From positions 62,001 through 126,000 of the forward strand of contig JAHIVW010000003.1 in assembly GCA_018816245.1 (NCBI GenBank): a stretch of 64,000 nt of DNA, given 5' to 3'. The stretch is from Nanobdellota archaeon. Its GTDB lineage: Archaea > Aenigmatarchaeota > Aenigmatarchaeia > QMZP01. Under the pieces are notes generated by a model, which was given only the letters and a program-made list of their open reading frames with translations, did not search any database and was not told the origin of the DNA. The position numbers and the translations under genes are program-made. Below are positions 1 through 64,000 of the stretch, one piece after another (position 1 is the stretch's first letter; the number at the start of each line of letters is the position of its first letter).

Positions 1-134
1 AACAAGGCGGCCAAAGAAAATGGGTGAGATAACGATATACCCGACAAGTATTTTTTACAAGTTAAAACTTTGAGATCCTCTTCTACGATTGGGGAGAAAT
101 CCACTCATTAGCCAAAGCCTCGTGGATAAGCATT

Positions 135-1358
135 CTATTCCAAATCCTTCTTCGCCAGCACCGTGATCGGCGTGTTGAACGAGTCCTTGTCCATCCCGAC
201 CAGGAACTCAACACCCTTCCGGCGCGCAATCGAGTTCAGGCTGTAGTTCACTTTCCCGTCGAACACAACCGCACGCGGCTTGTCGAGCGTTTTGAGCGTG
301 TTCTCGAGCTCAGCAACCGGCACCTTCCCGAGCAGCTCGTTGTTGGCGTCGAAGATGCACGCTGCCCGCGATCCAACGAGATCAGTCAGCGTCTTCTTGA
401 ACAATTCCTTGTCCTCGTCCTTGATTCGGAGAGCACGAGGCTTGTCATCACGTCGTTCCCGGACAGGGCGCCGTTCCGGCAGGGGCGGGCGACCATTGTT
501 GCTCTCGTAGCGCCGGTAGTTGCCGTTGTCGCCCTTGTGTTCGGACAGAAACTGCTGCGGCGTCACCTTGTCGCGAAGCGCCTTGAACAGTTCCTTCTTG
601 ACCAGTTCCTCGACTTCGCGGCCGCTCGGCGCCTGGGCAACGAAATCAATCTCCGTCCGTTGCATCAGTTCCTTGACGATGAGCTCGCCGCCGCGGTCGC
701 CGTCCACGAGCGCGGTCGCGGTCTTCTCGCGGCAGATCCGGTCGATCACCTGGGGAACGGATGTCCCGCCGATGGCGACAGTGTTCCTGATTCCGTACTT
801 CAAGAGGTTCAGGATGTCTGCCCGGCCCTCGACGATGATGACCTCGTCGCTCTCCGCGACCGTCGGCCCAGCTGGCAAGCCTTCGTAAACACTAATCTCC
901 TCGATCCGGATGGTTTCCTTGATTTTGTCGCTCAGCTCAGCCGAGCTGGGAACACTGGACTCCACCAGCTTCCGAAGAATCTCCTTGGCCCGGTCGATAA
1001 CATAGTCCCGTTTCAAAGAACGGGTGTCCTCGACCTTGTCGAGCTTGATCTCTGCAGTGCAGGGACCGACCCGCTCGATGGTTTCGAGGGTCGCGGCGAT
1101 GAGCGCGGTCTCGGTCGCATCCAGCGAGGACGGAATGATGATGTCGCCATCAGAACTGCCGCCGCTCGAATGAAGGTTCACTTCGATCCGGCCAATCCGC
1201 CCGGTTTCTTGTAATTCCCTGAGGTCAAGATCCGAGCCAAGCAACCCTTCGGTTTGCCCAAACACTGCTCCGATAACGTCGTGTTTTTCGATAACTCCTT
1301 TTGCCTTGATTCGTGCTTTTACGAGATATTTTATTGATGTTGGCGCTAATTTCGCCAT
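135..1358 (-). CDS. dnaG: Archaeal DnaG-type primase (Toprim)
   Basis: Full-length archaeal DnaG of 407 residues. The Toprim domain spans about residues 170-255, with the catalytic Glu in VEGRAD (E177) and the metal-binding DGDRGG (219-224). The N-terminus with FGQTEGLLG is diagnostic of the archaeal family. Archaeal DnaG is known both as an RNA primase and as an exosome-associated protein; which role applies here cannot be read from the sequence. A perfect AAGGAGG ribosome binding site lies just before ATG 1358, fixing the start. A basic, Arg/Pro-rich stretch (about residues 280-310) separates the Toprim region from the C-terminal domain. The upstream Toprim frame reads on into this gene. 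Confidence 0.95.
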   Translation of the reverse strand: MAKLAPTSIKYLVKARIKAKGVIEKHDVIGAVFGQTEGLLGSDLDLRELQETGRIGRIEVNLHSSGGSSDGDIIIPSSLDATETALIAATLETIERVGPCTAEIKLDKVEDTRSLKRDYVIDRAKEILRKLVESSVPSSAELSDKIKETIRIEEISVYEGLPAGPTVAESDEVIIVEGRADILNLLKYGIRNTVAIGGTSVPQVIDRICREKTATALVDGDRGGELIVKELMQRTEIDFVAQAPSGREVEELVKKELFKALRDKVTPQQFLSEHKGDNGNYRRYESNNGRPPLPERRPVRERRDDKPRALRIKDEDKELFKKTLTDLVGSRAACIFDANNELLGKVPVAELENTLKTLDKPRAVVFDGKVNYSLNSIARRKGVEFLVGMDKDSFNTPITVLAKKDLE

Positions 1359-1848
1359 AAGTATCAGCCTCCTTCAGACTGTCTAATTCCTCGATCGTTG
1401 TCCGCCCGAATGAGCGGACCAGCTGCCGCAACCGGTTGTTGCTTTCGATTTTGTACATGTGCATCATACGCTCCAATTGTTGTGCAAGCTTTCGACCTTC
1501 CCGGTCGAAGTCAGTGAGTATCACGACTTCCCTGATCCCCCGCGAGGCAAGCGCCTCGACCACGGTGATCAGCGGCTTACTGTTGATCGGTAGAATATCC
1601 GGTATCCCCAGGGTTTTTAAAGCCCCCTCATCGTGCTTCCCCTCGACAATCACCGGGTAGTCGGCGACTTCCGCGAGGACGCGCTCAATGTGCTCGGGGC
1701 TTGGGTCTCGAATAGCGACCCCTCCTTCGGGCCCTCTGCTGAGGGTGATCGAGCCGATAACGGTGTTTCTGGGCAGTATAGCCTTCATCCCATTCACGCT
1801 GGGGATCAGGCCAGGGACGTTCCCTGAGAGGCGGGGCGTACCGGCCAT
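1225..1848 (-). CDS. Small Toprim-domain protein (RNase M5-like)
   Basis: The core is a stand-alone Toprim fold: VEGKHDEGAL (E69 if the start is 1848) and TDFDREGRKL (about residues 112-121). It resembles the small archaeal Toprim proteins related to RNase M5 and the DnaG Toprim domain, so a nucleic-acid cleavage or binding role is likely but unproven. The boundaries are odd. The first roughly 55 codons overlap the end of the upstream CBS gene in another frame, and the last 44 or so codons overlap the start of dnaG. Met21 (1788) is an alternative start. Family members are usually about 130 residues, so the conserved core is complete and the basic tail may be adventitious. Confidence 0.7.
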   Translation of the reverse strand: MAGTPRLSGNVPGLIPSVNGMKAILPRNTVIGSITLSRGPEGGVAIRDPSPEHIERVLAEVADYPVIVEGKHDEGALKTLGIPDILPINSKPLITVVEALASRGIREVVILTDFDREGRKLAQQLERMMHMYKIESNNRLRQLVRSFGRTTIEELDSLKEADTYGEISANINKISRKSTNQGKRSYRKTRRYRSSVWANRRVAWLGS

Positions 1849-2701
1849 GTTCTCGTGTCCAGATTCGCTCCACGACGGGATGGTCTACACTCTGGAGGAC
1901 CGCTTCAGCAATATCTGTTGTGGTCAAGATTCCTTGGAGCGCTGCCTCGTCCGTCACGGCCACACCGTCCAGATGATTGGAACGCATCTGATGAGCAGCA
2001 AGCCGAAGGTTTTCGTGAGGCGAGAATGAGATGATTTTGCGGTTCATGGCATCCCGGACACTGGCTTCAGGGAGGTGATAAAGCTCCTGCTCTCGCACGA
2101 AGCGGAGAATATCCCGAGGGGTGATCATTCCAATGTGGACGTCCTTCTGCACAATCGGGAAACGGTGGTATCCAGTGTTAACGAACAGGAGCGCGGCATC
2201 GATAAGAGAGAGATCAGGGGACACGTGGAGTGGATTCGCGCTCATGGCTGCGGCAACAGGAATACCAGGAACAGGAAGCGCACCCAAGAGATGCGGGAAG
2301 GATGCCATGGTCAGGAGCTTACCATCCTGAACAACAGGTAACGCGTGCTGCCCGGTTTTCCAGAGCCCAACAAGCGCGTCGCCGAGCGAGCTCTGGGAGC
2401 GGAGGGCAGCGATCTGGGTGGTCATAACGTGCTGGATCGGCACATCCAGTTTCTGGGGATGGCGCTGGTATTCAACAAACCGGGTCCCTGCACCAAGATA
2501 CTCAAGCAACGTTGTTGCTGTGAGCATACCCTCCATCCGGCCGTCAGTGCCGACGACCGGGAGACGGGAGGTGTGCTTCACGATCGCGTCCATGCCGTTT
2601 CGGATTGATTCCAAGGATTCGCAGAAGAGGGTGTGTGGTGTTGTGTGATCGATCAGTGACCGCTCCAATGCAGTGTGGCCGTGGAACAGGAAGCGTGACA
2701 T
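1685..2701 (-). CDS. Four-CBS-domain protein
   Basis: The protein consists of four consecutive CBS motifs: residues about 20-70, 80-135, 145-200 and 205-260 each carry the MEGMLT, LLTMAS, HIGMITPRDIL or LQGILTTTDI type of element. Such archaeal proteins bind adenine nucleotides or other ligands and act as sensors; the partner is unknown. ATG 2701 is preferred over 2725 because a TATA-like CTTTTAAAA lies about 30 bases upstream, consistent with a leaderless transcript. After the WTREH sequence the frame continues for some 54 Arg/Pro-rich residues that look like out-of-frame translation, overlapping the Toprim gene by 164 bases. The true C-terminus may therefore be altered by a frameshift. Confidence 0.85.
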   Translation of the reverse strand: MSRFLFHGHTALERSLIDHTTPHTLFCESLESIRNGMDAIVKHTSRLPVVGTDGRMEGMLTATTLLEYLGAGTRFVEYQRHPQKLDVPIQHVMTTQIAALRSQSSLGDALVGLWKTGQHALPVVQDGKLLTMASFPHLLGALPVPGIPVAAAMSANPLHVSPDLSLIDAALLFVNTGYHRFPIVQKDVHIGMITPRDILRFVREQELYHLPEASVRDAMNRKIISFSPHENLRLAAHQMRSNHLDGVAVTDEAALQGILTTTDIAEAVLQSVDHPVVERIWTREHGRYAPPLRERPWPDPQREWDEGYTAQKHRYRLDHPQQRARRRGRYSRPKPRAH

Positions 2702-2822
2702 AGAATGGTTCTGTATAGGATCCAAGTTTTAAAAGAGTCACTTTGAAAGAGGTGAATTGTATGGAACATTTTTCCATTCTTTCGGAGGGTTTTTAAAGTT
2801 TTCCTTTTCAAATAATCACAAT

Positions 2823-3323
2823 ATGAAACTATCTGACTATGTTCGAACTAGTGTATTGACCCTTGGTGGGTTTCTCGCAGGATGTTCGGACATTGATGAA
2901 TCTCTATTTGCTCACTACCTCAAAACAGACCATCCATCGTACGTTGTTCTTGCTATCCCTGGGGCCGGTGCGCCCGGTGATGCAGGACCTGACCAAGACC
3001 TTTCCTACCTCGTCAAAGAACTTGAAGCAGCAGGCTATCATCGAGCATCAAAATCTGGTGATATTGGAAAGAAAGGCTTCTATGAGATTCAACCCGTGCT
3101 GGGCGATCTTGTCAAGGCAAGTCTGTTGAAATGGCCTCAACAACTCGAACAACTGCCGGAAGGGTTTGATATTGTCTACGCGGGCGATCCGAACGGGCTC
3201 GTGGACAAGTTTGAAGGCCTTGAAGACACTTATGCGGGGGTTGGAAAAACCGTTCGAACATACGTTGCCGAGCTCAGTGAAGCTGACGGGAACGTGGACT
3301 TCAAACGGATGACAAAGGATTGA
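2823..3323 (+). CDS. Putative lipoprotein, unknown function
   Basis: Not a recognised family. Starting at ATG 2823, the N-terminus has a short hydrophobic stretch ending in a lipobox-like LAGC, so a membrane-anchored lipoprotein is likely. The start is supported by a TTTTTAAAG TATA box about 27-33 bases upstream. The mature part (about 145 residues) is acidic and soluble with no obvious catalytic motif. It is followed directly by two further exported proteins, suggesting one surface-protein transcription unit. Confidence 0.6.
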   Translation: MKLSDYVRTSVLTLGGFLAGCSDIDESLFAHYLKTDHPSYVVLAIPGAGAPGDAGPDQDLSYLVKELEAAGYHRASKSGDIGKKGFYEIQPVLGDLVKASLLKWPQQLEQLPEGFDIVYAGDPNGLVDKFEGLEDTYAGVGKTVRTYVAELSEADGNVDFKRMTKD

Positions 3324-3328
3324 TGCTC

Positions 3329-3658
3329 ATGAAAAAGAAACATTTGTTTTTGGTCTCGATTGTTGTGCTTTCGCTTTTTGCGCTACCAGCGTGGGGGGCA
3401 ACACAGGGGAATGTTGTCTATAACCCGAACTTTTTCCCCGTTTCCTGTGCTGAGGTTGGTGATCCGGTGAAAGGATGCAACCTTGCTTCGTTCACCGGCG
3501 TCATTGCTGGTAACGATCATCCGGGTATTGGAAACAACGTCACGGAGATTGCAGGGCGCCTGATCAATAAGACCGGTGGCCCTCATCCAGGAGGCTACAT
3601 AACAGATGACCTGATCGATGCGTATGCTGAAATTCTCAATGACGTAGGAGGCCCGTAA
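3329..3658 (+). CDS. Secreted protein, unknown function
   Basis: Sec-type signal peptide: a MKKK basic start, a hydrophobic core (LVSIVVLSLFALPAW), then a likely cleavage site after the alanine near residue 24. The mature part of about 85 residues contains two cysteines (SCAEVGDPVKGC) that could form a disulfide, and a putative N-glycosylation site (NVT). ATG 3329 follows the upstream stop by five bases. It lies one base before the next secreted gene, so the three are probably co-transcribed. No family recognised. Confidence 0.6.
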   Translation: MKKKHLFLVSIVVLSLFALPAWGATQGNVVYNPNFFPVSCAEVGDPVKGCNLASFTGVIAGNDHPGIGNNVTEIAGRLINKTGGPHPGGYITDDLIDAYAEILNDVGGP

Positions 3659-3659
3659 C

Positions 3660-4244
3660 ATGGAACCGTATCAGCGAACGATCATCGGCGTCTTGGTTGG
3701 GTGCCTCTTTCTCCTCTTTCTCGCAACAACAACCCATGCGCAGGCATCGTCGGATCACGTTCGGGTTCTCCGAATTGGAATCATTGATGGGTCGAATTGG
3801 GTTTTGACGCCGAGCGTGACTGATATAAACAAAGGAAAGCTCCAGGGGAAACACTATAAGGGCGTATACCCAACCCTGAAGAACATCACCGATGCGCTCG
3901 CGGAAAACGGGTCTGTCATCATCACAATCTATAATGAAACAACAAACCTTTCCCACGTTGTTACGATTATCAATGTCACCCTCACTGGTAATGAAATAAC
4001 AACACCAGGAGGCAATTTTACCTGGTATAACGTCACCATCTGGGACCCGACCTATAATACAACAGAAACAACCGTCTTCCAAAAAAATGAAAACAGTACG
4101 TTGCTGTGGATCTACGGTGACTGGGAATGGATTGTTGACATGGTCGCCTTCTTCGAAGTGAGCGTTCCTGCACCGCCACCGGTGCGGCACGCGACCACAA
4201 GCGTGGTAACAAATCCCATCCTGGTGACGCGGAAAGGCGGCTAA
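3660..4244 (+). CDS. Secreted, heavily N-glycosylatable surface protein
   Basis: A signal peptide or anchor (hydrophobic residues about 7-26, ending AQA) is followed by a beta-rich region of about 165 residues. Between residues about 75 and 145 there are nine N-X-S/T sequons (NIT, NGS, NET, NLS, NVT, NFT, NVT, NTT, NST), far above expectation. This fits an extracellular S-layer- or pilin-associated glycoprotein. No enzymatic motif is visible. The last four bases overlap the end of the convergent prepilin peptidase gene. Confidence 0.65.
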   Translation: MEPYQRTIIGVLVGCLFLLFLATTTHAQASSDHVRVLRIGIIDGSNWVLTPSVTDINKGKLQGKHYKGVYPTLKNITDALAENGSVIITIYNETTNLSHVVTIINVTLTGNEITTPGGNFTWYNVTIWDPTYNTTETTVFQKNENSTLLWIYGDWEWIVDMVAFFEVSVPAPPPVRHATTSVVTNPILVTRKGG

Positions 4245-5077
4245 CCAAAGAACAAGAGGCTCCCGAACAGGACAGTCACGAGAACGGTCACGGCAAACAC
4301 CGGGGCAAACCGCACTCCCTCTTTGACGAGAATCGTGCCACCCCGCTTCTTTAATTTTTGGATTTCCTTTTTGTTGAGCACACGCCACCGGCCACTGGCA
4401 GGCACATCCCCTTCGCGGAGCTTGGCCACAGGAATCCGCCGGTGGAACATGTACTTTTCAATAAAGCGGCCGTACTGGACGAACAAGAGGATGCCAATCA
4501 GGAAGAATGGAAAGATGATCACGAGTTCATAGAACCGCGGCGGGACAGCAACCGTTGTTGCGACAGAAACCGCAAGGACCACTGTTGCAACCGTGAAGAC
4601 AATCACAATCTGCGCAATTCCTTTTGCCTCTGTGCAGAGTTGTTTCTTGAACTTTGGCAAGAGCTTCCGGTTCTTCAACCCGAGGACAAGTGAGTACGTG
4701 AGCAAATACAGGACCGCCAAAATAAAGAAGTTGAAGAGCAGGATGATTGGGAACGGGATAGTACCACTGATCCCGAGGCCAGCTGCATCAGGGAAGAGGA
4801 ATCCCAATGCACCGAGGAGCCAGGCATCACCGTCGCCCCACTGCTTGGTGTAGTAGAGGCCCAACCCAGCGCCGAGGAACGCGAGGCCGACGATCACTGA
4901 ATTGAGCAGGAAGGACCAGTCCGCGGTGAACCAGGAATAGCCGCCGCGGATCGCGAGTGCACTGATAATAACAGAATAGGGAAGCCAGTCTGGAAACTCA
5001 GTTGTGGTCAGGTCCTTGTAGCCTGCGGCCCCGAAGCCGACGATGCCGACTGCTGCCAGCAGCCACGGAAGAACCAT
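4241..5077 (-). CDS. Type IV prepilin/preflagellin peptidase (A24 family)
   Basis: Polytopic membrane aspartic protease with both catalytic motifs: the first Asp in YKDLTTTEFPDW (about residue 22) and the GxGD motif in QWGDGDA. It would remove class III signal peptides from pilins or archaellins. At 278 residues it has the usual length for FlaK/PibD/EppA-type enzymes with a C-terminal extension and a final transmembrane segment. A TATA-like element at about 5100-5110 supports a leaderless start at 5077. It is divergent from the FlaJ-like gene, so the two form a pilus biogenesis pair; no ATPase or pilin gene is seen in the window. Confidence 0.85.
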   Translation of the reverse strand: MVLPWLLAAVGIVGFGAAGYKDLTTTEFPDWLPYSVIISALAIRGGYSWFTADWSFLLNSVIVGLAFLGAGLGLYYTKQWGDGDAWLLGALGFLFPDAAGLGISGTIPFPIILLFNFFILAVLYLLTYSLVLGLKNRKLLPKFKKQLCTEAKGIAQIVIVFTVATVVLAVSVATTVAVPPRFYELVIIFPFFLIGILLFVQYGRFIEKYMFHRRIPVAKLREGDVPASGRWRVLNKKEIQKLKKRGGTILVKEGVRFAPVFAVTVLVTVLFGSLLFFG

Positions 5078-5143
5078 GGAGTTCTATTCGGTCCTGGGAG
5101 CATAAAAAGGAGCTTAAGATACCCCCAAACCAAATGATACTGT

Positions 5144-7276
5144 ATGGGGAAACCGAAGCGGAAACTCCCGCCGCCATCCGAGGTGATGAAGCGGTACGGG
5201 GTCCGCAAGGAACTTGTTCAAGCAGCGTACCAGCGTGCCCATCCCAAGCGGTATCCGAAGCCAACGGTCAGAAAATATTACCAGCCACCGTCACTTGAAA
5301 GCCGCGAATATCAACTGTTCAAGAAGCGTCGCGAGCATCCGCGCAACTGGTACGAGCACGTGGTGAACCGCTTTGGCAATGTCATCACCATGACCCCGGA
5401 GAAAGGGGCGCTCAAGCGGATGCGTGCTGATATTACCTTCACGGAATTGCGTGTCACCCCAGACCAGGTCATGGGTTCCATGATCCTGATGTCACTTCTC
5501 TTCCTGATTTTTGGCGGTACATGTATTGCTCTGGGAATTTTACCCATTCTTCCCGGGATTGTGGCGACCATTGCCGGGTTCCCGCTCGGGTTTTACCTCT
5601 ACAAGTACCCGGGCATGCGCGTGAAAGCAATGCGGATTCAGGCGAGTTCGCAGGTCGTGCTCGCGATCCTGTACATGGTCGTGTCCATGCGGATTTCACT
5701 GAATCTGGAACGCGCGTTCCGGTTTGCGGCCGCGAATATTTCTGGTGCCCTTGCGGTGGACATGCGGCGGCTGATCTGGGACATCGAACTTGGAAGGTAC
5801 CACTCCGCACGGCAAGCCTTAGACACCTACGTCGAGAAGTGGAAGAGCGAGAATGAGGAGTTCTCCGAATCCCTGCGCCTCATTAAGAATGCCGAGGAGC
5901 AGACGGTTGAGAAATCGCAGCTGCTGCTTGACCAGGCACTGGAGAGCATCTTGGAGGGGACCAAGACGCGCATGAAACACTATGCGCAGGACATGCGCAT
6001 GCCGGTCATGGTCATCCACATGATGGGGATTGTACTCCCGATTTTGGGGTCGATTATGGCGCCGCTTGCGGCAGTGTTCTTGTCCGACCTGGTGACGCCG
6101 TGGCACTTCGTGCTCGGGTACGACATTGTTCTGCCAATCATGCTGGTGTGGTTCATTGCGAACACCTTGAACAAGCGGCCGGTCACATTCTCACAGGTTG
6201 ATATCTCGGATCATCCATCGTTACCGAAACCAGGATCATTCCGAGTGAAGGGGAAGGACGTTCCCGCGTCCCTGATTGCCATCGTGGCTGCAGCGGCGTT
6301 GATCGTGCCGTCAGTCTGGTACTTTGTCACCAATCCGGAGATCTTCTTCCAAGGTGTTGCGGATCGAGAATTCACCATGACCTCGATCATCATGTCCGGC
6401 CTGATGATTCTCGGGATCGCTGTTGGGATTTCCGTGTACAGTATCTTGTCGACCTTCCAGCGCGTTCGATTGAAAGATAATATTGAAAAGACAGAAAGCC
6501 AGTTCGAGTTGGCTCTGTTTCAGCTTGGCCACCGGGTGTCCGGCGGGACACCAATCGAGGTCGCGGTCGAGAAGGCACTTGACGATGTCAAGGATCTGGA
6601 GATTTCGAAGTTCTTCAAGATCACCTTGCGAAACATCCGGACGCTGGGGATGACCTTTGAGCAGGCAATCTTTGACAAGCAGTACGGGACTCTTCGCTTT
6701 TATCCGTCGCGCTTGTTGCGGAACGTGATGTACACAGTGACCGATACCGCACGGAAGGGCGTGCAGTACGCGTCTGAATCTGCGCTGCGAATCAGCCGCT
6801 ACCTGAAGAACATCCGGGAGACGCAGGAGTACATCCGGGATTTGCTCGAGGAAACATCGTCGAGCATGAAGTTCCAAGCGTACTTCCTGACGCCGTTGAT
6901 TACTGGGCTAATCGTCTCGATTGCGGACGTGATTGTGAAGGTGCTGGTGCAGCTGGGCGCGTATCTTGATACCATCGGCTTGAATGATGAGGCAGGCTTC
7001 GGGAATGTCTCGGGTATCTTCGGAAACCTGGAAACCTCGGTGTCGCCGGAGATCTTCCAGTTGATTGTAGGGATCTACTTGATTGAAGTGGTCATGATTC
7101 TCGGATACTTCCTGACGAAGATTTCTCGCGGAGACGATTCCGTCAATCAGTGGTACCTCACGGGGAAGATGCTGCTGCTGTCGGTGATTATTTACTTCAT
7201 CGTCGCGGTTGCGGCGAGCATGGTGTTCGGGGACTTGATCCGGTCAGCACTTGCTGGCTTGGGTGTTGGGTTGTAA
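5144..7276 (+). CDS. FlaJ/TadC-like type IV pilus platform protein
   Basis: A 710-residue multi-spanning membrane protein with two type II secretion F-domain repeats: helical cytoplasmic parts around residues 165-290 and 440-560, each followed by transmembrane clusters. The N-terminal 80 residues are basic and cytoplasmic. Archaeal FlaJ homologues form the membrane platform on which the secretion ATPase assembles pili or archaella. A TATA-like GCTTAAGAT about 26 bases before ATG 5144 indicates a leaderless mRNA. The adjacent prepilin peptidase supports a pilus role; whether this is an archaellum or an adhesion pilus cannot be told. Confidence 0.85.
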   Translation: MGKPKRKLPPPSEVMKRYGVRKELVQAAYQRAHPKRYPKPTVRKYYQPPSLESREYQLFKKRREHPRNWYEHVVNRFGNVITMTPEKGALKRMRADITFTELRVTPDQVMGSMILMSLLFLIFGGTCIALGILPILPGIVATIAGFPLGFYLYKYPGMRVKAMRIQASSQVVLAILYMVVSMRISLNLERAFRFAAANISGALAVDMRRLIWDIELGRYHSARQALDTYVEKWKSENEEFSESLRLIKNAEEQTVEKSQLLLDQALESILEGTKTRMKHYAQDMRMPVMVIHMMGIVLPILGSIMAPLAAVFLSDLVTPWHFVLGYDIVLPIMLVWFIANTLNKRPVTFSQVDISDHPSLPKPGSFRVKGKDVPASLIAIVAAAALIVPSVWYFVTNPEIFFQGVADREFTMTSIIMSGLMILGIAVGISVYSILSTFQRVRLKDNIEKTESQFELALFQLGHRVSGGTPIEVAVEKALDDVKDLEISKFFKITLRNIRTLGMTFEQAIFDKQYGTLRFYPSRLLRNVMYTVTDTARKGVQYASESALRISRYLKNIRETQEYIRDLLEETSSSMKFQAYFLTPLITGLIVSIADVIVKVLVQLGAYLDTIGLNDEAGFGNVSGIFGNLETSVSPEIFQLIVGIYLIEVVMILGYFLTKISRGDDSVNQWYLTGKMLLLSVIIYFIVAVAASMVFGDLIRSALAGLGVGL

Positions 7277-7300
7277 CGTTCCGGAAATGATTCAATTTAA

Positions 7301-8323
7301 TCAGAATCGTTCCCGATACGGACAATACCCGTCAAACGTTCCCGGATTGTGGATCGGAAACCGCTCAAGAATCTTCTTCCGCAACGCGGTAATAGTCTCT
7401 GTTTTTGCATTCCCTATAATGGTTTCGTTCCCCACACATGGGGCTACCCTTCCGTCACCGTAAATACACATGAACTCGAGACACCGACACGTAAGAAAAT
7501 TGTTCATTACGTCATGTTTGAAGCCATATTCTTCATCGACCTTTCGTATTATATCCCGGACCTGCTGCTTTTCTCCCTTTGAGAGTGAGAGGGAGATATC
7601 AAAAGAAGGTTTATTGCTTCTCCCTGCTGGAATATAGAAGGTGAACATAATCCACAGGTTGTGTTCTCGACAATACCGCAAGGTTTTCTCGACTTCGGTA
7701 ACGTTTTTCTTGCAGACAACCATATCGAACCCAAGGCGTGTTGTCCCATCGGGTGTTGTTTTTGCGAACCCTTCCTCGATGAGGAGGTCAAGCGCTTCCT
7801 TCCTCTGGTCGAAATAGTGTCCTGTCGTATCACCCACAACCCAGTTTTGGAATTCCTTGTTCCACAGACTGTCGCATTTGAGACAGACGCTTGCACCAGA
7901 CTGGTAGAGTCGTTTCACGAACGCTTTCTCTCTCAGCTTTGTCGCACCATCGGTAAACACAACGGGCTGGATCCCCTTTGCTGCCGTGTATTCGATAATA
8001 TCGAAGAAATCCTTGTCGAGGGTTGGTTCCCCTTCCCCGAGAAAATCGATGGTCTTGGTTCTCAGGTCAGCTAACTGATCGATGATACTCTTTATCTCTT
8101 CCAAGGTCAGCGTTTTCTTGAGTTTGTCGGTAAAGCAATGAAAACAATTCCATTGACAGGCATGCGTCATTGCCCGGAAATCAACGACCGAGAGGGCGTC
8201 GGGGTTCTTGACGTGTTCCTCTGGAATATTCCACCCTTTGATAATCGCACCGATTCCGATCGGGACATGGCCAAGACCACTGTAGCGTTCCTTTGAATAT
8301 CCTTCCATACTACCACTGCTCAT
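7301..8323 (-). CDS. Radical SAM protein with SPASM-like C-terminus
   Basis: The 4Fe-4S motif C-x3-C-x2-C (CQWNCFHC) lies near residue 55, followed by a TIM-barrel-like core with FLGEGEPTLD. The C-terminal part has several cysteines (CRCLEFMC, APCVGN, YCPY) resembling a SPASM/twitch auxiliary cluster domain. The substrate is unknown; SPASM proteins often modify peptides or proteins. The start at 8323 overlaps the upstream reductase by 14 bases; an internal ATG at 8308 directly after the upstream TAG is equally plausible. The two genes are probably one operon, in which the flavin reductase could supply electrons (inference). Confidence 0.85.
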   Translation of the reverse strand: MSSGSMEGYSKERYSGLGHVPIGIGAIIKGWNIPEEHVKNPDALSVVDFRAMTHACQWNCFHCFTDKLKKTLTLEEIKSIIDQLADLRTKTIDFLGEGEPTLDKDFFDIIEYTAAKGIQPVVFTDGATKLREKAFVKRLYQSGASVCLKCDSLWNKEFQNWVVGDTTGHYFDQRKEALDLLIEEGFAKTTPDGTTRLGFDMVVCKKNVTEVEKTLRYCREHNLWIMFTFYIPAGRSNKPSFDISLSLSKGEKQQVRDIIRKVDEEYGFKHDVMNNFLTCRCLEFMCIYGDGRVAPCVGNETIIGNAKTETITALRKKILERFPIHNPGTFDGYCPYRERF

Positions 8324-9011
8324 GCTGTATTTGCTTTGCAGTCACTCCAAGGTCCTGCAACATCTCCTTGAATGCGGTCACCAGTTCAGGAGAGCCGCAC
8401 AGGAAGAACAGTGCCTTTGTTGGATCAGAGACGACCTCCATAATCCTCTCTTTAGTGATGCGTCCTGTTGCCCCGTTCCATGGTGCTTCATCAAGTCGCG
8501 TGATCGTCTGATAGTACGTCACGTTCTGGTGATTCTGATCGAGTGTTTCAAGTTCTGCACGGTAGATAATGTCCTGTGGTCTCCTGACGGTATACAGAAG
8601 GACCAGCTGCTTGGGAAGCTGTTGCTGCAACGCGTACTGTAGCATGCACCGCAGCGGCGCAATTCCCGTTCCTCCACCAATGAATACAAGGATGTCTGCT
8701 TTGTCAGAAAACGTGAAGTTTCCAAAGGGCCCGGCTGCCTCAAGCTCGTCACCCTCTTTGATGTTATACAACCGGGAGCTCATTCTCCCTCCGGGAACGA
8801 GGTTGAAGGTAATCTGAAAGGTTCCTTGTTCGTTCGGCACGCTTGCAATCGAGTACGCTCGCTTTGCTGTCTGATCGGGATCACCGGGAAGCCGGATCAT
8901 CACAAACTGACCGGGAACAAAGGAGAACACACCGGGATACTTGAGCGTGAACGTTTTCGTGTCCGGTGTCTCCTGCACGATCGTCAGTACCTTGACGCGA
9001 ACGAACTTCAT
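8310..9011 (-). CDS. Ferredoxin-NADP reductase-like FAD oxidoreductase
   Basis: A 233-residue flavin reductase. The FAD-binding barrel carries RAYSIAS (RxYS motif) and GGRMSSRL. The NAD(P)-binding part carries GGGTGIAPLRCM and the C-terminal FFLCGSPELV. It resembles the reductase subunits of the FNR superfamily (NADH oxidoreductase or Fre-like) and lacks a 2Fe-2S domain. ATG 9011 is chosen because a TATA sequence (CTTTAAATAC on the minus strand) sits about 26-32 bases upstream and the homology begins here. It likely passes electrons from NAD(P)H to an iron-sulfur partner, possibly the downstream radical SAM enzyme. Confidence 0.85.
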   Translation of the reverse strand: MKFVRVKVLTIVQETPDTKTFTLKYPGVFSFVPGQFVMIRLPGDPDQTAKRAYSIASVPNEQGTFQITFNLVPGGRMSSRLYNIKEGDELEAAGPFGNFTFSDKADILVFIGGGTGIAPLRCMLQYALQQQLPKQLVLLYTVRRPQDIIYRAELETLDQNHQNVTYYQTITRLDEAPWNGATGRITKERIMEVVSDPTKALFFLCGSPELVTAFKEMLQDLGVTAKQIQHEQW

Positions 9012-9073
9012 ACCACAGAGGTTTGTTCCAATGTATTTAAAGCTAGACAAAAAGCTCTGATGGGGGGAATGGT

Positions 9074-9559
9074 GTGAAGCAACCAACAATTCATCCATCG
9101 GCATTCGTGGCACCGAATGCAACAGTTCTCGGAGATGTACAAATCGGCGCGCGCTCGAGCGTCTGGTTTGGCGCCGTGATCCGCGGGGATGAAGCGCCGA
9201 TCCGCATTGGAGACGAAACAAGTGTTCAAGACAATTGCACCTTTCATGGTGATCAGGGAAAAGGAACAACGGTCGGCAACCGCGTCACGGTTGGTCACAA
9301 TGCTGTGGTGCATGCGGCAACGGTTGGCGATGATTGCATCATTGGCATGGGGGCAATCATTCTCAGTGGTGCAACCGTCGGAAAGAACTGTATTGTTGGC
9401 GCGGGCGCAGTGATCAAGGAGAACGACACAATTCCGGACAATAGTCTGGTGCTCGGCATTCCTGCAACGGTCGTGCGGCAGCTCACGGACAAAGAACGCG
9501 AGCGCATCAAGCAGAATGCACATGTGTATGTGGATCTTGCACAAACATACTCAGTGTGA
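9074..9559 (+). CDS. Gamma-carbonic-anhydrase-like hexapeptide protein
   Basis: Left-handed beta-helix protein of 161 residues with regular hexapeptide repeats (IGAR, IGDE, VGNR, VGDD, VGKN). The three zinc-binding histidines of the Cam family are present: one in CTFHGD and two in VGHNAVVH. A carbonic anhydrase or related trimeric metalloenzyme is therefore possible; many such YrdA-like proteins have uncertain activity. It starts with GTG at 9074 after a weak GGGGGAA. The end overlaps the convergent NUDIX gene by nine bases. Confidence 0.85.
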   Translation: MKQPTIHPSAFVAPNATVLGDVQIGARSSVWFGAVIRGDEAPIRIGDETSVQDNCTFHGDQGKGTTVGNRVTVGHNAVVHAATVGDDCIIGMGAIILSGATVGKNCIVGAGAVIKENDTIPDNSLVLGIPATVVRQLTDKERERIKQNAHVYVDLAQTYSV

Positions 9560-9964
9560 CTGCAGGAACTCGTTTGCTTTCTTCAAGATATTCTTGGCAT
9601 TGTCGTAGGTGACTTGTCTGACTGCTTGCTCGAAGGGGAGCCACATAAAGTTCTTGTGTTCCTTGGAGAGGGTGACAACCTCTTCGTCTGTTGTTGCGAG
9701 GAAGAAGTAGACGTCCTTCACGATCTTCTCCTTGTTGTGGTAGAAGAAGTAGCGGATGTGCTCGCGGAAGCCAGGGAGAATCACTGCTGCAGTAATTCCG
9801 GTTTCTTCTTCCAGTTCTCGGAGTGCGGTTTGGGTTTCACGCTCGTTTGATTCGATCTTCCCTTTGGGGTTGTCCCAGTGATTGGCCTTGGCATGCTGGA
9901 GTAAGAGGAAGGTGTGATCAGCAGGACGGTAGACCACGAGGCCGCAGGATTTCTGGTGCTGCAT
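9551..9964 (-). CDS. NUDIX hydrolase (Ap4A hydrolase-like)
   Basis: The complete NUDIX box begins GKIESNE and ends RELEEETGI (about residues 38-60). The N-terminus SCGLVVYR and HWDNPKGK match the diadenosine-tetraphosphate pyrophosphatase subgroup found in archaea and animals, which clears Ap4A made by aminoacyl-tRNA synthetases. This fits the divergent neighbour, tyrosyl-tRNA synthetase. ATG 9964 is the start at which homology begins; a TATA-like ATTAAAAAC lies about 30-40 bases upstream. Length is 137 residues, typical for the family. Confidence 0.88.
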   Translation of the reverse strand: MQHQKSCGLVVYRPADHTFLLLQHAKANHWDNPKGKIESNERETQTALRELEEETGITAAVILPGFREHIRYFFYHNKEKIVKDVYFFLATTDEEVVTLSKEHKNFMWLPFEQAVRQVTYDNAKNILKKANEFLQSH

Positions 9965-10025
9965 GGGTTCCCTTTTTGACAGAGCTTTATGAATGTTTTT
10001 AATCCTCGCAAAAGAAAGAGAGGGT

Positions 10026-11123
10026 ATGGATTCGCAGCAGCGGCTGGAGCTCATTCTGGGCGTGGGAGAAGAGGTCATTACGAAGGACGAGCTGAAGCGC
10101 CTTCTTGAGACAACACCCCATCCCGTTGCCTATGATGGCTTTGAACCATCAGGGCTGGCCCACCTGGCATTCGGTATCTTTCGGCCATTGCTCCTGAAGG
10201 ACATGCTCAAGGCAGGCGTGACCTTCAGACTGCTGCTCGCGGATTGGCATGGCTGGATCAACAACAAAATGGGAAGCGATCTGGATGCGATCAAGCAGAC
10301 TGGGGAGTACTTCCTGGAGGTATGGAAGGCCGCGGGCGTGGACCTCGGAAAAGTGAAACCTACCTGGGCAAGTGAGCTGGTTGCAGATCCGGCCTACTGG
10401 AAACAGGTTGTGACGGTTGCGAAGAACACCTCGGTGCAGCGGGCGACGCGGTGTCTGAGTATTATGGGCAGGAAGCAGGGGGAACTATTGGAAGCAGCGC
10501 AGTACTTCTATCCAGCGATGCAGGTTGCTGACATTTTCGAGCTTGACGTGGACATTTGTCAGCTGGGGCTGGACCAGCGGCGAGCGAACATTTTGTCACG
10601 GGAGATCGCAGACAAACTCAAGCGGAAAAAGCCAGTGCTGGTGCACCACCACATGCTTGCGGGATTGCAGGGGGATGTGCACCTGGACAAGGCACAGGTA
10701 TTTGATGAAAACAAAAAATGGGACACAGAAATTGCGAGCAAGATGAGCAAGTCGAAGCCGCAGTCTGCCATTTTTGTGCATGATTCGTTTTCAGAAATCA
10801 AGAAGAAGGTGAACCAGGCGTACTGCGCCCCGAAGCAGGTGCAGAATAATCCATTGCTCGATTACACAAAGCATATCCTGTTTCGTTCATTTTCAGAAAT
10901 TATGGTTGACCGGCCGGCGAAATTCGGCGGCGCAGTGACGTACGGGTCGTTCCAGGAGCTCGAGCAAGCGTTCTCGAAAGGAGACCTCCACCCACTTGAT
11001 TTGAAAACCACGGTTGCTGTGCATCTGGACAAATTGATTGCGCCGATCCGAACGCATTTCGAGAAGAACGCAAAAGCAAAAAAACTGTACACATTCGTTG
11101 CATCACAGAAGGTGACAAGGTAA
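10026..11123 (+). CDS. tyrS: Tyrosyl-tRNA synthetase (archaeal/eukaryotic type)
   Basis: Class I synthetase of 365 residues. The HIGH-equivalent is PSGLAHLAFG (about residue 45) and the KMSKS loop is SKMSKSKP (about residue 240). YYP..QVADIF-type tyrosine pocket residues and LGLDQRR are present as in archaeal TyrRS. It charges tRNA-Tyr and has no C-terminal anticodon-binding extension beyond the compact archaeal form. ATG 10026 fits the homology; a GAGAGGGT sequence precedes it. The next gene starts on the base after its stop codon. Confidence 0.93.
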   Translation: MDSQQRLELILGVGEEVITKDELKRLLETTPHPVAYDGFEPSGLAHLAFGIFRPLLLKDMLKAGVTFRLLLADWHGWINNKMGSDLDAIKQTGEYFLEVWKAAGVDLGKVKPTWASELVADPAYWKQVVTVAKNTSVQRATRCLSIMGRKQGELLEAAQYFYPAMQVADIFELDVDICQLGLDQRRANILSREIADKLKRKKPVLVHHHMLAGLQGDVHLDKAQVFDENKKWDTEIASKMSKSKPQSAIFVHDSFSEIKKKVNQAYCAPKQVQNNPLLDYTKHILFRSFSEIMVDRPAKFGGAVTYGSFQELEQAFSKGDLHPLDLKTTVAVHLDKLIAPIRTHFEKNAKAKKLYTFVASQKVTR

Positions 11124-11441
11124 ATGCAGCTCGAGCAGCTCCACCAACATAAACGGCGGAAAAAACAGAAGCGCCGTTCCTGGCGGGTTGAGTTCCTCGA
11201 CAACCTTGTGCTCATCGTTGCTGTTGTCTACCCGTTGAGCACGATCCCGCAGATCCTCGACATCTGGGTCGGCAAGAACGTTGCCGGGGTGTCGCTGCTG
11301 ACGTGGACCTTGTTCCTGTTTCTGCAGTCGATTCTGTTACTCTACGGACTTGCGCACAAAGACAAAAAACTGACGGTAATGTGGGGACTCTGGGTGCTGA
11401 TGTATTTCCTTGTTGTCGTCGGGCTGGTCTTGTTTAGGTAG
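11124..11441 (+). CDS. PQ-loop / SemiSWEET-like membrane protein
   Basis: A 105-residue protein with a very basic N-terminus (Lys/Arg/His-rich, about 24 residues) and three predicted transmembrane helices. The first helix contains the PQ-loop (TIPQILDIW) followed by KNVAGVSLLTW, typical of the SemiSWEET half-transporter family. Dimers of such proteins carry sugars or similar solutes. The gene abuts tyrS without a gap and its end overlaps trpS by eight bases, tail to tail. The substrate cannot be inferred. Confidence 0.8.
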   Translation: MQLEQLHQHKRRKKQKRRSWRVEFLDNLVLIVAVVYPLSTIPQILDIWVGKNVAGVSLLTWTLFLFLQSILLLYGLAHKDKKLTVMWGLWVLMYFLVVVGLVLFR

Positions 11442-12564
11442 TGGCCCACATCTTCTTCGCGAGCTTGCCGTCGTACATGTACTTCTTGACAAGCGACTTT
11501 GTTTTTGCCTTCGCTTTTCTGTGTTGCGCTAAGAACGCGTTCAGGTTTTTAATTAAGTGATCTTTCATCTCGCCGGTTGACACGGTTCCTTTCTTGTATC
11601 CTGTTCCAAGGTTATTCACCTTCGCGTCATCTGGCTCGAATAGAATGGACAGCCATTGAAATGCGACGTCCACATCAGGGTTCCCGCCTTTCGTCCGGTG
11701 TTCTTCAAGCGATCCTGCACCACCGGAGAACGCGTACTTGTAGATCTTCTTCTTCACCGTCTTCTCGTCGTCGGCCAGGTAGATCGCGGTTTTCTCTTCA
11801 GACGAAGACATCTTCCCGTCAGTTCCGGTCAAAGGTGGCAAGAGTTTGCTGTGGATGGCCGCGGTTTTCAGGTAGCCAAGGTCTTCTGCAATGTCGCGCT
11901 GGATGCGCCAGTACGGGTCCTGGTCAATGGCCGCGGGAATCAGACACCGCTTCTTCTCGAAAAAGGTCGGGATTGTTTGGTACGCTGGATAGAAAATCAT
12001 GCCGAGGTTTGTCTCGTTTGTAAAGCCGAAGACGGCTTTCGCGGTTGAGAACGTAATCTTGCGGGCAGCTTCCAGGATTTTGGGGTAGACGTGTCGGATG
12101 TACTCACTGTCTTTGAAGATGAACGTCTTGTCCGGATCAAAGCCGAGCGCTGCAATGTCCAGGATGTCCGCATCAGCTTGCTGCTGGATGTCCTTCCATG
12201 AGCGTTCCCGTTTCTGCAGGAACTTTTCGTCGTCCGTGATTTCAATGTAGAGGTTGACGCCGAACACGTCCTGCAGCCATTTGCAGGTCAGGAAGGGAAT
12301 GAGATGGCCAAGGTGCATGGCACCGGACGGACCGCGGCCAGTGTACAGGAAGAATCCTTTCTTTGCTTCGATATCCTTCAGGAGCAGGTCCAGATCGCGA
12401 TGGGAGTAGAAGAAGCCGCGGCGGAGGAGCGGATGGAGCTCGGTCTTGGCTGCCTTCTGGAGGCGGGCGCGCAGGCTGTCGGTGATAGGCTTGGTGCCGA
12501 ACTTCTTGATCAATTCAGAATAATCTATTTTCCCTGAGACTTCCCAGGGGGTGACAGAGTACAT
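11434..12564 (-). CDS. trpS: Tryptophanyl-tRNA synthetase (archaeal/eukaryotic type)
   Basis: Class I synthetase of 376 residues, charging tRNA-Trp. The HIGH motif is GAMHLGHL (about residue 82-89) and the KMSKS variant is DGKMSSSEE (about residue 250). The N-terminal MYSVTPWEVSG is typical of archaeal TrpRS. Length is normal. It is divergent from ribK across 91 bases that hold the near-palindrome TATAAGAATGTTATA. Confidence 0.94.
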   Translation of the reverse strand: MYSVTPWEVSGKIDYSELIKKFGTKPITDSLRARLQKAAKTELHPLLRRGFFYSHRDLDLLLKDIEAKKGFFLYTGRGPSGAMHLGHLIPFLTCKWLQDVFGVNLYIEITDDEKFLQKRERSWKDIQQQADADILDIAALGFDPDKTFIFKDSEYIRHVYPKILEAARKITFSTAKAVFGFTNETNLGMIFYPAYQTIPTFFEKKRCLIPAAIDQDPYWRIQRDIAEDLGYLKTAAIHSKLLPPLTGTDGKMSSSEEKTAIYLADDEKTVKKKIYKYAFSGGAGSLEEHRTKGGNPDVDVAFQWLSILFEPDDAKVNNLGTGYKKGTVSTGEMKDHLIKNLNAFLAQHRKAKAKTKSLVKKYMYDGKLAKKMWATT

Positions 12565-12604
12565 ATCCCTTTTCTTAGGAGAAAGAGGCTATTAATGGCC
12601 AGCG

Positions 12605-12619
12605 TATAAGAATGTTATA
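12605..12619. promoter_or_regulatory. Palindrome copy 1 (TATAAGAATGTTATA)
   Basis: One mismatch from the recurring 15-bp palindrome TATAACANTGTTATA. It lies in the trpS-ribK divergent promoter, immediately upstream of a TATA-like ATGTTATTTAGG that is about 25-30 bases before the ribK start. A regulator binding site is inferred from recurrence and placement. Confidence 0.5.
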
Positions 12620-12655
12620 CTTCATGTTATTTAGGCAGCAAACGAAAGTGATGCT

Positions 12656-13126
12656 ATGCCTGCCCGGAAGGTTCGAAAAGCTGCTCCCAAGAAGAACCCT
12701 GTTCGGCGAAGCGCGATCACGAAACAGGACATCGCAATCACCCCCTTGCTTCATAATCCCCGGATCATCAAAGGGACCGTGAAGAAGGGACTGGGAGAAG
12801 GAGCCCGTTACGTTGCTGCGTACAAGAGCGTGCTGAAGCGCAAGCTCGGCTTCGAGCCCTACATCGGCACGCTTAACATTCACATGAAGGGAAAGCAAGA
12901 CCTCCGCTTCTTCGACGATCCGATCATGGTTCCTGCGCCGAAAAAAGGCCTCTGCCAGGTCGCGTGCTATCCCATTGCAATCAACTACACCCTCGAGGGG
13001 GCTGTGGTCATCCCCAAGAAGACCAGGAACCCCAAATCAGTCATTGAAATACTTGCACCCGTAAATCTCCGTGAGACCCTCGGTCTGAAGGATGGAGATG
13101 ACGTGGTATGCCTACGATTGGTATAG
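12656..13126 (+). CDS. ribK: CTP-dependent riboflavin kinase
   Basis: DUF120-family riboflavin kinase of 156 residues, converting riboflavin to FMN with CTP as donor in archaea. Signature elements are KGTVKKGLGEGARY (about 40-53), YIGTLNIHMK (about 70-79), CYPIAINY and the C-terminal APVNLRETLGLKDGD. A basic N-terminal extension of about 25 residues (KAAPKKNPVRR) precedes the barrel. It is first in a three-gene flavin operon and overlaps the next gene by 19 bases. The promoter has the palindrome directly upstream of its TATA element. Confidence 0.92.
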   Translation: MPARKVRKAAPKKNPVRRSAITKQDIAITPLLHNPRIIKGTVKKGLGEGARYVAAYKSVLKRKLGFEPYIGTLNIHMKGKQDLRFFDDPIMVPAPKKGLCQVACYPIAINYTLEGAVVIPKKTRNPKSVIEILAPVNLRETLGLKDGDDVVCLRLV

Positions 13127-13575
13127 CAGACACGACCTTTGCGCGTGTTGACATGGCAGCAGACGCGATCGCTGCGATTAAGGAAGCAGATGCATCTCTC
13201 ACGATCGAACGGTACACGGTTCCTGGGTTCAAGGATCTTCCGGTTGCAGCAAAGCTGTTGCTTGAGAAGTACAAGTGTGACATTGTGTTAGCCCTTGGAT
13301 GGGTTGGTGGTGCTCCTGTTGATGAAGTGTGTGCGCACGAAGCATCACAAGGATTGATCCAGGTGCAGTTGCTGACAAACAAGCATGTGCTTGGTGCGTT
13401 TCTTCACACATCAGAGGCACCGAACGACGAGAAGAAGCTTGTTTCTATCGCCCGTGACCGCGCGCGGAAGCATGCGTTGAACTGCGTTGCGCTGCTGAAA
13501 GGGAAGACCGAACTGACCCCGAATGCAGGCAAGGGAGTGCGGCAGGGAAATGACAACGAAGGAGCACTTACATGA
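13108..13575 (+). CDS. ribC: Riboflavin synthase (archaeal type)
   Basis: A 155-residue member of the archaeal riboflavin synthase family, paralogous to lumazine synthase. MPTIGIADTTFARVDMA and YTVPGFKDLPVAAK match the family, which dismutates two molecules of dimethylribityllumazine. It lies between ribK and the lumazine synthase gene with overlaps on both sides, consistent with translational coupling. The earlier riboflavin enzymes (ribA/ribB/reductase) are not in this window. Confidence 0.9.
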   Translation: MPTIGIADTTFARVDMAADAIAAIKEADASLTIERYTVPGFKDLPVAAKLLLEKYKCDIVLALGWVGGAPVDEVCAHEASQGLIQVQLLTNKHVLGAFLHTSEAPNDEKKLVSIARDRARKHALNCVALLKGKTELTPNAGKGVRQGNDNEGALT

Positions 13576-13964
13576 AGATCGCGATCGTCGCCAGCCGGTT
13601 CCATCCGGAGATTGTTGACGAGATGGTGTCGCTTGCCGAGAAACGGATCAAGGAAAAAGCAACACTCGGTCCGGTTGTCCGCGTTCCTGGCGCGTACGAC
13701 ATCCCGTTCGGGGTGCGGCAGGTGATCGAGAAGGTTGACGGCGTAGTGACGTTGGGAGCATTGGTGAAAGGCGAAACCAGCCACGACACATTGATCGCGC
13801 ACGCTGCAGCAGAAGCATTGCAGCACCTTTCTCTGCAATATAACAAACCAGTTGTGCTCGGGATTACTGGTCCAGATCAAACCAAGGAACAGGCAGTTGG
13901 GCGGATCGGGCGGACAGACGAGATCGTGGACGCGTGTCTTGCGTTGTTACAACTCTCCCCGTAA
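13572..13964 (+). CDS. ribH: 6,7-dimethyl-8-ribityllumazine synthase
   Basis: A 130-residue lumazine synthase. It has the family motifs ASRFHPEI (N-terminal substrate loop), RVPGAYDIPFG, GALVKGETSHD with the catalytic His, and GITGPDQTKEQA. It makes the direct substrate of the preceding riboflavin synthase. ATG overlaps the ribC stop (four bases). The last 18 bases overlap the convergent HAD-like gene. Confidence 0.94.
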   Translation: MKIAIVASRFHPEIVDEMVSLAEKRIKEKATLGPVVRVPGAYDIPFGVRQVIEKVDGVVTLGALVKGETSHDTLIAHAAAEALQHLSLQYNKPVVLGITGPDQTKEQAVGRIGRTDEIVDACLALLQLSP

Positions 13965-14573
13965 GAACGCATTGATTTCTTGGATTCTGTCAGCATCAAG
14001 TCCTTCCCAGGAAAAGACGTAGATGTTTCCATGTCGTCCTTCATCAAGATCACTTCCTTGATTTTGGGAGAGCAAGGCCTTTCCCCATGCCGTTTCAGCT
14101 GCAATCGCGTGTTCGGGTTTATGGGTTAAGTAAGACTTGAGACTGTACCCATCAGGCTCCATGAGTTTTCCAACAGCACGAAAGGTTTGTGGGTCAGTTC
14201 TGTCCGCCCCTTCTGTTTCATACGCACCGTCAATCGGAATGCCATGCTCGTCCTGATAGAATCGAAGTGATCGCGCTGCTGGCGCTCCTGAGTAAATAAC
14301 AAATTTGAAACCAGCACCCTGAATGCCCGCGATAAGGTCTTGAGCACGCTCTTGGAAATGAGGAACGCAGATTTCCTCTCTGATAGCATTATTTCGTCCT
14401 CGTACAATTGAGTGTTCATGAAGAGCAAGTTCATGTCGTGGCTTCCGGGCCAAACCATAGGCGTCTTCCCCAAAGCGGGCAATATAGTGATGTTGAAACC
14501 GAGGATTCCTTGACATGTCGTTTTCAAGCGTTCCGTTTCGATTGCTTGCAACAATTCGTTTATAATCTCCCAT
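13947..14573 (-). CDS. HAD-like protein lacking both motif I aspartates
   Basis: The fold and motif spacing resemble a HAD phosphatase: a motif I position IVASNRNGTL, motif II FVIYSGAPA, a lysine in THKPEHA and a motif IV-like GSDLDEG. But the two catalytic aspartates of DxDGT are asparagines (N11 and N13). Phosphoryl transfer by the usual mechanism should be impossible unless the true family has another mechanism. It may be a pseudo-enzyme or binding protein. GAGGTT before ATG 14573 is the ribosome binding site. It follows the small acidic gene by eight bases. Confidence 0.6.
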   Translation of the reverse strand: MGDYKRIVASNRNGTLENDMSRNPRFQHHYIARFGEDAYGLARKPRHELALHEHSIVRGRNNAIREEICVPHFQERAQDLIAGIQGAGFKFVIYSGAPAARSLRFYQDEHGIPIDGAYETEGADRTDPQTFRAVGKLMEPDGYSLKSYLTHKPEHAIAAETAWGKALLSQNQGSDLDEGRHGNIYVFSWEGLDADRIQEINAFLRGEL

Positions 14574-14581
14574 GGGAACCT

Positions 14582-14812
14582 CTAGTTCACAATAAACCGT
14601 CCGTGCTTATCTTTTAATGTTCTGGTATCGTCCTCGTCCACCACCATCCCAATCGTGATCGGGAGTCGGGGGAGCTTCTCCGGACTGGTCACAGCAAGGA
14701 GCGTGTCGAACACAACCTGCCAGATCTCCTTTGCATCTGCCTCAAGGAGATCATCGAAGTCGTAGTCGTATTCCTCAAGGAGATTCTGAATGACCTGCTG
14801 GAGTTCGCTCAT
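14582..14812 (-). CDS. Small acidic protein, unknown
   Basis: A 76-residue acidic protein (EEYDYDFDDLLEAD near the N-terminus), helical and without cysteines. A GGTGAT ribosome binding site lies six bases before the ATG. It is the first gene of a two-gene unit with the HAD-like protein and is divergent from radB. No family recognised. Confidence 0.6.
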   Translation of the reverse strand: MSELQQVIQNLLEEYDYDFDDLLEADAKEIWQVVFDTLLAVTSPEKLPRLPITIGMVVDEDDTRTLKDKHGRFIVN

Positions 14813-14892
14813 GAAATCACCACTACAGCAAAGTAGTGACTATTTAAAAGCTTATACCCAGCCGATTTAAGCCTCAGGATCATGAGAACACT

Positions 14893-15591
14893 ATGGAGCT
14901 CTGCCCCCCTGACCCCTTCTCGACCCTGCTTCCCATTCTTGAGCCAGCAGCGATCACGAACCTCTACGGGCCTCCTGGTGTGGGGAAGACCAACATCTGT
15001 CTGATCCTTGCCCTGGCCTGCGTCAAGGGCGGCGGAACGGTCGCGTACATCGATTCCGAGGGGGGCTTTGCAGTGGAACGAGTGAAACAGCTCGAACCGG
15101 AATGCGAATCCGCGCTTCAGAGGATTGATCTCATTCAGCCGAAGAACTTCAAGGAACAGGCTGCTGCCATCAAGGCGCTCAGAGAAAAACCCTACGATCT
15201 CGTTATCCTTGATTCATCGGTTGCCTTGTACCGGCTGGAATATGCAGAACAGGAAACCAAGAAAGGCAGGTTTGAAAACCAACACGTTCTGGAAGCAAAC
15301 CGAGAACTTTCGGTGCAGCTTGCAGCACTCTCAACCTTGGCACGTGACCGCAACATACCAGTGTTGATCACCGCGCACGCATTCAACCGGTTTGAAGACA
15401 ACGGCTTGGATGTGGTTGGTGGCGACGCGATGAAGTACTGGTCGAAAACCATTGTGCAGATCGAGCGTGTTGGAACACCAGGAGAACGATTGGCGACATT
15501 AGTGAAGCACCGCTTTCGTCCTGAGGGGATGCAAGTGAAATTCGAAATTGTAGAAGCAGGGATCAAACCCGCTGGGTTTCGGATGTTCTAA
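14893..15591 (+). CDS. radB: RadB, RecA/RadA-family recombination protein
   Basis: A 232-residue RecA-core ATPase with Walker A GPPGVGKT (26-33) and Walker B YDLVILDSSVAL. It lacks the N-terminal helix-hairpin-helix domain of RadA, which defines RadB. RadB is a RadA paralogue in Euryarchaeota and some other archaea that assists recombination and repair. A TATA-like CTATTTAAAAGC lies about 45-50 bases upstream. It overlaps the convergent Fic gene by four bases. Confidence 0.9.
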   Translation: MELCPPDPFSTLLPILEPAAITNLYGPPGVGKTNICLILALACVKGGGTVAYIDSEGGFAVERVKQLEPECESALQRIDLIQPKNFKEQAAAIKALREKPYDLVILDSSVALYRLEYAEQETKKGRFENQHVLEANRELSVQLAALSTLARDRNIPVLITAHAFNRFEDNGLDVVGGDAMKYWSKTIVQIERVGTPGERLATLVKHRFRPEGMQVKFEIVEAGIKPAGFRMF

Positions 15592-16520
15592 CGGAGTTCC
15601 TGTTGCAAGCGGCGATATTCTTTTAGGAAGAGTTCGATGGTAGGTCGGATGTCCCCACGTTCTTCATAGGCACGAAGCGCATGGTAATAGGCTGCGCGGT
15701 CAGCAACCTTGATGTTGAGTGGAGGAAGGTTGTGTCTCAAGAGCACGACATTGAGGAGCAGCCGCCCAACCCGCCCGTTCCCATCTTGGAACGGATGGAT
15801 GTTCTCGAACTGATTGTGGACAACAGCAGCAAGAACAAGCGGATGATAGCGGTTTTTGTTCTTCGTATACCAATGGATGAGCTCACGCAAGAGTCCGGGA
15901 ACCTGTTGTTGCGGTGCCCCCCGATGGAGGATGTGACCCAGTGCATCAACAACAGCAACGTCTACCCCCTTCCCTCTGAATTTTCCGGCAAACGGTTTCG
16001 AGTTCTTGAACACCAGCCGGTGGAGTTTCTTGATCAGCTGAGGAGAGGGGGGTTCGCGTGTTGTACGGATGAAGGTAACAGCAGCAGCGACTCCGTACGC
16101 TTCGGCGATTTCATCTCGCGGGCGGTCCGGCCAGCGGTCTGTTTCGAGCATCCCCTTGACTTCAGGGAGGGTGATGGTCGACCCCTCGATGGCGTTTGTG
16201 TTAAAGGTGAACAGCTCGATAAAGTGGTGCCAGTCTGCTTCCGTCAGATGACGAGCAGGAATCTTCTTTCCGATAAGCTTCGCAAGAAGGTTCTGTTCTT
16301 CTGGGGATAATATCGTGTGCAGCGGATCGCGAATGTGTTTGTATGCTGCGAGTTTTTCCTTGATAGCGATTTCCGCGTTCTTTTGTCTCGCAACTACCTC
16401 TTGTTTTGAAAGATTCTTCCCGAGATAGCGACGAACCTTTCTCACCTTTCCATCGTCTCGGAATGAGTGAGCAAGATAGTAGAGGTTCACCTTCCCCCGC
16501 TTTTGGATCTCGATGTGCAT
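15588..16520 (-). CDS. Fic-domain protein (AMPylase-like)
   Basis: A 310-residue protein with the full Fic motif HPFQDGNGRVGR (His242), expected to transfer AMP or another nucleotide to a target. An N-terminal TNAIEGS matches the inhibitory helix motif (S/T)xxxE(G/N) of self-inhibited class II Fic enzymes. The first 60 residues form a small basic beta domain (YYLAHSFRDDGKVRKVRRYLGK). ATG 16520 is supported by a TATA box ATTTAAAAAT about 21-30 bases upstream. The promoter is flanked by repeated ATGACTAC sites suggesting autoregulation. Confidence 0.9.
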   Translation of the reverse strand: MHIEIQKRGKVNLYYLAHSFRDDGKVRKVRRYLGKNLSKQEVVARQKNAEIAIKEKLAAYKHIRDPLHTILSPEEQNLLAKLIGKKIPARHLTEADWHHFIELFTFNTNAIEGSTITLPEVKGMLETDRWPDRPRDEIAEAYGVAAAVTFIRTTREPPSPQLIKKLHRLVFKNSKPFAGKFRGKGVDVAVVDALGHILHRGAPQQQVPGLLRELIHWYTKNKNRYHPLVLAAVVHNQFENIHPFQDGNGRVGRLLLNVVLLRHNLPPLNIKVADRAAYYHALRAYEERGDIRPTIELFLKEYRRLQQELR

Positions 16521-16528
16521 ACAAAGGT

Positions 16529-16588
16529 ATATGACTACATATTTAAAAATGTTTCCCAATATGACTACATTACAAACATAGTAGTCAT
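16529..16588. promoter_or_regulatory. Fic promoter with repeated operator-like sites
   Basis: Two direct copies of ATATGACTACAT (16529-16540 and 16559-16570) are spaced exactly 30 bases apart and flank the TATA box at about 16541-16549. A third, inverted copy GTAGTCAT (16581-16588) pairs with the second to form a perfect 8-bp dyad. Three turns of spacing and overlap with the TATA box suggest binding of a repressor on one DNA face. Confidence 0.6.
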
Positions 16589-16590
16589 AC

Positions 16591-16610
16591 AAAAATCGAA
16601 GTCGATTTTT
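16591..16610 (-). terminator. Perfect palindromic hairpin AAAAATCGA/TCGATTTTT
   Basis: A 20-base hairpin with a 9-bp stem and 2-base loop, ending in five T on either strand. It lies about 50 bases downstream of the thioredoxin gene stop and just upstream of the Fic promoter, so it is a candidate bidirectional terminator or insulator. Confidence 0.45.
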
Positions 16611-16658
16611 GCTGCTTCCGTCGTTCGGTAGCCTTCCTCAAAAAGGAGTGACAGCACG

Positions 16659-17036
16659 TTACGCCAGCTCGTAGCCGATCTTGTCTGCAAGGGTTTGCAT
16701 GGACTGCTCGCCGAGCAGAGTCGTCCCGTCTGGGAACATCCAAGTTGGATAGGCGTTGACACCAGCGTCCTTGCAGGCTTGAGTCTGGTCGCTGCGGTCA
16801 GGAAGCGAGCATTCAACGTAATCAATGTACTGCCAGCTTGGGCCGAATGCGGCCTTCTGTGCCTGACAATGACCGCACCAGAACGTGCCGTACATCTTCA
16901 CGCCGTTCTCAGTGAGCGCCTTGGCGAGGCCGTCGTAGTCGCTCGGCTTTGCGGCGAAGTAGCCGCTGGCACTGAGACCAATACCGCCGATCACGAGGAT
17001 CGCGATCACGAGGACAATGACGTATAATCCCTTCAT
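16659..17036 (-). CDS. Membrane-anchored thioredoxin-like protein
   Basis: One N-terminal transmembrane anchor (residues about 4-28) followed by a compact thioredoxin fold with FWCGHCQAQK as the active CxxC, and the cis-proline region AYPTWMFPDG. It resembles the thioredoxin domain that is fused to VKOR proteins, with an additional Cys pair (VEC and QAC). It should act outside the membrane in disulfide chemistry. A TATA element at about 17059-17066 supports leaderless ATG 17036, with the palindrome TATAACAGTGTTATA just upstream of it. Confidence 0.85.
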   Translation of the reverse strand: MKGLYVIVLVIAILVIGGIGLSASGYFAAKPSDYDGLAKALTENGVKMYGTFWCGHCQAQKAAFGPSWQYIDYVECSLPDRSDQTQACKDAGVNAYPTWMFPDGTTLLGEQSMQTLADKIGYELA

Positions 17037-17077
17037 AGTGAAAAACGAATGCAGGAGAGGTTATAAACCTTCTCCTA

Positions 17078-17092
17078 TATAACAGTGTTATA
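17078..17092. promoter_or_regulatory. Palindrome copy 2 (TATAACAGTGTTATA)
   Basis: Perfect copy of the recurrent palindrome TATAACANTGTTATA, about 12 bases upstream of the TATA box of the thioredoxin-like gene. Same arrangement as at ribK, tRNA-Leu and L23. Confidence 0.6.
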
Positions 17093-17149
17093 ATTGAATT
17101 GACAGAACGATCGTACCCGAAGGCCGGCCGTTCCGTCGTTGTTGCAAGG

Positions 17150-17251
17150 TCATTGCGGAAAGATGAGATCGTTGTACACAATCGCAATGATGATCAACGC
17201 GATCACAACCGCTCCCACAATGGTCAGGGTGTCGAGTGTTTTTTTCTTCAA
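17150..17251 (-). CDS. Single-span membrane micropeptide (33 aa)
   Basis: Short frame starting TTG 17251: a basic start (KKK), one hydrophobic helix (TIVGAVVIALIIIAIVY) and a short tail ending FPQ. GGTGAAGGGGG just upstream, overlapping the stop of the preceding gene, can serve as ribosome binding site. Being last in a run of small membrane proteins supports it, but no family is recognised and TTG is a weak start. Confidence 0.4.
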   Translation of the reverse strand: MKKKTLDTLTIVGAVVIALIIIAIVYNDLIFPQ

Positions 17252-17264
17252 GGTAAAACCCCCT

Positions 17265-17468
17265 TCACCGCAGCTGTGTGTAACCACACGAACACTGGTA
17301 AACAGACATGACCGGTTCGTCGCCGGCAGTCGGGAGCATATACGAGAAATGGATCACTCCCCCACATTCTGGACAAACCAATGGTTCAGTCGGCATGCGG
17401 GAGGCGACGATAACCAGAACAGCTACTGCAAGAACAAAAATGACGAGCATTGTGATGAGAAACTCCAT
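17265..17468 (-). CDS. Small membrane protein with zinc ribbon
   Basis: A 67-residue protein: a transmembrane helix at residues about 4-24, then CPECGG and, 27 or so residues later, CSCGY, forming a likely zinc-binding ribbon. A strong GGAGGGAG precedes ATG 17468. It is separated from the upstream membrane gene by a 99-base spacer almost filled by a perfect 10-bp inverted repeat. Function unknown. Confidence 0.6.
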   Translation of the reverse strand: MEFLITMLVIFVLAVAVLVIVASRMPTEPLVCPECGGVIHFSYMLPTAGDEPVMSVYQCSCGYTQLR

Positions 17469-17489
17469 GATTCTCCCTCCGAGGAAAGA

Positions 17490-17559
17490 GACGCCCGGGT
17501 GTGCACGCTGCAGTCGCCTGGTCGCCCCACCATTAACTCCAACATACTCCCCGGGCGTC
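17490..17559 (-). ncRNA. Structured spacer with perfect 10-bp inverted repeat
   Basis: GACGCCCGGG (17490-17499) pairs perfectly with CCCGGGCGTC (17550-17559), closing a 50-base loop between two small genes of the same operon. It could be an RNA processing or stability element, a cis-regulatory RNA, or a small stable RNA. No known family recognised. Confidence 0.45.
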
Positions 17560-17566
17560 GTTCTTG

Positions 17567-18010
17567 TTACGGATTGTCTTGTGTTTCGACCTGGAATGCA
17601 TACCAGATCTTCCCTCCCTCGATCTTCTGCACCTTCAAGATCCAGGAAAACCCGAGGAAGTCCGAGACGTCACCGAAGAACTCATGCGGCACGTCATTGA
17701 CAAGCAAATACACACTTTCCCGATGGAACCTGTCCCCTTCCACCACAGCGAATCGGGGAGGAGGGGATGTCGAATAAGCGGTCACTTCTTCGGGATCGTA
17801 GAAGACCAGAACCGACGGATCCGGAGTGACAAGCTGCTGGCCAGCTTCAGCGATGCGCACAACGAGTCCGTCGAAGCCCTCATGGTAAATAGTAACAGCG
17901 CTCTTGGTATCGTCCATACCACTGCCCCAAAAGGTGAGGCCGATGATGATAAAGATGACACACAGAATACAGACCATCAGGACTTTTTCGATGTTTCCAA
18001 CGTTTCCCAT
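17567..18010 (-). CDS. Membrane-anchored protein, unknown
   Basis: A 147-residue protein with one N-terminal transmembrane helix (VLMVCILCVIFIIIGLTFW, about 10-28) and a soluble, beta-rich region of about 115 residues outside or inside. No catalytic motif. GGAAGGAA precedes ATG 18010. It is second in an operon that starts with an excisionase-like DNA-binding protein and continues with the zinc-ribbon membrane protein. Confidence 0.6.
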   Translation of the reverse strand: MGNVGNIEKVLMVCILCVIFIIIGLTFWGSGMDDTKSAVTIYHEGFDGLVVRIAEAGQQLVTPDPSVLVFYDPEEVTAYSTSPPPRFAVVEGDRFHRESVYLLVNDVPHEFFGDVSDFLGFSWILKVQKIEGGKIWYAFQVETQDNP

Positions 18011-18043
18011 TGTTCATTCCTTCCTATCATGCGCCTGTGCTTA

Positions 18044-18253
18044 CTATCGTCTGGTCCGCTTGACGACGTACTGATCGATGTCACTCGGATGGAATCGTAG
18101 AATAGGACGCCCGGTCACATCAACACCGGGGATTGCACGGAGCTCGCCGTCGTTGACAAGTCTCCTCAATTCTTCCTCAGTCTTGCCGGGAATGCCGATC
18201 TCCTTACACTTCGCCATCACCTGCCCAGACGACAGGGGCCCTCTCTTACTCAT
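18044..18253 (-). CDS. Small helix-turn-helix (excisionase-like) protein
   Basis: A 69-residue basic protein. The region from about residue 8 to 60 resembles MerR/excisionase-type winged helices: a helix-turn-helix start (SSGQVMAKCKEIGI), a wing-like GVDVTGRPILRF, and the characteristic F-x-P-S-D-I-D-Q-Y ending. It may regulate its own operon. An AGGAGAT ribosome binding site sits next to a small hairpin (GTCTC/GAGAC), suggesting that translation start could be controlled by the structured leader. Confidence 0.6.
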   Translation of the reverse strand: MSKRGPLSSGQVMAKCKEIGIPGKTEEELRRLVNDGELRAIPGVDVTGRPILRFHPSDIDQYVVKRTRR

Positions 18254-18266
18254 GACAATCTCCTTC

Positions 18267-18369
18267 TGTCTCGCGAGAGACTTCTGTGAAAAAATAGATT
18301 CCCATCACTCCGTACACCGCGTCCTTCCCAACTGCTATCGGTCAGATAACCTGGACGTTATGGAGTGAT
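18267..18369 (-). promoter_or_regulatory. Structured 5' leader of the small-protein operon
   Basis: Two structures precede the HTH gene. ATCACTCC (18304-18311) pairs with GGAGTGAT (18362-18369), with an inner CGTCC/GGACG stem (18319-18323 with 18352-18356). A short GTCTC/GAGAC hairpin (18267-18280) ends directly before the AGGAGAT ribosome binding site. A TATA-like CGGTATTTATATT at about 18405-18416 would start the transcript near 18380, giving an untranslated leader of about 130 bases. Candidate riboswitch-like element; no known class recognised. Confidence 0.4.
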
Positions 18370-18491
18370 CTGTGAGCATGAACTGCTCAGAGGTAAGCCC
18401 CTGAACAATATAAATACCGCTGATAGGAGAAAAAAGAAAAAGAAGGAAACAACCGATGTGTGGAGGGGCCAGCACACCGGATGTTTCAGAT

Positions 18492-19613
18492 TTAGCGTAC
18501 CATTTTGATGCCGAGCTCTTGCGAGAAGTCCCGCACGTGCTGGCCATTTGCCGAAGCTTCGCGCTCAGCAGGACCGAGGATGTACGGACTCTTGACGCCC
18601 GTGACAATCGTGATCACCCGGATCTTGCCCTTGAAGTCGTTGTCAATGCGTGCACCCCAGATGACCGGTGCGTCAGGGTCCAATTGCTTGGACACGTATT
18701 CCCCGATCAAGTTCACTTCGTCCAGTTTGAGGTCCGGACCGCCAGTGATGTGGATCAGTGCGCCGGTCCCGCCGTCATAGTTGACCTCGAGCAACGGGTT
18801 GCTCATGGCCTTGATCACCGATTCTTCTGCGCGGTTCTTGGTGTCTGATTCACCAAATCCAACCGCAGCAACACCACCAGAATGCATGATGGTCTTCACG
18901 TCGGCATAGTCGAGGTTCACCAGGGATGGTTGTGAAATGGTTTCGGTAATACCCTTGATGATGGTTGCGACCAGGTTGTCTGCAACGGCAAATGCTTGCT
19001 GCAGCGGCAGGTCGCCGGCAATCTTGAGCAACCGGTCGTTCTCAATAACGATCACGGTGTCGCACATCTGTCGCAGGTGCCCAAGCCCGTCTTCAGCACG
19101 GCCAATGCGCGCGCCTTCGATCTTGAACGGCATGGTGACACAACCAATAACGATTGCGCCCATTTCCTTGGCGATGCGCGCCAGCACGGGTGACGACCCT
19201 GTTCCGGTTCCGCCACCAAGGCCAGTGCAGATGTACACCATATCGACCCCTTCCATCTGTTTCTTGAGTTCTGAATGGCTTTCTTCGGCAGCCTTCATCC
19301 CGACTTGGGGATAGCCGCCAGCGCCGAGGCCGCGAGTCAATTCCTTCCCGATCAGCATCTTCTTGTCTGCTTGGCTGATGGACAGATGCTTTGCATCAGT
19401 GTTGATAATCAATGTTGTTGCACCTCTGATGCCCATTTGGGTGAGCCGTGTCACGGTGTTGTTTCCGGCACCGCCCGACCCAATCACCATAATCCGGGCC
19501 TCTTTTGCAGCTACTCCAAACTCGTCGGCAACATGCTGCGCATCAACCTTTGGGGTTGAGTAATCGCCGACGGATGCACGCTCTTCAAAGACGCGCTGAA
19601 CCACTGAATCCAT
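18492..19613 (-). CDS. ftsZ: Cell division protein FtsZ
   Basis: Tubulin-fold GTPase of 373 residues. GSGGAGNNTVTRL (N-terminal nucleotide loop) and the tubulin signature GGGTGTGSSP are intact, as are the T7-loop residues NLDYADVKTIM. It forms the division ring in most Euryarchaeota and several DPANN lineages. ATG 19613 is preferred to 19643 because a strong GGAGGGG ribosome binding site lies directly before it. An N-terminal tail of about 25 residues precedes the GTPase core. It is monocistronic or is coupled to the small frame ending inside it. Confidence 0.96.
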   Translation of the reverse strand: MDSVVQRVFEERASVGDYSTPKVDAQHVADEFGVAAKEARIMVIGSGGAGNNTVTRLTQMGIRGATTLIINTDAKHLSISQADKKMLIGKELTRGLGAGGYPQVGMKAAEESHSELKKQMEGVDMVYICTGLGGGTGTGSSPVLARIAKEMGAIVIGCVTMPFKIEGARIGRAEDGLGHLRQMCDTVIVIENDRLLKIAGDLPLQQAFAVADNLVATIIKGITETISQPSLVNLDYADVKTIMHSGGVAAVGFGESDTKNRAEESVIKAMSNPLLEVNYDGGTGALIHITGGPDLKLDEVNLIGEYVSKQLDPDAPVIWGARIDNDFKGKIRVITIVTGVKSPYILGPAEREASANGQHVRDFSQELGIKMVR

Positions 19614-19809
19614 AGACTCCCCTCCATTTTGTTTTGCCCTCACGGGCTGTGGTTCCGCCGGTGGAACGTATATACCCGAGCATATACATCTTTCCAGCGA
19701 AATCTTTATGTGTACCCATGACTAAGGATACTGCAGAAGTCGTCTTCCCAAGATGCTTCCTCAGTGCTTCAGGTCCGAATGGCAGTTCGGATCTGAAGAG
19801 TTTTCTCAT
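19585..19809 (-). CDS. Doubtful small frame upstream of ftsZ
   Basis: A 74-residue frame whose end overlaps the ftsZ start by 29 bases. The central part (PEALRKHLGKTTSAVSLVMG) could be a short helix-turn-helix, but no ribosome binding site is seen and the first codons consist of a hairpin (CTTCAG..CTGAAG, 19767-19798) that is more typical of RNA or a terminator. Either a small coupled gene or not coding. Confidence 0.25.
   Translation of the reverse strand: MRKLFRSELPFGPEALRKHLGKTTSAVSLVMGTHKDFAGKMYMLGYIRSTGGTTAREGKTKWRGVYGFSGSARL
19767..19798 (+). terminator. 13-bp hairpin followed by T-rich sequence
   Basis: CTTCAGGTCCGAA pairs with TTCGGATCTGAAG (one G-U pair) around a 6-base loop; T-rich sequence follows on the plus strand. 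It lies in the 319-base gap between ftsZ and aIF2-beta, which otherwise holds their promoters (TATA-like GGGTATATACG near 19672-19682 for ftsZ; CTTTATAAAG at about 19857-19866 for aIF2-beta). Confidence 0.4.
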
Positions 19810-19932
19810 TTTTGTATCACACGGTATCGGAAGCTAGTTCTATTATTCAAGCGCTACTTTATAAAGCTTCAGAAAGTTTTGTCGCTGTTCGCAGATGTCG
19901 ACAGTTAAAAAGCTGCGGGCCGTTGTAATCCT

Positions 19933-20340
19933 ATGCAATCCTATGACGAGTTATTGAAACGCGGCATGGCGCAGGTGCCGGAGAAAACCAAAGCCGATGA
20001 CCGATTCGAAGTCCCGAAGGCCCATGTCATGCGTGCAGGACTGAAGACTATTGTTACCAATTTCAACGAGATTGTAACGGCGTTGCGCCGGAAGCCGGAC
20101 CATTTGTTGAAATTCCTGCTGAAAGAACTGGCGACCAAGTACGAGTGGTCAGGAAACCAGTTAATCTTCCAGGGAAAGTTCCCGCCGGAGTTGATCGACA
20201 AGAAGATCGACCTGTACGTCAAGACCTATGTGGTCTGTCCGGAGTGTAAGAAACCAGACTCCAAGATTATCAGAGAAGGGATTCACTCGTTCCTGAAGTG
20301 CGAGGCGTGTGGCGCGAAACACGTTATCAGCAAAGTATGA
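19933..20340 (+). CDS. eif2b: Translation initiation factor aIF2, beta subunit
   Basis: A 135-residue aIF2-beta: an N-terminal helix, the alpha-beta core beginning with the F-x-V-P-x-A element, and a C-terminal zinc ribbon CPECKKPDSK ... CEACGAKH. It is a subunit of the heterotrimeric factor that delivers initiator tRNA. Length and all four zinc cysteines are normal. It is the last conventional gene before the hairpin-rich region. Confidence 0.95.
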   Translation: MQSYDELLKRGMAQVPEKTKADDRFEVPKAHVMRAGLKTIVTNFNEIVTALRRKPDHLLKFLLKELATKYEWSGNQLIFQGKFPPELIDKKIDLYVKTYVVCPECKKPDSKIIREGIHSFLKCEACGAKHVISKV

Positions 20341-21062
20341 TGGATTTCGTTCACTGAGTAGGAGCTTGCTGCTGGTTTTGTGTATATTAATAGTGAAACA
20401 CTAAATGAAGTCATATCTTGCATACTCATCAGTCACTCACCATAACGTCTCAGTTGCATAAAAGCAACATATAAGAGAAGAACGTGGCGCATATACCCCT
20501 TTTTGCCGCGCCGACAGCGGCAGTTCTGAGTGGCTGGATTTCTGACGAAAGTCAGAAGGAAGACAGACAAAAGACGCGCGCGGTGTGTTGGGAATGGACT
20601 CCAGTTCGTTGTCAAATGACAAGATCTCTCTTCCTCCCCATGCATGGGAGAGACACATTGCGCGTTTCAGGTAAATGCGCGCTCGTGACGGACTAACCAA
20701 TTGGTGGGGCGAGTGGTAAGGCTAGACCGAAAACCGAGCGCGCAACAACCATGCCGCACAGCAGTATCTGAGTGCTCCACCGGCCCCGATCATTTCCTCA
20801 GATGCTGGCCTTCGCTCAATCCACCCTCCTCCCTGAGAAGGTTGATGTCCTCGGAGAAAAGGTCCGATTTGACGCTCGTGTTTCGCCAAATGGGAGAAGG
20901 ACATCCTGTGCACTTTTCAACAACTGCGCGCATCCGCTGATCAAGAAGGGAGGTGTAACCGGGACGAAAGTTAAACGACAATCCCTTCACGTTGACCCCT
21001 TGGGTGCGCGCACGTTCAGACAGGCCGATACCGGAAGGACCCAGAGAAAGGAGGAGAGATCC
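20341..21062 (+). other. Non-coding, hairpin-rich stretch (possible structured RNA)
   Basis: No credible protein. A TATA-like ACATATAAGAG at about 20467-20476 could start an RNA near 20500. Perfect inverted repeats include TTCTGAC-GAAA-GTCAGAA (20540-20557, GNRA tetraloop), TTGTCA/TGACAA (20609-20622), CCCATGCATGGG (20637-20648), GCGCGCTCG/CGAGCGCGC (20677-20685 with 20735-20743), GATGTCC/GGACATC (20844-20850 with 20899-20905) and GAAGGGA/TCCCTTC (20945-20951 with 20982-20988). I looked for RNase P and SRP RNA signatures and did not find them. Strand is inferred from the possible promoter. Confidence 0.5.
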
Positions 21063-21200
21063 GTGAACTGGGCATTGTGGTTGATCGGGTTCATAGTTCT
21101 TGGTGGCATCACACTATGGTGGTGCCGACCTATCAGACCCACAATCGAGACACCTCAGGACCCTTTCCCTGAAGGGTACCCAGAGGATGCAACACATTGA
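21063..21200 (+). CDS. Small single-span membrane protein (45 aa)
   Basis: GTG start at 21063 behind a strong AAAGGAGGAGAG ribosome binding site. The product has one transmembrane helix (LWLIGFIVLGGITLWW) followed by an acidic, proline-rich tail (RPTIETPQDPFPEG). It is the best-supported small protein of the hairpin-rich region; function unknown. Confidence 0.55.
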   Translation: MNWALWLIGFIVLGGITLWWCRPIRPTIETPQDPFPEGYPEDATH

Positions 21201-21744
21201 CCCGACCGCTTTCAGACCGCGCCTAGAGGACAAAAGTGAAGCCACACAACCGGACCTTCCCCATCGTTTGTGTGCCTGGCGTGCCAACACCGGGATGAGA
21301 CTTTGCTTCTGCGTCCTTAAGGCGCGATCTTTGCCTACCACGTGCTTCTTCTTCCCGGTTGCTTGTGGTAGGTGTTGTTCCCGTTCCCTGTTGTCAGCTG
21401 TGATGAACCAGCTGAAGCCCAGGGCAACAAATGGGAACGGAAGGTGCTGTGTGCCATCGCGGTACCAGGAGGTGTACGAGTGGGTATAACCTCTTGGGCA
21501 CAGCAGCACGAGGCTGATGACCTCAGAATGCCGGGCATCAGTGACCAACTGGGGGACACTGATCGGTTCGTACCAAAGCCCATTTGAGTCACGTGAAGGG
21601 ACACAACTGGGAACCGAGACCCGGCTTCTTTTTTCAGACACCAATGTCGATACCGGTTTCTTTGCCGAGCCTGGCCGGCGGTTGGAAAGGAGTGTGCCAG
21701 GAAAAACGGTTTGGAGAGAGTTTTTTGTCTGACGAGAGGAGAGT
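21201..21744 (+). other. Hairpin-rich non-coding stretch
   Basis: Contains CCTACCAC/GTGGTAGG (21334-21341 with 21365-21372). A nested stem follows: CCGTTCCC/GGGAACGG (21381-21388 with 21433-21440) with inner TGTTG/CAACA. GTGCTGTGTGCC/GGCACAGCAGCAC (21444-21455 with 21497-21509, one bulge) comes next, with inner GAGGT/ACCTC, then ATCAGTG/CACTGAT (21537-21543 with 21557-21563). This density of perfect stems is not expected of coding or random DNA. No protein homology is seen on either strand. Confidence 0.5.
21480..21587 (+). CDS. Possible 35-aa peptide
   Basis: GTG at 21480 is preceded by a textbook AGGAGGTG ribosome binding site five bases upstream, and the frame runs 35 codons to TGA. It overlaps two of the inverted repeats, so the AGGAGGTG may be coincidental. 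No family. Confidence 0.25.
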   Translation: MGITSWAQQHEADDLRMPGISDQLGDTDRFVPKPI

Positions 21745-21924
21745 ATGGGAACTGGAAAGCAACGAGGGAGAATGAAATCCCCCAAGAGCGTCCGAGAAGA
21801 GCGGGCCACACGACGCCTACAGCTCGAAAACTTCAGGCGGCTGGGGTTGGATGAGTTCGAAGACGAACCCGAACAGCGACCTTGCATGAAGCCCAACGGA
21901 CGCTCAGAACGTCCTCCCATGTGA
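21745..21924 (+). CDS. Small basic/charged protein (59 aa)
   Basis: ATG 21745 follows GAGAGGAGAG at good spacing. The product is strongly charged, Arg/Lys/Glu-rich with one long predicted helix (VREERATRRLQLENFRRLG), consistent with a small nucleic-acid- or protein-binding peptide. It is free of the inverted repeats that surround it. No family recognised. Confidence 0.45.
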   Translation: MGTGKQRGRMKSPKSVREERATRRLQLENFRRLGLDEFEDEPEQRPCMKPNGRSERPPM

Positions 21925-22254
21925 ACTCTCCCTGAACCTGCGTCACGTTGAGGTGAACTCCCTCCTATAGGCTTGAATGCCTCTCTCATTACCGGTGACA
22001 GAGGAGCAATCCTTAGTAGCTGGAACGACACACCTCAACAACATCTTCAGGAGAAGAAGGGGCATGTGCCAATTGGGTCTTCGTCCCCGAGACATCCCCG
22101 ACACCAATTGGCACTTTCTGGCGGTGTGGAGGATTAGTATAGGAAAAAGCCGTCGTGCCATTGCCTTCCGGTCCGACACCACTTTAGGTAGTGGCACAAG
22201 AAGACATTGGGAGTCCTGCCAAAATTCCTTGAACTATACGCTCCCAATGTCTTT
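21925..22254 (+). other. Tandem long-loop hairpins downstream of HIT gene
   Basis: Three strong inverted repeats in a row: GTGCCAATTGG/CCAATTGGCAC (22066-22076 with 22104-22114), GTGCCA/TGGCAC (22155-22160 with 22192-22197), and AAGACATTGGGAG/CTCCCAATGTCTT (22201-22213 with 22241-22253), the last followed by TTT. Loops are 27-31 bases. No convincing protein is encoded. Confidence 0.5.
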
Positions 22255-22256
22255 TT
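22201..22256 (+). terminator. 13-bp long-loop hairpin with T-run
   Basis: A perfect 13-bp stem with a 27-base loop, extended by A-T/G-T pairs into TTTTT. It ends at the left copy of the 36-bp repeat. It may be a terminator or the end of a small RNA. Confidence 0.45.
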
Positions 22257-22290
22257 CCCTAATATAACATTGTTATATATCACCAAGAAA
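22255..22290. repeat. 36-bp direct repeat, left copy
   Basis: Identical over 36 bases to 24532-24567. It contains the palindrome TATAACATTGTTATA (22263-22277) and ends one base before the stop codon of the HIT gene. In the other copy the same right-hand bases encode the last codons of the YyaL-like gene. The pair brackets a 2.3-kb segment like attachment sites or a duplicated 3'-flank. Confidence 0.7.
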
Positions 22291-22291
22291 A

Positions 22292-22894
22292 TCAAAACTT
22301 CTCGAACTCCGAGGTATCGATCTCCTCGAACTCGTCAACGTCGTCTAGGTCGTCATCCTCTCGATGCTTGTCTTTCTTCTTCGGCTCCTCTTCTTCAGGC
22401 GGCTCTTCCTGTGGCTCAGGCTCTTCCCGTGGCGGCGGCTTCACTGGCTCAGACGGCTTCAGCACCGGCGATCCCTTCCGGATCGTCTCTGCGATCTGCT
22501 GCATGCTCTTCTCGTCCAGCTTCTTGGGCTGGAGGATGGCCTCGAGTGCCAGCGGCCCCTCGTTTGAGAACCGCGGGATGATGTGGAAGTGGAGGTGCGC
22601 AACCACCTGCCCTGCTGCCTGGCCGTTGTTCTGGATAATGGAAATGCCCTGCGCCCGGACCCCGGCCTTAACTTGCTTGGCAACCCGCTTGACTGCCCGG
22701 AGGTAGGCCTCGTCCTGTTGGTCAGGGAGGTCCATCAAGGTCTCAACATGGCCCTTGGGGATCACCAACGTGTGGCCAGGATTCCGCGGATTGATGTCCA
22801 GGAACGCCAGGGTTCGGTCATCCTCAAAGATCTTCTTGGTAGGGATTTCTCCCCGGACCATCTTGCAGAAAATGCAGTTGGCTGTGTCAACCAT
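22292..22894 (-). CDS. HIT-family hydrolase with acidic/proline-rich tail
   Basis: HIT-domain nucleotide hydrolase: zinc-binding CIFCKMVRGEIP at the N-terminus, DINPRNPGHTLVIPK, and the HLHFHIIPR histidine triad. Such proteins hydrolyse AMP-lysine-type or dinucleotide substrates. The HIT core ends near residue 135. The remaining 60 or so residues are Pro/Glu/Lys-rich and then very acidic (DDDLDDVDEFEE), not typical of the family. ATG 22894 is the start of homology; a TATA-like CCTATAAAACC lies about 35-40 bases upstream. It is the only recognisable gene inside the hairpin-rich island. Confidence 0.9.
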   Translation of the reverse strand: MVDTANCIFCKMVRGEIPTKKIFEDDRTLAFLDINPRNPGHTLVIPKGHVETLMDLPDQQDEAYLRAVKRVAKQVKAGVRAQGISIIQNNGQAAGQVVAHLHFHIIPRFSNEGPLALEAILQPKKLDEKSMQQIAETIRKGSPVLKPSEPVKPPPREEPEPQEEPPEEEEPKKKDKHREDDDLDDVDEFEEIDTSEFEKF

Positions 22895-23161
22895 GCCCTT
22901 CTCTTTTTTCGAATCCTTAAATCCCTTCAAAAAGGTTTTATAGGTTGTTTGCCAATTATTGGTAGCATGCTTCTCTCCCTGAATTCCACAACCACGCTGT
23001 CCAAACGACAGACTATGGGCTAGCAGAACGTCGATCGATCTCTCGCTGAGCGAACGATCACGGCTAGCCAAAGCAGGGGACGTGGAAGGACGGAAGAGGA
23101 CAAAAGACACGGGAACGGTCCCGGTGTCTTTGGTGTTCTGGGCGTTCGTTTCTCTGTACAC
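22895..23161 (+). other. Hairpin-rich stretch before the Lys-rich peptide
   Basis: The first 60 bases hold the HIT promoter. Then comes a nested stem: GGCTAGC/GCTAGCC (23018-23024 with 23063-23069), inner GATCG/CGATC (23033-23037 with 23055-23059) and apical CGC-TGA-GCG. A second hairpin is AAAGACAC-GGGA / TCCC-G-GTGTCTTT (23103-23131, one bulge). Both look like structured RNA. Confidence 0.5.
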
Positions 23162-23263
23162 ATGGGGCAAACTGTTATGATTGTACGTAACGCCAAGAAG
23201 TCCACTCAGAAGAAGGTCGCCAAGAAGAAGGCCACCAAGACGAACCGGCCTCTGTTGGAGTAG
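23162..23263 (+). CDS. Lysine-rich histone-H1-tail-like peptide (33 aa)
   Basis: A short frame with ATG at 23162 (or 23177) giving a Lys/Ala/Thr-rich peptide (KKSTQKKVAKKKATKT), like histone H1 tails or bacterial Hc1-type proteins. No ribosome binding site is evident, so it would be leaderless. A strong hairpin plus T-run follows its stop by about 40 bases, giving a self-contained promoter-gene-terminator look. Could bind DNA or RNA; low certainty. Confidence 0.4.
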   Translation: MGQTVMIVRNAKKSTQKKVAKKKATKTNRPLLE

Positions 23264-23299
23264 CAGCCCGCCTGGCGAATACCCCAACTACGTGACCAC

Positions 23300-23337
23300 G
23301 CCGCACCGGTAGGTGGTATCCGCGGTGCGGCCTTTTT
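23300..23337 (+). terminator. Hairpin plus TTTTT terminator
   Basis: GCCGCACCG (23300-23308) pairs with CGGTGCGGC (23323-23331) around a 14-base loop, then CTTTTT. It looks like a bacterial intrinsic terminator on the plus strand, just after the Lys-rich peptide. Confidence 0.6.
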
Positions 23338-23400
23338 GAAATCAACGACGGAAACGTCGAAACTATATCTCGCGGGCCTGAACTCTGGGTTCTCGGGAGA

Positions 23401-23600
23401 ACCGGTCGGTCTTTCTTTTCGAAAGTCAAGACTGCGGGTAACTGACCAGAGGCTGACCGGTGCTTTTTCCTTTCAACACAACGTGAGCCTTGGGAACTGC
23501 GATCCGTTCCTTTTGGCTCCGAGCGCACCGGTCGGAAAGAACAGGATCCAGCTCTTCTGGGGAGAAGTTGTGATCGACGGCTCCCGACCGGTGCGTTTTT
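23401..23600 (+). repeat. Two related hairpin/T-run modules in tandem
   Basis: Module 1: ACCGGTC (23401-23407) with GACCGGT (23455-23461), then GCTTTTTCC. Module 2: GCACCGGTCGG (23525-23535) with CCGACCGGTGC (23584-23594), then GTTTTTCC. The 3' halves are nearly identical (GACCGGTGC, T-run, CCTT..CAACA), offset by about 131 bases, so one probably arose by duplication. Candidate tandem small RNAs with terminators. The surrounding bases 23338-23724 contain no credible protein. Confidence 0.5.
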
Positions 23601-23724
23601 CCTTCAACAACTCCCTTTTTTTGTTTTGTGTTTCTGCAGAAGTCCACGTGAACGGTACGGCACGTGTCGTACCAGTGTGGCAATGGTTGCAATATTCGCG
23701 GAAACCTCGAGAGGAGATTCGCTT

Positions 23725-23790
23725 ATGATTGCCGCCAGTTGGAAGACGGTGCTGAAGCAGAAGAACGCTCACGACGGCGACTCTTCCTGA
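23725..23790 (+). CDS. Possible 21-aa peptide
   Basis: ATG 23725 is preceded by GAGAGGAGATT at good spacing and the frame encodes 21 residues (MIAASWKTVLKQ start). Supported only by the ribosome binding site and by the pattern of short SD-led frames around it. Confidence 0.3.
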   Translation: MIAASWKTVLKQKNAHDGDSS

Positions 23791-23864
23791 CAGAAGCATC
23801 AACGTTCTCGAACGCGCCGGCTGGATTCACCTCGGAGTGTCTCTGGCCGGCGCTCCTTCATCTT

Positions 23865-23944
23865 GCGGGTGTAGCTCAGTGGTTTAGAGCGAAGACACCT
23901 TGCCAAAGTCTAGGTCGTGGGTTCAATTTCCATCACCCGCTCCA
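23865..23944 (+). tRNA. tRNA-Gly-like gene with enlarged anticodon arm
   Basis: A perfect 7-bp acceptor stem (GCGGGTG/CACCCGC), a normal D arm (GCTC/GAGC), a weak T arm with TTCAATT, and an encoded CCA after a T discriminator. The central TTGCCAA would give anticodon GCC (Gly). But the 5' side of the anticodon arm has three extra bases: only AGAC/GTCT can pair, leaving an 11-base loop. It is either a degenerate or specialised tRNA, or a tRNA-like element. Unlike the ordinary tRNAs of the window it encodes CCA. Confidence 0.5.
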
Positions 23945-23977
23945 GACAACCGAGTCCTCTTTGAGGAGGGGTTCTCT

Positions 23978-24298
23978 ATGTTTCTGAAACCCGTGACCGC
24001 GCTGTTCCGGGACGCCCTCAGGTTCATGAGGATTGCAGCAACGAACCCTGAACCGAAGGACAGTCCAACCACGGTCACATCACCCGGACCGTCTCGCGGC
24101 GCTCTGCGTTCTGGTCGTCCAAGACGATCACCACAACGAGGCCGGGGGCGGCCGGCACGGCAAAAGCTGATGCACCGGACGGACCCGTTCCTCTTCGATG
24201 TAGCGGGGGGCCCCCAAAATCCTCCTTCCAATAAATGGAGGGATAATCGCAATACGTTCACGGAGAAGGCTTCGGGGGCCGGTTCTTCGACGACGTGA
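23978..24298 (+). CDS. Basic Arg/Pro-rich protein (106 aa), unknown
   Basis: ATG 23978 follows a strong GAGGAGGGG ribosome binding site. The N-terminal 20 residues form an amphipathic helix (FLKPVTALFRDALRFM); the middle is Pro/Arg/Gly-rich (GRPRRSPQRGRGRPARQ), the rest low complexity. It has no recognisable domain and may be a nucleic-acid-binding peptide or not coding beyond the first part. It lies between two tRNA-like genes. Confidence 0.35.
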   Translation: MFLKPVTALFRDALRFMRIAATNPEPKDSPTTVTSPGPSRGALRSGRPRRSPQRGRGRPARQKLMHRTDPFLFDVAGGPQNPPSNKWRDNRNTFTEKASGAGSSTT

Positions 24299-24328
24299 GC
24301 GTGATGGCATGAAGGATACTCCTAGTGT

Positions 24329-24379
24329 GTGTGCATCACAGATTTGGTCTAACAACCAGCTGTGATGCACACCTTTTTT
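24329..24379 (+). terminator. Perfect 13-bp hairpin plus TTTTTT
   Basis: GTGTGCATCACAG (24329-24341) pairs perfectly with CTGTGATGCACAC (24360-24372) around 18 bases, followed by CTTTTTT. The T-run overlaps the first bases of the next tRNA-like gene. Terminator or small RNA. Confidence 0.6.
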
Positions 24380-24450
24380 GGCCGTAGCTCAGTGCAGAGC
24401 GCTACCTAGAGTGGTAGAGGTCAGAGGTTCAATTCCTTTCGGCCCAACCA
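24378..24450 (+). tRNA. Truncated tRNA-like gene
   Basis: The acceptor stem has one mismatch (TTGGCCG against CGGCCCA). The D arm is GCTC/GAGC with only a 6-base loop, the anticodon stem CTACC/GGTAG encloses only six bases (TAGAGT), the T arm is AGAGG-TTCAATT-CCTTT, and A-CCA is encoded. The anticodon identity cannot be assigned. Too regular to be chance, too short for a standard tRNA. Confidence 0.45.
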
Positions 24451-24453
24451 CAT

Positions 24454-24531
24454 GGACCCGTAGTTTAACATCTAAAAACGCCGGATCACGCGAATCCGGA
24501 GATGCAGGTTCCAGACCTATCGGGTTCATCA
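24454..24531 (+). tRNA. tRNA-like gene with 9-base anticodon loop
   Basis: A 7-bp acceptor stem (GGACCCG/CGGGTTC, one G-T) and a D arm GTTT/AAAC without the conserved GG. The anticodon stem CCGGA/TCCGG closes TCACGCGAA (nine bases, or CACGCGA if the stem is extended to six pairs), followed by a weak T arm with TTCCAGA. It ends in A-TCA, not CCA. Identity unclear. It abuts the right 36-bp repeat. Confidence 0.4.
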
Positions 24532-24567
24532 TTCCCTAATATAACATTGTTATATATCACCAAGAAA
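24532..24567. repeat. 36-bp direct repeat, right copy
   Basis: Exact copy of 22255-22290, including palindrome TATAACATTGTTATA (24540-24554). Its last 11 bases are the final codons and stop of the YyaL-like gene, so this copy may be the ancestral site. It follows the third tRNA-like gene directly, an arrangement common at integration sites. Confidence 0.7.
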
Positions 24568-26011
24568 CAGCCTTGTTCACCAGCCGGTCAACCGCAATCC
24601 CGAACCCCGCGCCCAGCACACCCTGGATCCGGTACACCCCTTTCACGGACTCAAGCGCCAGCTTCGCAAGCGCGTGGTCCGGCGCGTCCCCGGTCGCGTC
24701 AAACAGATCAAGGTAGAACTGCGCTGCCTGCACGTTCAACGAAAACACCGTCTGCTGCTGCTCCAGTTTTCCAACATCATCCTTCTGGCCGATCCGGTCA
24801 AGGAAGCCTCCGCCCCGTTCCAGGAAGTTTGTTTCCACGATTTCTGCGATCTCCTGCGCCTTCCGCAGTGCTGCTCCGCGCTCAAGTGCTTGGTACAGTG
24901 CCACGTATGCACGTCCCATGGCAACAGAATCAGGCAGCCACCCCAAATGCACTACCCGCTTCCCTTCGATGTAGTGGGCAAAGCCGCGTTTCTTGTTGTA
25001 TGCTGTTTCAAGCCGCTCGAATGCCTGCAACACTGCCCGGCGCGCGCGCCGGTCCTTGCTCGCCGTGAAATAGTCCAGGAACGCAACCAACGCATGTCCG
25101 TTCTTGTCAACGAAAATCCTTGTGTCAACCTGTGCTTTCTTCTGTTGAGCGGTGATCTGACCTGCATACAACCCTCCATCAGGGTCAGCGAGGTTCCGAA
25201 GCAGGTAGGTTGCTGTCTTCCGGGCAAGATCCAGATGCTGTTTTTTCTTGGTTTGTTGATAGGTCAACGACAGCATGCGGAGCAATGCTGCGTTCGTGTC
25301 AAGCAGCTTCTCACGATGCGGCTCCCGCCAGTCGCGTGAAATCGAATACCGGAACCACCCGCCCCGGGTATCGAGCAACCCGCGTTTCATACCCGTGATA
25401 CTTTTCTCGACCATGGACAGGTACGGGGATCGCATGACCGGCTTCTGTTTCGTTGTTTGCAGGCCACACGTCCTCGCGTGTAATCGGAGGCAGAATTCAA
25501 GGGCATCAGGATGGGGAAACTTCGGTTCGCTGCCAAACCCACCATACGTGCTATCAAATGACGTCCGCAGCAACGACGCAATCTTGTCTACAGTTGCCGG
25601 TGCCAGTTCGCCGTGTCCCAGCCGCATGCCAGTGAAGGCAAGGGTTTCCAACGGCTTCCTGCTGCCACCTTTCACCTTATCCACGGCCACCTGCACTCGT
25701 TTCGCCATCATCTCCGGCGGAATGAACAACCCGCCGTCGAGGACGCTCCCATCATGATCAAGCAACACCGTTGACGGCCAGCCGCCCTGGTTGTACCGCT
25801 GGTTGATGTCCGGCCGCTTGTCGGTGTCGACCTTGATTGCAACAACATGCTTGTTGATCAGGTTCGCAACAACAGGATCGTTGTAGGTCCGCTGCTCCAT
25901 TTCATGACCTAACACACACCACGTGCCAGTGATGTGCAGGAGAATTGGTTTGTTTCCTCGTTTCGCTTGGAGGAACGCTGCCCTGGACCAGTCGCGCCAC
26001 TGAACCCCCAT
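24557..26011 (-). CDS. YyaL/DUF255-family protein (thioredoxin + alpha/alpha barrel)
   Basis: A 484-residue protein with an N-terminal thioredoxin-like domain (about 1-130) and a C-terminal six-hairpin glycosidase-like barrel, as in YyaL/SPATA20. The usual WCHWCH active site is reduced to TWCVLGHEM: the first cysteine is kept but the second is glycine, so normal dithiol chemistry is unlikely. The family is shorter here than the typical 650-700 residues. The barrel-end conserved parts are GGWFRYSISRDWREPHREKLL and DPDGGLYAGQ-type elements. Its 3' end lies within the 36-bp repeat. Confidence 0.85.
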   Translation of the reverse strand: MGVQWRDWSRAAFLQAKRGNKPILLHITGTWCVLGHEMEQRTYNDPVVANLINKHVVAIKVDTDKRPDINQRYNQGGWPSTVLLDHDGSVLDGGLFIPPEMMAKRVQVAVDKVKGGSRKPLETLAFTGMRLGHGELAPATVDKIASLLRTSFDSTYGGFGSEPKFPHPDALEFCLRLHARTCGLQTTKQKPVMRSPYLSMVEKSITGMKRGLLDTRGGWFRYSISRDWREPHREKLLDTNAALLRMLSLTYQQTKKKQHLDLARKTATYLLRNLADPDGGLYAGQITAQQKKAQVDTRIFVDKNGHALVAFLDYFTASKDRRARRAVLQAFERLETAYNKKRGFAHYIEGKRVVHLGWLPDSVAMGRAYVALYQALERGAALRKAQEIAEIVETNFLERGGGFLDRIGQKDDVGKLEQQQTVFSLNVQAAQFYLDLFDATGDAPDHALAKLALESVKGVYRIQGVLGAGFGIAVDRLVNKAVSW

Positions 26012-26065
26012 GCTGAAACCTTGGCGTAGAAGTTCTTTAAATAATCAGAACGCCACCTTCAACCT

Positions 26066-26368
26066 ATGGCCAGCATGAACCAGGTGATCGAGGCCATAAA
26101 GCTCTGTCTTGATCCGGAAATCAAGATCGATGTCTGGACCCTGGAACTCATTTACGGGATTGACCTCACTACAGCAGGGACGGTTTCGGTGAAGATGACT
26201 TTTACGACGCCCTCCTGTCCCTACGGGCCCCAACTGATTCAAGATGTCCACGATAAAATCAAGGTGCTCGAGGGCGTGGCGCACGTTGTCATTGACGTTG
26301 TGTTTGATCCGCCCTGGCAGCCGTCCGACGACCTCAAGACCATGATGGGCATGACAAGTGGTGTGTAA
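26066..26368 (+). CDS. SufT/MIP18-family iron-sulfur assembly protein
   Basis: A 100-residue DUF59 protein. Typical elements are LDPEIKIDVWTLELIYGIDL at the N-terminus, TFTTPSCPYGPQL with the reactive cysteine, and VVFDPPWQP. Family members help mature Fe-S proteins. The preceding sequence TTTAAATAAT about 26-30 bases before the ATG suggests a leaderless transcript. It overlaps the next gene by one base, so it is co-transcribed with the lipoate genes; lipoyl synthase is an Fe-S enzyme, but it is not in this window. Confidence 0.88.
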   Translation: MASMNQVIEAIKLCLDPEIKIDVWTLELIYGIDLTTAGTVSVKMTFTTPSCPYGPQLIQDVHDKIKVLEGVAHVVIDVVFDPPWQPSDDLKTMMGMTSGV

Positions 26369-26661
26369 TGCACGGCAAGGCAACTGAAAAGATTCCCGGC
26401 GGCAAGCTGCTCCGCGTTGCTGCGGATTTTGGGAACACAATTACCAACGTAGAAATCACCGGTGATTTCTTTCTCTATCCAGAAGACGGACTGCCTCATC
26501 TTGAAGCATCACTCATTGGTGTTTCTCTCCCAATCGATGAACATACTGTGACAAAAATACTTGACACTGTCGTGAAACAACACAAGCTGCAGCTCCTTGG
26601 CATCACGCCTGACGCAATTGCGCATTGTTTAAAAGCAGCAACGGAGGAAGCCCATGGCTGA
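26368..26661 (+). CDS. lplB: Lipoate-protein ligase accessory subunit (LplB-like)
   Basis: A 97-residue homologue of the C-terminal domain of lipoate ligase, encoded separately as in Thermoplasma. GGKLLRVAADFGNTITNVEITGDFF-type strands are characteristic of the accessory domain needed for lipoate adenylation. It overlaps lplA by eight bases, indicating a two-subunit enzyme translated in a coupled manner. Confidence 0.85.
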   Translation: MHGKATEKIPGGKLLRVAADFGNTITNVEITGDFFLYPEDGLPHLEASLIGVSLPIDEHTVTKILDTVVKQHKLQLLGITPDAIAHCLKAATEEAHG

Positions 26662-27415
26662 GTTCACGTGGTGGCGAATCGTCCCGCTGGCAACCAACAC
26701 TGCTGCGATGAACATGGCCATTGACGAAGCCGTCATGGAAACCGTTGGCGCCGGTCGGGCGCCGCCAACCATCCGCTTCTATCGCTGGAAACCGTCTGCG
26801 GTGTCCATCGGCTGTTTTCAGTCATTGAACGACGAAGTGCGAACCGATGTTGCGACAAAACAGGGCATTGACATTGTCCGCCGCCGAACCGGTGGCGGTG
26901 CGGTCTATCATGATTACGACGGGGAAATCACGTACAGTGTCATTGGCAAAGAAACATTATTTTCCAAAGGAATCACGGAATCGTATCACGAGATCTGCGG
27001 CTGGATCATCAAAGGACTTGCACACCTCGGCATCAAGGCAGAATTCAAACCAATTAACGACATTGTTGTCAACAACAAGAAGATTTCCGGGAACGCGCAA
27101 ACACGACGAAACGGTGTCTTGCTGCAACACGGCACGATCCTCCACGATCTTGATGTCAACAAAATGTTTTCGGTGCTAAACGTCAGCCAAGAAAAGATTG
27201 CTGATAAAATGATTCAGGCAGTTGAAGATCGGGTCACGCGCGTCAAGGACGTTGTTCCACAGGCAACGCTCACGGACACATACAATGCGCTGCTGAAAGG
27301 CTTCACCGAAGGCAAGGAACAGCGGTTTGCGTTGTTAATCAAGGACGAACTCGCACGTGCCCAGAACCTTGCCAAGAAACGATACAGCACCAAGACGTGG
27401 ACAGGATCACGATGA
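26654..27415 (+). CDS. lplA: Lipoate-protein ligase, catalytic subunit
   Basis: A 253-residue catalytic domain of lipoate ligase: MNMAIDEAV, VSIGCFQSLNDEV, the lipoyl-binding RRRTGGGAVYHD, and the catalytic lysine region NDIVVNNKKISGNAQ. It attaches lipoate to E2 or H proteins of oxo-acid dehydrogenases or the glycine system, none of which is in this window. It follows lplB and shares ATGA with the next gene. Confidence 0.92.
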   Translation: MAEFTWWRIVPLATNTAAMNMAIDEAVMETVGAGRAPPTIRFYRWKPSAVSIGCFQSLNDEVRTDVATKQGIDIVRRRTGGGAVYHDYDGEITYSVIGKETLFSKGITESYHEICGWIIKGLAHLGIKAEFKPINDIVVNNKKISGNAQTRRNGVLLQHGTILHDLDVNKMFSVLNVSQEKIADKMIQAVEDRVTRVKDVVPQATLTDTYNALLKGFTEGKEQRFALLIKDELARAQNLAKKRYSTKTWTGSR

Positions 27416-27861
27416 AGGAAATCTGGACCGAGATCGAGATCAACGCGCCAGTGTCCGTTGTCTGGAACGTCTTGACGGATTTTCTTAACTACGCGCGGTG
27501 GAATCCGTTCATCCGCCGCGGCACCGGCACAGCAACGGTCGGTTCCCGGTTGGAATTCCTGATCCAGCCACTCGGCAGCAACGGCATCGTGTTCCGGCCG
27601 ATGGTTACGCGCGCCACAGTCAACGAGGAACTGCGGTGGGTTGGCCATTACCGGCTGCCGGGATTGTTTGACGGGGAACACGTATTCTTGTTGGGTGAGA
27701 TCGAGCAGCACCGGACCCGGGTGGTGCATCGCGAACGACTGAGCGGTCTGCTCGTCCCGTTTTTGTGGAAGCAGTACGGCAAAGCGACCGAACGCGGGTT
27801 CTCTGCTATGAACAGCGCTTTGAAAGAACAGGTCGAACTGGTCCAGAAACACAAAACATAA
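27412..27861 (+). CDS. SRPBCC (START-like) domain protein
   Basis: A 149-residue polyketide-cyclase/START-like fold: an N-terminal EIEINAPVSVVWNVLTDF, then YARWNPFIRRGTG, and a C-terminal long helix (FSAMNSALKEQVELVQ). These proteins bind hydrophobic ligands. ATG 27412 overlaps the lplA stop as ATGA, so it belongs to the same operon. Ligand unknown. Confidence 0.8.
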   Translation: MKEIWTEIEINAPVSVVWNVLTDFLNYARWNPFIRRGTGTATVGSRLEFLIQPLGSNGIVFRPMVTRATVNEELRWVGHYRLPGLFDGEHVFLLGEIEQHRTRVVHRERLSGLLVPFLWKQYGKATERGFSAMNSALKEQVELVQKHKT

Positions 27862-27889
27862 TTTAAAGGTACGAGACAATGGGGTTTGC

Positions 27890-28084
27890 ATGAAACATAT
27901 GAAATGCAGCGACCTCGGTGGCGGGTGCGACTTCGAAGCAACGGGCGAGGACGCAGAAGAGATCAAGATCGCGTTGTTCGAACATGCCGCGACCGAACAC
28001 CCGGAGGAGTTCAACGTCATGACCGACGAGGAACGGGACGCTGCGGCGAAGAAGATTGACGTCTTTGTTGAAGCGCAGGAGTGA
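27890..28084 (+). CDS. DUF1059 small protein
   Basis: A 64-residue acidic protein with the DUF1059 pattern: MKCSDLGGGCDFEATGED (two cysteines six apart), a helix with HAATEH, and EERDAAAKKID. Function unknown; widespread in archaea and actinobacteria. A TATA-like ATTTAAAGG lies about 25-30 bases upstream, so it is probably transcribed on its own. Confidence 0.8.
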   Translation: MKHMKCSDLGGGCDFEATGEDAEEIKIALFEHAATEHPEEFNVMTDEERDAAAKKIDVFVEAQE

Positions 28085-28100
28085 TGTTTTTCTTTTCAAA

Positions 28101-28115
28101 TATAACAGCGTTATC
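28101..28115. promoter_or_regulatory. Palindrome copy 5 (TATAACAGCGTTATC)
   Basis: Two mismatches from the consensus TATAACANTGTTATA (C for T at position 9, C for A at position 15). It lies just upstream of the TATA sequence CATTATAAGCG (28119-28127), which is about 26-30 bases before tRNA-Leu. Confidence 0.55.
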
Positions 28116-28152
28116 TACGCATTATAAGCGCTCCGGATCTAACAATCCTCAC

Positions 28153-28280
28153 GCGAGGGTACCCAAGCGGTCAACGGGGCAGGACTTAAGTTCCCGTCGG
28201 ACGGACTTACGTGCCGATGCGCAAGCGATGAGGTATCCTGTGGCTGAGCGCCTTCGGGGGTTCGACTCCCCTCCCTCGCA
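28153..28280 (+). tRNA. tRNA-Leu (UAA) with 44-base intron
   Basis: The acceptor stem GCGAGGG/CCCTCGC is perfect, with A discriminator and no encoded CCA. The anticodon stem CAGGA/TCCTG is interrupted after anticodon TAA (28187-28189) and base 37 by an intron at about 28191-28234, the canonical archaeal position for splicing endonuclease. The long variable arm is typical of Leu tRNAs. Confidence 0.85.
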
Positions 28281-28341
28281 TTACAAACCGCCTCGTGAAT
28301 CTACCAAATAAGAAAATAACGTTTTACTTCTTCTACTGACT

Positions 28342-28968
28342 ATGGACTCGAGATCTTCACTCAGGCGCAGAACAGAGGCCGTGAGCGGGTATTTGACTCA
28401 TTTTGTGGAAAGCACCTTAGAAACGTACCTAAATGGGAGGGGAAAGGTTGTTTTTATTGGACGCTCATCTCGACCCTTCTACAACATTGCATCAACATAT
28501 ACAGAGAGTGATATTGAGTTTATTGATGTGCCAAGAAAGCTTCTCGAGCAAAATCCCGATGATCTCGTGTTTCAGTATTTGGAAGATAGCGGCGCTTTCG
28601 CTGATGATACTGTAACACTTGTTGATGATGGAGGAAGAGGATATTTTATGAGAAAATTAAGAGGTGTTATTGAACGAGAATCAAGAAACACAATTGACGT
28701 GACATCTCAGACGCTTTTCTGTCTTGATCCACGACAACCATGTCGTTTGTACCAACATCCTTCTGAAGCCCCTTATATTGTGAGATCCCTCCTCTTTCTC
28801 GGCAAACAACCACATCCATACCGATTAACAGGCGAGTTAGTTGAGAAAGATGGTGTTGTTTCTGCTGTTTCCTATCCAACATCCCTTTCCGAACAAAAAG
28901 ATGCTCAAGAAGTAACATCTATTCTAAAAAACAAAGCCCTCTCGAACGCAAAACGTATTTTCTGTTGA
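28342..28968 (+). CDS. PRTase-like protein, AT-rich, unknown
   Basis: A 208-residue protein. VVFIGRSSRPFYNIA near residue 34 and TVTLVDDGGRGYFMRKL near residue 95 resemble the hydrophobic strands and pyrophosphate-binding loop of phosphoribosyltransferases. The motif is degenerate, so the assignment is tentative. Base composition is clearly AT-richer than neighbours, with many AGA, ATA and AAA codons, suggesting transfer. It lies immediately downstream of tRNA-Leu, a common insertion point. Confidence 0.55.
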   Translation: MDSRSSLRRRTEAVSGYLTHFVESTLETYLNGRGKVVFIGRSSRPFYNIASTYTESDIEFIDVPRKLLEQNPDDLVFQYLEDSGAFADDTVTLVDDGGRGYFMRKLRGVIERESRNTIDVTSQTLFCLDPRQPCRLYQHPSEAPYIVRSLLFLGKQPHPYRLTGELVEKDGVVSAVSYPTSLSEQKDAQEVTSILKNKALSNAKRIFC

Positions 28969-28977
28969 AGAGTTCCA

Positions 28978-29643
28978 TCAACCAGCAGCCGCCAGCAGCT
29001 GCGGAATAATGTCAACAATCCCGTTGATGAAGAACTGAACAGCAATCGCCATCACGATCAATCCCATCAGGCGTGTGACCACGAGCCGTCCCCCTTCCTT
29101 GAACACCTTGTTCACCCGCTGGGAATTCACCATCATCAAATAGGAGATAAGCAGCGTGACAATGATCCCTACAAACACCCCGGTCATGCTTAAAATCCCG
29201 ATCGTATACCCGTACGTCTGCAACAACGCTGTTGCCTCAGTCATCAACACGACCGTGGTGATAATGGTTCCTGGCCCCGCGGTGAACGGAATCGACAACG
29301 GCATGAACGCGATGTTGTGGTAATCGACTTCCATTTCTTTTTCTGTATGTTTCGGGTTGAGCATGCTGATCGCCATGGTAAACAACAAGACCCCGCCGGC
29401 GATCCGGAAGGCCCCGATGCTGAAGCCGAACAAGTTGAATAACAATAGTCCAGTCAATGCGAAGAACACAAGGATGTACGCGGAATAGCGGATGGATTCG
29501 CGCGCCAAGAGGATCTTTTCCCGCTTTTTCCACCGTTCCGTGAGCGCGATAAACACCGCTGAGGTTGAAATCGGGTTCGAGATCACGAGGAGCGAGAGAA
29601 TTGCCCCTGCAATAAATCCACCGGCAATGGTCAGATCGACCAT
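28978..29643 (-). CDS. MarC-family membrane protein
   Basis: A 221-residue, six-helix membrane protein of the MarC/NAAT family. ISNPISTSAVFIALT in the first helix pair and IPFTAGPGTIITTV in the second half are the paired signature loops. Homologues have been linked to amino acid transport, but the substrate is unknown. It is transcribed towards the AT-rich gene and starts about 30 bases from the tRNA-His gene. Confidence 0.88.
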   Translation of the reverse strand: MVDLTIAGGFIAGAILSLLVISNPISTSAVFIALTERWKKREKILLARESIRYSAYILVFFALTGLLLFNLFGFSIGAFRIAGGVLLFTMAISMLNPKHTEKEMEVDYHNIAFMPLSIPFTAGPGTIITTVVLMTEATALLQTYGYTIGILSMTGVFVGIIVTLLISYLMMVNSQRVNKVFKEGGRLVVTRLMGLIVMAIAVQFFINGIVDIIPQLLAAAG

Positions 29644-29674
29644 ACTGCTCTTTCGGACTCTGTCCTAATAAGAG

Positions 29675-29746
29675 GGCCACCGCCGGGATTTGAACCCGGA
29701 CCAAAGGATCCACAGTCCCGTATGCTACCGTTACACCACGGCGGCC
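29675..29746 (-). tRNA. tRNA-His (GUG)
   Basis: Cloverleaf with the extra G at -1 opposite C73, the acceptor GCCGCCG/CGGTGGC, an anticodon loop with GTG, and the T loop TTCAAAT. No CCA encoded. Typical of tRNA-His. Confidence 0.93.
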
Positions 29747-29775
29747 ATTGTGTGTATTCTTCGACCAGTTGGCTA

Positions 29776-30246
29776 TTAAGCTGTTTCGTGGGTAATGTCG
29801 ACAATTACCGCCTCGGTGGCTTCAAGAATCACTTTGGGAGAGATTTTCAGGAGCGTGGTCCTGCTTCCCCCGCCACCGACAACCCACTCATGCTCCAGGA
29901 TCTTCGGGTCAGCGAATGTTCGCAGCTGCTTCTGATGCCCGACTGGTGGCACGCCGCCAACGGAATAGCCAGTGAGCCGGGCAGTCGCTTCCGGTGCACA
30001 GAACGATACTTGTTGCACCCCAGCTGCTGCGCACAGTTTCTTGAAATCCAGTCGTAATGGTCCAGGGATAATGGCAAGCAACGGTTCATTATGTTCATCA
30101 ACTAACACAAGTGTTTTCACATCCTGCGCAGGATCAAACCCTGCCTTTGCGACGTCCTCCACGGTCGCCACTGGCTGGTCCAACTCAAAAATTGTGTGCT
30201 CGATTCCCCGCTCTTTCAAATACAACACCAAACTTCCGGTGTCCAT
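29776..30246 (-). CDS. YbaK/ProX-family aminoacyl-tRNA deacylase
   Basis: A 156-residue YbaK/EbsC-like editing protein. VATVEDVAKAGFDPAQDVKT, LLAIIPGPLRLDFKKL and SVGGVPPVGH are the characteristic elements. It hydrolyses mis-acylated tRNA (often Cys-tRNA-Pro or Ala-tRNA-Pro). ATG 30246 is chosen because it follows the TGA of the upstream gene by one base (TGATATG); a start at 30264 would overlap it. Confidence 0.88.
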   Translation of the reverse strand: MDTGSLVLYLKERGIEHTIFELDQPVATVEDVAKAGFDPAQDVKTLVLVDEHNEPLLAIIPGPLRLDFKKLCAAAGVQQVSFCAPEATARLTGYSVGGVPPVGHQKQLRTFADPKILEHEWVVGGGGSRTTLLKISPKVILEATEAVIVDITHETA

Positions 30247-30247
30247 A

Positions 30248-30886
30248 TCAACCAACAAGCGCACGGATCAGGTCTGGTGTTACTTCATTCAATGATGCAA
30301 CCTGCCGGTCCGCCGCGCTCAAATCAGGATGGTACCGCGGATCAGGAACCCCGATCACTTTCATGCCTGCTTTTCGCGCGCCGCGGACCCCGTTCTGGCT
30401 GTCCTCGATGACCACGCAGGTCGCGGGCGGCACGTGCAGTTTTTCCGCAGTACGCAGGAAGATGTCTGGCGCTGGCTTCCCGTTCTCCACTTCCTCGCCG
30501 GTCACGATGACTGGGAACAGGGACCTCAGGCCGATCGTTTCAAGAATAACCATTGCAACCGAGCTGTGCGTGGTCGTTGCCACGGCAACCGGAAACACCG
30601 CGGCCAGCTGCCGGACGCATGCGATCGCGCCGGGCATGGGCTTGGCTTCATGCTGCGCCCGGTTCCTGACAATGAACCGTTTCCGTTCAACCAGCTCGCT
30701 CACGTTTCCCGGCATCCCTTCCTTTGCCAACAGGGCCCCGAAAAAGACCTCATCAGGCAATCCGTTCCCGTCTTCACTGTACCGGAAGGGAATGTTCAAG
30801 GAGCGTAAGATCACCTGCCGCGCCTCGAGGTGGATGTAGTTCGTATCGGAGAGGACGCCGTCCATGTCGAAGATGACTGCTGTCAT
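30248..30886 (-). CDS. HAD phosphatase (beta-phosphoglucomutase-like)
   Basis: A 212-residue HAD hydrolase with intact motifs: FDMDGVLSDT (motif I), ATTTHSS (II), KPAPDIFL (III) and VIEDSQNGVRGA (IV). The helical cap has the subgroup I fold. Substrates of this group are phosphosugars or nucleotides. It is co-transcribed with the YbaK-like deacylase. A TATA-like TTTATAAAAAT about 25 bases before ATG supports a leaderless start. Confidence 0.9.
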   Translation of the reverse strand: MTAVIFDMDGVLSDTNYIHLEARQVILRSLNIPFRYSEDGNGLPDEVFFGALLAKEGMPGNVSELVERKRFIVRNRAQHEAKPMPGAIACVRQLAAVFPVAVATTTHSSVAMVILETIGLRSLFPVIVTGEEVENGKPAPDIFLRTAEKLHVPPATCVVIEDSQNGVRGARKAGMKVIGVPDPRYHPDLSAADRQVASLNEVTPDLIRALVG

Positions 30887-30916
30887 AGTGTCGCTTTGCC
30901 CGGTGATTTTTATAAA

Positions 30917-31576
30917 TCACCTGCTCCGCAGGACGTTGATTCGCTTGCAATATGGCCGGATGGCGCAGCGGGAGCACCAGGGACTGGTTGGATGGCAGAT
31001 ATTCTGTCCCCAAGTCACCAACACATCATTATACACGATCCAGTGTTTCTTAGGTAATTTCTTTCGTAACGCAAACTCGGTCTGCTCCGGTGTTTTTGTT
31101 TTTACGTATCCTAAACGATTTGAAATTCGGTGCACGTGGGTGTCAACACAGATGCCTAATTTATTGTAGCCAAGCGTCACCACAAGATTCGCTGTCTTTC
31201 TTCCAACACCAGGAAATTTCAGCAGCTCGTCGATGGTGTTCGGTATGTTTCCACTATATTCATCGAGCAGAATGCTGCATACTTCATGCAACCGCTTCGC
31301 TTTCGCCTTGTAGAATCCGACGGGATAGATCAGTTTCTCAAGTTTTGAAATGGGAAGCTTCACGATAGCATGTGGTGTTCGTGCAACCGCAAACAGCCGT
31401 TTCGACGCAGCGGCTGTTGTTGCATCCTTTGTACGCAACGACAACAACGTTGACACCAAGACCCGAAACGGATTCCGGTGCCATGAATACTGTGTTACAA
31501 TCGGCGTGACCAGGAATTTTGTTTCGCGTTTCAGAATCCTGATAACCGTGTCAACGTTCGTATTGTCCATACGCAC
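30917..31576 (-). CDS. nth: Endonuclease III (Nth) DNA glycosylase
   Basis: A 219-residue helix-hairpin-helix glycosylase for oxidised pyrimidines. LLSLRTKDATT carries the catalytic Lys, LLKFPGVGRKTANLV is the hairpin, VDTHVHRISNRLG has the catalytic Asp, and the C-terminal C-x6-C-x2-C-x5-C 4Fe-4S motif is intact. ATG 31576 or the third codon (31570) may be the start. It is divergent from the cyclodipeptide synthase. Confidence 0.94.
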   Translation of the reverse strand: MRMDNTNVDTVIRILKRETKFLVTPIVTQYSWHRNPFRVLVSTLLSLRTKDATTAAASKRLFAVARTPHAIVKLPISKLEKLIYPVGFYKAKAKRLHEVCSILLDEYSGNIPNTIDELLKFPGVGRKTANLVVTLGYNKLGICVDTHVHRISNRLGYVKTKTPEQTEFALRKKLPKKHWIVYNDVLVTWGQNICHPTSPWCSRCAIRPYCKRINVLRSR

Positions 31577-31636
31577 ACCGCTGTATTCACTTCTCGTCAG
31601 AGAATATTATTAAAATAATCAATACTAAATTTGTAT

Positions 31637-32314
31637 ATGGAAATAATACAAGGAATTCGCGGAGAAGCGTATGAAACCGGGTATGATATTCTTCAAGAGA
31701 GGGGAGCTTCTCTCGTTCCTGTATGCCCTGGCAATGGCCATTTTAATGCAAAAACAATTGACGAATTAATCAGAATAGCTTCTGAAAACTTCTCTGTGGT
31801 CATCATTTTCATCCCAGATAAACCAACAGAGCATACCTATCGAGCAATGGGATACACAGACGCAAAAGCCAAGCAAAAAGCCCGTCACCAAGGGAATAAT
31901 CTCAGGAACAATACTATGAGAAGCATTGATAAAATAAGAGAGATTCGAGGGATCACCGTCCCCAAAATCATTAACTGGGTCAATGATGTTGAATCGCAAA
32001 ACACATTCCAAGAGGAACTAAGAAAATTAAAGCAATTATACCATCAAAATGTTGCGTTCCATCAATTAGTTCGAAATGAAACACATTCTGTAATAAAAGA
32101 AAGAACATCAGAGGAGAATGATGTGCAAACCAGAATTGATGAAGGAATTAATTATGTGTTAGAAGAATTAGCATGGTTGACCACAAGCCCATCTCTTCTT
32201 GGGGTTTCCCACCTTGCCTACATCTATCATAAAGAATGGTTTCTTGATGATTTTATTGCAGGAAAATACGATGGGACGAAGAAAGAAAATCTCGGCTTTG
32301 TTATCATTCGTTGA
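31637..32314 (+). CDS. tRNA-dependent cyclodipeptide synthase (CDPS), Cys variant
   Basis: A 225-residue protein matching the CDPS family (AlbC-like). PVCPGNGHFN (residues 28-37) corresponds to the GIS-x-GN-S-Y-F nucleophile loop. GINYVLEELAWLTTSP supplies Y173 and E177 (AlbC Y178/E182), and IYHK supplies Y197-H198, with N33, placing it in the NYH subfamily. A basic helix (KAKQKARHQGNNLR) fits the tRNA-binding helix. CDPSs take two aminoacyl-tRNAs and release a cyclic dipeptide. The catalytic serine position is Cys30. ATG 31637 is supported by an AT-rich TATA box 22-29 bases upstream. AT-rich codon use suggests transfer; no tailoring enzyme is adjacent. Confidence 0.88.
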   Translation: MEIIQGIRGEAYETGYDILQERGASLVPVCPGNGHFNAKTIDELIRIASENFSVVIIFIPDKPTEHTYRAMGYTDAKAKQKARHQGNNLRNNTMRSIDKIREIRGITVPKIINWVNDVESQNTFQEELRKLKQLYHQNVAFHQLVRNETHSVIKERTSEENDVQTRIDEGINYVLEELAWLTTSPSLLGVSHLAYIYHKEWFLDDFIAGKYDGTKKENLGFVIIR

Positions 32315-32749
32315 TTACGCAAAGTGCTTCCGCACGTCCAGCAGTTCCAGCGTCTTCCGGTTGCTGAACCCTTCGGTGACCCCGTGCCAGTGGGCGATCT
32401 TCTGTTCGCCGTGCTTCCAGCACAGAAACACCGTGTTCCCGTCTTTCTCATGATAGAAATCAATCAGGCCCGTGTGCACATCCTTCACAATTGCGCCGGT
32501 CTTCTGGATCTCTTCGACGTGCCCCTGAAGCGTGCGTGCCGCCTCTTCCCGTTCGCGAATTTTGGTGGTGTAGAGATGATGATCCACGTTTTTCTGTTCA
32601 GTGACCTCGTTCCCCCAAATGTCGAAGAGCAACCGAATGTCTGCCGTGAGACCGCTGATCCGTTCATTGACGCCAGAAATTTTCTCAAGGGAGTCTGCCA
32701 ACTGCGGGATCAAGCTGTTCGCTTCTGAAAGTGTGAAAATTTTTGCCAT
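32315..32749 (-). CDS. DUF2203 family protein
   Basis: A 144-residue protein: an N-terminal FTLSEANSLIPQL followed by a long coiled-coil-like helix, then IVKDVHTGLIDFYHEKDGNTVFLCWKHGE and the terminal IAHWHGVTEGF of DUF2203. Function unknown; frequent in Bacteria and Archaea. AGAAAGGGGT before ATG 32749 is the ribosome binding site. Its stop codon begins on the base after the CDPS stop, tail to tail. Confidence 0.85.
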   Translation of the reverse strand: MAKIFTLSEANSLIPQLADSLEKISGVNERISGLTADIRLLFDIWGNEVTEQKNVDHHLYTTKIREREEAARTLQGHVEEIQKTGAIVKDVHTGLIDFYHEKDGNTVFLCWKHGEQKIAHWHGVTEGFSNRKTLELLDVRKHFA

Positions 32750-32837
32750 ACCCCTTTCTAAACGTTGCCTGCAAACCCTCTTAAAGGTTCGCCGAGGAGT
32801 GGCCCGCAAACGCTTTTAACATTCTCCGGCCAATCAT

Positions 32838-33734
32838 TTGCCGATGACAGCCTTCCTGACGATTCTCCGACCGGCAAACGCCCTCATGGCAGTCCTGGCT
32901 GTCTTTGTTGGCGGACTCATCACCATGCAGGCCACGGCTTTCTCATCCCTTTCCCTTGGATTGGCCCTCCTTGCTGCCTTCCTCATCACGGGCGCCGGCA
33001 ACGTCATCAACGATTACGTAGACATTGAGGCAGACAAGATCAACAAACCAAAACGGCCGATTCCCTCTGGCCGGATTTCTCCCAAAGGAGCGCTTACCTA
33101 CGCCATCACCCTGTTTTTGGTTGGCATTGCGCTTGCAAGCCAGGTCAATCTCGTTGTCCTCCTGATTGCGGTTATCAACAGTTTAGTCTTGATCGGCTAC
33201 GCGATCACCCTCAAACAACGTGCCCTTGTAGGCCATCTCGCGGTCAGCTACCTTGTCGGGTCCACATTCCTCTTCGGTGGTGCTGTGGCAGGGAACCTGA
33301 AATTGACCTTGATCCTTGCGCTGCTCGCTGGCCTGGCGAACTTCTCCCGGGAAATTATCAAAGCCCTTGAAGATGTTGAAGGCGACCGCGCCCATTTTCT
33401 GAAGCGTATGGTGAAGAAAGTTAGGAAAGAGATCGCTTCCCGGTTCAAGCTGAAAGGCGACAAAGTCGAACTTACCTACGGGAAACGTGTCCACCTGACC
33501 CTCGCAACCCTGTCACTCTTGCTGGCGATTCTCATTTCCCTGATACCGCTCCTGCTGCACATCCTGAACGAATCCTATCTCATTCCAGTAATGCTCGCCG
33601 ATGTGGTCTTCATTGCAGCCATGATCCGGTTTCTCCGCGCCAAAAAACCAAAGGATTACAGGAAGGCGAGCAAGTGGATCAAATACGGGATGTTCCTGGG
33701 ATTGATCGCGTTCATCGTGGGCGCGCTCGTGTAA
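32838..33734 (+). CDS. UbiA prenyltransferase (DGGGP synthase-like)
   Basis: A 298-residue polytopic membrane protein. The first Asp-rich motif NDYVDIEADKINKPKRPI and the second EDVEGDRAHF are those of digeranylgeranylglyceryl phosphate synthase, which adds the second geranylgeranyl chain in archaeal lipid synthesis. The length fits. A TTTTAACATT promoter-like sequence lies about 25-30 bases before the ATG. The charged insertion (about residues 190-215) after the second motif is unusually long. Confidence 0.9.
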   Translation: MPMTAFLTILRPANALMAVLAVFVGGLITMQATAFSSLSLGLALLAAFLITGAGNVINDYVDIEADKINKPKRPIPSGRISPKGALTYAITLFLVGIALASQVNLVVLLIAVINSLVLIGYAITLKQRALVGHLAVSYLVGSTFLFGGAVAGNLKLTLILALLAGLANFSREIIKALEDVEGDRAHFLKRMVKKVRKEIASRFKLKGDKVELTYGKRVHLTLATLSLLLAILISLIPLLLHILNESYLIPVMLADVVFIAAMIRFLRAKKPKDYRKASKWIKYGMFLGLIAFIVGALV

Positions 33735-33770
33735 TTTCCTTATATAGATTTGAATCAATAATTATTCTCT

Positions 33771-34220
33771 ATGAGGGGGCGGTTCAGACAGCGTCGTTGG
33801 GATAGCACTGTTACGCGGGCCCTTCTGATCGTTGCGTTGCTTGCTGTTATCTTTCTAGGAACTTTCGCTGTTGGCAATGTTGCTTCTGATGTTGCTGCAG
33901 GACAGTTCAGCTTGTGGGATTTGTTCTCTGGGCGAGCCTTCCGTGCTTCACCTACGCCGGTTGGTGTTCAGGGATTTGGCTACGTGTTTACGGTGGACGG
34001 GGTCATGAACAGCGCCCTGCCCATCTTGGATACAACACAACTCTATACTCCGGAAGAGGCAGCAACAAGCTACGCTGAAGCGCTCCAGAGCGGGACAAGC
34101 CTGTCATTTGTGTGCGGTCCGTTTGAAAACACTAACGAGAAGTACTGTTTGCGTGTTCTCCCGGAAATCCAAACCGAAATGGTTGAAGCAGTCCTCGAAG
34201 GCATGAGGAGGAGCATCTAA
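33771..34220 (+). CDS. Exported/anchored protein, unknown
   Basis: A 149-residue protein with a basic N-terminus (RGRFRQRRW) and one transmembrane helix (about 17-37), then an exported part with two cysteines (FVCGPF and KYCLRV) likely to form a disulfide. A TATA-like CTTATATAGA lies about 25-34 bases upstream. It is followed one base later by the Cys-rich secreted protein, so the pair is co-transcribed. Confidence 0.6.
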   Translation: MRGRFRQRRWDSTVTRALLIVALLAVIFLGTFAVGNVASDVAAGQFSLWDLFSGRAFRASPTPVGVQGFGYVFTVDGVMNSALPILDTTQLYTPEEAATSYAEALQSGTSLSFVCGPFENTNEKYCLRVLPEIQTEMVEAVLEGMRRSI

Positions 34221-34221
34221 C

Positions 34222-35700
34222 ATGCAGCCAAAAAAACTTTCCCTCCTGCTTATAATTGTTGTCGTTGTCGCTGGACTCGGGGTTTCCCTTGGGTTCAGAA
34301 CAACCACCGTTGCTGCTGATGGTGGTGTGTGGGATGTTGTGGTTGATGAAGTTGTCAGTCAAGTGAATACCCCTGGTCGTGCCATTACAACAATCGTCTC
34401 TTTACCGCTTGCTGCAGCAAGTGAAGCAGCTGGGATTGTTTCTGGTCTCAATTCACTGGGAGCCTGTTTTGGAATTGCCGAACAGTGCTCTGAAGATGAT
34501 GGAAACAGCGGCTTTTTTACTAAAGCTGCGGGTGCTGTCAGTACCTGTTTGTGTGCACCCAAGACAGCTGCCTCCTACACCATTGATCAACTTGTTACCG
34601 GAGGGATTGTTGGTTGTGGAACCGATAGCTCAAGCGGCATGTGCAGTGGGCTCTGCGGACCAGGGACCGAATGTGCCCTTCAAAGCGTGTCGCTCCCGTT
34701 TCTCGGCGACGTTGCCTTATGGTGCGGGTGTCTGCCGAAAGATAGTATCACCGGGGGGGTTACATCTCCAAGAACCCCAGGAGGCAATCCCAATGCAAAG
34801 GAGTGCGAAGCATCGTATTTGGGGAGCAATCGGAAGATGATGTTAGAACTTGCCATGTCAGGCATGCCATTGGACCAGATTAACGATCTTCTCGAGAGCG
34901 GCCTACTCGAACAAGCAGTCTGTAGTATCCGATACTGTCCAACCGAAGAATGTTCGGAAGCTCCCACGTGTGTCTATTATGGTGAAGGATGGTGTGATTG
35001 TCCAGGCTGTGGTAAATGGGAAGAGACCGATCCAGGCACAACAACGCCAACTGGGAATCCTAACCCAGGGACAGGTCCGATCACCCCACCAGCAACCCCA
35101 ACTCCCCCAACGCCGCCTCCCGGTCCAACTCCCGGTCCTGTCACCGGTGGTGGAACACCCCCAACCACCCCTCCTCCACCGAGTGGCATTCTGTGCCCTC
35201 AAAAGACACTGAAGTCAGTAGAACTCGAATTGCTTGATCTCATAACGAGTGGGGGAAATATGAATGATTACCTTGTTGATACGGATCCTGATCCTGACGT
35301 ATTCAATTTCGAGATCGATGAAGAACACGTCTTCAATGACGCATGTGCCAAAGCAAAGTGTGACAAACCTGAAGAAACGTGTCAGTGGGCCGGAGGAGGT
35401 TCAACAAGTTCCAATCTCTGCATCTGCGAAGGAGGTTCCTGCGGCAACGATGAAGTTGTTTCTGACCCGAATGGCGGTGTTCCAACAGGACCTGAACCTG
35501 ACCCGGTTGCGGTCTGCATTGTTGACGAATACCATCCTGAATATGATCTCATTGACGTGTGTTCACCAAAAGGAGGGTGTACGTATCCCCTCCCACCAGC
35601 ATCGTTCCGCATTCTTGTCGCCCCGTACGCGCCACCATGGGCAGATACTGGAACAGCTGGCTCGAGTTCTTCCACTGAGCCAGGAACTGTTCCGGAATGA
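34222..35700 (+). CDS. Large secreted Cys-rich protein with Pro/Thr linker
   Basis: A 492-residue protein: a signal peptide (about 5-32), then several Cys-rich modules. They end in the similar patterns WCGC, WCDC and LCIC and start with helical segments such as NRKMMLELAMSGMP and SVELELLDLITSGG. A glycine/proline/threonine linker (about residues 270-325) separates the first two modules from the third; the end is Ser/Thr/Pro-rich. This looks like an extracellular, disulfide-stabilised adhesion or surface protein. No catalytic motif. Its TGA stop overlaps the 3' end of tRNA-Arg on the other strand. Confidence 0.7.
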   Translation: MQPKKLSLLLIIVVVVAGLGVSLGFRTTTVAADGGVWDVVVDEVVSQVNTPGRAITTIVSLPLAAASEAAGIVSGLNSLGACFGIAEQCSEDDGNSGFFTKAAGAVSTCLCAPKTAASYTIDQLVTGGIVGCGTDSSSGMCSGLCGPGTECALQSVSLPFLGDVALWCGCLPKDSITGGVTSPRTPGGNPNAKECEASYLGSNRKMMLELAMSGMPLDQINDLLESGLLEQAVCSIRYCPTEECSEAPTCVYYGEGWCDCPGCGKWEETDPGTTTPTGNPNPGTGPITPPATPTPPTPPPGPTPGPVTGGGTPPTTPPPPSGILCPQKTLKSVELELLDLITSGGNMNDYLVDTDPDPDVFNFEIDEEHVFNDACAKAKCDKPEETCQWAGGGSTSSNLCICEGGSCGNDEVVSDPNGGVPTGPEPDPVAVCIVDEYHPEYDLIDVCSPKGGCTYPLPPASFRILVAPYAPPWADTGTAGSSSSTEPGTVPE

Positions 35701-35769
35701 CCCCGCTGGGAATCGAACCCAGATCAAAGGCTCCGCAAGCCCCCATTCTATCCGTTAAACTACGGGGTC
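35698..35769 (-). tRNA. tRNA-Arg (GCG)
   Basis: The acceptor GACCCCG/CGGGGTC is perfect with A discriminator; the anticodon loop TTGCGGA gives GCG (Arg CGC codon); the T arm is CTGGG-TTCGATT-CCCAG. No CCA encoded. Its last bases overlap the stop of the convergent secreted protein gene. Confidence 0.9.
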
Positions 35770-35802
35770 GCTACAACTGTTGTGCAGCAGCGGGTTTAAA
35801 AC

Positions 35803-36978
35803 CTACGAAATCACCTTGAGGTCGCGCCCGACTTTCTTGAAGGCGTCGAGTGCTTCGTCCAGGTCTTCTTTCGTGTGCTGCGCCGTCACCATGGTGCGGA
35901 TGCGCGCCTTGTCCTTGGCGACGAGTGGGAACACGATCGGCTTGGCCCACACGCCGTGCTCGAACAGCGCCTTGCTGAACCGCTGTGCAACAGACGATTC
36001 CCCGAGCATCACCGGTGTGATCGGGGTCTTTGAGTTGCCTGTGTCAAATCCAAGTGACTGGAGCTGCTCTTTTAAGTAGTTTCTATTCTCCCACAGCTGT
36101 TTCAAGTGGTGCGGTTCATCCTGGATCATCGTAAGCGCTTCTGAACACGCCGCAATGGTTGCCGGTGGATGCCCGGTCGTGAAGATAAACGACCGCGCGC
36201 GGTTCACGAGGTAGTCCGTGAGTTCTGGTTCCCCGGCAATGTATCCGCCGATGCACCCGAACGCCTTGGAGAATGTTCCCATGTCAATGTCCACGCGGCC
36301 TTCCAGCTTGTAGTGACTGATAATCCCGCGGCCATCCTTGCCGAGCACGCCATCACCATGTGCGTCATCAACCATGGTGACCGCACCATACTGTTCGGCA
36401 AGCTCAACGATCTGGTCCAGTGGTGCAATGTCCCCATCCATGGAGAAGACCCCGTCAGTAACCACTAAGATACGCCGTGCTCCTTTGGACGCTTCCAGCG
36501 CCTGCTTCAGTTCGTCCATGTTGCCATGCTGATAAATCTTTCGGTCTGCCTTGGTCAACCGGACACCGTCGATGATGGAGCCGTGGTTCAGTTCATCGGA
36601 AATAATTACGTCGCCTTTGTCGAACAGCGCTTGGATTGTTCCCCGGTTCGCGGCAATCCCGGCCGTAAACATCAATGCTGACTTCGTCTCCTTGTAGACA
36701 GCAAGCTGCTTCTCGAAATCCATATGGATGTCCATGGTCCCGGCAATCTGGCGTACGGCACCCGTGCCGAATCCCCATTTGTCGATTGCGCGTTTTGCTG
36801 CTTCCCGGATCCGCGGATTGTTTGCAAACCCGAGATAGTTATTGGAACAGAGCATAATCACTTTTTTTCCGTTTAGAGTGACACGCGCTGCCTGCTCAGT
36901 ACTCATCACCGGTAATGTCGTGAACAAGTTCTGTTCTTTCAAGCTGTTGATCTCATCTTTCAGAAAGTCAAGTGCCAT
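35803..36978 (-). CDS. kbl: 2-amino-3-ketobutyrate CoA ligase (glycine C-acetyltransferase)
   Basis: A 391-residue PLP enzyme of the alpha-oxoamine synthase family. NNYLGFANNPRI, MFTAGIAANRGTI, VDDAHGDGVLG and the PLP-lysine motif GTFSKAFGCIGGYI are intact. It cleaves 2-amino-3-ketobutyrate with CoA to glycine and acetyl-CoA. ATG 36978 follows a strong GAGGTGG site. Divergent from tdh, which makes its substrate, so the two complete the threonine-to-glycine pathway. Confidence 0.93.
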   Translation of the reverse strand: MALDFLKDEINSLKEQNLFTTLPVMSTEQAARVTLNGKKVIMLCSNNYLGFANNPRIREAAKRAIDKWGFGTGAVRQIAGTMDIHMDFEKQLAVYKETKSALMFTAGIAANRGTIQALFDKGDVIISDELNHGSIIDGVRLTKADRKIYQHGNMDELKQALEASKGARRILVVTDGVFSMDGDIAPLDQIVELAEQYGAVTMVDDAHGDGVLGKDGRGIISHYKLEGRVDIDMGTFSKAFGCIGGYIAGEPELTDYLVNRARSFIFTTGHPPATIAACSEALTMIQDEPHHLKQLWENRNYLKEQLQSLGFDTGNSKTPITPVMLGESSVAQRFSKALFEHGVWAKPIVFPLVAKDKARIRTMVTAQHTKEDLDEALDAFKKVGRDLKVIS

Positions 36979-37092
36979 AAAATCCACCTCACCAAGCACT
37001 ACCCGCGGAGGTTTAAATGAGTATGCTTCGCTATCTGACGAACTCAACCGAACGGAGATTTAAAGCTCCAACCAAAGCATACTCTGATTTCC

Positions 37093-38127
37093 ATGCAGGC
37101 AGTACGAAAACTCTCCCCCCAACCAGGGTTCGAACTCGTTGATATTCCAGAACCAACGCCAGGACCGCGCGACCTTCTTGTTAAGGTCCGCGCGACATCC
37201 ATGTGCGGCACTGATGTGCACATCTACAATTGGGACCCTCCGTGGTCCACCGGGCGGATGTCCCCACCGAAAACAATTGGTCATGAAGTATGTGGTGAAG
37301 TCATCGAGCTCGGGAGTGACATTACCGGCTTCGAGGTCGGTGATCTGATATCCGCAGAGTCGCACATCTTTGACGACACATGCGATCTCTGCAAAACAAA
37401 CAACAAGCACATCTGCCGGAACGTCAAGTTCTATTCCATTGACACCGATGGCTTCTGGGCAGAATACGCGCTCATTCCTGTTGTCTCTGCATGGAAAAAT
37501 CCCAAGGACATGAATCCGGAAATCGCAACCTTGCAGGAATCCATGGGAAACTCTGTCTACACGGTTGCTGCGAGCAATGTCAAAGACAAGGACGTTGCTA
37601 TTTTCGGTCTTGGACCAACAGGGTTGTTTTCTGTTGGGATCGCGAAAGCGCTCGGCGCCAAGACCGTGTACGCGGTCGCTGGCTCAAAAATCCATCTCGA
37701 CATTGCCAAGAAGATGGGCGCTGATGTGATTATCAACCGGCACGATGGCAATCCCGAACAAGTGATCATGGACGCGACGGACAAGCTCGGCGTTGATGTG
37801 TCGTTGGAAATGGCAGGCAAGGACGTTGCCCTGCAGCAAGCACTCAATGTCCTGAAACCGACCGGCCAGGTGACGATCCTCGGGTTACCAACCAAGGAAA
37901 TCTCTCTTGATGTCTCCAAGCAGATCGTGATGAAAGACGTCACGGTGCGCGGTATCTACGGCCGCCGTATCTGGGAAACCTGGGAGCTCACCACCAAACT
38001 CCTTCGTGACGGCCTTGATATCTCTCCCATCATCACCCACAAGCTTCCGCTGAGCAAATTCCAAGAAGGCATTGACGCCATGAAGTCAGGAGAAAGCGGC
38101 AAAGTCGTGATGTTTCCGGGAAAATAA
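37093..38127 (+). CDS. tdh: L-threonine 3-dehydrogenase
   Basis: Zinc-dependent medium-chain dehydrogenase of 344 residues. The catalytic zinc site is MCGTDVHIY with GHEVCGEV; the structural zinc site is TCDLCKTNNKHIC; the NAD-binding loop is GLGPTGLFSVGIA. It oxidises threonine to 2-amino-3-ketobutyrate. The start is ATG 37093, and a GATTTAAAG promoter sequence lies about 30 bases upstream. Pairing with kbl makes the substrate assignment strong. Confidence 0.92.
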   Translation: MQAVRKLSPQPGFELVDIPEPTPGPRDLLVKVRATSMCGTDVHIYNWDPPWSTGRMSPPKTIGHEVCGEVIELGSDITGFEVGDLISAESHIFDDTCDLCKTNNKHICRNVKFYSIDTDGFWAEYALIPVVSAWKNPKDMNPEIATLQESMGNSVYTVAASNVKDKDVAIFGLGPTGLFSVGIAKALGAKTVYAVAGSKIHLDIAKKMGADVIINRHDGNPEQVIMDATDKLGVDVSLEMAGKDVALQQALNVLKPTGQVTILGLPTKEISLDVSKQIVMKDVTVRGIYGRRIWETWELTTKLLRDGLDISPIITHKLPLSKFQEGIDAMKSGESGKVVMFPGK

Positions 38128-38128
38128 A

Positions 38129-38824
38129 TTAGAGCACGCCGAAGAGCAACCCAATCGAATACCCTGCGCCAGCAGCGAGCATCCCGACAACCATCATCTC
38201 AAGGGCGCCAACAACAACATTCGTCTTCGCCAACCGCGATTTCATGCTACCGAACACCAGCAACCCTCCCATGGTCAATACGAACGCAACTAATAGCGCA
38301 GTCACACCCTCGAACACAAGGAACGGGGCAAGCGTAACAAGCCCACCGGGAACGAACGCGAGCGCGATCGCAGCCGCCGCCTTCCACGAGCACTCCGTTG
38401 GTTTGCTCATGTTCAGCTCGCCTTCCATCATGGCGTTGATCCACACCTGTTTGTTGGAGGTAACGAGCTTCACCATCTGGTCAAGCTGTTTTCCCTTGAA
38501 TCCCCTGGCCCGGTAGATGTCTCGAATTTCCTTGCGTTCAATGGCAGGCTGATGGTCAATCTCCCACGCTTCGCGGGCAGCCTCCCGCTTATACAGTTCC
38601 CGCTCTGATTTGGTCGACAGGTACGTTCCTGCGGCCATGGAAACTGCCCCGGAAAACATTCCCGCAAGCCCGGCAAGGAGCACGACCATGTTCCCAGCAG
38701 CAGCCCCGCTCACTCCGGCCACGATCCCGAGCGTTGAGATCAAGCCGTCCTCAACACCGAAGACAATCTCACGGAGGTAGGTCCGGCTCCTCAATGACGA
38801 ATGCGCCTCTTTATGGAGGTTCAT
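38129..38824 (-). CDS. VIT1/CCC1-family metal transporter
   Basis: A 231-residue membrane protein. The N-terminal SRTYLREIVFGVEDGLISTLGIVAGVSGA and SMAAGTYLSTKSERELY, followed by EIDHQPAIERKEIRDIY, are the VIT family signature including its metal-binding cytoplasmic helix. It probably moves Fe2+ or Mn2+. ATG 38824 is the start of homology; upstream frame continuation is not coding. It is convergent with tdh. Confidence 0.9.
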   Translation of the reverse strand: MNLHKEAHSSLRSRTYLREIVFGVEDGLISTLGIVAGVSGAAAGNMVVLLAGLAGMFSGAVSMAAGTYLSTKSERELYKREAAREAWEIDHQPAIERKEIRDIYRARGFKGKQLDQMVKLVTSNKQVWINAMMEGELNMSKPTECSWKAAAAIALAFVPGGLVTLAPFLVFEGVTALLVAFVLTMGGLLVFGSMKSRLAKTNVVVGALEMMVVGMLAAGAGYSIGLLFGVL

Positions 38825-38875
38825 TACTCTCTTCTTGGGTGAGGATAATAAAATGCCTGCATCCAAGAAAACCGT

Positions 38876-39184
38876 ATGGTCGTCTCCATCTCTGTCACCT
38901 GCGCTTCTGAAGAGGAGGCCACGAAGCTTGCGAAGACCCTTGTTCAGGAAAAGCTCGCAGCCTGTGCCAGCATTATCCCGAGCGTGACCTCGGTCTACTG
39001 GTGGAAGAAGGAGCTCCACGAGGACCAGGAAGTATTAATGATTGTGAAAACAAAGAAATCCACAGCACCTGCTGTCACGAAGCGCATCAAGGATCTCCAC
39101 TCCTACGAGTTTCCCGTGATCACGGTCACCACTGTTGAAACCGATGATGCGGTTGCCCAGTGGGTGGAGGAGTGTGTCACATGA
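38876..39184 (+). CDS. cutA: CutA1 divalent-ion tolerance protein
   Basis: A 102-residue trimeric CutA1: VSISVTCASEEEATKLAKTLVQEKLAACASIIPSV-type start, YWWKKELHEDQEVLMIVKTKK, and HSYEFPVITV. Linked to metal tolerance; the biochemical role is unsettled. Adjacent to the VIT1-like metal transporter, which fits a metal-homeostasis context. The end overlaps the next start as ATGA. Confidence 0.93.
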   Translation: MVVSISVTCASEEEATKLAKTLVQEKLAACASIIPSVTSVYWWKKELHEDQEVLMIVKTKKSTAPAVTKRIKDLHSYEFPVITVTTVETDDAVAQWVEECVT

Positions 39185-39525
39185 GTAAGAAAACCGTGTA
39201 TGCGCTATTCTCCCGGCTCAATCGCAAGCACAAGATTCACATCAGCAAGTTTGTTCTCGATCAGGGTGCTATCCCGAGCTTCCCGACAATTGTTGAAGAC
39301 TTCTACAACACCAAGCCACTCACAACGGTTGAAACCATTGCCGAACGCAAAGATGCGATCGTCCGCCGTGCAGACGAAGTCTGGGTGTTCGGGGAAATCT
39401 CTGACGACATCCTTGACGACGTGTTGCTGGCGCGGCGACTGGGAAAGAAACTGCGCTACTTTGATGGGCTGCCGAACATGATTGCAGAAGTGAGTGAAGG
39501 GGATTTGCGTCCTTCAAGTGAATAA
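39181..39525 (+). CDS. Small Rossmann-like protein, unknown
   Basis: A 114-residue protein starting at ATG 39181 within the cutA stop. The pattern VYALFSRLNRKHKIHISKFVLDQG, RADEVWVFGEISDDILDDVLLARRLGKKLRYF resembles nucleoside 2-deoxyribosyltransferase-like folds (a D-E-V-W-V-F-G strand and a helix of regularly spaced acidic residues), but catalytic residues cannot be assigned. Co-transcribed with cutA. Its last base abuts the convergent carbonic-anhydrase-like gene. Confidence 0.6.
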   Translation: MSKKTVYALFSRLNRKHKIHISKFVLDQGAIPSFPTIVEDFYNTKPLTTVETIAERKDAIVRRADEVWVFGEISDDILDDVLLARRLGKKLRYFDGLPNMIAEVSEGDLRPSSE

Positions 39526-40293
39526 TTATTTGAGCAACGGTAGAACAAAATGCTCTTTTTGTTCTCTTGTCAAGTGCAAGACATCGGCGATAGCATCTTG
39601 TTCTGTTTCGCCGTTCGCACCAACAATAATGAGGCCAGGTTTGCTATACGGGTTAATGTCTTTGAGGCCGTACATGGTTGCAAGGACATGAAATGATCCG
39701 TCTTTATATCGATCTCTTGTCTGTGACAAATCCCGTGGGGCATCATAAAGATGCCGAATCAGTTCATGCATTCCTTCAATGGTGACGTATTCAGCAAGGC
39801 CAGCGAGAAACCGGTCCAGATCTTGTTCTGGATCAAAGCCGAGGTTTGTGATATAATCAGTTCCTCGTTCAACAAGAGGAAGCAACCTCGATCCTTGGTT
39901 GCGAATGCATGGAGGAAGTTCACTCCGCTGGGTAACCGTGTTATATGCAGCCGTGACACCACCGCAATCTGTGTGCCCCTCGATTCCCCCAAGAACAGCG
40001 TGTTTGACTTCTTCAAGAAAATTCGTACTTTCAACACCATCAAAGAACACGTTTGCTGCTGGTGAACGAACCTCGATAATATGGGGTTGGCCTGTAGAGA
40101 ATTCTCCACAACCATACCGGTGTGGAAATGCCGGGAGGCGGGGATCGACACAACAGTTCAGGGCAGCGTACGGGACAACGTGATCCCGTTTTCCGTCATT
40201 GGAAAGGAAAAGGCCCTCATCAAGTTCCACTGGTTCGCCAAGAAGCCGCTGAATAACCTTGTAAGCGATGTCAGGAGTAATCTCGTGTTCCAT
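39526..40293 (-). CDS. Beta-carbonic-anhydrase-like protein
   Basis: A 255-residue protein with the beta-CA zinc motifs: NCCVDPRL (C-x-D-x-R) near residue 47 and GGIEGHTDCGGV (H-x2-C) about 55 residues later. Outside these it is unlike standard carbonic anhydrases, with a longer C-terminal half (IIVGANGETEQDAI at the end). A zinc enzyme of the superfamily is likely; carbonic anhydrase activity is uncertain. ATG 40293 is the conserved start. Confidence 0.65.
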   Translation of the reverse strand: MEHEITPDIAYKVIQRLLGEPVELDEGLFLSNDGKRDHVVPYAALNCCVDPRLPAFPHRYGCGEFSTGQPHIIEVRSPAANVFFDGVESTNFLEEVKHAVLGGIEGHTDCGGVTAAYNTVTQRSELPPCIRNQGSRLLPLVERGTDYITNLGFDPEQDLDRFLAGLAEYVTIEGMHELIRHLYDAPRDLSQTRDRYKDGSFHVLATMYGLKDINPYSKPGLIIVGANGETEQDAIADVLHLTREQKEHFVLPLLK

Positions 40294-40515
40294 AGGATCA
40301 ATCGGAATAAGATGGGAGTTAAGGAGGGTGGCTTTAAGTAGATTCCCCCTCCCACTCCCACTTGGGGGGTGTGTAGTCAAATTTTGACTAAAAGGGTTTT
40401 TAAAGTTATCACCCAAGGGTGGTTTATAAAGGTTTGGTCTTCTCCAACTTCGACAATAGCCTTAAATAGCAAGTATCGTATACAATCATGTCCTCAGCAG
40501 AGGACGTTTTTGCCT

Positions 40516-40860
40516 ATGTCTTCAGCGCATCAAGGCTCCGATGTGAAGTCTGACATTCTGCTCCATATCAAGGACGCGGAAGAGCAGGCCCGCACCCTCG
40601 TGTCCGAGGCGATGGATCGCAAGGATGTGCTGATCCGGGAAGCGGCTGAAAAGGTTGCTGCGTGGGAGGCGAAGGAAGCGGACGAGATCCGCACTGCCTT
40701 TGCTGACTCACTCAAGAAAGAACTTGACGAGATTCACAACGCGCCTGAGCACTCCCGGAAAGCAAGCTCAGCTGCGACCATCCGCCAGGCAGCGGAAAAA
40801 AAGCGGTCTGCGGCCTTGGACATCCTTTCCAGGGAGTTTGATGTATTGATTACTGGGTAA
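40516..40860 (+). CDS. atpH: A-type ATP synthase subunit H (stalk)
   Basis: A 114-residue, highly helical, Ala/Glu/Lys-rich coiled-coil protein (DAEEQARTLVSEAMDRKDVLIREAAEKV) typical of the AhaH peripheral stalk subunit. First gene of the nine-gene ATPase operon. A TATA-like CCTTAAATAG at about 40459-40468 gives a leader of some 25 bases. The weak sequence conservation is normal for this subunit. Confidence 0.8.
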   Translation: MSSAHQGSDVKSDILLHIKDAEEQARTLVSEAMDRKDVLIREAAEKVAAWEAKEADEIRTAFADSLKKELDEIHNAPEHSRKASSAATIRQAAEKKRSAALDILSREFDVLITG

Positions 40861-40862
40861 CT

Positions 40863-42683
40863 ATGTTTTCTCCAGAACCAATGGTTCGAGTCACGGTAGC
40901 GGCGCCCCGAGAAGTATTAAACGAGACCATCGAGACGCTCCACAAAGCAAAGCTCCTCCATCTCGATCCGCACGATCCAAAGGACGGTGTCGGTATTGGT
41001 GACCCGCTCCCGAATGCTGACCACATCTCAAAACTGCTCGTGAGTTTGGCAGGCCTTCGTGCACTCGTTCCGTCGAACAAACCGCCTGTAGACATGAAAC
41101 TCACGATCAAGAAGGCAGAAGAAATCGAACAGCGCGTTCGTTCGCGTGCACAGAAGTTTCACATAAGAATACAAGAAGCAGAGCATGACATTCGTGCAGC
41201 CGAGGAAGTCCTCGAGCAACTCTCGTTCTTGGACCAGCTCGGCATCAAAGAAACAAAGATGTTAACAGGCTACGAATACCTGTCAAGCGCCATTGGAACG
41301 GTTTCCAATCCTGACGCACTTGAGCAGCTTCCTGCTTCTACCATCCAGTTTAGTTCCCCACGGAAGCGAAAAGCAGAAGGGGGCATTGCCATCTTCTATT
41401 CCCATGAACAAGAGGAACAGGTCCGCGACATACTTGCAGTCGCCGGCTTCACACCGGTTACGGTTCCCGTACAGTTCACTGAAATCATAATTAAGAAGGA
41501 GATTGCACTTGTCACGAAACGCAAACAAATGGCAACCGCAGAATGTAATGAAGCACGGGCAGGCTTGCAGAAGATTGCTGATGAAGAAGGCCCGATCCTT
41601 GCGGCCGTTGAGAACTTCATTACTGCTGAAGTTCGGAAAGGAGAAGCACCGCTCCAGTTCGCGGTGAGTGATTTCACTTTTGTTATCTCTGGCTGGCTTC
41701 CAAAAAAAAACAAAGAAGATTTAGAGACCAAACTGCACGCAATTAACAAGCATATTTACATACAAACAGAAGAGGCAACGCAAACCGCGCCCATCAAGTT
41801 TAGGAACAACCCCGTGACTCGCCCCTTTGAGTTCTTCCTCCGTTTGTACACGCTCCCGCGGTACGGAGAATTTGAACCAACCCTCTTGACCTTCTTGACC
41901 TTTCCCATGTTCTTTGGGATGATGCTTGGTGACATTGGGTACGGAATCACGGTGTTCCTTGCGTTCGGCTTGCTCCGCTGGAAACTTCCCCAGTACGGCG
42001 GCCTCTTCCTGATCTTCATGATATCATCCGCCTGGACCATTGCCTTTGGTTATTTCTTCGGTGAATTCTTTGGTGCTGAAGAAGTCTTTGGTTATCACTT
42101 ATACCCCTTCATTCACCGCGTCACTGAGGTAAGTCAAATGCTCGTCGCGACCTTGGTAATTGGTGTTGCCCATATCGGGCTTGCCTACACGATCGGCTTT
42201 GTCAACAAACTCAAGAGCCACGGCATCAGGCACGCCATCTTTGGCAAAGGGTCCTGGCTCCTCCTCGAAGCAGGTGGGGTCCTCTGGTTCCTGGATGTGT
42301 TCAATGTCTACGCGTTCAACCAGCTCTACTCTCTGGGTATAGTTGGAATTGCCATTATCATGCTTTTGGTTGGTGAAGGACCGCTCGGTCTGATTGAAGT
42401 GCCAGGCCTTGCCTCAAACATCCTTTCCTATACCCGACTTGCAGCTGTTGGCCTTGCCTCAGCGTCACTCGCAGTCCTCGCGAACACTATGGCAGGCCAG
42501 CTATTCGCCCAAGGTGGATTCATGATCGTTGCTGGCGTCCTAGTCCTGCTCGCGATCCACACACTCAATATCTTAATTGGATTGCTTGATTCATTCCTGC
42601 AATCCCTGCGTCTCCACTACGTCGAGACGTTCACAAAGTTTTATCAAGGGAATGGTGAGGCATATAAACCATTCGGATCATAG
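40863..42683 (+). CDS. atpI: A-type ATP synthase subunit I (a-subunit)
   Basis: A 606-residue membrane subunit: a soluble N-terminal half with long helices that contacts the stalks, then about eight transmembrane helices. The ion channel region includes MLGDIGYGITVF, and the essential arginine lies in LSYTRLAAVGLAS (helix 7). It guides protons or sodium ions past the K ring. Two bases separate it from atpH. Full length for the family. Confidence 0.93.
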   Translation: MFSPEPMVRVTVAAPREVLNETIETLHKAKLLHLDPHDPKDGVGIGDPLPNADHISKLLVSLAGLRALVPSNKPPVDMKLTIKKAEEIEQRVRSRAQKFHIRIQEAEHDIRAAEEVLEQLSFLDQLGIKETKMLTGYEYLSSAIGTVSNPDALEQLPASTIQFSSPRKRKAEGGIAIFYSHEQEEQVRDILAVAGFTPVTVPVQFTEIIIKKEIALVTKRKQMATAECNEARAGLQKIADEEGPILAAVENFITAEVRKGEAPLQFAVSDFTFVISGWLPKKNKEDLETKLHAINKHIYIQTEEATQTAPIKFRNNPVTRPFEFFLRLYTLPRYGEFEPTLLTFLTFPMFFGMMLGDIGYGITVFLAFGLLRWKLPQYGGLFLIFMISSAWTIAFGYFFGEFFGAEEVFGYHLYPFIHRVTEVSQMLVATLVIGVAHIGLAYTIGFVNKLKSHGIRHAIFGKGSWLLLEAGGVLWFLDVFNVYAFNQLYSLGIVGIAIIMLLVGEGPLGLIEVPGLASNILSYTRLAAVGLASASLAVLANTMAGQLFAQGGFMIVAGVLVLLAIHTLNILIGLLDSFLQSLRLHYVETFTKFYQGNGEAYKPFGS

Positions 42684-42742
42684 AAGGAGATTCAATCTAT
42701 AATATCACTCCCCGTTTACGGGATGAAAAATGGAGGTAGAGT

Positions 42743-42952
42743 ATGACAGAATATATCGCAATCGGTGCTGCGCTGGCAATCGGGTTGTCCGCAATCGGCG
42801 CAGGACTTGCAGAAAAAGAGATTGGTGCTGCTGCAATCGGCGCGATGGCGGAAAAGGAAAGCCTCTTCGCAAAGGGGCTGATTTTGACCGTCATTCCGGA
42901 AACCCTCGTGATTTTCGGACTCGTCGTTGCGTTGCTGATCACTGGTTTGTAA
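42743..42952 (+). CDS. atpK: A-type ATP synthase subunit K (c-ring proteolipid)
   Basis: A 69-residue single hairpin of two transmembrane helices. The ion-carrying glutamate lies in VIPETLVIFGLV. The first helix is AIGAALAIGLSAIGAGLAEKEIG. Single-hairpin size implies a ring of two-helix protomers. GGAGGTAGAG precedes the ATG at ideal distance, consistent with high expression. The 59-base gap before it is the longest in the operon and may hold a processing site. Confidence 0.93.
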   Translation: MTEYIAIGAALAIGLSAIGAGLAEKEIGAAAIGAMAEKESLFAKGLILTVIPETLVIFGLVVALLITGL

Positions 42953-42986
42953 GTGATCAGCACACAACCACCATACGTGAGGAACT

Positions 42987-43565
42987 ATGGGCCTTGACAC
43001 TGTCTTGGAAAATATCCAGAAGAATGCAAAGCAGGCAGCTGATGCTGCGTTGCAAGAAGCCAAAGATCACGAAAGCAGACTCATGGCAGAAGCAAAGGAT
43101 AGGCTTGCTGCACTCCGGACCGCGGAGCAGCAGCATGTTGAACAAGAGCTTATGGCAATCAAGTCGCAGCTTTCGGTGAGAAAGGAACTCTCAGAACGAG
43201 TATCGATCCTTCTTACAAAGAAGCAGGCAATGGATGCTGTCTATGACGCGTTTGAGAAACAGCTGACGACCGGGGCAGCACGCGGTCGTTTGTTTACCAA
43301 ACTTGTCTCAACTGCAAAGGCTGCAATGAGTAAACCAGGAGCCGTCTACGTTGACGCGGCGGATGTTGCCCATGCAAAGAAGGCGTTTCCACAAGCAACC
43401 GTGAAAACGCAAACCATGCGAGGCGGTCTTGTTGCAGAAAGCAAAGACGAAAAGCAGCTCGTTGATCTGCGCCTCGAAACCATCATCGATGTGCTCCGTT
43501 CGCGAATTGATGCGCGCGTCGCCGAAGCGTTGTTTTCAGAAAAGAAGGTCATGAAAAAGAAGTGA
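42987..43565 (+). CDS. atpE: A-type ATP synthase subunit E (stalk)
   Basis: A 192-residue peripheral stalk subunit: a long N-terminal coiled coil (QAADAALQEAKDHESRLMAEAKDRL) and a C-terminal globular part with GGLVAESKDEKQLVDLRLETIID, which is the typical family end. It pairs with H in the peripheral stalk. GTGAGGA precedes the ATG. Confidence 0.9.
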   Translation: MGLDTVLENIQKNAKQAADAALQEAKDHESRLMAEAKDRLAALRTAEQQHVEQELMAIKSQLSVRKELSERVSILLTKKQAMDAVYDAFEKQLTTGAARGRLFTKLVSTAKAAMSKPGAVYVDAADVAHAKKAFPQATVKTQTMRGGLVAESKDEKQLVDLRLETIIDVLRSRIDARVAEALFSEKKVMKKK

Positions 43566-43569
43566 TCGT

Positions 43570-44640
43570 ATGAAACACTCCTCCCTCTCCGGCAAACTGT
43601 CGTTCGGCTCCTATCCGTACACCATTACTCGGGTGAAGGTTATGCAGTCGTTCCTGATCAAACCAGACGACTATTACCGGATGAAGAAGATGGGAACGAA
43701 CGAAATTGTGCGCGTCCTAGAAGAGGGAGAATATAAGAAAGAGATTGACGCACTCTCGAACGACTACCAAGGACTGGAACTTATCGAACTCGCCTTGAAC
43801 GAGAATCTTGCGAAAACCATGAACAAACTCCTGAAGATTGCCATTGCCCCTCCAGTGCAACAGGTGATCCGGAGCTATGCAAACAAGTGGATTGTCAATA
43901 ACTGCAAGGCAATTATCCGGGCGCGGTTCAACCAATCAAGTCTTCAGGATCTTCAGTACGCCATTATCCCGATCGTCCCAATTACGTATCAGGATGCCGA
44001 GGTGTTCCTTCGCGAACCACTTGAAGACATGGCACTCCGATTCGCTTCGTTCACTGGTGCCGATAGAAGTGAACTGCAGGCTGCGGTCCGTGACGGGAAT
44101 GGAAGCCATATTGAGTACGTACTCGACCGCGCTTATTTCAACAATATGATCAAGCTGCGACTCCAGTTGAACCTCAAACCAACTGACCCACTCCGTGAGT
44201 TCCTGCGTAACTTAACCACCGCACTCAACATCAAAAACATCCTCCGGCTCCAGGCCGTTGGAACCGATCAGGAGACTATCAGGAAATTCGTTCTCAGGGG
44301 ACGCCACCGCTATGGCAACCCACAGCGAAACCTGCTTGCAAATCTTCTGCATGCCCGAGACTTCTCGGAATGTATTTCGATTATCAAAGCATCTCCCTTT
44401 CACACGCTCGTCACAGAAGGGATGGAGAAAAATCTCACGGTCCTCGAAGACCGGCTCGAGCAGTTCCTCCTCCAGCAGGCATCGTCACTGTTGCACCGGA
44501 AACCGCTCTCTATCTCACCAATCTTCGGGTATCTCCTTCAAAAAGAGATTGAACTGCGAAACATCCGCCTGCTCCTCCACGCACGCAACCTCGGATTACC
44601 AGAGGAGTTTGTTGACCAAAATCTCTTGATTGCATCGTGA
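43570..44640 (+). CDS. atpC: A-type ATP synthase subunit C (rotor connector, V-ATPase d)
   Basis: A 356-residue helical protein of the V-ATPase d/AC39 family that couples the central stalk to the K ring. It shows the threefold helical repeat with YAI-type loops and LREFLRNLTTALNIKNILR. GTGATC precedes the ATG; it starts four bases after atpE. Length is normal. Confidence 0.9.
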   Translation: MKHSSLSGKLSFGSYPYTITRVKVMQSFLIKPDDYYRMKKMGTNEIVRVLEEGEYKKEIDALSNDYQGLELIELALNENLAKTMNKLLKIAIAPPVQQVIRSYANKWIVNNCKAIIRARFNQSSLQDLQYAIIPIVPITYQDAEVFLREPLEDMALRFASFTGADRSELQAAVRDGNGSHIEYVLDRAYFNNMIKLRLQLNLKPTDPLREFLRNLTTALNIKNILRLQAVGTDQETIRKFVLRGRHRYGNPQRNLLANLLHARDFSECISIIKASPFHTLVTEGMEKNLTVLEDRLEQFLLQQASSLLHRKPLSISPIFGYLLQKEIELRNIRLLLHARNLGLPEEFVDQNLLIAS

Positions 44641-44644
44641 TCCT

Positions 44645-44977
44645 ATGGAAACAAACATCGCTATTGTCGGCGACGAGTACTTCGTTGTGGGCTTCCAGCT
44701 CGCTGGGGTCAAACGAACCGTGATCGCTGACGAAGCGACCATTAACAAGAAACTCGAGGCTGTCCTTGATCGGAAAGACATAGGTATCGTGATCATGCAG
44801 CACACAGACTTTGAGAAACTGAACCAGCGACTCAAGGATCGCGCGATGACACAAGTCAAACCAACAGTTGTGGTGCTCTCGCACGATACGTCAGCAGAAG
44901 AAAATCTGCGTCTCATGATCAAACGGTCATTGGGTATTGACCTGTGGTCAAAGGAGAACGCGCACAAAAGCGCATGA
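44645..44977 (+). CDS. atpF: A-type ATP synthase subunit F (central stalk)
   Basis: A 110-residue subunit F: IAIVGDEYFVVGFQLAGVKRTVIADE matches the N-terminal Rossmann-like half, followed by IGIVIMQHTDFEKL. It joins D in the rotating stalk. ATG 44645 follows GTGATCCT; four bases separate it from atpC. Confidence 0.92.
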   Translation: METNIAIVGDEYFVVGFQLAGVKRTVIADEATINKKLEAVLDRKDIGIVIMQHTDFEKLNQRLKDRAMTQVKPTVVVLSHDTSAEENLRLMIKRSLGIDLWSKENAHKSA

Positions 44978-44986
44978 GGTGGAACT

Positions 44987-46735
44987 ATGGTGAAGAAAGG
45001 AACAGTGTATCGCGTCTCAGGACCCGTAGTGATGGTTGATGGACTCGATGCAAAGATGTACGACGTTGTTCGCGTCGGATCTGAAAACCTGGTCGGTGAA
45101 GTAATCCGAATCGATCCGGATAAGATTACGGTCCAGGTGTACGAAGATACCAGTGGGCTCACGCCCGGGGAACCGGTTGAGAACACCGGCAATCCACTTT
45201 CGGTGGAACTCGGTCCCGGTCTCCTAATGGGTATCTATGATGGGATCCAGCGCCCCTTGAACGAGCTCATGAAAAAAACAGGGGACTTCATCACTCGTGG
45301 TGCAACAGCAAACGCGCTTGACCGGTCCAAGAAGTGGGCATTCACGCCCCGTGTCAAGAAAGGCGACACCGTCGGACCAGGGACCGTTCTCGGAACTGTG
45401 CAGGAAACCGAGACAATCGAACACAAGATTCTTGTTCCACCAAAGGTCTCAGGAAAGATCAAGGACATCAAGAAAGGCTCATTCACAATCGAAGAACCTA
45501 TTGGATCCCTTGCAGACGGAACCCCCCTTCGCCTCATACATATCTGGCCGATCCGGCAGCCTCGTCCGGTGACAAAGAAACTGACACCAGAACTCCCCCT
45601 TGTGACCGGGCAACGCATCCTTGATGCACTCTTCCCGCTTGCAAAAGGCGGGACCGCAGGCATTCCTGGCCCGTTCGGATCAGGAAAGACCGTTACCCAG
45701 CAACAGCTGGCAAAATGGAGTGACACCCAAGTTGTGGTGTATATTGGGTGCGGTGAACGCGGGAACGAAATGGCCGATGTGCTGAAGGAATTCCCAGAAC
45801 TCATCGATCCCAAGACCAACAAGCCGCTCATGGAACGAACCATCTTGATCGCAAACACATCCAACATGCCCGTGGCAGCACGTGAAGCATCGATTTACAC
45901 CGGCATCACGATTGCAGAATACTACCGGGACATGGGATATGACGTCTCTTTGATGGCTGACTCAACAAGTCGCTGGGCAGAAGCCATGCGAGAGATTTCA
46001 TCCCGACTTGAGGAAATGCCTGGTGAAGAAGGCTATCCGGCATACTTGTCAACACGATTGTCTGAATTCTATGAGCGCGCCGGTCGCGTCCAGCCACTCG
46101 GGAAAGACGACATCGGTTCGATCTCAATTATCGGTGCGGTCAGCCCGCCGGGCGGTGACTTCTCCGAACCAGTAACGCAATCAACCCTCCGGGTAGTAAA
46201 AACCTTCTGGGCACTTGACGCAAAACTGGCACAGCGGCGTCACTTCCCAGCCATCAACTGGTTGACCTCCTACAGCCTCTACCAGAAAACCCTTGGACCA
46301 TGGTATGCGGAACATGTCGCTTCAGACTGGAACGAGGTCATGGCAAAGGCACGAACCATCCTCCAAGAAGAGGAACGGCTCCAAGAAATCGTGCAGCTTG
46401 TCGGTTCTGATGCGCTCCCTGATCCGCAACGGTTGACCTTGGAAATTGCGCGCATGTTGCGTGAATTCTTCCTGCAGCAGTCCGCATTCCACGAGATTGA
46501 CGCTTATTCCGATCTCAAGAAGAGTTATCGCTTGGTGAAAGCGATCTTATCCTTCGAAGAACGCGCCAAGGATGCGCTCAAGAACGGCGCTCCGATCAAC
46601 GACATCCTGGAAATGGAGGCGAAGAATAATATCGCAAATGCAAAGTTCACTAAAGATGACGAAAAACTACTTGCAGAAACAGAAAAAGAAATTCAAAAGG
46701 AGCTCATGTCGCTTGTGAAAGCAGCGACAGTATAG
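44987..46735 (+). CDS. atpA: A-type ATP synthase subunit A (catalytic)
   Basis: A 582-residue catalytic subunit with Walker [13 protein letters not shown], the ER-containing [13 protein letters not shown] and [18 protein letters not shown], and the long non-homologous insertion characteristic of V/A-type A subunits. Together with B it forms the hexameric head. GAGGTGG precedes the ATG. Length is typical and no intein is present. Confidence 0.97.
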
Positions 46736-46745
46736 GGAGGATACT

Positions 46746-48134
46746 ATGGCATCACTCAACGTAAAAGAATACAAAACTATTGACAGCGTTGCAGGACCAC
46801 TCCTGTTCGTCAAACAAACTCATCCCGTGGGGTATGGCGAGCTTGTCCGGATCACGTTATCTGATAAAACAACTCGGCTTGGTCAGGTTCTCGATACCAG
46901 CAACGATCTCGTGGTTGTCCAATCATTCGAAGGAACGCGCGGTATTGACAAGAAGGCGTCGGTCCGGTTTCTCGGTGATGTGATCCGACTGAAGGTATCC
47001 GAAGATATGCTTGGCCGCACCTTTAACGGCCGCGGTGAACCGATTGATGGCGGCCCTGCGGTTATTCCTGATGCCGAACTGGACATCAATGGTGCAACGA
47101 TTAACCCGTATGCTCGCGGGCCACCTGCTGATTTTATCCAGACCGGGATCTCAACAATCGATGCGATGAACACGCTGGTGCGTGGTCAGAAGCTGCCGAT
47201 CTTCTCGAATTCCGGGCTGCCGCACAATGATATTGCGTTGCAGATTGCACGGCAAGCAAAGGTGCGCGGTCAAGGAGAGAAGTTCGCCGTGATCTTTGCT
47301 GCTATGGGAATTACCTATGAAGAAGCGCAGAAGTTCCAGCGGGAGTTCGAGGAAACCGGTGCACTTGAACGCGTGGTCGTGTTCTTGAACCTCGCAGACG
47401 ATCCTGCTGTCGAGCGACTCATCACGCCACGAATGGCGTTGACGGCAGCTGAATATTTTGCCTACCAGAAGAACATGCATGTGCTCGTCATCCTCACTGA
47501 CATGACAAACTACTGCGACTCGCTCCGTGAGATCGGCAGTGCGCGTTCCGAGGTGCCGGGGCGCCGTGGTTACCCAGGTTACATGTACACCGATCTCGCC
47601 ACCATTTACGAGCGGGCCGGCATGATCAAAGGGCGAAAGGGATCAGTTACCCAGATTCCGATTCTCACTATGGTTGGTGATGATATCACCCACCCGATTC
47701 CTGACCTGACAGGCTACATTACCGAAGGACAGATTGTGTTGTCACGGGAACTTCACCAAAAAGGCATTTACCCACCAGTTGACGTGCTTCCAAGTCTGTC
47801 TCGGCTGATGAACCAAGGAATCGGTAAGGAAAAGACCCGCGAAGACCATAAACAAGTGTCCGACCAATGCTATGCCGGGTACGCTGAAGGTCGTGACTTG
47901 CGCGGTCTTGTTGCGATTGTCGGTGAGGAGTCGCTGTCCAACCGAGACCGGAATCTGCTCACCTTCGCAGCAGCCTTTGAGAACCTGTTTGTCCGGCAAG
48001 GATCGCATGAGGATCGTGACATTGAAACAACGCTGAACATATCCTGGAATCTCTTGTCCAAGATCCCTGAAAGTGAACTTACCCGAATCGAGCCAGAAAT
48101 CAAGAAGAAGTACTACAAAAAGGAGAAGCAATGA
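46746..48134 (+). CDS. atpB: A-type ATP synthase subunit B (regulatory)
   Basis: A 462-residue B subunit. The degenerate P-loop position is [20 protein letters not shown], and [14 protein letters not shown] and [30 protein letters not shown] are diagnostic. It binds nucleotide but is not catalytic. GGGAGG lies seven bases before the ATG; its end overlaps atpD by four bases. Confidence 0.97.
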
Positions 48135-48745
48135 CCGATGTCAAGCCAACGCGTTCGGAGCTACTGAACTTGAAGCGCAAGATCAAGCTTGCGCAGACGG
48201 GCCACAAACTTCTCAAGCGGAAGCGCGATGGCCTGATCATTGAATTCTTCGGTGTATTGAAGAATGCGCGAACGGTCAGGAAGGATCTTGCTGAAAAGTT
48301 TGTTGGGAGTCAGGAAAATCTTGCCAGCACCATTGCCCTTGATGGGATCGTGGAAATCAAATCTGCTGCCCTTGCACTCAAAGATATGCCAGCAATCGAT
48401 CTTGATGTAAAGAACATCATGGGTGTGACGGTTCCTAGGATCAAACGGCAAGGAAAGCCCAAAACCCTCTTTGAACGTGGCTACGACGTCTTTGCCCCTT
48501 CACTCAGGCTCGAGAAAACATCCCAATCCTATGAAACGCTCTTGTCTGACGTGATTGCAGCTGCTGAAGTGGAAACGACCTTACGGAAGCTGCTCTGGGA
48601 AATTGAACGAACCAAGCGCCGGGTGAATGCCCTTGAGTTTGCGGTCATCCCCAAACTCCAGAAACAGGCAACGTTCATCAACATGCGTCTCGAGGAGATG
48701 GAACGCGAGACTATCTTCCGCATGAAGCGCATGAAAGCTGGTTAG
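48131..48745 (+). CDS. atpD: A-type ATP synthase subunit D (central stalk)
   Basis: A 204-residue helical rotor subunit: an N-terminal [29 protein letters not shown] and a C-terminal [21 protein letters not shown] antiparallel coiled coil. Last ATPase gene; the operon order H-I-K-E-C-F-A-B-D is that of methanogen-type archaea. Confidence 0.95.
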
Positions 48746-48778
48746 GGCTTTTTTAATGGCTGCGCCCAAAAGAAGGTT

Positions 48779-48979
48779 ATGAGTGTGAAGCTCGTCAGCT
48801 TCTGGATCCTTGGAGGGATTCTCCAGTTTGCCGGTATCTGGATCCTGGGAAATGTTCAGCCTGGTCTGGGCGTCTCTGACTTTACCTACGGGGCCATGCT
48901 CGTGCTTGCATTCATTTTGATCTTACTTGCCGGCCTCGCCTGGATTTCTGTCGCTGTGGCAACACGACATTCCTTTTGA
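48779..48979 (+). CDS. Two-helix small membrane protein
   Basis: A 66-residue protein of two transmembrane helices (VSFWILGGILQFAGIWIL and AMLVLAFILILLAGLAWI) joined by a short GLGVSDF loop. It starts 33 bases after atpD and may be co-transcribed. Its last 68 bases overlap the 3' end of the antiporter gene on the other strand. No family recognised. Confidence 0.55.
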   Translation: MSVKLVSFWILGGILQFAGIWILGNVQPGLGVSDFTYGAMLVLAFILILLAGLAWISVAVATRHSF

Positions 48980-50270
48980 CCTCTTTCTTCCGTTCTTCCT
49001 CTTCTCGTTTTTGTTGCTTTTCGATTTTCTTCAGTTCATTTTCAGCTTTCGTTGCCTCGACTTCTGTCTTGTTTTCTTCCTTCTTGGGAAGATCCCAGCG
49101 GGACAAGAACTTGATTGCAATCGTTGTATAGATTGTGGTTGCGAGAATCACCGTGAAGACCACATCGGAATAGAGGGTCGCATTGGGAAATCCTTCAATT
49201 GTCCGTGGCAGCTGCGACAGGACTGCAGCCGCAAGACCGCGGGGAATCATGATCCGCATCAGGTTGCGTTCCTTCTTTGGCAAGCGCATCTTGAGGGTGC
49301 TGACATGCACAACCAGGAAACGCAAGACAATCATGATCGCGGCAAGGGCAAGACCGTAAAGGAAGTACACCGGCGTAATGGTTGCAATGATGCCGAGGAA
49401 AACAAAGAAGAACGAACGGATGAAAAAGGACACCTCTGCCTGGAAGGTACGGAAGAGGTGGTTCACCTCGATCCGCTTGTCAAGCCGAAGCATGGTGGTG
49501 AATGCGCGTCCATTCCCGAGGACAATCCCGAAAGCAAGCGCTGCGATTGCGCCACTGCCTGATGATGCTTCCACAAAGGCATAGATCATGAAGAGCGCTG
49601 CAAGCGTGAGCATGTAATCGAACTGCCGTCCCTTCAATCGTTCGAGGATGAGCAGCCACCCAACACCAGCCACCAATCCGATCACTGCACCAATGGAAAA
49701 GGCAGCCACCACACTCGCCAAGGGCGAGACGGTGTTGACCTGAGTAATGATCCCAATCAGTGCAATAGGGATGACGATCGTCAGCGGATCACTGATAATC
49801 GACTCAAGATTGAGGAGTGTTTTGACGCGTTCTTGAATGTGTAATTTCGTTGTCAACGAAATGACGATTGCTGAGCTGGTTCCTCCAAGAATCGCACCAA
49901 GCAGCAACCCTTCCAACGGATCAATCCCGAGCAAAAAGGTTGCAAACGCTCCGACAAAAAGCATCGAGGCTCCCACATGGAGGATGGCTAAGAGCGAACT
50001 CCGGGGGACATGCCGCACGACCTGGTAGAAATCCATGTTGAGCCCGGCATCAAAGAGGATGATGAGCAAGGCGAGGGCAGCCATAAGCGGCAGGATCGAG
50101 ATAAACAGGCTAACTTGAACGAGATTCAGCCCGGGACCGATAATCAATCCCAGCAAGAGCAGCCAGATAAGATCAGGGATGCGAGTCTTCTCGAAAATAA
50201 GGGAGCCGAGATACCCCAACACGATCGTTGCACTGAAAAGAGCAAGCAAGCTGAATGGCTCAACGACCAT
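48912..50270 (-). CDS. Na+/H+ antiporter (CPA family)
   Basis: A 452-residue transporter with about 12 helices. IILFDAGLNMDF and LNLESIISDPLTIVI (the ion-binding Asp helix) are as in CPA1/CPA2 antiporters. About 55 charged residues (KKEENKTEVEATKAENELKKIEKQQKREE) form a cytoplasmic coiled-coil tail. ATG 50270 is the homology start. Lying next to the ATPase operon suggests joint ion homeostasis. Confidence 0.9.
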   Translation of the reverse strand: MVVEPFSLLALFSATIVLGYLGSLIFEKTRIPDLIWLLLLGLIIGPGLNLVQVSLFISILPLMAALALLIILFDAGLNMDFYQVVRHVPRSSLLAILHVGASMLFVGAFATFLLGIDPLEGLLLGAILGGTSSAIVISLTTKLHIQERVKTLLNLESIISDPLTIVIPIALIGIITQVNTVSPLASVVAAFSIGAVIGLVAGVGWLLILERLKGRQFDYMLTLAALFMIYAFVEASSGSGAIAALAFGIVLGNGRAFTTMLRLDKRIEVNHLFRTFQAEVSFFIRSFFFVFLGIIATITPVYFLYGLALAAIMIVLRFLVVHVSTLKMRLPKKERNLMRIMIPRGLAAAVLSQLPRTIEGFPNATLYSDVVFTVILATTIYTTIAIKFLSRWDLPKKEENKTEVEATKAENELKKIEKQQKREEEERKKEVKRNVVLPQRQKSRRGRQVRSK

Positions 50271-50360
50271 AACAGGTATTTCTTGTGGCTCTTTAAATTC
50301 AGGAGGAGAATACAAAGAAGGTATATAAAGCCCTCTACCTCACTATAGCGATACGATCCT

Positions 50361-50786
50361 ATGGGAGAATTCAACGCTCGTAGCATGATCCGGAAACGGA
50401 AGCATTTCCGCTGGCTTTCCAGAGGGAAGAAGCGCCAAATGAAGAAACTCTGGCGCATGGATCCCCTGAAAGGAGCCCCCCGAGGCCGGGGTATTGTGCT
50501 CAAAAAGAAGGGAATCGAACAAAAGCAGCCGCACTCCGGTATCATCAAGGCGGTCCGAGTTCAGATCGTGAAGAACGGAATTCCAGTCACAGCAGTTATT
50601 CCTGGAACCGGTGCCGTCAAGTTCATTGACGAACATGATGAAGTAATGCTTGAGGGTCTTGGTGGATCACAAGGTGGTGCCATCGGATCCATGCACGGGG
50701 TGAAATACAAGGTTGTCGCGGTGAATGGTATTGCCCTCTCCGAGCTCCTGAAGGGCAAGAAAGAGAAGCCGCGTGGTGGCGCATGA
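50361..50786 (+). CDS. rps12: Ribosomal protein uS12
   Basis: A 141-residue archaeal S12: [36 protein letters not shown], then [14 protein letters not shown] and [17 protein letters not shown]. It forms the decoding centre. A TATA-like GGTATATAAAG at about 50320-50330 drives a short leader. It overlaps rps7 by four bases. The usual elongation factor genes do not follow. Confidence 0.95.
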
Positions 50787-51388
50787 CGACTTCATTGCTC
50801 CTCTTTAATCGTTGGGATACCACTCAGGTCGCGGTGACCGATCCCGGCCTCAAGAACTACATCAATTTGAGTCCGAAAATCATCCCACGAACAAACGGAT
50901 TGTTTACTTCCCGACCGGTCTCGAAAGTCAAGGCAACGATTGTTGAGCGGTTTGTGAACAAACTGATGGTGCCCGGTCATCGAGGGAAGAAACATAAGAT
51001 TACAAGCGGTCGATGTACCGCCAGTAATCAGGCAATCCTGCTTGCAGTTCGAGAAGCATTTGATCTTATTGAGAAACGCACAAAGAAGAATCCGGTTCAA
51101 GTCTTGGTTCAGGCAATCGAGAACGCGGCACTTTATGAAGAGATCGCTGCCTACAGACTCGGTGGTATCATTGCCCGGCAGGCAGTTGTTGTTTCACCGT
51201 ATCGCCGGCTTGATTTGGCCCTTCGGCACATCACCCAAGGCATTTATGGTGCTTCCTTCAGGAGCAAAAAGTCCCTTGCCGCGGCGATTGCTGACGAACT
51301 GATTGCCGGTGCTGCGAACGATGCTCAGCGGTCTGTTGGTGTCAGGGAACGCCAGCGACTCGAAAAAGAAGCCGAAGGTGCTCGGTAA
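50783..51388 (+). CDS. rps7: Ribosomal protein uS7
   Basis: A 201-residue archaeal S7: [38 protein letters not shown] in the N-terminal half and [37 protein letters not shown] in the centre. It organises the head of the small subunit with S12 as operon partner. Start ATG shares bases with the rps12 stop. Confidence 0.95.
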
Positions 51389-51427
51389 GCAGCGGCACTT
51401 TAAATACGAGGACAGCTAAGGGTCTAT

Positions 51428-51586
51428 ATGGAATTCTTTGAACGCTGCCCGCTCTGTGCAACTGATGGCAAGATTTGGCAGGACGACGAACCGACGGTGT
51501 TTCACTGTCCGAATTGTGCATCACTCTTCTCCCGTTGTGGTATTGTGTTGGAATCTCGGAAAGAACGAGTGGACTTCTGGTCGTAA
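51428..51586 (+). CDS. Small zinc-ribbon protein (52 aa)
   Basis: A short protein with two CxxC pairs: CPLC (7-10) and CPNC (27-30), the classic zinc ribbon, followed by FSRCGIVLESRKERVDFWS. A TATA box CTTTAAATA about 23-30 bases before ATG 51428 strongly supports a leaderless gene. Its last 85 bases overlap the 3' end of the ogt gene in antisense. Function unknown; such ribbons occur in transcription and translation factors. Confidence 0.7.
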   Translation: MEFFERCPLCATDGKIWQDDEPTVFHCPNCASLFSRCGIVLESRKERVDFWS

Positions 51587-51897
51587 GGAGACCAGCCATA
51601 GGTGTCGAGATCGATCTTCCCATGAAGAATAAGAACACCTTCTTGTTCGAGTAACTGTTTTTTCTGTGCAATTTTTCGAGGAGACGTTCCTGCATAGCCG
51701 CCGAGCAATCCCGTTGACGCAACAACCCGATGGCAGGGAATGCAGGGCGCATCAGGATTCCGCTTGAGTGCCTGCCCGACAGCGCGCGGCGAAGCACACC
51801 GAATCGCGTGTGCAACAGTCTGGTACGTTGCAACCTTGCCGCGAGGAATTTGTTGAATGAACAACCACACTCGTTTCTGAAACGGCGTTCCATCCAT
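51502..51897 (-). CDS. Methylated-DNA-protein cysteine methyltransferase (Ogt-like)
   Basis: A 131-residue compact alkyltransferase: FQKRVWLFIQQIPRGKVATYQTVAHAI, PRAVGQALKRNP (helix-turn-helix) and the acceptor motif PCHRVV with G-LGGYAG. It repairs O6-alkylguanine, lacking the N-terminal domain of Ogt/Ada. The last 35 or so residues are not conserved and overlap the zinc-ribbon gene in antisense. One base separates it from the map stop. Confidence 0.9.
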   Translation of the reverse strand: MDGTPFQKRVWLFIQQIPRGKVATYQTVAHAIRCASPRAVGQALKRNPDAPCIPCHRVVASTGLLGGYAGTSPRKIAQKKQLLEQEGVLILHGKIDLDTYGWSPYDQKSTRSFRDSNTIPQREKSDAQFGQ

Positions 51898-51898
51898 A

Positions 51899-52786
51899 CT
51901 ATCGCGTTGTCACGATGACAGGATCAGCAACAATCATGGTATGTTCTGCTTGTGCAATTGGTGTTCCTGCATCACCCCGAAGCGGTGCATGACTGACAAG
52001 AGCACCAAGCCGTTCGAGTTCCCGAACGGCGAGTGCAATCTTGACAGGGGAAAGTGTTGACGTCAACTGACGCCGCGCAAACGGTAATCCTTTGTACGTA
52101 TCTCGTGCCAGCGCAAGGGCGATCCGCGCATCAGGGGAGCGAACTGGTCGATCCGTAACATAGCGGTAGATTTCAATGGGAGCTGACTCGCGAACCGCTG
52201 TCCTTTGCTCGCAGACAAACGGCTCAATGGCGATAGCCATACCCTCTTCAAGCGTTTCCCGACTGCCGCTGGCAATGTTTGGAATGGTTGGCGGCACATG
52301 GAACTCGTATTGGTCAATCCCATGACCCGTTAAATTAATAATCATCTGTGCGCCGTGGTCTCGGGCAGCTTGTTCAATGATACCACCGAGTTCACCAACA
52401 CGGAGTCCAGGTTTTATGGCATCAATTGCCGCTGCAACAGCAGCTTCTGCTGCCTTGATAAGCGGTGTTTTCTCACTGCAATAACTGAATGCAGCATCAG
52501 CAAGGTAGCCGTTAACAGAAACACCCATATCAATCTTCAACAAATCACCTTTCTGGAGTGTTGCCTTGTCGTTGATGCTTGGCGTTGAGTGCGCAGCAAT
52601 ATCATTGATTGACAAATTCAACGGAAATGCTGGTTCACCACCAAGTTTCCGAATACGATTCTCTGCAAATGTTGCAAGATCAAGTAGCAAAACACCTGGT
52701 TTGAGTTTTTCAAAGAGTTCATTTCGCACGGTTTTCCAGATTGTTCCTGCTGTCTTGTATTCGTTGATAATATTTTCATTCATCAT
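51899..52786 (-). CDS. map: Methionine aminopeptidase, type II
   Basis: A 295-residue archaeal-type methionine aminopeptidase. The metal-binding residues are in KIDMGVSVNGYLADAAFS (two Asp), LTGHGIDQYEFH (His), AIAIEPFVCE (Glu) and HTMIVAD (His/Glu region). The 60-residue type II insertion is present. The start is ATG 52786 or the next codon (52783). It removes N-terminal methionine; it is followed by ogt. Confidence 0.92.
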   Translation of the reverse strand: MMNENIINEYKTAGTIWKTVRNELFEKLKPGVLLLDLATFAENRIRKLGGEPAFPLNLSINDIAAHSTPSINDKATLQKGDLLKIDMGVSVNGYLADAAFSYCSEKTPLIKAAEAAVAAAIDAIKPGLRVGELGGIIEQAARDHGAQMIINLTGHGIDQYEFHVPPTIPNIASGSRETLEEGMAIAIEPFVCEQRTAVRESAPIEIYRYVTDRPVRSPDARIALALARDTYKGLPFARRQLTSTLSPVKIALAVRELERLGALVSHAPLRGDAGTPIAQAEHTMIVADPVIVTTR

Positions 52787-52934
52787 ATAATCATCTCTTT
52801 GTGTTTTGTATATCATAAATCTGCGCATTTTTACGAAAAATTCTCGAATTTCAGCTTTTTTTACTGCGGGAAAGCTTTATTAGGGGGTTTGGCACCATAC
52901 TTTAGTAACAAGTAATGAAGTGGAGGTATTAACT

Positions 52935-53087
52935 ATGGTCGTACGAAGACGCGCAACGCGACGTGCAACAACAACAACCCGCCGACGAACCCGCCGACGA
53001 ACAACTGCAACAACAACCCGCCGACGAACCCGCCGACGAACAACTGCAACAGCAACTACACGACGTCGCCGAACAAGGGCGCGGTAA
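52935..53087 (+). CDS. Protamine-like Arg/Thr repeat peptide (50 aa)
   Basis: ATG 52935 sits behind a strong TGGAGGT ribosome binding site. The peptide consists almost only of arginine, threonine and alanine, with a 13-residue unit (TTRRRTRRRTTAT) repeated in tandem; the 39-bp DNA repeats are nearly identical. It resembles sperm protamines and Arg-rich viral DNA-condensing peptides. It should bind nucleic acids tightly, perhaps as a nucleoid protein. TATA-like GCTTTATTAG at about 52873-52882. The repeat makes length variation likely. Confidence 0.7.
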   Translation: MVVRRRATRRATTTTRRRTRRRTTATTTRRRTRRRTTATATTRRRRTRAR

Positions 53088-53166
53088 GCGGATTTCCGCT
53101 TCTGCACCCTTAACTTTTTTCTTTTATTTTCTTTTCTCTTATATTTCCTCTTGCTATCGTTTTCAT

Positions 53167-53589
53167 ATGGGGAAGATTCAGTACTACCGGGATCCTGATT
53201 TCGAGCTCCGGACCCGTGAAATTGCCGCGCGCTTGCGATTGGGACATATTGATTTTTCCCGTGTTGTCTGCGTCCGATCAATGGGGTCAAAAAGCAAACG
53301 AACCCTCGCCCGCTGCCATACCCTCCCTCGAGTAATGCAGACCGCACTCGCCATCCGCCCGCATTATATTATAGAAATAATAACCGAGACGTTCGATCGG
53401 CTCTCCCAGGAAGAGCAGATCAAGACGATCATTCACGAGCTGCTCCATATTCCCAAGACCTTCGGTGGCGGCTTTCGCCACCATGAATACGTGAATGACC
53501 GAACGATCAACGAGCTCTATAGAAAATATCAAACCCTTCCGTCAGTTGACGTCCTGCTCCCCGAAGAGTCGAGTGATGAGATCGAGTAG
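53167..53589 (+). CDS. HExxH metallopeptidase-like protein
   Basis: A 140-residue protein with zinc-binding HELLH in IIHELLHIPKTFGGGFRHHE; the further histidines could supply the third ligand. The N-terminal part, YYRDPDFELRTREIAARLRLGHIDFSRVVCVRS, is typical of small archaeal putative metallopeptidases similar to phage-type ones. ATG 53167 is leaderless with a TATA box CTTATATTT about 20-28 bases upstream. Substrate unknown. Confidence 0.8.
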   Translation: MGKIQYYRDPDFELRTREIAARLRLGHIDFSRVVCVRSMGSKSKRTLARCHTLPRVMQTALAIRPHYIIEIITETFDRLSQEEQIKTIIHELLHIPKTFGGGFRHHEYVNDRTINELYRKYQTLPSVDVLLPEESSDEIE

Positions 53590-53620
53590 TTTATGAGGAT
53601 TTACAGCTAATACCTACTCT

Positions 53621-54127
53621 ATGGATGCCGGATTCTTTCTCTGGTTTGGCACCTTTGCGCAATCGTTGATCGGTACCTATGGCTACGTGGGACTTTTCGC
53701 TGTTAATTTGATTGGCAGCGCAACCATTATCTTGCCGCTGCTCCCCGGATTTCTTTTTGTCTTCGCCTTCGGCGCAACACTAGATCCGTGGCTCATCGCC
53801 CTTTCTGCTGGTGCGGGCGCCGCACTCGGTGAACTCACCGGATATGCTGTTGGGAAAGGTGGTGGTGCTGTACTGGAATGGAAACACAATTCATGGTTGA
53901 AACGGGCAGAAAAATGGAGCAACTCACATGGCATTTTTCCCGTGATCTTTATCTTTGCGGCAACACCGCTCCCTGCTGATGTGATTGGCATTCTTGCTGG
54001 GGTTATTGATTATGACGTGAAACGATTCCTGCTTGCAAGTTTTCTGGGGAAATTTGTACAGTTTGCCATTCTTGCCTGGGCAGGATTCTACAGCCTCTCT
54101 TGGATATTGCCTTATTTTGGTTTTTGA
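53621..54127 (+). CDS. DedA/VTT-domain membrane protein
   Basis: A 168-residue membrane protein with the SNARE-associated (VTT) fold: LPLLPGFLFVFAFGATLDPW re-entrant helix, GAALGELTGYAVGKGGG, and FAATPLPADVIGILAG. DedA relatives flip lipids such as undecaprenyl phosphate or help membrane integrity. A TACTCTATGG leaderless start. Its end overlaps polB by 16 bases, tail to tail. Confidence 0.85.
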   Translation: MDAGFFLWFGTFAQSLIGTYGYVGLFAVNLIGSATIILPLLPGFLFVFAFGATLDPWLIALSAGAGAALGELTGYAVGKGGGAVLEWKHNSWLKRAEKWSNSHGIFPVIFIFAATPLPADVIGILAGVIDYDVKRFLLASFLGKFVQFAILAWAGFYSLSWILPYFGF

Positions 54128-56544
54128 AGGAACCCACTCAACGAATACTGCCGTTTGGTGTCGTGCAACAGATCATCTTCCGTGATCCCAAGTCCTGACA
54201 AGACACGAAGTGCTGCAGGGATAACTTGGTTATGAATGTAGTACTCGGCATCGTACCGTGTTGCATCTTCAACAGGTTCAGCCCGTTCAGAAATTGTTCC
54301 TGTTCCCGGTGTGATGATATAGCCAATGACGGTCCCTTCGTGGACACGCCCGCCCCGCTGCACAAGCTTCTTCGCAGCTGCGACATGCGGACCAATTTGC
54401 TCATACTGCGAGAGCGGTCGGGTGAGCTGGGAATAAATAACAAGATGATCCTTGTTGATCGTCCCTTCCTTCAATGCCTCAACCGTAGTGCGGACAATTG
54501 AGGTCGCTTTCTTCGGGTCTTTCTCTGCGAGGATCGCCCGAAGTACCGCTTCCTGCGTATCCTTTGCGATCACTGACCAGTCGCGGCGTACCTTCTCAAA
54601 GCCGCGGATCGTAATCGTCCCATCGGCAGCAATCAGAGCATAACGTTTCTTTGCTGCCACGCCGGTCTTGGCGAGAACGAAGAGACCGGCAGTGTAAAAC
54701 CCCTTGCACTCAATCTCCATGATTCCTGGCAAAGACGTGTTTACGATTTTCATGAATGGTTGAATCTTTTTTTCTGTTTTCATCTGCAGGAAGAGAGAAT
54801 CCGTGTCTCCATAGATGACGTGGTAGCCTTCCTTAATGGCAAGGGTAATGACCTGCTTGATGTACATCCTACCAAAAGAAGCAATGGACTCAGCGCAGAC
54901 CCGGGAATACCACCTGCTCCCCGGGTACGCATAATATCCGTAACTTGCGTTCGCAAGGAGCTTGAAAGCGTGTTGCCGATACTCGGCGACCTTGTTTGAT
55001 GGACGCGCTTGAAGTGCCCGTCGCCGTGCTAACAGGTCTTCCAGGACATGAACCACGAATCCTTTGTGGTCACGGCAGTAGAAATGATCTTGTCCGGGAA
55101 CCATGTTCGGGTTCTCCTCTTTATGCTTGCCGCAGCACTGACAGTCAAGAGTTTCGGGGGAAATGTTATGGGTAATCGTAATCGTTGGGTACAACGACGC
55201 AAAGTCAAAGACAGTGATGTTTTCGTACATCCCTTCCGTTGGTTGATGAACATAGCCACCGGTGTACGCGGGCACTTTATGACGTTTCTTGATCTCGTCC
55301 TGTGGAGGTCGGTTGGGAACCAGTTCCTTGGACGTGAATGCATTTCGAATCAGGAGCCATTCTACCATCTGGGAATAGAACATGCGCGAGGTGTCAAACG
55401 GAGACTGGCCGACAACACGTGAGAGTTCATAGATCTGCGGGAGCAGGGTTTCCGCAAGCCGGAGGGCGAGTTCCGAGTCCATGAGGCAGTACCGGGCAAC
55501 GGTTGCCAGATCCTTGTCACGCCACGCGCGTTCGATATCCTTCCATTCAAGCGGAATCTTCCCGACACCGAGGATTTCCTTTGCCACGCGGTCAAGTGAA
55601 TGGACTTCGCTTTCAAGTGTCGTTCCCAGAACTCGTTCGACGAAATCAAACAGATCAATATGCAATCGGCCACGAATAAGTGCTGCGCTGCTGCGCCCTC
55701 GTCTCGTCAGGATGATCGGTGATCCGTCTGCACCAAGATCGAGCGGAATGCCGAATGTTTGTGCCCGCCGCTGGAGCTGGGGAAAATCGAATCGATCACT
55801 GTTATAACCAACAATGATGTGCGGCCGGCGTTCAGTGATGTGTTTCACAAACCGGGCGATCATTGCTGCCTCATCTTCGACAATCTCGAGCGGAACACCC
55901 TTCGGTTGCTTCTGTTTTCCATAACTGATCACGGTTTCAAATCCAGCAGTATCCTTGAGCGAAATCATGATAATTTCCTGTGTGCCGTCGCGGTCAATGG
56001 TTTCGATGTCAAATGCAATGATGCGAAATGAAGGATGGTGTTCCTCTGACTGAGGCGTGAGCGTTTCGAGCGCAACAGCTATGTCAACAGCAAGTGCTGT
56101 TTCAATTGGTTTTCCGGTAACCGTGTACCATGCAAGGGGGAGCAATCCCTTATCAATAAGGTAGCGGCGGGAGAATGGAATGGTGTGTTCATACGTTCCC
56201 TTGATTTCATCCCACGTTTTGACGATGTCCCGAACATAATCGACGTCGGTTGGGAGCGGGACCGTAATCTTGATGAGGGATGTTTGTTTTCCTAGGAAGG
56301 TTCGTTCTGTGCGTTCGACGCGGCGGGGATTCCGCCCGTCAAAAGAGAGGGCGAGAACTCTCCTGAGAAGCTCTTCCTCTTGTTGTTCCGTGATCTGCCG
56401 GACGTCTGCGTAGAAATAGGGTTCAAAGGAACGATCAAGAAGTACAATGGCCTTCCCCTGCTCGTCTGCTCCCCAGAGCCGGACCACTGGTCGATGCTGC
56501 TCAATGACGTAGTCGATATCCAGGAGGCAGAAGCGTTGTGCCAT
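54112..56544 (-). CDS. polB: DNA polymerase family B
   Basis: An 810-residue replicative or repair polymerase. The proofreading domain has exo I AFDIETID (Asp179, Glu181), exo II VGYNSDRFDFPQL and exo III YCLMDSELAL; the polymerase domain has motif A DFASLYPTI, motif B LLANASYGYYAY and motif C YGDTDS. An N-terminal uracil-sensing-like domain precedes. No intein. Length is normal for archaeal PolB. The C-terminal region is complete and ends at the DedA gene. Confidence 0.97.
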   Translation of the reverse strand: MAQRFCLLDIDYVIEQHRPVVRLWGADEQGKAIVLLDRSFEPYFYADVRQITEQQEEELLRRVLALSFDGRNPRRVERTERTFLGKQTSLIKITVPLPTDVDYVRDIVKTWDEIKGTYEHTIPFSRRYLIDKGLLPLAWYTVTGKPIETALAVDIAVALETLTPQSEEHHPSFRIIAFDIETIDRDGTQEIIMISLKDTAGFETVISYGKQKQPKGVPLEIVEDEAAMIARFVKHITERRPHIIVGYNSDRFDFPQLQRRAQTFGIPLDLGADGSPIILTRRGRSSAALIRGRLHIDLFDFVERVLGTTLESEVHSLDRVAKEILGVGKIPLEWKDIERAWRDKDLATVARYCLMDSELALRLAETLLPQIYELSRVVGQSPFDTSRMFYSQMVEWLLIRNAFTSKELVPNRPPQDEIKKRHKVPAYTGGYVHQPTEGMYENITVFDFASLYPTITITHNISPETLDCQCCGKHKEENPNMVPGQDHFYCRDHKGFVVHVLEDLLARRRALQARPSNKVAEYRQHAFKLLANASYGYYAYPGSRWYSRVCAESIASFGRMYIKQVITLAIKEGYHVIYGDTDSLFLQMKTEKKIQPFMKIVNTSLPGIMEIECKGFYTAGLFVLAKTGVAAKKRYALIAADGTITIRGFEKVRRDWSVIAKDTQEAVLRAILAEKDPKKATSIVRTTVEALKEGTINKDHLVIYSQLTRPLSQYEQIGPHVAAAKKLVQRGGRVHEGTVIGYIITPGTGTISERAEPVEDATRYDAEYYIHNQVIPAALRVLSGLGITEDDLLHDTKRQYSLSGFLQKPK

Positions 56545-56565
56545 GGCTTGTTGTTGGTTTCAAGC

Positions 56566-57489
56566 TTAAAATGATCTTAGGAAGGCCTTCACAGCTTCTA
56601 TTCCCATGGCCCGGCGAGCGTCAGTGGTCATGGCAGCAATGTGGGGTGTCACCACCACATTCTCGAGTGCGAAGAAGGCAGGATTGATAGTCGGTTCCTT
56701 GTCAAATACATCCAATCCAGCACCGTAGATCCGATGCTTGAGTGCATCAAGAAGCGCAGCTTCGTTCACGACTGGTCCCCGAGAAGTGTTGAGGAGAATG
56801 GTGGTTGGTTTCATCACAGCAAACTCCTTTTTGTTGATGAGATTTCGAGTACTCTCAAGAAGGGGAACATGGATGGAGATGATGTCTGCTGCTTTGAGGA
56901 GCACTTCAAGCGCGTCGACTTTCTTTACCGGAATTCCCTTGAGATCAGGGTGCTGTTCCACCTGCTCTTTCGTGAGGAGAGGGTCATATACAATGACGGA
57001 GATCGCGAATCCAGAAAGCCGCTTGGCGACTTGTCTTCCGATGTGGCCAAAGCCGACGAGGCCGAGGACTTTGTTGTCAAGATCCTGGCCAAAGTACTGT
57101 TCTCGGTTCCATTTTCCTTGCCGAACGTGGGCATCAGCTGCAGCGACTTTGCGGAGGACTGCGAAGAGGAGGGCAATGGTGTGCGTTGCGACAGCATTTG
57201 CGTTGCTGCCTGGAGCGTGAAAGACGGGGATGTTGTGTTCCTTGCAAGCTTCCTGATCGATATGGTCAAGCCCGACCGAAGCGCTGATAATGGCCTGGAG
57301 CCCGGTTGCCTTCTCGATAATGCCTCGGGTGAGGAGTCCTGTGACTGAGGTAAGAAGAACCTGGGTCGTTTCAAGATCCCTTGTTGGGAGATCTTGTGCA
57401 GAACAGGATGTGATGTTATGACCCTTCTGCTCAAGGAGCTTTAGACCATCAGGATGAATCTTGTCTTTCTCAACGACGAGGATCTTCAT
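56566..57489 (-). CDS. D-isomer 2-hydroxyacid dehydrogenase (SerA-like)
   Basis: A 307-residue NAD-dependent dehydrogenase. VLGLVGFGHIGRQVAKRLSGF is the nucleotide loop; SRGPVVNEAAL and the catalytic Arg, Glu and His (VTPHIAAMT) are present. It could be phosphoglycerate dehydrogenase without a regulatory ACT domain or a glyoxylate/hydroxypyruvate reductase. ATG 57489 is backed by CTTTATATAG about 20-29 bases upstream. The 238 bases before it hold this promoter and the promoter of the next gene; no other gene is seen. Confidence 0.9.
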   Translation of the reverse strand: MKILVVEKDKIHPDGLKLLEQKGHNITSCSAQDLPTRDLETTQVLLTSVTGLLTRGIIEKATGLQAIISASVGLDHIDQEACKEHNIPVFHAPGSNANAVATHTIALLFAVLRKVAAADAHVRQGKWNREQYFGQDLDNKVLGLVGFGHIGRQVAKRLSGFAISVIVYDPLLTKEQVEQHPDLKGIPVKKVDALEVLLKAADIISIHVPLLESTRNLINKKEFAVMKPTTILLNTSRGPVVNEAALLDALKHRIYGAGLDVFDKEPTINPAFFALENVVVTPHIAAMTTDARRAMGIEAVKAFLRSF

Positions 57490-57727
57490 GGAGGGTGGTT
57501 GAATGCCCTCTTTATATAGCTGTGCCGAAGTGTGCACGGTGTGACGTGTCTTTGGGATTGATCTGGCTGACCACTGACTCGTTGAACATCCGTACCTCGA
57601 ATATGAATAGGCGTTGCGGACGCTTGCGGGCCGGCGCGTCGCAATAGTGTCAGAAACGTTGATTGACATTCCTGAGGAGAGAAACAACCCAAATAATTTT
57701 AAATGCTTAGCAATTTAAACTACGAAT

Positions 57728-58105
57728 ATGGGCAGTCTCATAGAAATAAACGATACTTTGCAGATATCTAAAGAACAAGGTTTTCCAGAAGTTTTGGATT
57801 ACGAAAAACATAAAATAAAGCCATTTACGGCGGATGACTTTAAAGATAAGATTTTTGAATTCAGAGACAAACCAAAAATCAGAATATATAAGTTGCCTCC
57901 TGTTCGTAATTTTTTAGTTCAGAATATTGGTGGTAAATGGCTTTATTGGGGACTTGTCCACGTTCTTGAAATCCATCACGATAATGTGAAACGAACAACT
58001 TCTGGGAAGTTCAAGATAATTTATATTTATACTCCTGAAGAGATGAAACAAGCCCACAAACTAATAGATAGAAATAAAGAGACGGATTTTCTTAATGTAT
58101 TGTAG
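57728..58105 (+). CDS. AT-rich protein, unknown (125 aa)
   Basis: A 125-residue soluble protein beginning MGSLIEINDTLQISKEQGFP, with a central FLVQNIGGKWLYWGLVHVLEIHHDN. No known motif. AT-rich codons (AAA, ATA, AGA, AAT) contrast with neighbours. A TATA box ATTTTAAATG about 26-33 bases before the ATG shows a leaderless promoter. Probably recently acquired. Confidence 0.65.
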   Translation: MGSLIEINDTLQISKEQGFPEVLDYEKHKIKPFTADDFKDKIFEFRDKPKIRIYKLPPVRNFLVQNIGGKWLYWGLVHVLEIHHDNVKRTTSGKFKIIYIYTPEEMKQAHKLIDRNKETDFLNVL

Positions 58106-58280
58106 AAATTCCCTTTGTGTTCCGTCTCCCAAAAATCTTCTTTTTCTGTTGTTTCCGTCACGGTCCACTAGAAGAAACGTTTATATACCCTATGGTACTA
58201 TGATGAGACGAAGATCCCCATGGGGTTGGTCCTCTGGCCTAATTCTGTGGTGAGCCTCGCCACACACCCTGTGGATACAT

Positions 58281-59549
58281 ATGAACTTCGCAGACATGCA
58301 GCTTGACGAACGGCTCGTCCGAGCCGTGAACGAGATGGGGTACGAGACCCCGACAGCCATTCAGGAGAAGGCCATCCCGATTCTGAAGAAGGGGCATGAC
58401 ATGATTGCTCAGTCAGAGACGGGATCTGGGAAAACCGCAGCATTCGGCCTCCCGATTCTCGAAAAAATCGAGCAGGGAAAGGGCATCCAGGCATTGATTG
58501 TCACCCCGACCCGGGAACTTGCCGAGCAGATTGCCAAAGAATTCACAAAATTTGCGGCCCACCTCTCTATTACTCACGTCCTGACCTATGGTGGTGTGTC
58601 CATCAACCCACAGATCGACAATCTGAAACGCGCGGAGATTGTGATCGGAACACCAGGAAGGATTCTCGACCACCTCAATCGGAGAACCATGAACTTATCA
58701 GGTGTCCGGTTTCTTGTCCTTGACGAAGCAGACCGCATGCTGGACATGGGATTCATTGATGATGTTGAGAAGATTATCAACACAACACCGAAGACACGGC
58801 AAACCATGTTGTTTTCCGCGACCATGCCATATGAGATTGTCAAGCTTTCGAAGCGGTACCTTCGCAATCCACAAACCATTGCAACAAAGACCCATGTGGA
58901 ACGAGACTTCTTGGAGCAAGTCTACTACGATGTCATGCGACCAGAAAAGTATTCACTCCTGGTTCACTTGCTCCACAAAGAGAAACCGTCGCTTGCCATG
59001 GTTTTTTGTGCAACGCGTGAACAGTCTGATCTCGTTGCCAAGAACCTGAAAAAAGACGGGATTGAAGCAAAGGCAATCCATGGTGGCTTGACCCAGCATC
59101 GCCGGAACACAATCATGGAAGGGTTCCACGGGGGGAAGATCCACGTCTTGGTTTGTACTGACGTTGCTGCCCGTGGCCTTGACGTCAAGAACGTCTCTCA
59201 TATTTTCAATTATGATCTCCCGAAAACGTCAGATGATTACACACATCGCATCGGGCGAACGGCGCGCGCGGGGGAGAAAGGGAAGGCGATCGCGTTGTTG
59301 AGTCCTGAAGATCACCAGAGCATGCGGCGTATCCTGCAGGACCAGAATCTGTCTGTTGACAAGGCAGTTGCTGGGACGTATCCTCGTTTGCAGTTTCGTC
59401 GTTCTTTCCAACAGGAAGAAGGCGAGTACACTCAGGAATACGTAAGACGACAACAGCGGTTTGAGAAACGACGTTCAAGCGAACGAGGTCCACCTCAACG
59501 CGGCGGTCACTCCACACGTTCTAGGAAACCTCGATCTGGTCGTCGGTGA
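58281..59549 (+). CDS. DEAD-box RNA helicase
   Basis: A 422-residue helicase: Q motif YETPTAIQEKAIP, motif I AQSETGSGKT, PTRELAEQ, DEAD in VLDEADRMLDMG, SAT, and motif VI HRIGRTARAG. The C-terminal 45 residues are Arg/Gly/Ser-rich (RRQQRFEKRRSSERGPPQRGG), an RNA-binding tail. A TATA box TTTATATACC near 58173-58182 implies an untranslated leader of about 70 bases, which contains short hairpins (CCCCATGGGG) and may be regulatory. The end overlaps aIF1 by 29 bases. Confidence 0.95.
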   Translation: MNFADMQLDERLVRAVNEMGYETPTAIQEKAIPILKKGHDMIAQSETGSGKTAAFGLPILEKIEQGKGIQALIVTPTRELAEQIAKEFTKFAAHLSITHVLTYGGVSINPQIDNLKRAEIVIGTPGRILDHLNRRTMNLSGVRFLVLDEADRMLDMGFIDDVEKIINTTPKTRQTMLFSATMPYEIVKLSKRYLRNPQTIATKTHVERDFLEQVYYDVMRPEKYSLLVHLLHKEKPSLAMVFCATREQSDLVAKNLKKDGIEAKAIHGGLTQHRRNTIMEGFHGGKIHVLVCTDVAARGLDVKNVSHIFNYDLPKTSDDYTHRIGRTARAGEKGKAIALLSPEDHQSMRRILQDQNLSVDKAVAGTYPRLQFRRSFQQEEGEYTQEYVRRQQRFEKRRSSERGPPQRGGHSTRSRKPRSGRR

Positions 59550-59829
59550 ACCCGAGCTTGATCAAGATCCGTTTGACCTTCTCTCGATGATCGCCTTGAA
59601 GTTCAATCACGTTGCCATCCTTCATGGTTCCTCCACAGGCAAGCTTAGTTTTGAGTTCCTTGAGAACCGCCTTGGGATCTGATCCTTTGCTCAGTCCTTC
59701 CACAACCGTCGTCATTTTTCTGAATCGTCGGGCGACTGCACTGATCCGGATGGTCTCGCGCTCTTTCGAGATAGTCTCACACACACACAGTTCTTTGCTT
59801 AAACCGCATTTCGCACAGACTTCGTTCAT
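59521..59829 (-). CDS. sui1: Translation initiation factor aIF1 (SUI1)
   Basis: A 102-residue SUI1 protein: an N-terminal zinc ribbon (CAKCGLSKELCVC), then TTVVEGLSKGSDPKAVLKELKTKLACGGTMKDGN and the C-terminal VKRILIKLGF. It secures start codon selection. It follows uL29 with a four-base overlap and is the usual member of this archaeal ribosomal operon. Antisense overlap with the helicase 3' end. Confidence 0.95.
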   Translation of the reverse strand: MNEVCAKCGLSKELCVCETISKERETIRISAVARRFRKMTTVVEGLSKGSDPKAVLKELKTKLACGGTMKDGNVIELQGDHREKVKRILIKLGFTDDQIEVS

Positions 59830-60044
59830 TGCTTGGAAGCCCCCTTGCGCTTTTCTTCATTGTTAATTGTGTGAACACGGGCAATGGTCTTGCGGATTTC
59901 CGCGATCTTGCCCGGAGACGTTGTGCTTGCACCGACCGCAATCTGGCCGCGTTCTTTCGCAAGCTCAAGATGAAGATCATGCAGCCGCTTCTGTCGATCA
60001 GCGGCGGATAACTTTCTGATCTCTTTGGGTCGAAGAATAGCCAT
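59826..60044 (-). CDS. rpl29: Ribosomal protein uL29
   Basis: A 72-residue L29: RPKEIRKLSAADRQKRLHDLHLELAKER and VGASTTSPGKIAEIRKTIARVHTI. Two-helix hairpin at the exit tunnel. It starts three bases after the uS3 stop codon. Confidence 0.93.
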   Translation of the reverse strand: MAILRPKEIRKLSAADRQKRLHDLHLELAKERGQIAVGASTTSPGKIAEIRKTIARVHTINNEEKRKGASKQ

Positions 60045-60047
60045 ACG

Positions 60048-60899
60048 TCACGCTTGTTGTTGTTCTTTTTCCTGTTCGGTATTTAAAGATTCTCCCGTTT
60101 CTGTTGCAGGAGCATTGGTTGGTTCAGGTTCTTTCTCTGGTTCGTTCGGTGTTTCTTTCGGCTCCACCTTCTTGGGGACCTTCTTTTCAGGAGCCTTCTC
60201 ATCCGTTGCCTTTTTGGAAGCAGCAGCCTTCTTTTTCGGTTTCTTGTCCTTCGGCGTCTTGACCGGTTCCTGCGGTTCCTCCGGTGGTTTCACAATCGGT
60301 TCACCAATGGTTTTCGCGTTACGAAGGACACCAGTGATGTCCTCGAAAGAGTGCATGATGCGGACTTTGATGCCAACTTTCCCAGGCTTGTGGAGTGCTT
60401 CTTCAAACCCGCTATCCACGAGCCGGTGGGCCTGCTCACCACAGTGCTTGATGTGTCCTGCGATGAACTTTCCAGCAGTTCCCTTGTTACCGCCCATCTT
60501 GCCGCTGATGACGATCTCACAGCCAACAGCACCCGCGTCCATGACGCGCTTCAAGGTGAGGTTCCCAATTTTCTTGTAGTTGTACCCTTTCTCAATGGCG
60601 CTGGCGATTTGCTTGGCAACAATGTGTGCATCAAGGTCAGGGTTTTCAATTCCCTTGACGTCAAGTTGCGGATTTTCAAGAGAAAACCGTTTCTTGAGTG
60701 CCGTGAGAATCTCATCGATGTTTTTACCACCCTTTCCGATGATGCGACCAGGTTTGTTGGTGTAAATAACAACCTTGACGCCAAGCGGGGTGCGCTGCAG
60801 TTCAATCTTGGAATAGTCACCAAGCGGGAAGGTCGTGCGGATAAACTTATTGATCTGTGCTTCCTTGATTCCCTGATTGACAAAGTAAGAATTCAACAT
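60048..60899 (-). CDS. rps3: Ribosomal protein uS3 with long charged tail
   Basis: A 283-residue S3. The KH domain has VVIYTNKPGRIIGKGGKNIDEI; the C-terminal domain has GAVGCEIVISGKMGGNKGTAGKF. The last 80 residues are Pro/Lys/Glu-rich (PPEEPQEPVKTPKDKKPKKK) and much longer than the usual archaeal tail. It shapes the mRNA entry site. The tail resembles those of uL23 and the HIT protein. Confidence 0.95.
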   Translation of the reverse strand: MLNSYFVNQGIKEAQINKFIRTTFPLGDYSKIELQRTPLGVKVVIYTNKPGRIIGKGGKNIDEILTALKKRFSLENPQLDVKGIENPDLDAHIVAKQIASAIEKGYNYKKIGNLTLKRVMDAGAVGCEIVISGKMGGNKGTAGKFIAGHIKHCGEQAHRLVDSGFEEALHKPGKVGIKVRIMHSFEDITGVLRNAKTIGEPIVKPPEEPQEPVKTPKDKKPKKKAAASKKATDEKAPEKKVPKKVEPKETPNEPEKEPEPTNAPATETGESLNTEQEKEQQQA

Positions 60900-60900
60900 A

Positions 60901-61296
60901 TTACCGAACCTCGAGGACCATTTGCAGATTTGTCACTTTCCGTTTCTGACGTGCCCGCTTGAAGCTGCGCGGCCGCCGGAACGTAAATCCTTTGTGTGCT
61001 GTTGCATGAATAATGAGTTTGTCTGTTTCCAGCCCCTTTGCTTCGGCATTTGCTTCGCAACTTTTTAGCATGTCCAGAATGTGCAAGGAGGTGTTCGTAT
61101 AGTACTTCCCGTTCAGGTCTCGTGTCTGGGTGACAAGTCCTTCGAGTAATGCTTTCCCTTTTTTTAGTTGCATCCCGCGAAGCTGCTTGCAGATCGTGAC
61201 CGAGGATTTCGTTGAAATCCGCAAGCCGCGACCGTAGGCATGAGCAGATCGCTTCGGATTGGGAGTATAGGCGTATCGTTCTGACATAGACATCAC
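60901..61296 (-). CDS. rpl22: Ribosomal protein uL22
   Basis: A 131-residue L22: RGLRISTKSSVTICKQLRGMQLKKGKALLEGL and the tunnel loop HKGFTFRRPRSFKRARQKRK. The first codons are MMSMSERYAY; which Met is used is unclear. It overlaps uS19 by four bases and is followed by uS3 after one base. Confidence 0.93.
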   Translation of the reverse strand: MMSMSERYAYTPNPKRSAHAYGRGLRISTKSSVTICKQLRGMQLKKGKALLEGLVTQTRDLNGKYYTNTSLHILDMLKSCEANAEAKGLETDKLIIHATAHKGFTFRRPRSFKRARQKRKVTNLQMVLEVR

Positions 61297-61676
61297 TTCA
61301 GTGGCACAAACTTACTGGATCGGGTTGCACCGACACCAGGTCCACTATGCTTGACTGGTTTGCGGGTTTGTGAGAATTCACCCAGCCGGTGGCCGATCAT
61401 CTCGGGGATGATGGTCACCCGGACGTATTCTTTCCCGTTGTGGATCCCGAGTTGGAGTCCAACAAGTTCTGGAATAATAACCATTTGGCGGGCGCGAGTG
61501 CGCCAGAATTTCTCCCGGTTCGTGCGGATGTTCTTCAAGAATTTCTTTTGGACAGGGGTAAACCCACGTTTCAAGACGCGGCGTTCCCGTGAAGGTACGA
61601 GTTTTGCGAACTCAGTAATATCCATCTTCTCGATCTCTTCCCACGGAACACCGCGGTACGTGAATTTTTGTGCCAT
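61293..61676 (-). CDS. rps19: Ribosomal protein uS19
   Basis: A 127-residue S19 starting MAQKFTYRGVPWEEI: RRVLKRGFTPVQKKFLKNI, then the core VIIPELVGLQLGIHNGKEYVRVTIIPEMIGHRLGEFSQTRK. ATG 61676 is the homology start, one base after the uL2 stop. Full length. Confidence 0.94.
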   Translation of the reverse strand: MAQKFTYRGVPWEEIEKMDITEFAKLVPSRERRVLKRGFTPVQKKFLKNIRTNREKFWRTRARQMVIIPELVGLQLGIHNGKEYVRVTIIPEMIGHRLGEFSQTRKPVKHSGPGVGATRSSKFVPLK

Positions 61677-61677
61677 A

Positions 61678-62337
61678 TTACCTCTTTCTTCCTGTGCGCT
61701 TCGCACTGATCGCACCGACCTTTGCGCCCGGTGGCGTGCTGTGTGAGACCGGTGGTCGTTTCTTGCCAGATCCTGATCCACCATACGGGTGGTCCACTGC
61801 GTTCATGGCGGTCGCGCTCGTGCGCGGGTAGAGCTTACCACGTGCTTTCATTTGGTGGTATTTATTACCTGCCTTCAGGAACGGCTTTTCGTGCCGGCCC
61901 TCACCTGCAGGGATGCCGAGGGTGACGCGGCAGGCTGGGTGGAGCTTCATTGTTTTCTTTGAGGGAAGCCGAATGGTGACAGCAGTATCTGACTTTGCAA
62001 CAATCGTTGCAAAGCTGCCCGGGCTTCTGCAGAGCTTTGGTCCGGAATGAGGGCGGACTTCCAACGAAGAAATCGTTGTTCCCTCGGGAAGGTCGCCAAG
62101 TTGTTTTGAGGAGAAGGCATCACCGACTTTGAGGCCTTCGATTGCAACTAAATAACCAAACTCGTTGTTGCCGTAGCCGATCTTTGCCAACGGCGCGCTG
62201 TGCATGGGATGATGAATAATGTCAACGACGGTTCCTTGTTTGTTGTTATACATGATTTTGGGCTGGAAGTGGTATGCTGGGGTTCGGAAGGTTGAGGAAC
62301 CTTTTCCGCGTCGTTGCTGGATGAGTTGTTTTCCCAT
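61678..62337 (-). CDS. rpl2: Ribosomal protein uL2
   Basis: A 219-residue L2 with the peptidyl-transferase-associated MNAVDHPYGGSGSGKKRPPVSHSTPPG and RRGKGSSTFRTPAYHF. It spans both conserved domains. One base separates it from the uL23 stop. Confidence 0.96.
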   Translation of the reverse strand: MGKQLIQQRRGKGSSTFRTPAYHFQPKIMYNNKQGTVVDIIHHPMHSAPLAKIGYGNNEFGYLVAIEGLKVGDAFSSKQLGDLPEGTTISSLEVRPHSGPKLCRSPGSFATIVAKSDTAVTIRLPSKKTMKLHPACRVTLGIPAGEGRHEKPFLKAGNKYHQMKARGKLYPRTSATAMNAVDHPYGGSGSGKKRPPVSHSTPPGAKVGAISAKRTGRKR

Positions 62338-62338
62338 A

Positions 62339-62782
62339 CTACATCATCCCCAAGCGTGTCGCGAGTTCGGTTGCCGGGTTCTTGGCGTTGAGGGTGACGT
62401 ACGCCTTCTTGATACCCTTGTGGGTGTGCTGGAGATTGACAGCATCAACCTTGACCTTGAACCCTTTCTCGATGGCTGTGCGAACCTGCTGCTTGGTTGC
62501 GTTGCGCTTGACAATGAACACCAGCTTGTTCTGGCGCTCGACCATAACCATGGATTTTTCGGTTAAGTGGGAGAAGCGGAGGAGCCGCCAGGGGTCGTAG
62601 ATTGGTTCCTCTTTCTTCTTTTCGGCTTTGGTTGGTTTTTCAGCTGGTTTTGATTTCTTTTCAACAACGGCCTTTTTCGGTGCTTCAGTTGTTGGCTTGG
62701 TTTCTTTCTTGGAAGCTGGTTTTAGCTGAGAAGGAGCAGTGTTCTCTGGCGAGGTAACCTCGACCTTATCGGCGTCTGCCAT
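62339..62782 (-). CDS. rpl23: Ribosomal protein uL23 with N-terminal extension
   Basis: A 147-residue L23. The conserved core (about residues 62-147: RFSHLTEKSMVMVERQNKLVFIVKRNATKQQV) is standard, but it is preceded by some 60 residues rich in Lys/Ala/Pro/Glu/Thr, giving a disordered tail absent from most archaeal L23. A TATA sequence TTTATAAAC at about 62824-62831 lies ahead, with the TATAACAATGTTATA palindrome further upstream. So transcription probably restarts here, after the inserted PNPOx-like gene. Confidence 0.94.
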   Translation of the reverse strand: MADADKVEVTSPENTAPSQLKPASKKETKPTTEAPKKAVVEKKSKPAEKPTKAEKKKEEPIYDPWRLLRFSHLTEKSMVMVERQNKLVFIVKRNATKQQVRTAIEKGFKVKVDAVNLQHTHKGIKKAYVTLNAKNPATELATRLGMM

Positions 62783-62848
62783 AGCGATCGTTCCAATGAT
62801 GAGAGTAAGCTATAGAGGGAGGGGTTTATAAAGACCGGTTCTTGGGAA

Positions 62849-62863
62849 TATAACAATGTTATA
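62849..62863. promoter_or_regulatory. Palindrome copy 6 (TATAACAATGTTATA)
   Basis: Perfect copy of TATAACANTGTTATA between the PNPOx-like gene and uL23. It is about 18 bases upstream of the TATA element of uL23. Confidence 0.6.
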
Positions 62864-62871
62864 AGAAACGA

Positions 62872-63225
62872 TTACAAAATTGTTTCCATCTTATCTAAAT
62901 CAAAAACACTTTTGATTGTTACTAAAATAGCATTCTTCGTTGAATATTTTTTGTCACGTTGGTTACAAAGATCCACATATTTTCCGGAATTGAATATCTG
63001 AACGCTTCCTGTGACTCTGTAATACACATCTTTACTCTTAGTAACAATACACACTTGCTTCGTCTCTTTCAGATTCTTGAGAGTCGTACGCATCTGACTA
63101 TCGGCAATCAATAGCTTGTCGTCTACAAATCCAAGAGACATGACAACGTTTGCGTTTGGTTTAGCATCAGAAGAGGACGTTGCGAGAACAAGTTCTTGGC
63201 CTTCTTTGAAGGCATCTTTCCACAT
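62872..63225 (-). CDS. PNPOx/FMN-binding split-barrel protein
   Basis: A 117-residue pyridoxamine-5'-phosphate-oxidase-like flavin-binding protein: FKEGQELVLATSSSDAKPNANVVMSLGFVDDKLLIADSQMRTTLKNLKETKQVCIV is typical of the family. It is AT-rich and lies between uL4 and uL23, splitting an otherwise universal ribosomal gene order; it is therefore probably inserted. Function unknown. Confidence 0.82.
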   Translation of the reverse strand: MWKDAFKEGQELVLATSSSDAKPNANVVMSLGFVDDKLLIADSQMRTTLKNLKETKQVCIVTKSKDVYYRVTGSVQIFNSGKYVDLCNQRDKKYSTKNAILVTIKSVFDLDKMETIL

Positions 63226-63250
63226 TATAATCTATTAGATGGTGGAAGTT

Positions 63251-64000
63251 TTAATGCGCAATCCGCTCTAATTCCTTAATTGCGCTCTCCGTAAAAATCG
63301 CCATCCTGCCGGCATCGCCACCAGGTGCAAGATCCTCAACGCGGATTTCGTGAACGTTCACAATATCAAAGCCAGCGAGGTTCGCCACGCCACGACCGAT
63401 GCCCTTGTCTTCGTGCACGACAACGATCGGTCCCTTCCGGGTGATCTTCCGCCGGCCGCGAATCTTCCCTTTCCCGGCGCGTGTCTTCGTCACCGCAACC
63501 CGGGCAAGTTCATCCTGCAGGCCCAACAACACCAACAGTTTCTTGGTTTCCTTAACGGTTTTCAGGGCAGCAAACCCGTCTTCGAGAATCAACGGGAACG
63601 ACTTCACTGCGTCAGCCTTGTGACCTCGCTTCAGGACGATTTCTTTCTTCGTTGAAGCAGAAAATGCAGCACAGAGGGCAAAGCGCCGCTCCTTCTTGTT
63701 AATTTTCTCTTTGAACGAACGCGGCACCGGTGGATGGGCCTTCCGTCCCTTCGTGGCTTGGGGAACAAACCGTGCCGTCATGGCCATATGTCCAACCCGA
63801 CCATGAATTCGGGGCAGTCGTGCTGTCTCCCTGTTCATCATGGAGTAGCGGATGCCGCGCCGTCCGTGGTAGTGAGCACTCGTCCGCTGCCCGGCTTTCG
63901 GGTCAGCGCCGTACGGCTGCCGCAGCTGCGATCGCTCAGCCAGAACCGCCCGGCGGATCACGTCCACGCGAACGTGACAGGTTAGTTTGGGAGTGAGCTG
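63251..64000 (-). CDS. rpl4: Ribosomal protein uL4 (5' end beyond window)
   Basis: Archaeal L4, truncated by the window edge at its N-terminus. VIRRAVLAERSQLRQPYGADPKAGQRTSAHYHGRRG and RGRRKITRKGPIVVVHEDKGIGRGVANLAGFDIVNV are diagnostic. The frame stays open through 64000 and reads back into QLTPKLTCHVRVDVIRR, so GTG 63967 is not the real start. The C-terminus is complete. Confidence 0.93.
   Translation of the reverse strand, partial: QLTPKLTCHVRVDVIRRAVLAERSQLRQPYGADPKAGQRTSAHYHGRRGIRYSMMNRETARLPRIHGRVGHMAMTARFVPQATKGRKAHPPVPRSFKEKINKKERRFALCAAFSASTKKEIVLKRGHKADAVKSFPLILEDGFAALKTVKETKKLLVLLGLQDELARVAVTKTRAGKGKIRGRRKITRKGPIVVVHEDKGIGRGVANLAGFDIVNVHEIRVEDLAPGGDAGRMAIFTESAIKELERIAH

What the first reader, a model, noticed from the sequence alone, without database searches (positions are those of the whole stretch)
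31637..32314. Cyclodipeptide synthase in an archaeon, with Cys in place of the catalytic Ser
Sequence shows the CDPS hallmarks: CPGNGHF loop, Y173/E177 in NYVLEE and Y197-H198 (NYH subfamily). Established: CDPSs hijack two aminoacyl-tRNAs using a nucleophilic serine. Here the aligned position is Cys30, so the enzyme would use a thioester or be altered. AT-rich composition and no tailoring enzyme nearby suggest horizontal transfer and a free cyclic dipeptide product.
Basis: partly seen in the sequence, partly recalled or inferred. Interest (0 to 1): 0.8.

Follow-up and report, generated by a model that had tools for sequence, protein, structure and literature searches.

The report
Cysteine-type cyclodipeptide synthase in an archaeon
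A small archaeon carries an enzyme of the family that makes cyclic dipeptides from charged tRNAs, but with a cysteine where nearly all its relatives have the catalytic serine; one related archaeon shares this cysteine and a bacterium has it too, so it looks like a real natural variant and not an error.

Summary
The ORF at 31637-32314 (+) is a genuine cyclodipeptide synthase (CDPS): Pfam CDPS 5.6e-30, TIGR04539 1.2e-36, AlphaFold2 pLDDT 93, best PDB fold matches all CDPSs (TM about 0.8). It is NYH type. Cys30 aligns without gaps to the nucleophilic Ser (AlbC Ser37); Asn33, Tyr173, Glu177, Tyr197 and His198 are kept. The host is an aenigmatarchaeon. In 86 of 87 CDPSs collected (mainly by a search accepting only Ser or Cys) the residue is Ser. 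Unbiased profile searches of over 1,100 archaeal and Patescibacteria genomes gave about 30 CDPS genes, two more with Cys. One (G304, Woesearchaeota-type) is the window protein's sister even with the Cys column masked (99/94), so the residue is inherited, not a sequencing error. That Cys enzyme keeps the divergent Lrp/AsnC-type regulator seen beside its Ser relatives, which argues against a dead enzyme. Engineered S33C BtCDPS is about as active as wild type (PMC8084100), so thioester catalysis is credible. The gene is AT-rich, codon-atypical, absent from 23 family members, with no tailoring enzyme nearby: probably acquired horizontally. Activity and product are untested. New variant of a known kind.

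The parts
31637..32314 (+). Cyclodipeptide synthase (CDPS, NYH type), 225 aa
31724..31726 (+). Codon TGC for Cys30, at the position of the catalytic nucleophile (AlbC Ser37, BtCDPS Ser33)
31724..31744 (+). Active-site loop CPGNGHF with Asn33 (AlbC Asn40)
32153..32167 (+). Tyr173 and Glu177 (AlbC Tyr178 and Glu182) in YVLEE
32225..32230 (+). Tyr197-His198 (AlbC Tyr202-His203), the YH of the NYH type
31577..31636 (+). AT-rich intergenic stretch (GC 27%) with TATA-like sequence just before the ATG; probable promoter, possibly a leaderless transcript (inference)

Best explanation
This is an active NYH-type cyclodipeptide synthase in which cysteine has replaced serine as the catalytic nucleophile. 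By the mechanism established for AlbC and BtCDPS, the aminoacyl group of a first aminoacyl-tRNA would be transferred to Cys30 as a thioester (an ester in Ser enzymes), the amine of a second aminoacyl-tRNA would attack it to give a dipeptidyl thioester, and Tyr197 would assist cyclization to a free diketopiperazine. The gene was probably acquired from a low-GC DPANN archaeon. Shown here: family, fold, catalytic-residue conservation, Cys at the nucleophile position, sharing of Cys with a sister enzyme, foreign composition. Inferred: activity, thioester, product. The P1 pocket motif LPFPWWLY most resembles published motifs of Pro-, Leu- or Phe/Ile-accommodating enzymes (xGxPWxxF/Y), a weak hint of a Pro- or Leu-containing product.
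For: Family and fold. All other catalytic residues intact. Sister enzyme L099/L111 in G304 also has Cys (LVPLCPGNGYF); the two form a clade at 97 and at 99/94 with the Cys column masked, so the residue has persisted over about 65% sequence divergence. The G304 Cys gene still sits beside the Lrp/AsnC-type regulator that flanks Ser-type relatives (74% identical to the one beside L008). Engineered S33C BtCDPS is similarly active to wild type while S33A is inactive (PMC8084100). Horizontal transfer: GC 38.5% versus 52%, codon correlation 0.30 versus 0.52-0.86 for other genes; no CDPS in the other genomes of the family. Pocket motifs.
Against: No activity data for any natural Cys CDPS. AlbC S37C is reported to be more impaired than BtCDPS S33C (PMC8084100), so Cys is not always tolerated. 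Position 35 (AlbC numbering), Gly in 84 of 87, is Pro in the window enzyme and its sister, which could alter the P1 pocket. The window gene lacks the regulator found beside its Woesearchaeota-type relatives. Only one genome carries the window version.
Confidence: 0.7

Rival explanations
1. The enzyme is a CDPS-derived protein that uses Cys30 thioester chemistry for another outcome, such as aminoacyl transfer to another acceptor, linear dipeptide release, or hydrolysis of aminoacyl-tRNA.
For: A thioester is more reactive to amines and thiols than an ester (general chemistry); P1 position 35 is Pro instead of Gly in both members of the Cys clade; the sister enzyme has Tyr in place of AlbC His203; no tailoring enzyme lies nearby.
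Against: All residues assigned to dipeptide formation and cyclization (Tyr178, Glu182, Tyr202) are kept; engineered Ser-to-Cys BtCDPS still makes cyclo(Leu-Leu) (PMC8084100).
Confidence: 0.15
2. The Cys substitution is a degenerate state: a horizontally acquired gene drifting to inactivity.
For: Foreign composition and absence from the rest of the family; regulator missing; AlbC S37C is impaired (PMC8084100).
Against: Intact full-length ORF with all other catalytic residues; the same Cys in a sister enzyme at about 35% identity that still has its regulator; high-confidence fold.
Confidence: 0.12
3. The TGC codon is a sequencing or assembly error for a Ser codon (AGC or TCC, one base away).
For: The genome is a fragmented assembly (6 contigs, 88% complete) and one substitution would suffice.
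Against: An independent genome (G304) has TGC at the same position in the sister protein and a Patescibacteria genome (G958) has TGT.
Confidence: 0.03

Closest known systems
AlbC, YvmC, Rv2275 and BtCDPS (NYH-type cyclodipeptide synthases)
   Same: Rossmann CDPS fold, N40/Y178/E182/Y202/H203 equivalents, size
   Different: They have Ser as nucleophile; the window protein has Cys; about 16-21% identity in the structural alignments
Engineered BtCDPS S33C and AlbC S37C (PDB 4q24)
   Same: Cys at the same nucleophile position; S33C makes cyclo(Leu-Leu) nearly as well as wild type (PMC8084100)
   Different: Laboratory mutants; the window and its sister are natural and also differ at AlbC position 35 (Pro instead of Gly)
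L008 (Woesearchaeota UBA10204), L009, L010 (Aenigmatarchaeota RIFCSPLOWO2_01_FULL_48_10), L094, L095, L110: archaeal CDPSs
   Same: Nearest clade; 36-43% identity for L008-L010
   Different: All have Ser; four of them (L008, L009, L094, L110) sit beside an Lrp/AsnC-type regulator that the window lacks
L099/L111 CDPS of G304
   Same: Sister in the tree, same Cys, same LVPxCPGNG motif
   Different: His203 replaced by Tyr, a roughly 20-residue insertion before Tyr178, regulator adjacent

Membership tests
Cyclodipeptide synthase (CDPS, PF16715 / TIGR04539) | Match to the family profile above the curated cut-off | tested here: met
   105 bits against 27; 126 against 45
Cyclodipeptide synthase (CDPS, PF16715 / TIGR04539) | CDPS Rossmann fold related to class I TyrRS/TrpRS | tested here: met
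   pLDDT 92.9; the first 47 fold matches are CDPSs, then TyrRS
Cyclodipeptide synthase (CDPS, PF16715 / TIGR04539) | Catalytic nucleophile serine (AlbC Ser37) | tested here: not met
   Cys30 at this position. Gondry et al. 2018 removed sequences lacking this Ser from their survey (PMC5816076). Because Cys is a functional nucleophile in BtCDPS S33C, I call it a variant of the family, not a canonical member.
Cyclodipeptide synthase (CDPS, PF16715 / TIGR04539) | Tyr178, Glu182 and Tyr202 equivalents | tested here: met
   Tyr173, Glu177, Tyr197
NYH subfamily of CDPS | Asn40, Tyr202, His203 | tested here: met
   Asn33, Tyr197, His198
Cyclodipeptide synthase (CDPS, PF16715 / TIGR04539) | Makes a cyclodipeptide from two aminoacyl-tRNAs | not testable with these tools
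   needs an assay

The most novel reading that the evidence does not exclude
A natural lineage of cyclodipeptide synthases has switched from an ester to a thioester acyl-enzyme, at least once in DPANN archaea and perhaps again in Patescibacteria. The archaeal switch is coupled to a Gly-to-Pro change two residues before the nucleophile in the P1 pocket.
Probability: 0.6. Interest if true: 0.6.

Novelty: new variant of a known kind. Interest (0 to 1): 0.52.

Why it matters
The serine nucleophile is treated as a defining residue of the family, and the main published survey discarded sequences without it, so natural Cys enzymes would have been missed. A natural Cys clade gives a direct test of ester versus thioester catalysis in tRNA-dependent peptide synthesis and links it to thioester-based NRPS chemistry. 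It also extends CDPSs to DPANN archaea, where some are paired with what looks like a dedicated Lrp-type regulator.

Tried and rejected
Single-sequence and two-sequence searches of viral contigs found nothing; a wider alignment found one distant viral Ser-type CDPS. No match in phages; only distant bacterial Ser-type CDPSs on plasmids. The genome-contig scan used a pattern with [IVM] before the nucleophile and so could not have found the sister L099 (Leu there). The 86/87 count also says nothing about residues other than Ser or Cys, so I added profile searches without that bias. One clade of all three Cys enzymes (with L116) is neither supported nor rejected (AU p 0.38). A check for an empty site in the family was not conclusive: the DUF2203 neighbour is found in only 4 of 23 relatives and I did not examine those flanks. 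My first AlbC residue table was numbered one too low and was redone; its column count for the Gly35 position stands. Sequencing error was rejected because of the sister enzyme. Papers: no report of a natural Cys CDPS found in the held library, but two of the original AlbC papers are not held.

Full report
WHAT WAS CHECKED. The ORF at 31637-32314 (+) reads 225 aa without interruption. It matches Pfam CDPS (5.6e-30) and TIGR04539 tRNA_cyclodipep (1.2e-36). By sequence the nearest solved structures are YvmC, BtCDPS and AlbC. An AlphaFold2 model built on 48 homologues has mean pLDDT 92.9 and pTM 0.88. Foldseek against the PDB gives CDPS structures for the first 47 ranks (TM about 0.6-0.83), followed by tyrosyl-tRNA synthetases, as expected for this family.

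ACTIVE SITE. Aligned to AlbC, the window protein has Cys30 at Ser37, Asn33 at Asn40, Tyr173 at Tyr178, Glu177 at Glu182, Tyr197 at Tyr202 and His198 at His203. It is therefore of the NYH type with one replacement, at the nucleophile. There is no gap near the loop and no other serine that could take the place; in PDB 4q24 the AlbC residue at this position is an engineered Cys, and the printed alignment pairs the two cysteines (origin of the mutant: PMC5935735).

HOST. The window also holds genes that read as an A-type ATPase operon at about 40-47 kb (read by eye). The CDPS lies between an endonuclease III-type gene and a DUF2203 gene followed by a UbiA prenyltransferase, on a 555 kb contig, so contamination by a stray contig is unlikely.

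HOW RARE IS CYS. Among 87 aligned CDPSs (the window, genome contigs, plasmid and viral loci) 86 have Ser and only the window has Cys. That set was collected mainly with a pattern that allowed only Ser or Cys and excluded Leu before it. Profile searches without this bias covered the window's phylum (2 of 156 genomes with CDPS), the phylum, class and order of the Woesearchaeota-type relatives (the draws overlap) and a Patescibacteria sample (7 of 380), over 1,100 distinct genomes in all. Of about 30 CDPS genes seen, three have Cys: the window, L099 (G304) and L116 (G958). Several of the remaining ones are divergent and their alignment is less sure.

SHARED BY DESCENT. The window and L099 form a clade at 97, and at 99/94 when the Cys column is masked, inside an archaeal group of otherwise Ser enzymes (92/91). 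They are only about 35% identical. Both read LVP(V/L)CPGNG: the position of AlbC Gly35, Gly in 84 of 87 CDPSs, is Pro in both. L116 lies elsewhere on a long branch; the minimum is two changes, but a single Cys clade is not rejected (AU p 0.38). The codons are TGC, TGC and TGT. This makes sequencing error a poor explanation.

IS IT ALIVE. In G304 the Cys gene sits beside a divergently transcribed protein of about 340 aa with two AsnC-type helix-turn-helix stretches. A search of 80 genomes found close relatives of this protein (63-74% identity to the one beside L008) in G304, G157, G567, G199 and G195, and in each case, as in G156 itself, the coordinates place it next to the CDPS; the remaining best matches are 45% or less. 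The Cys enzyme of G304 is thus kept in the same two-gene arrangement as the Ser enzymes, which suggests that it serves the same role. The window genome has no such regulator at E 1e-10.

CHEMISTRY. The accepted mechanism is an aminoacyl-Ser ester, then a dipeptidyl-Ser ester, then cyclization (summarised in PMC5816076). In BtCDPS the S33C mutant is about as active as wild type with aminoacyl-tRNA and gives more product with a minimal ester substrate, while S33A is inactive; AlbC S37C is reported as more impaired (PMC8084100). A natural Cys enzyme working through thioesters is therefore credible but unproven. The P1 motif (LPFPWWLY) resembles those of Pro-, Leu- or Phe/Ile-accommodating enzymes in the Gondry table; I put little weight on this.

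ORIGIN. Gene GC is 38.5% and GC3 33.6% against window GC 51.7%, and the codon correlation is 0.30, the lowest of 14 genes. None of the other family members searched has a CDPS, though most of those genomes are incomplete. The nearest relative by tree is not the CDPS of its own phylum. Horizontal transfer from a low-GC DPANN archaeon is the simplest reading. No gene among the 17 neighbours scanned, from about 22 to 40 kb, is a recognised diketopiperazine tailoring enzyme; four of them matched no family.

JUDGEMENT. A real CDPS with a natural Ser-to-Cys nucleophile change shared with one sister archaeon. New variant of a known kind. Activity and product remain to be shown. The surprise is tempered by the known activity of an engineered S33C enzyme.

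Noticed in passing
L008 3057-4082 (-), L009 4538-5578 (-), L094 331-1365 (-), L111 9134-10147 (+), also G567 and G195: Archaeal CDPS genes are divergently paired with a tandem AsnC/Lrp-type regulator, 63-74% identical to the one beside L008, found at that identity only next to a CDPS in 80 genomes searched. Possibly a dedicated regulator sensing an amino acid or the cyclodipeptide.
   Followed up: partly
L011, L014, L015 (Patescibacteria and other bacterial genomes); ORFs of similar length also in L013, L016-L024, L027, L028: CDPS fused to a C-terminal SBP_bac_3 domain (Pfam 1.5e-19 in L011, also L014 and L015). No paper with these terms together found in the held library.
   Followed up: partly
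L098, L100, L102, L103, L108, L109, L117, L119: A separate, strongly supported branch (100) of divergent DPANN and Patescibacteria CDPS-like proteins with YP in place of YH in most; all have Ser at the nucleophile position.
   Followed up: no
L116 / L120 5382-6239 (+): Patescibacteria CDPS-like protein with Cys at the nucleophile position and YY instead of YH, followed by a Peptidase_S51 gene.
   Followed up: partly
window 29776-30264 (-): YbaK-type aminoacyl-tRNA editing domain gene (PF04073) three genes from the CDPS, on the other strand; no evidence of a link.
   Followed up: no
window 24378-24450: ARAGORN reports a tRNA with an odd four-base anticodon (agag), just before a tRNA-Ala call.
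   Followed up: no
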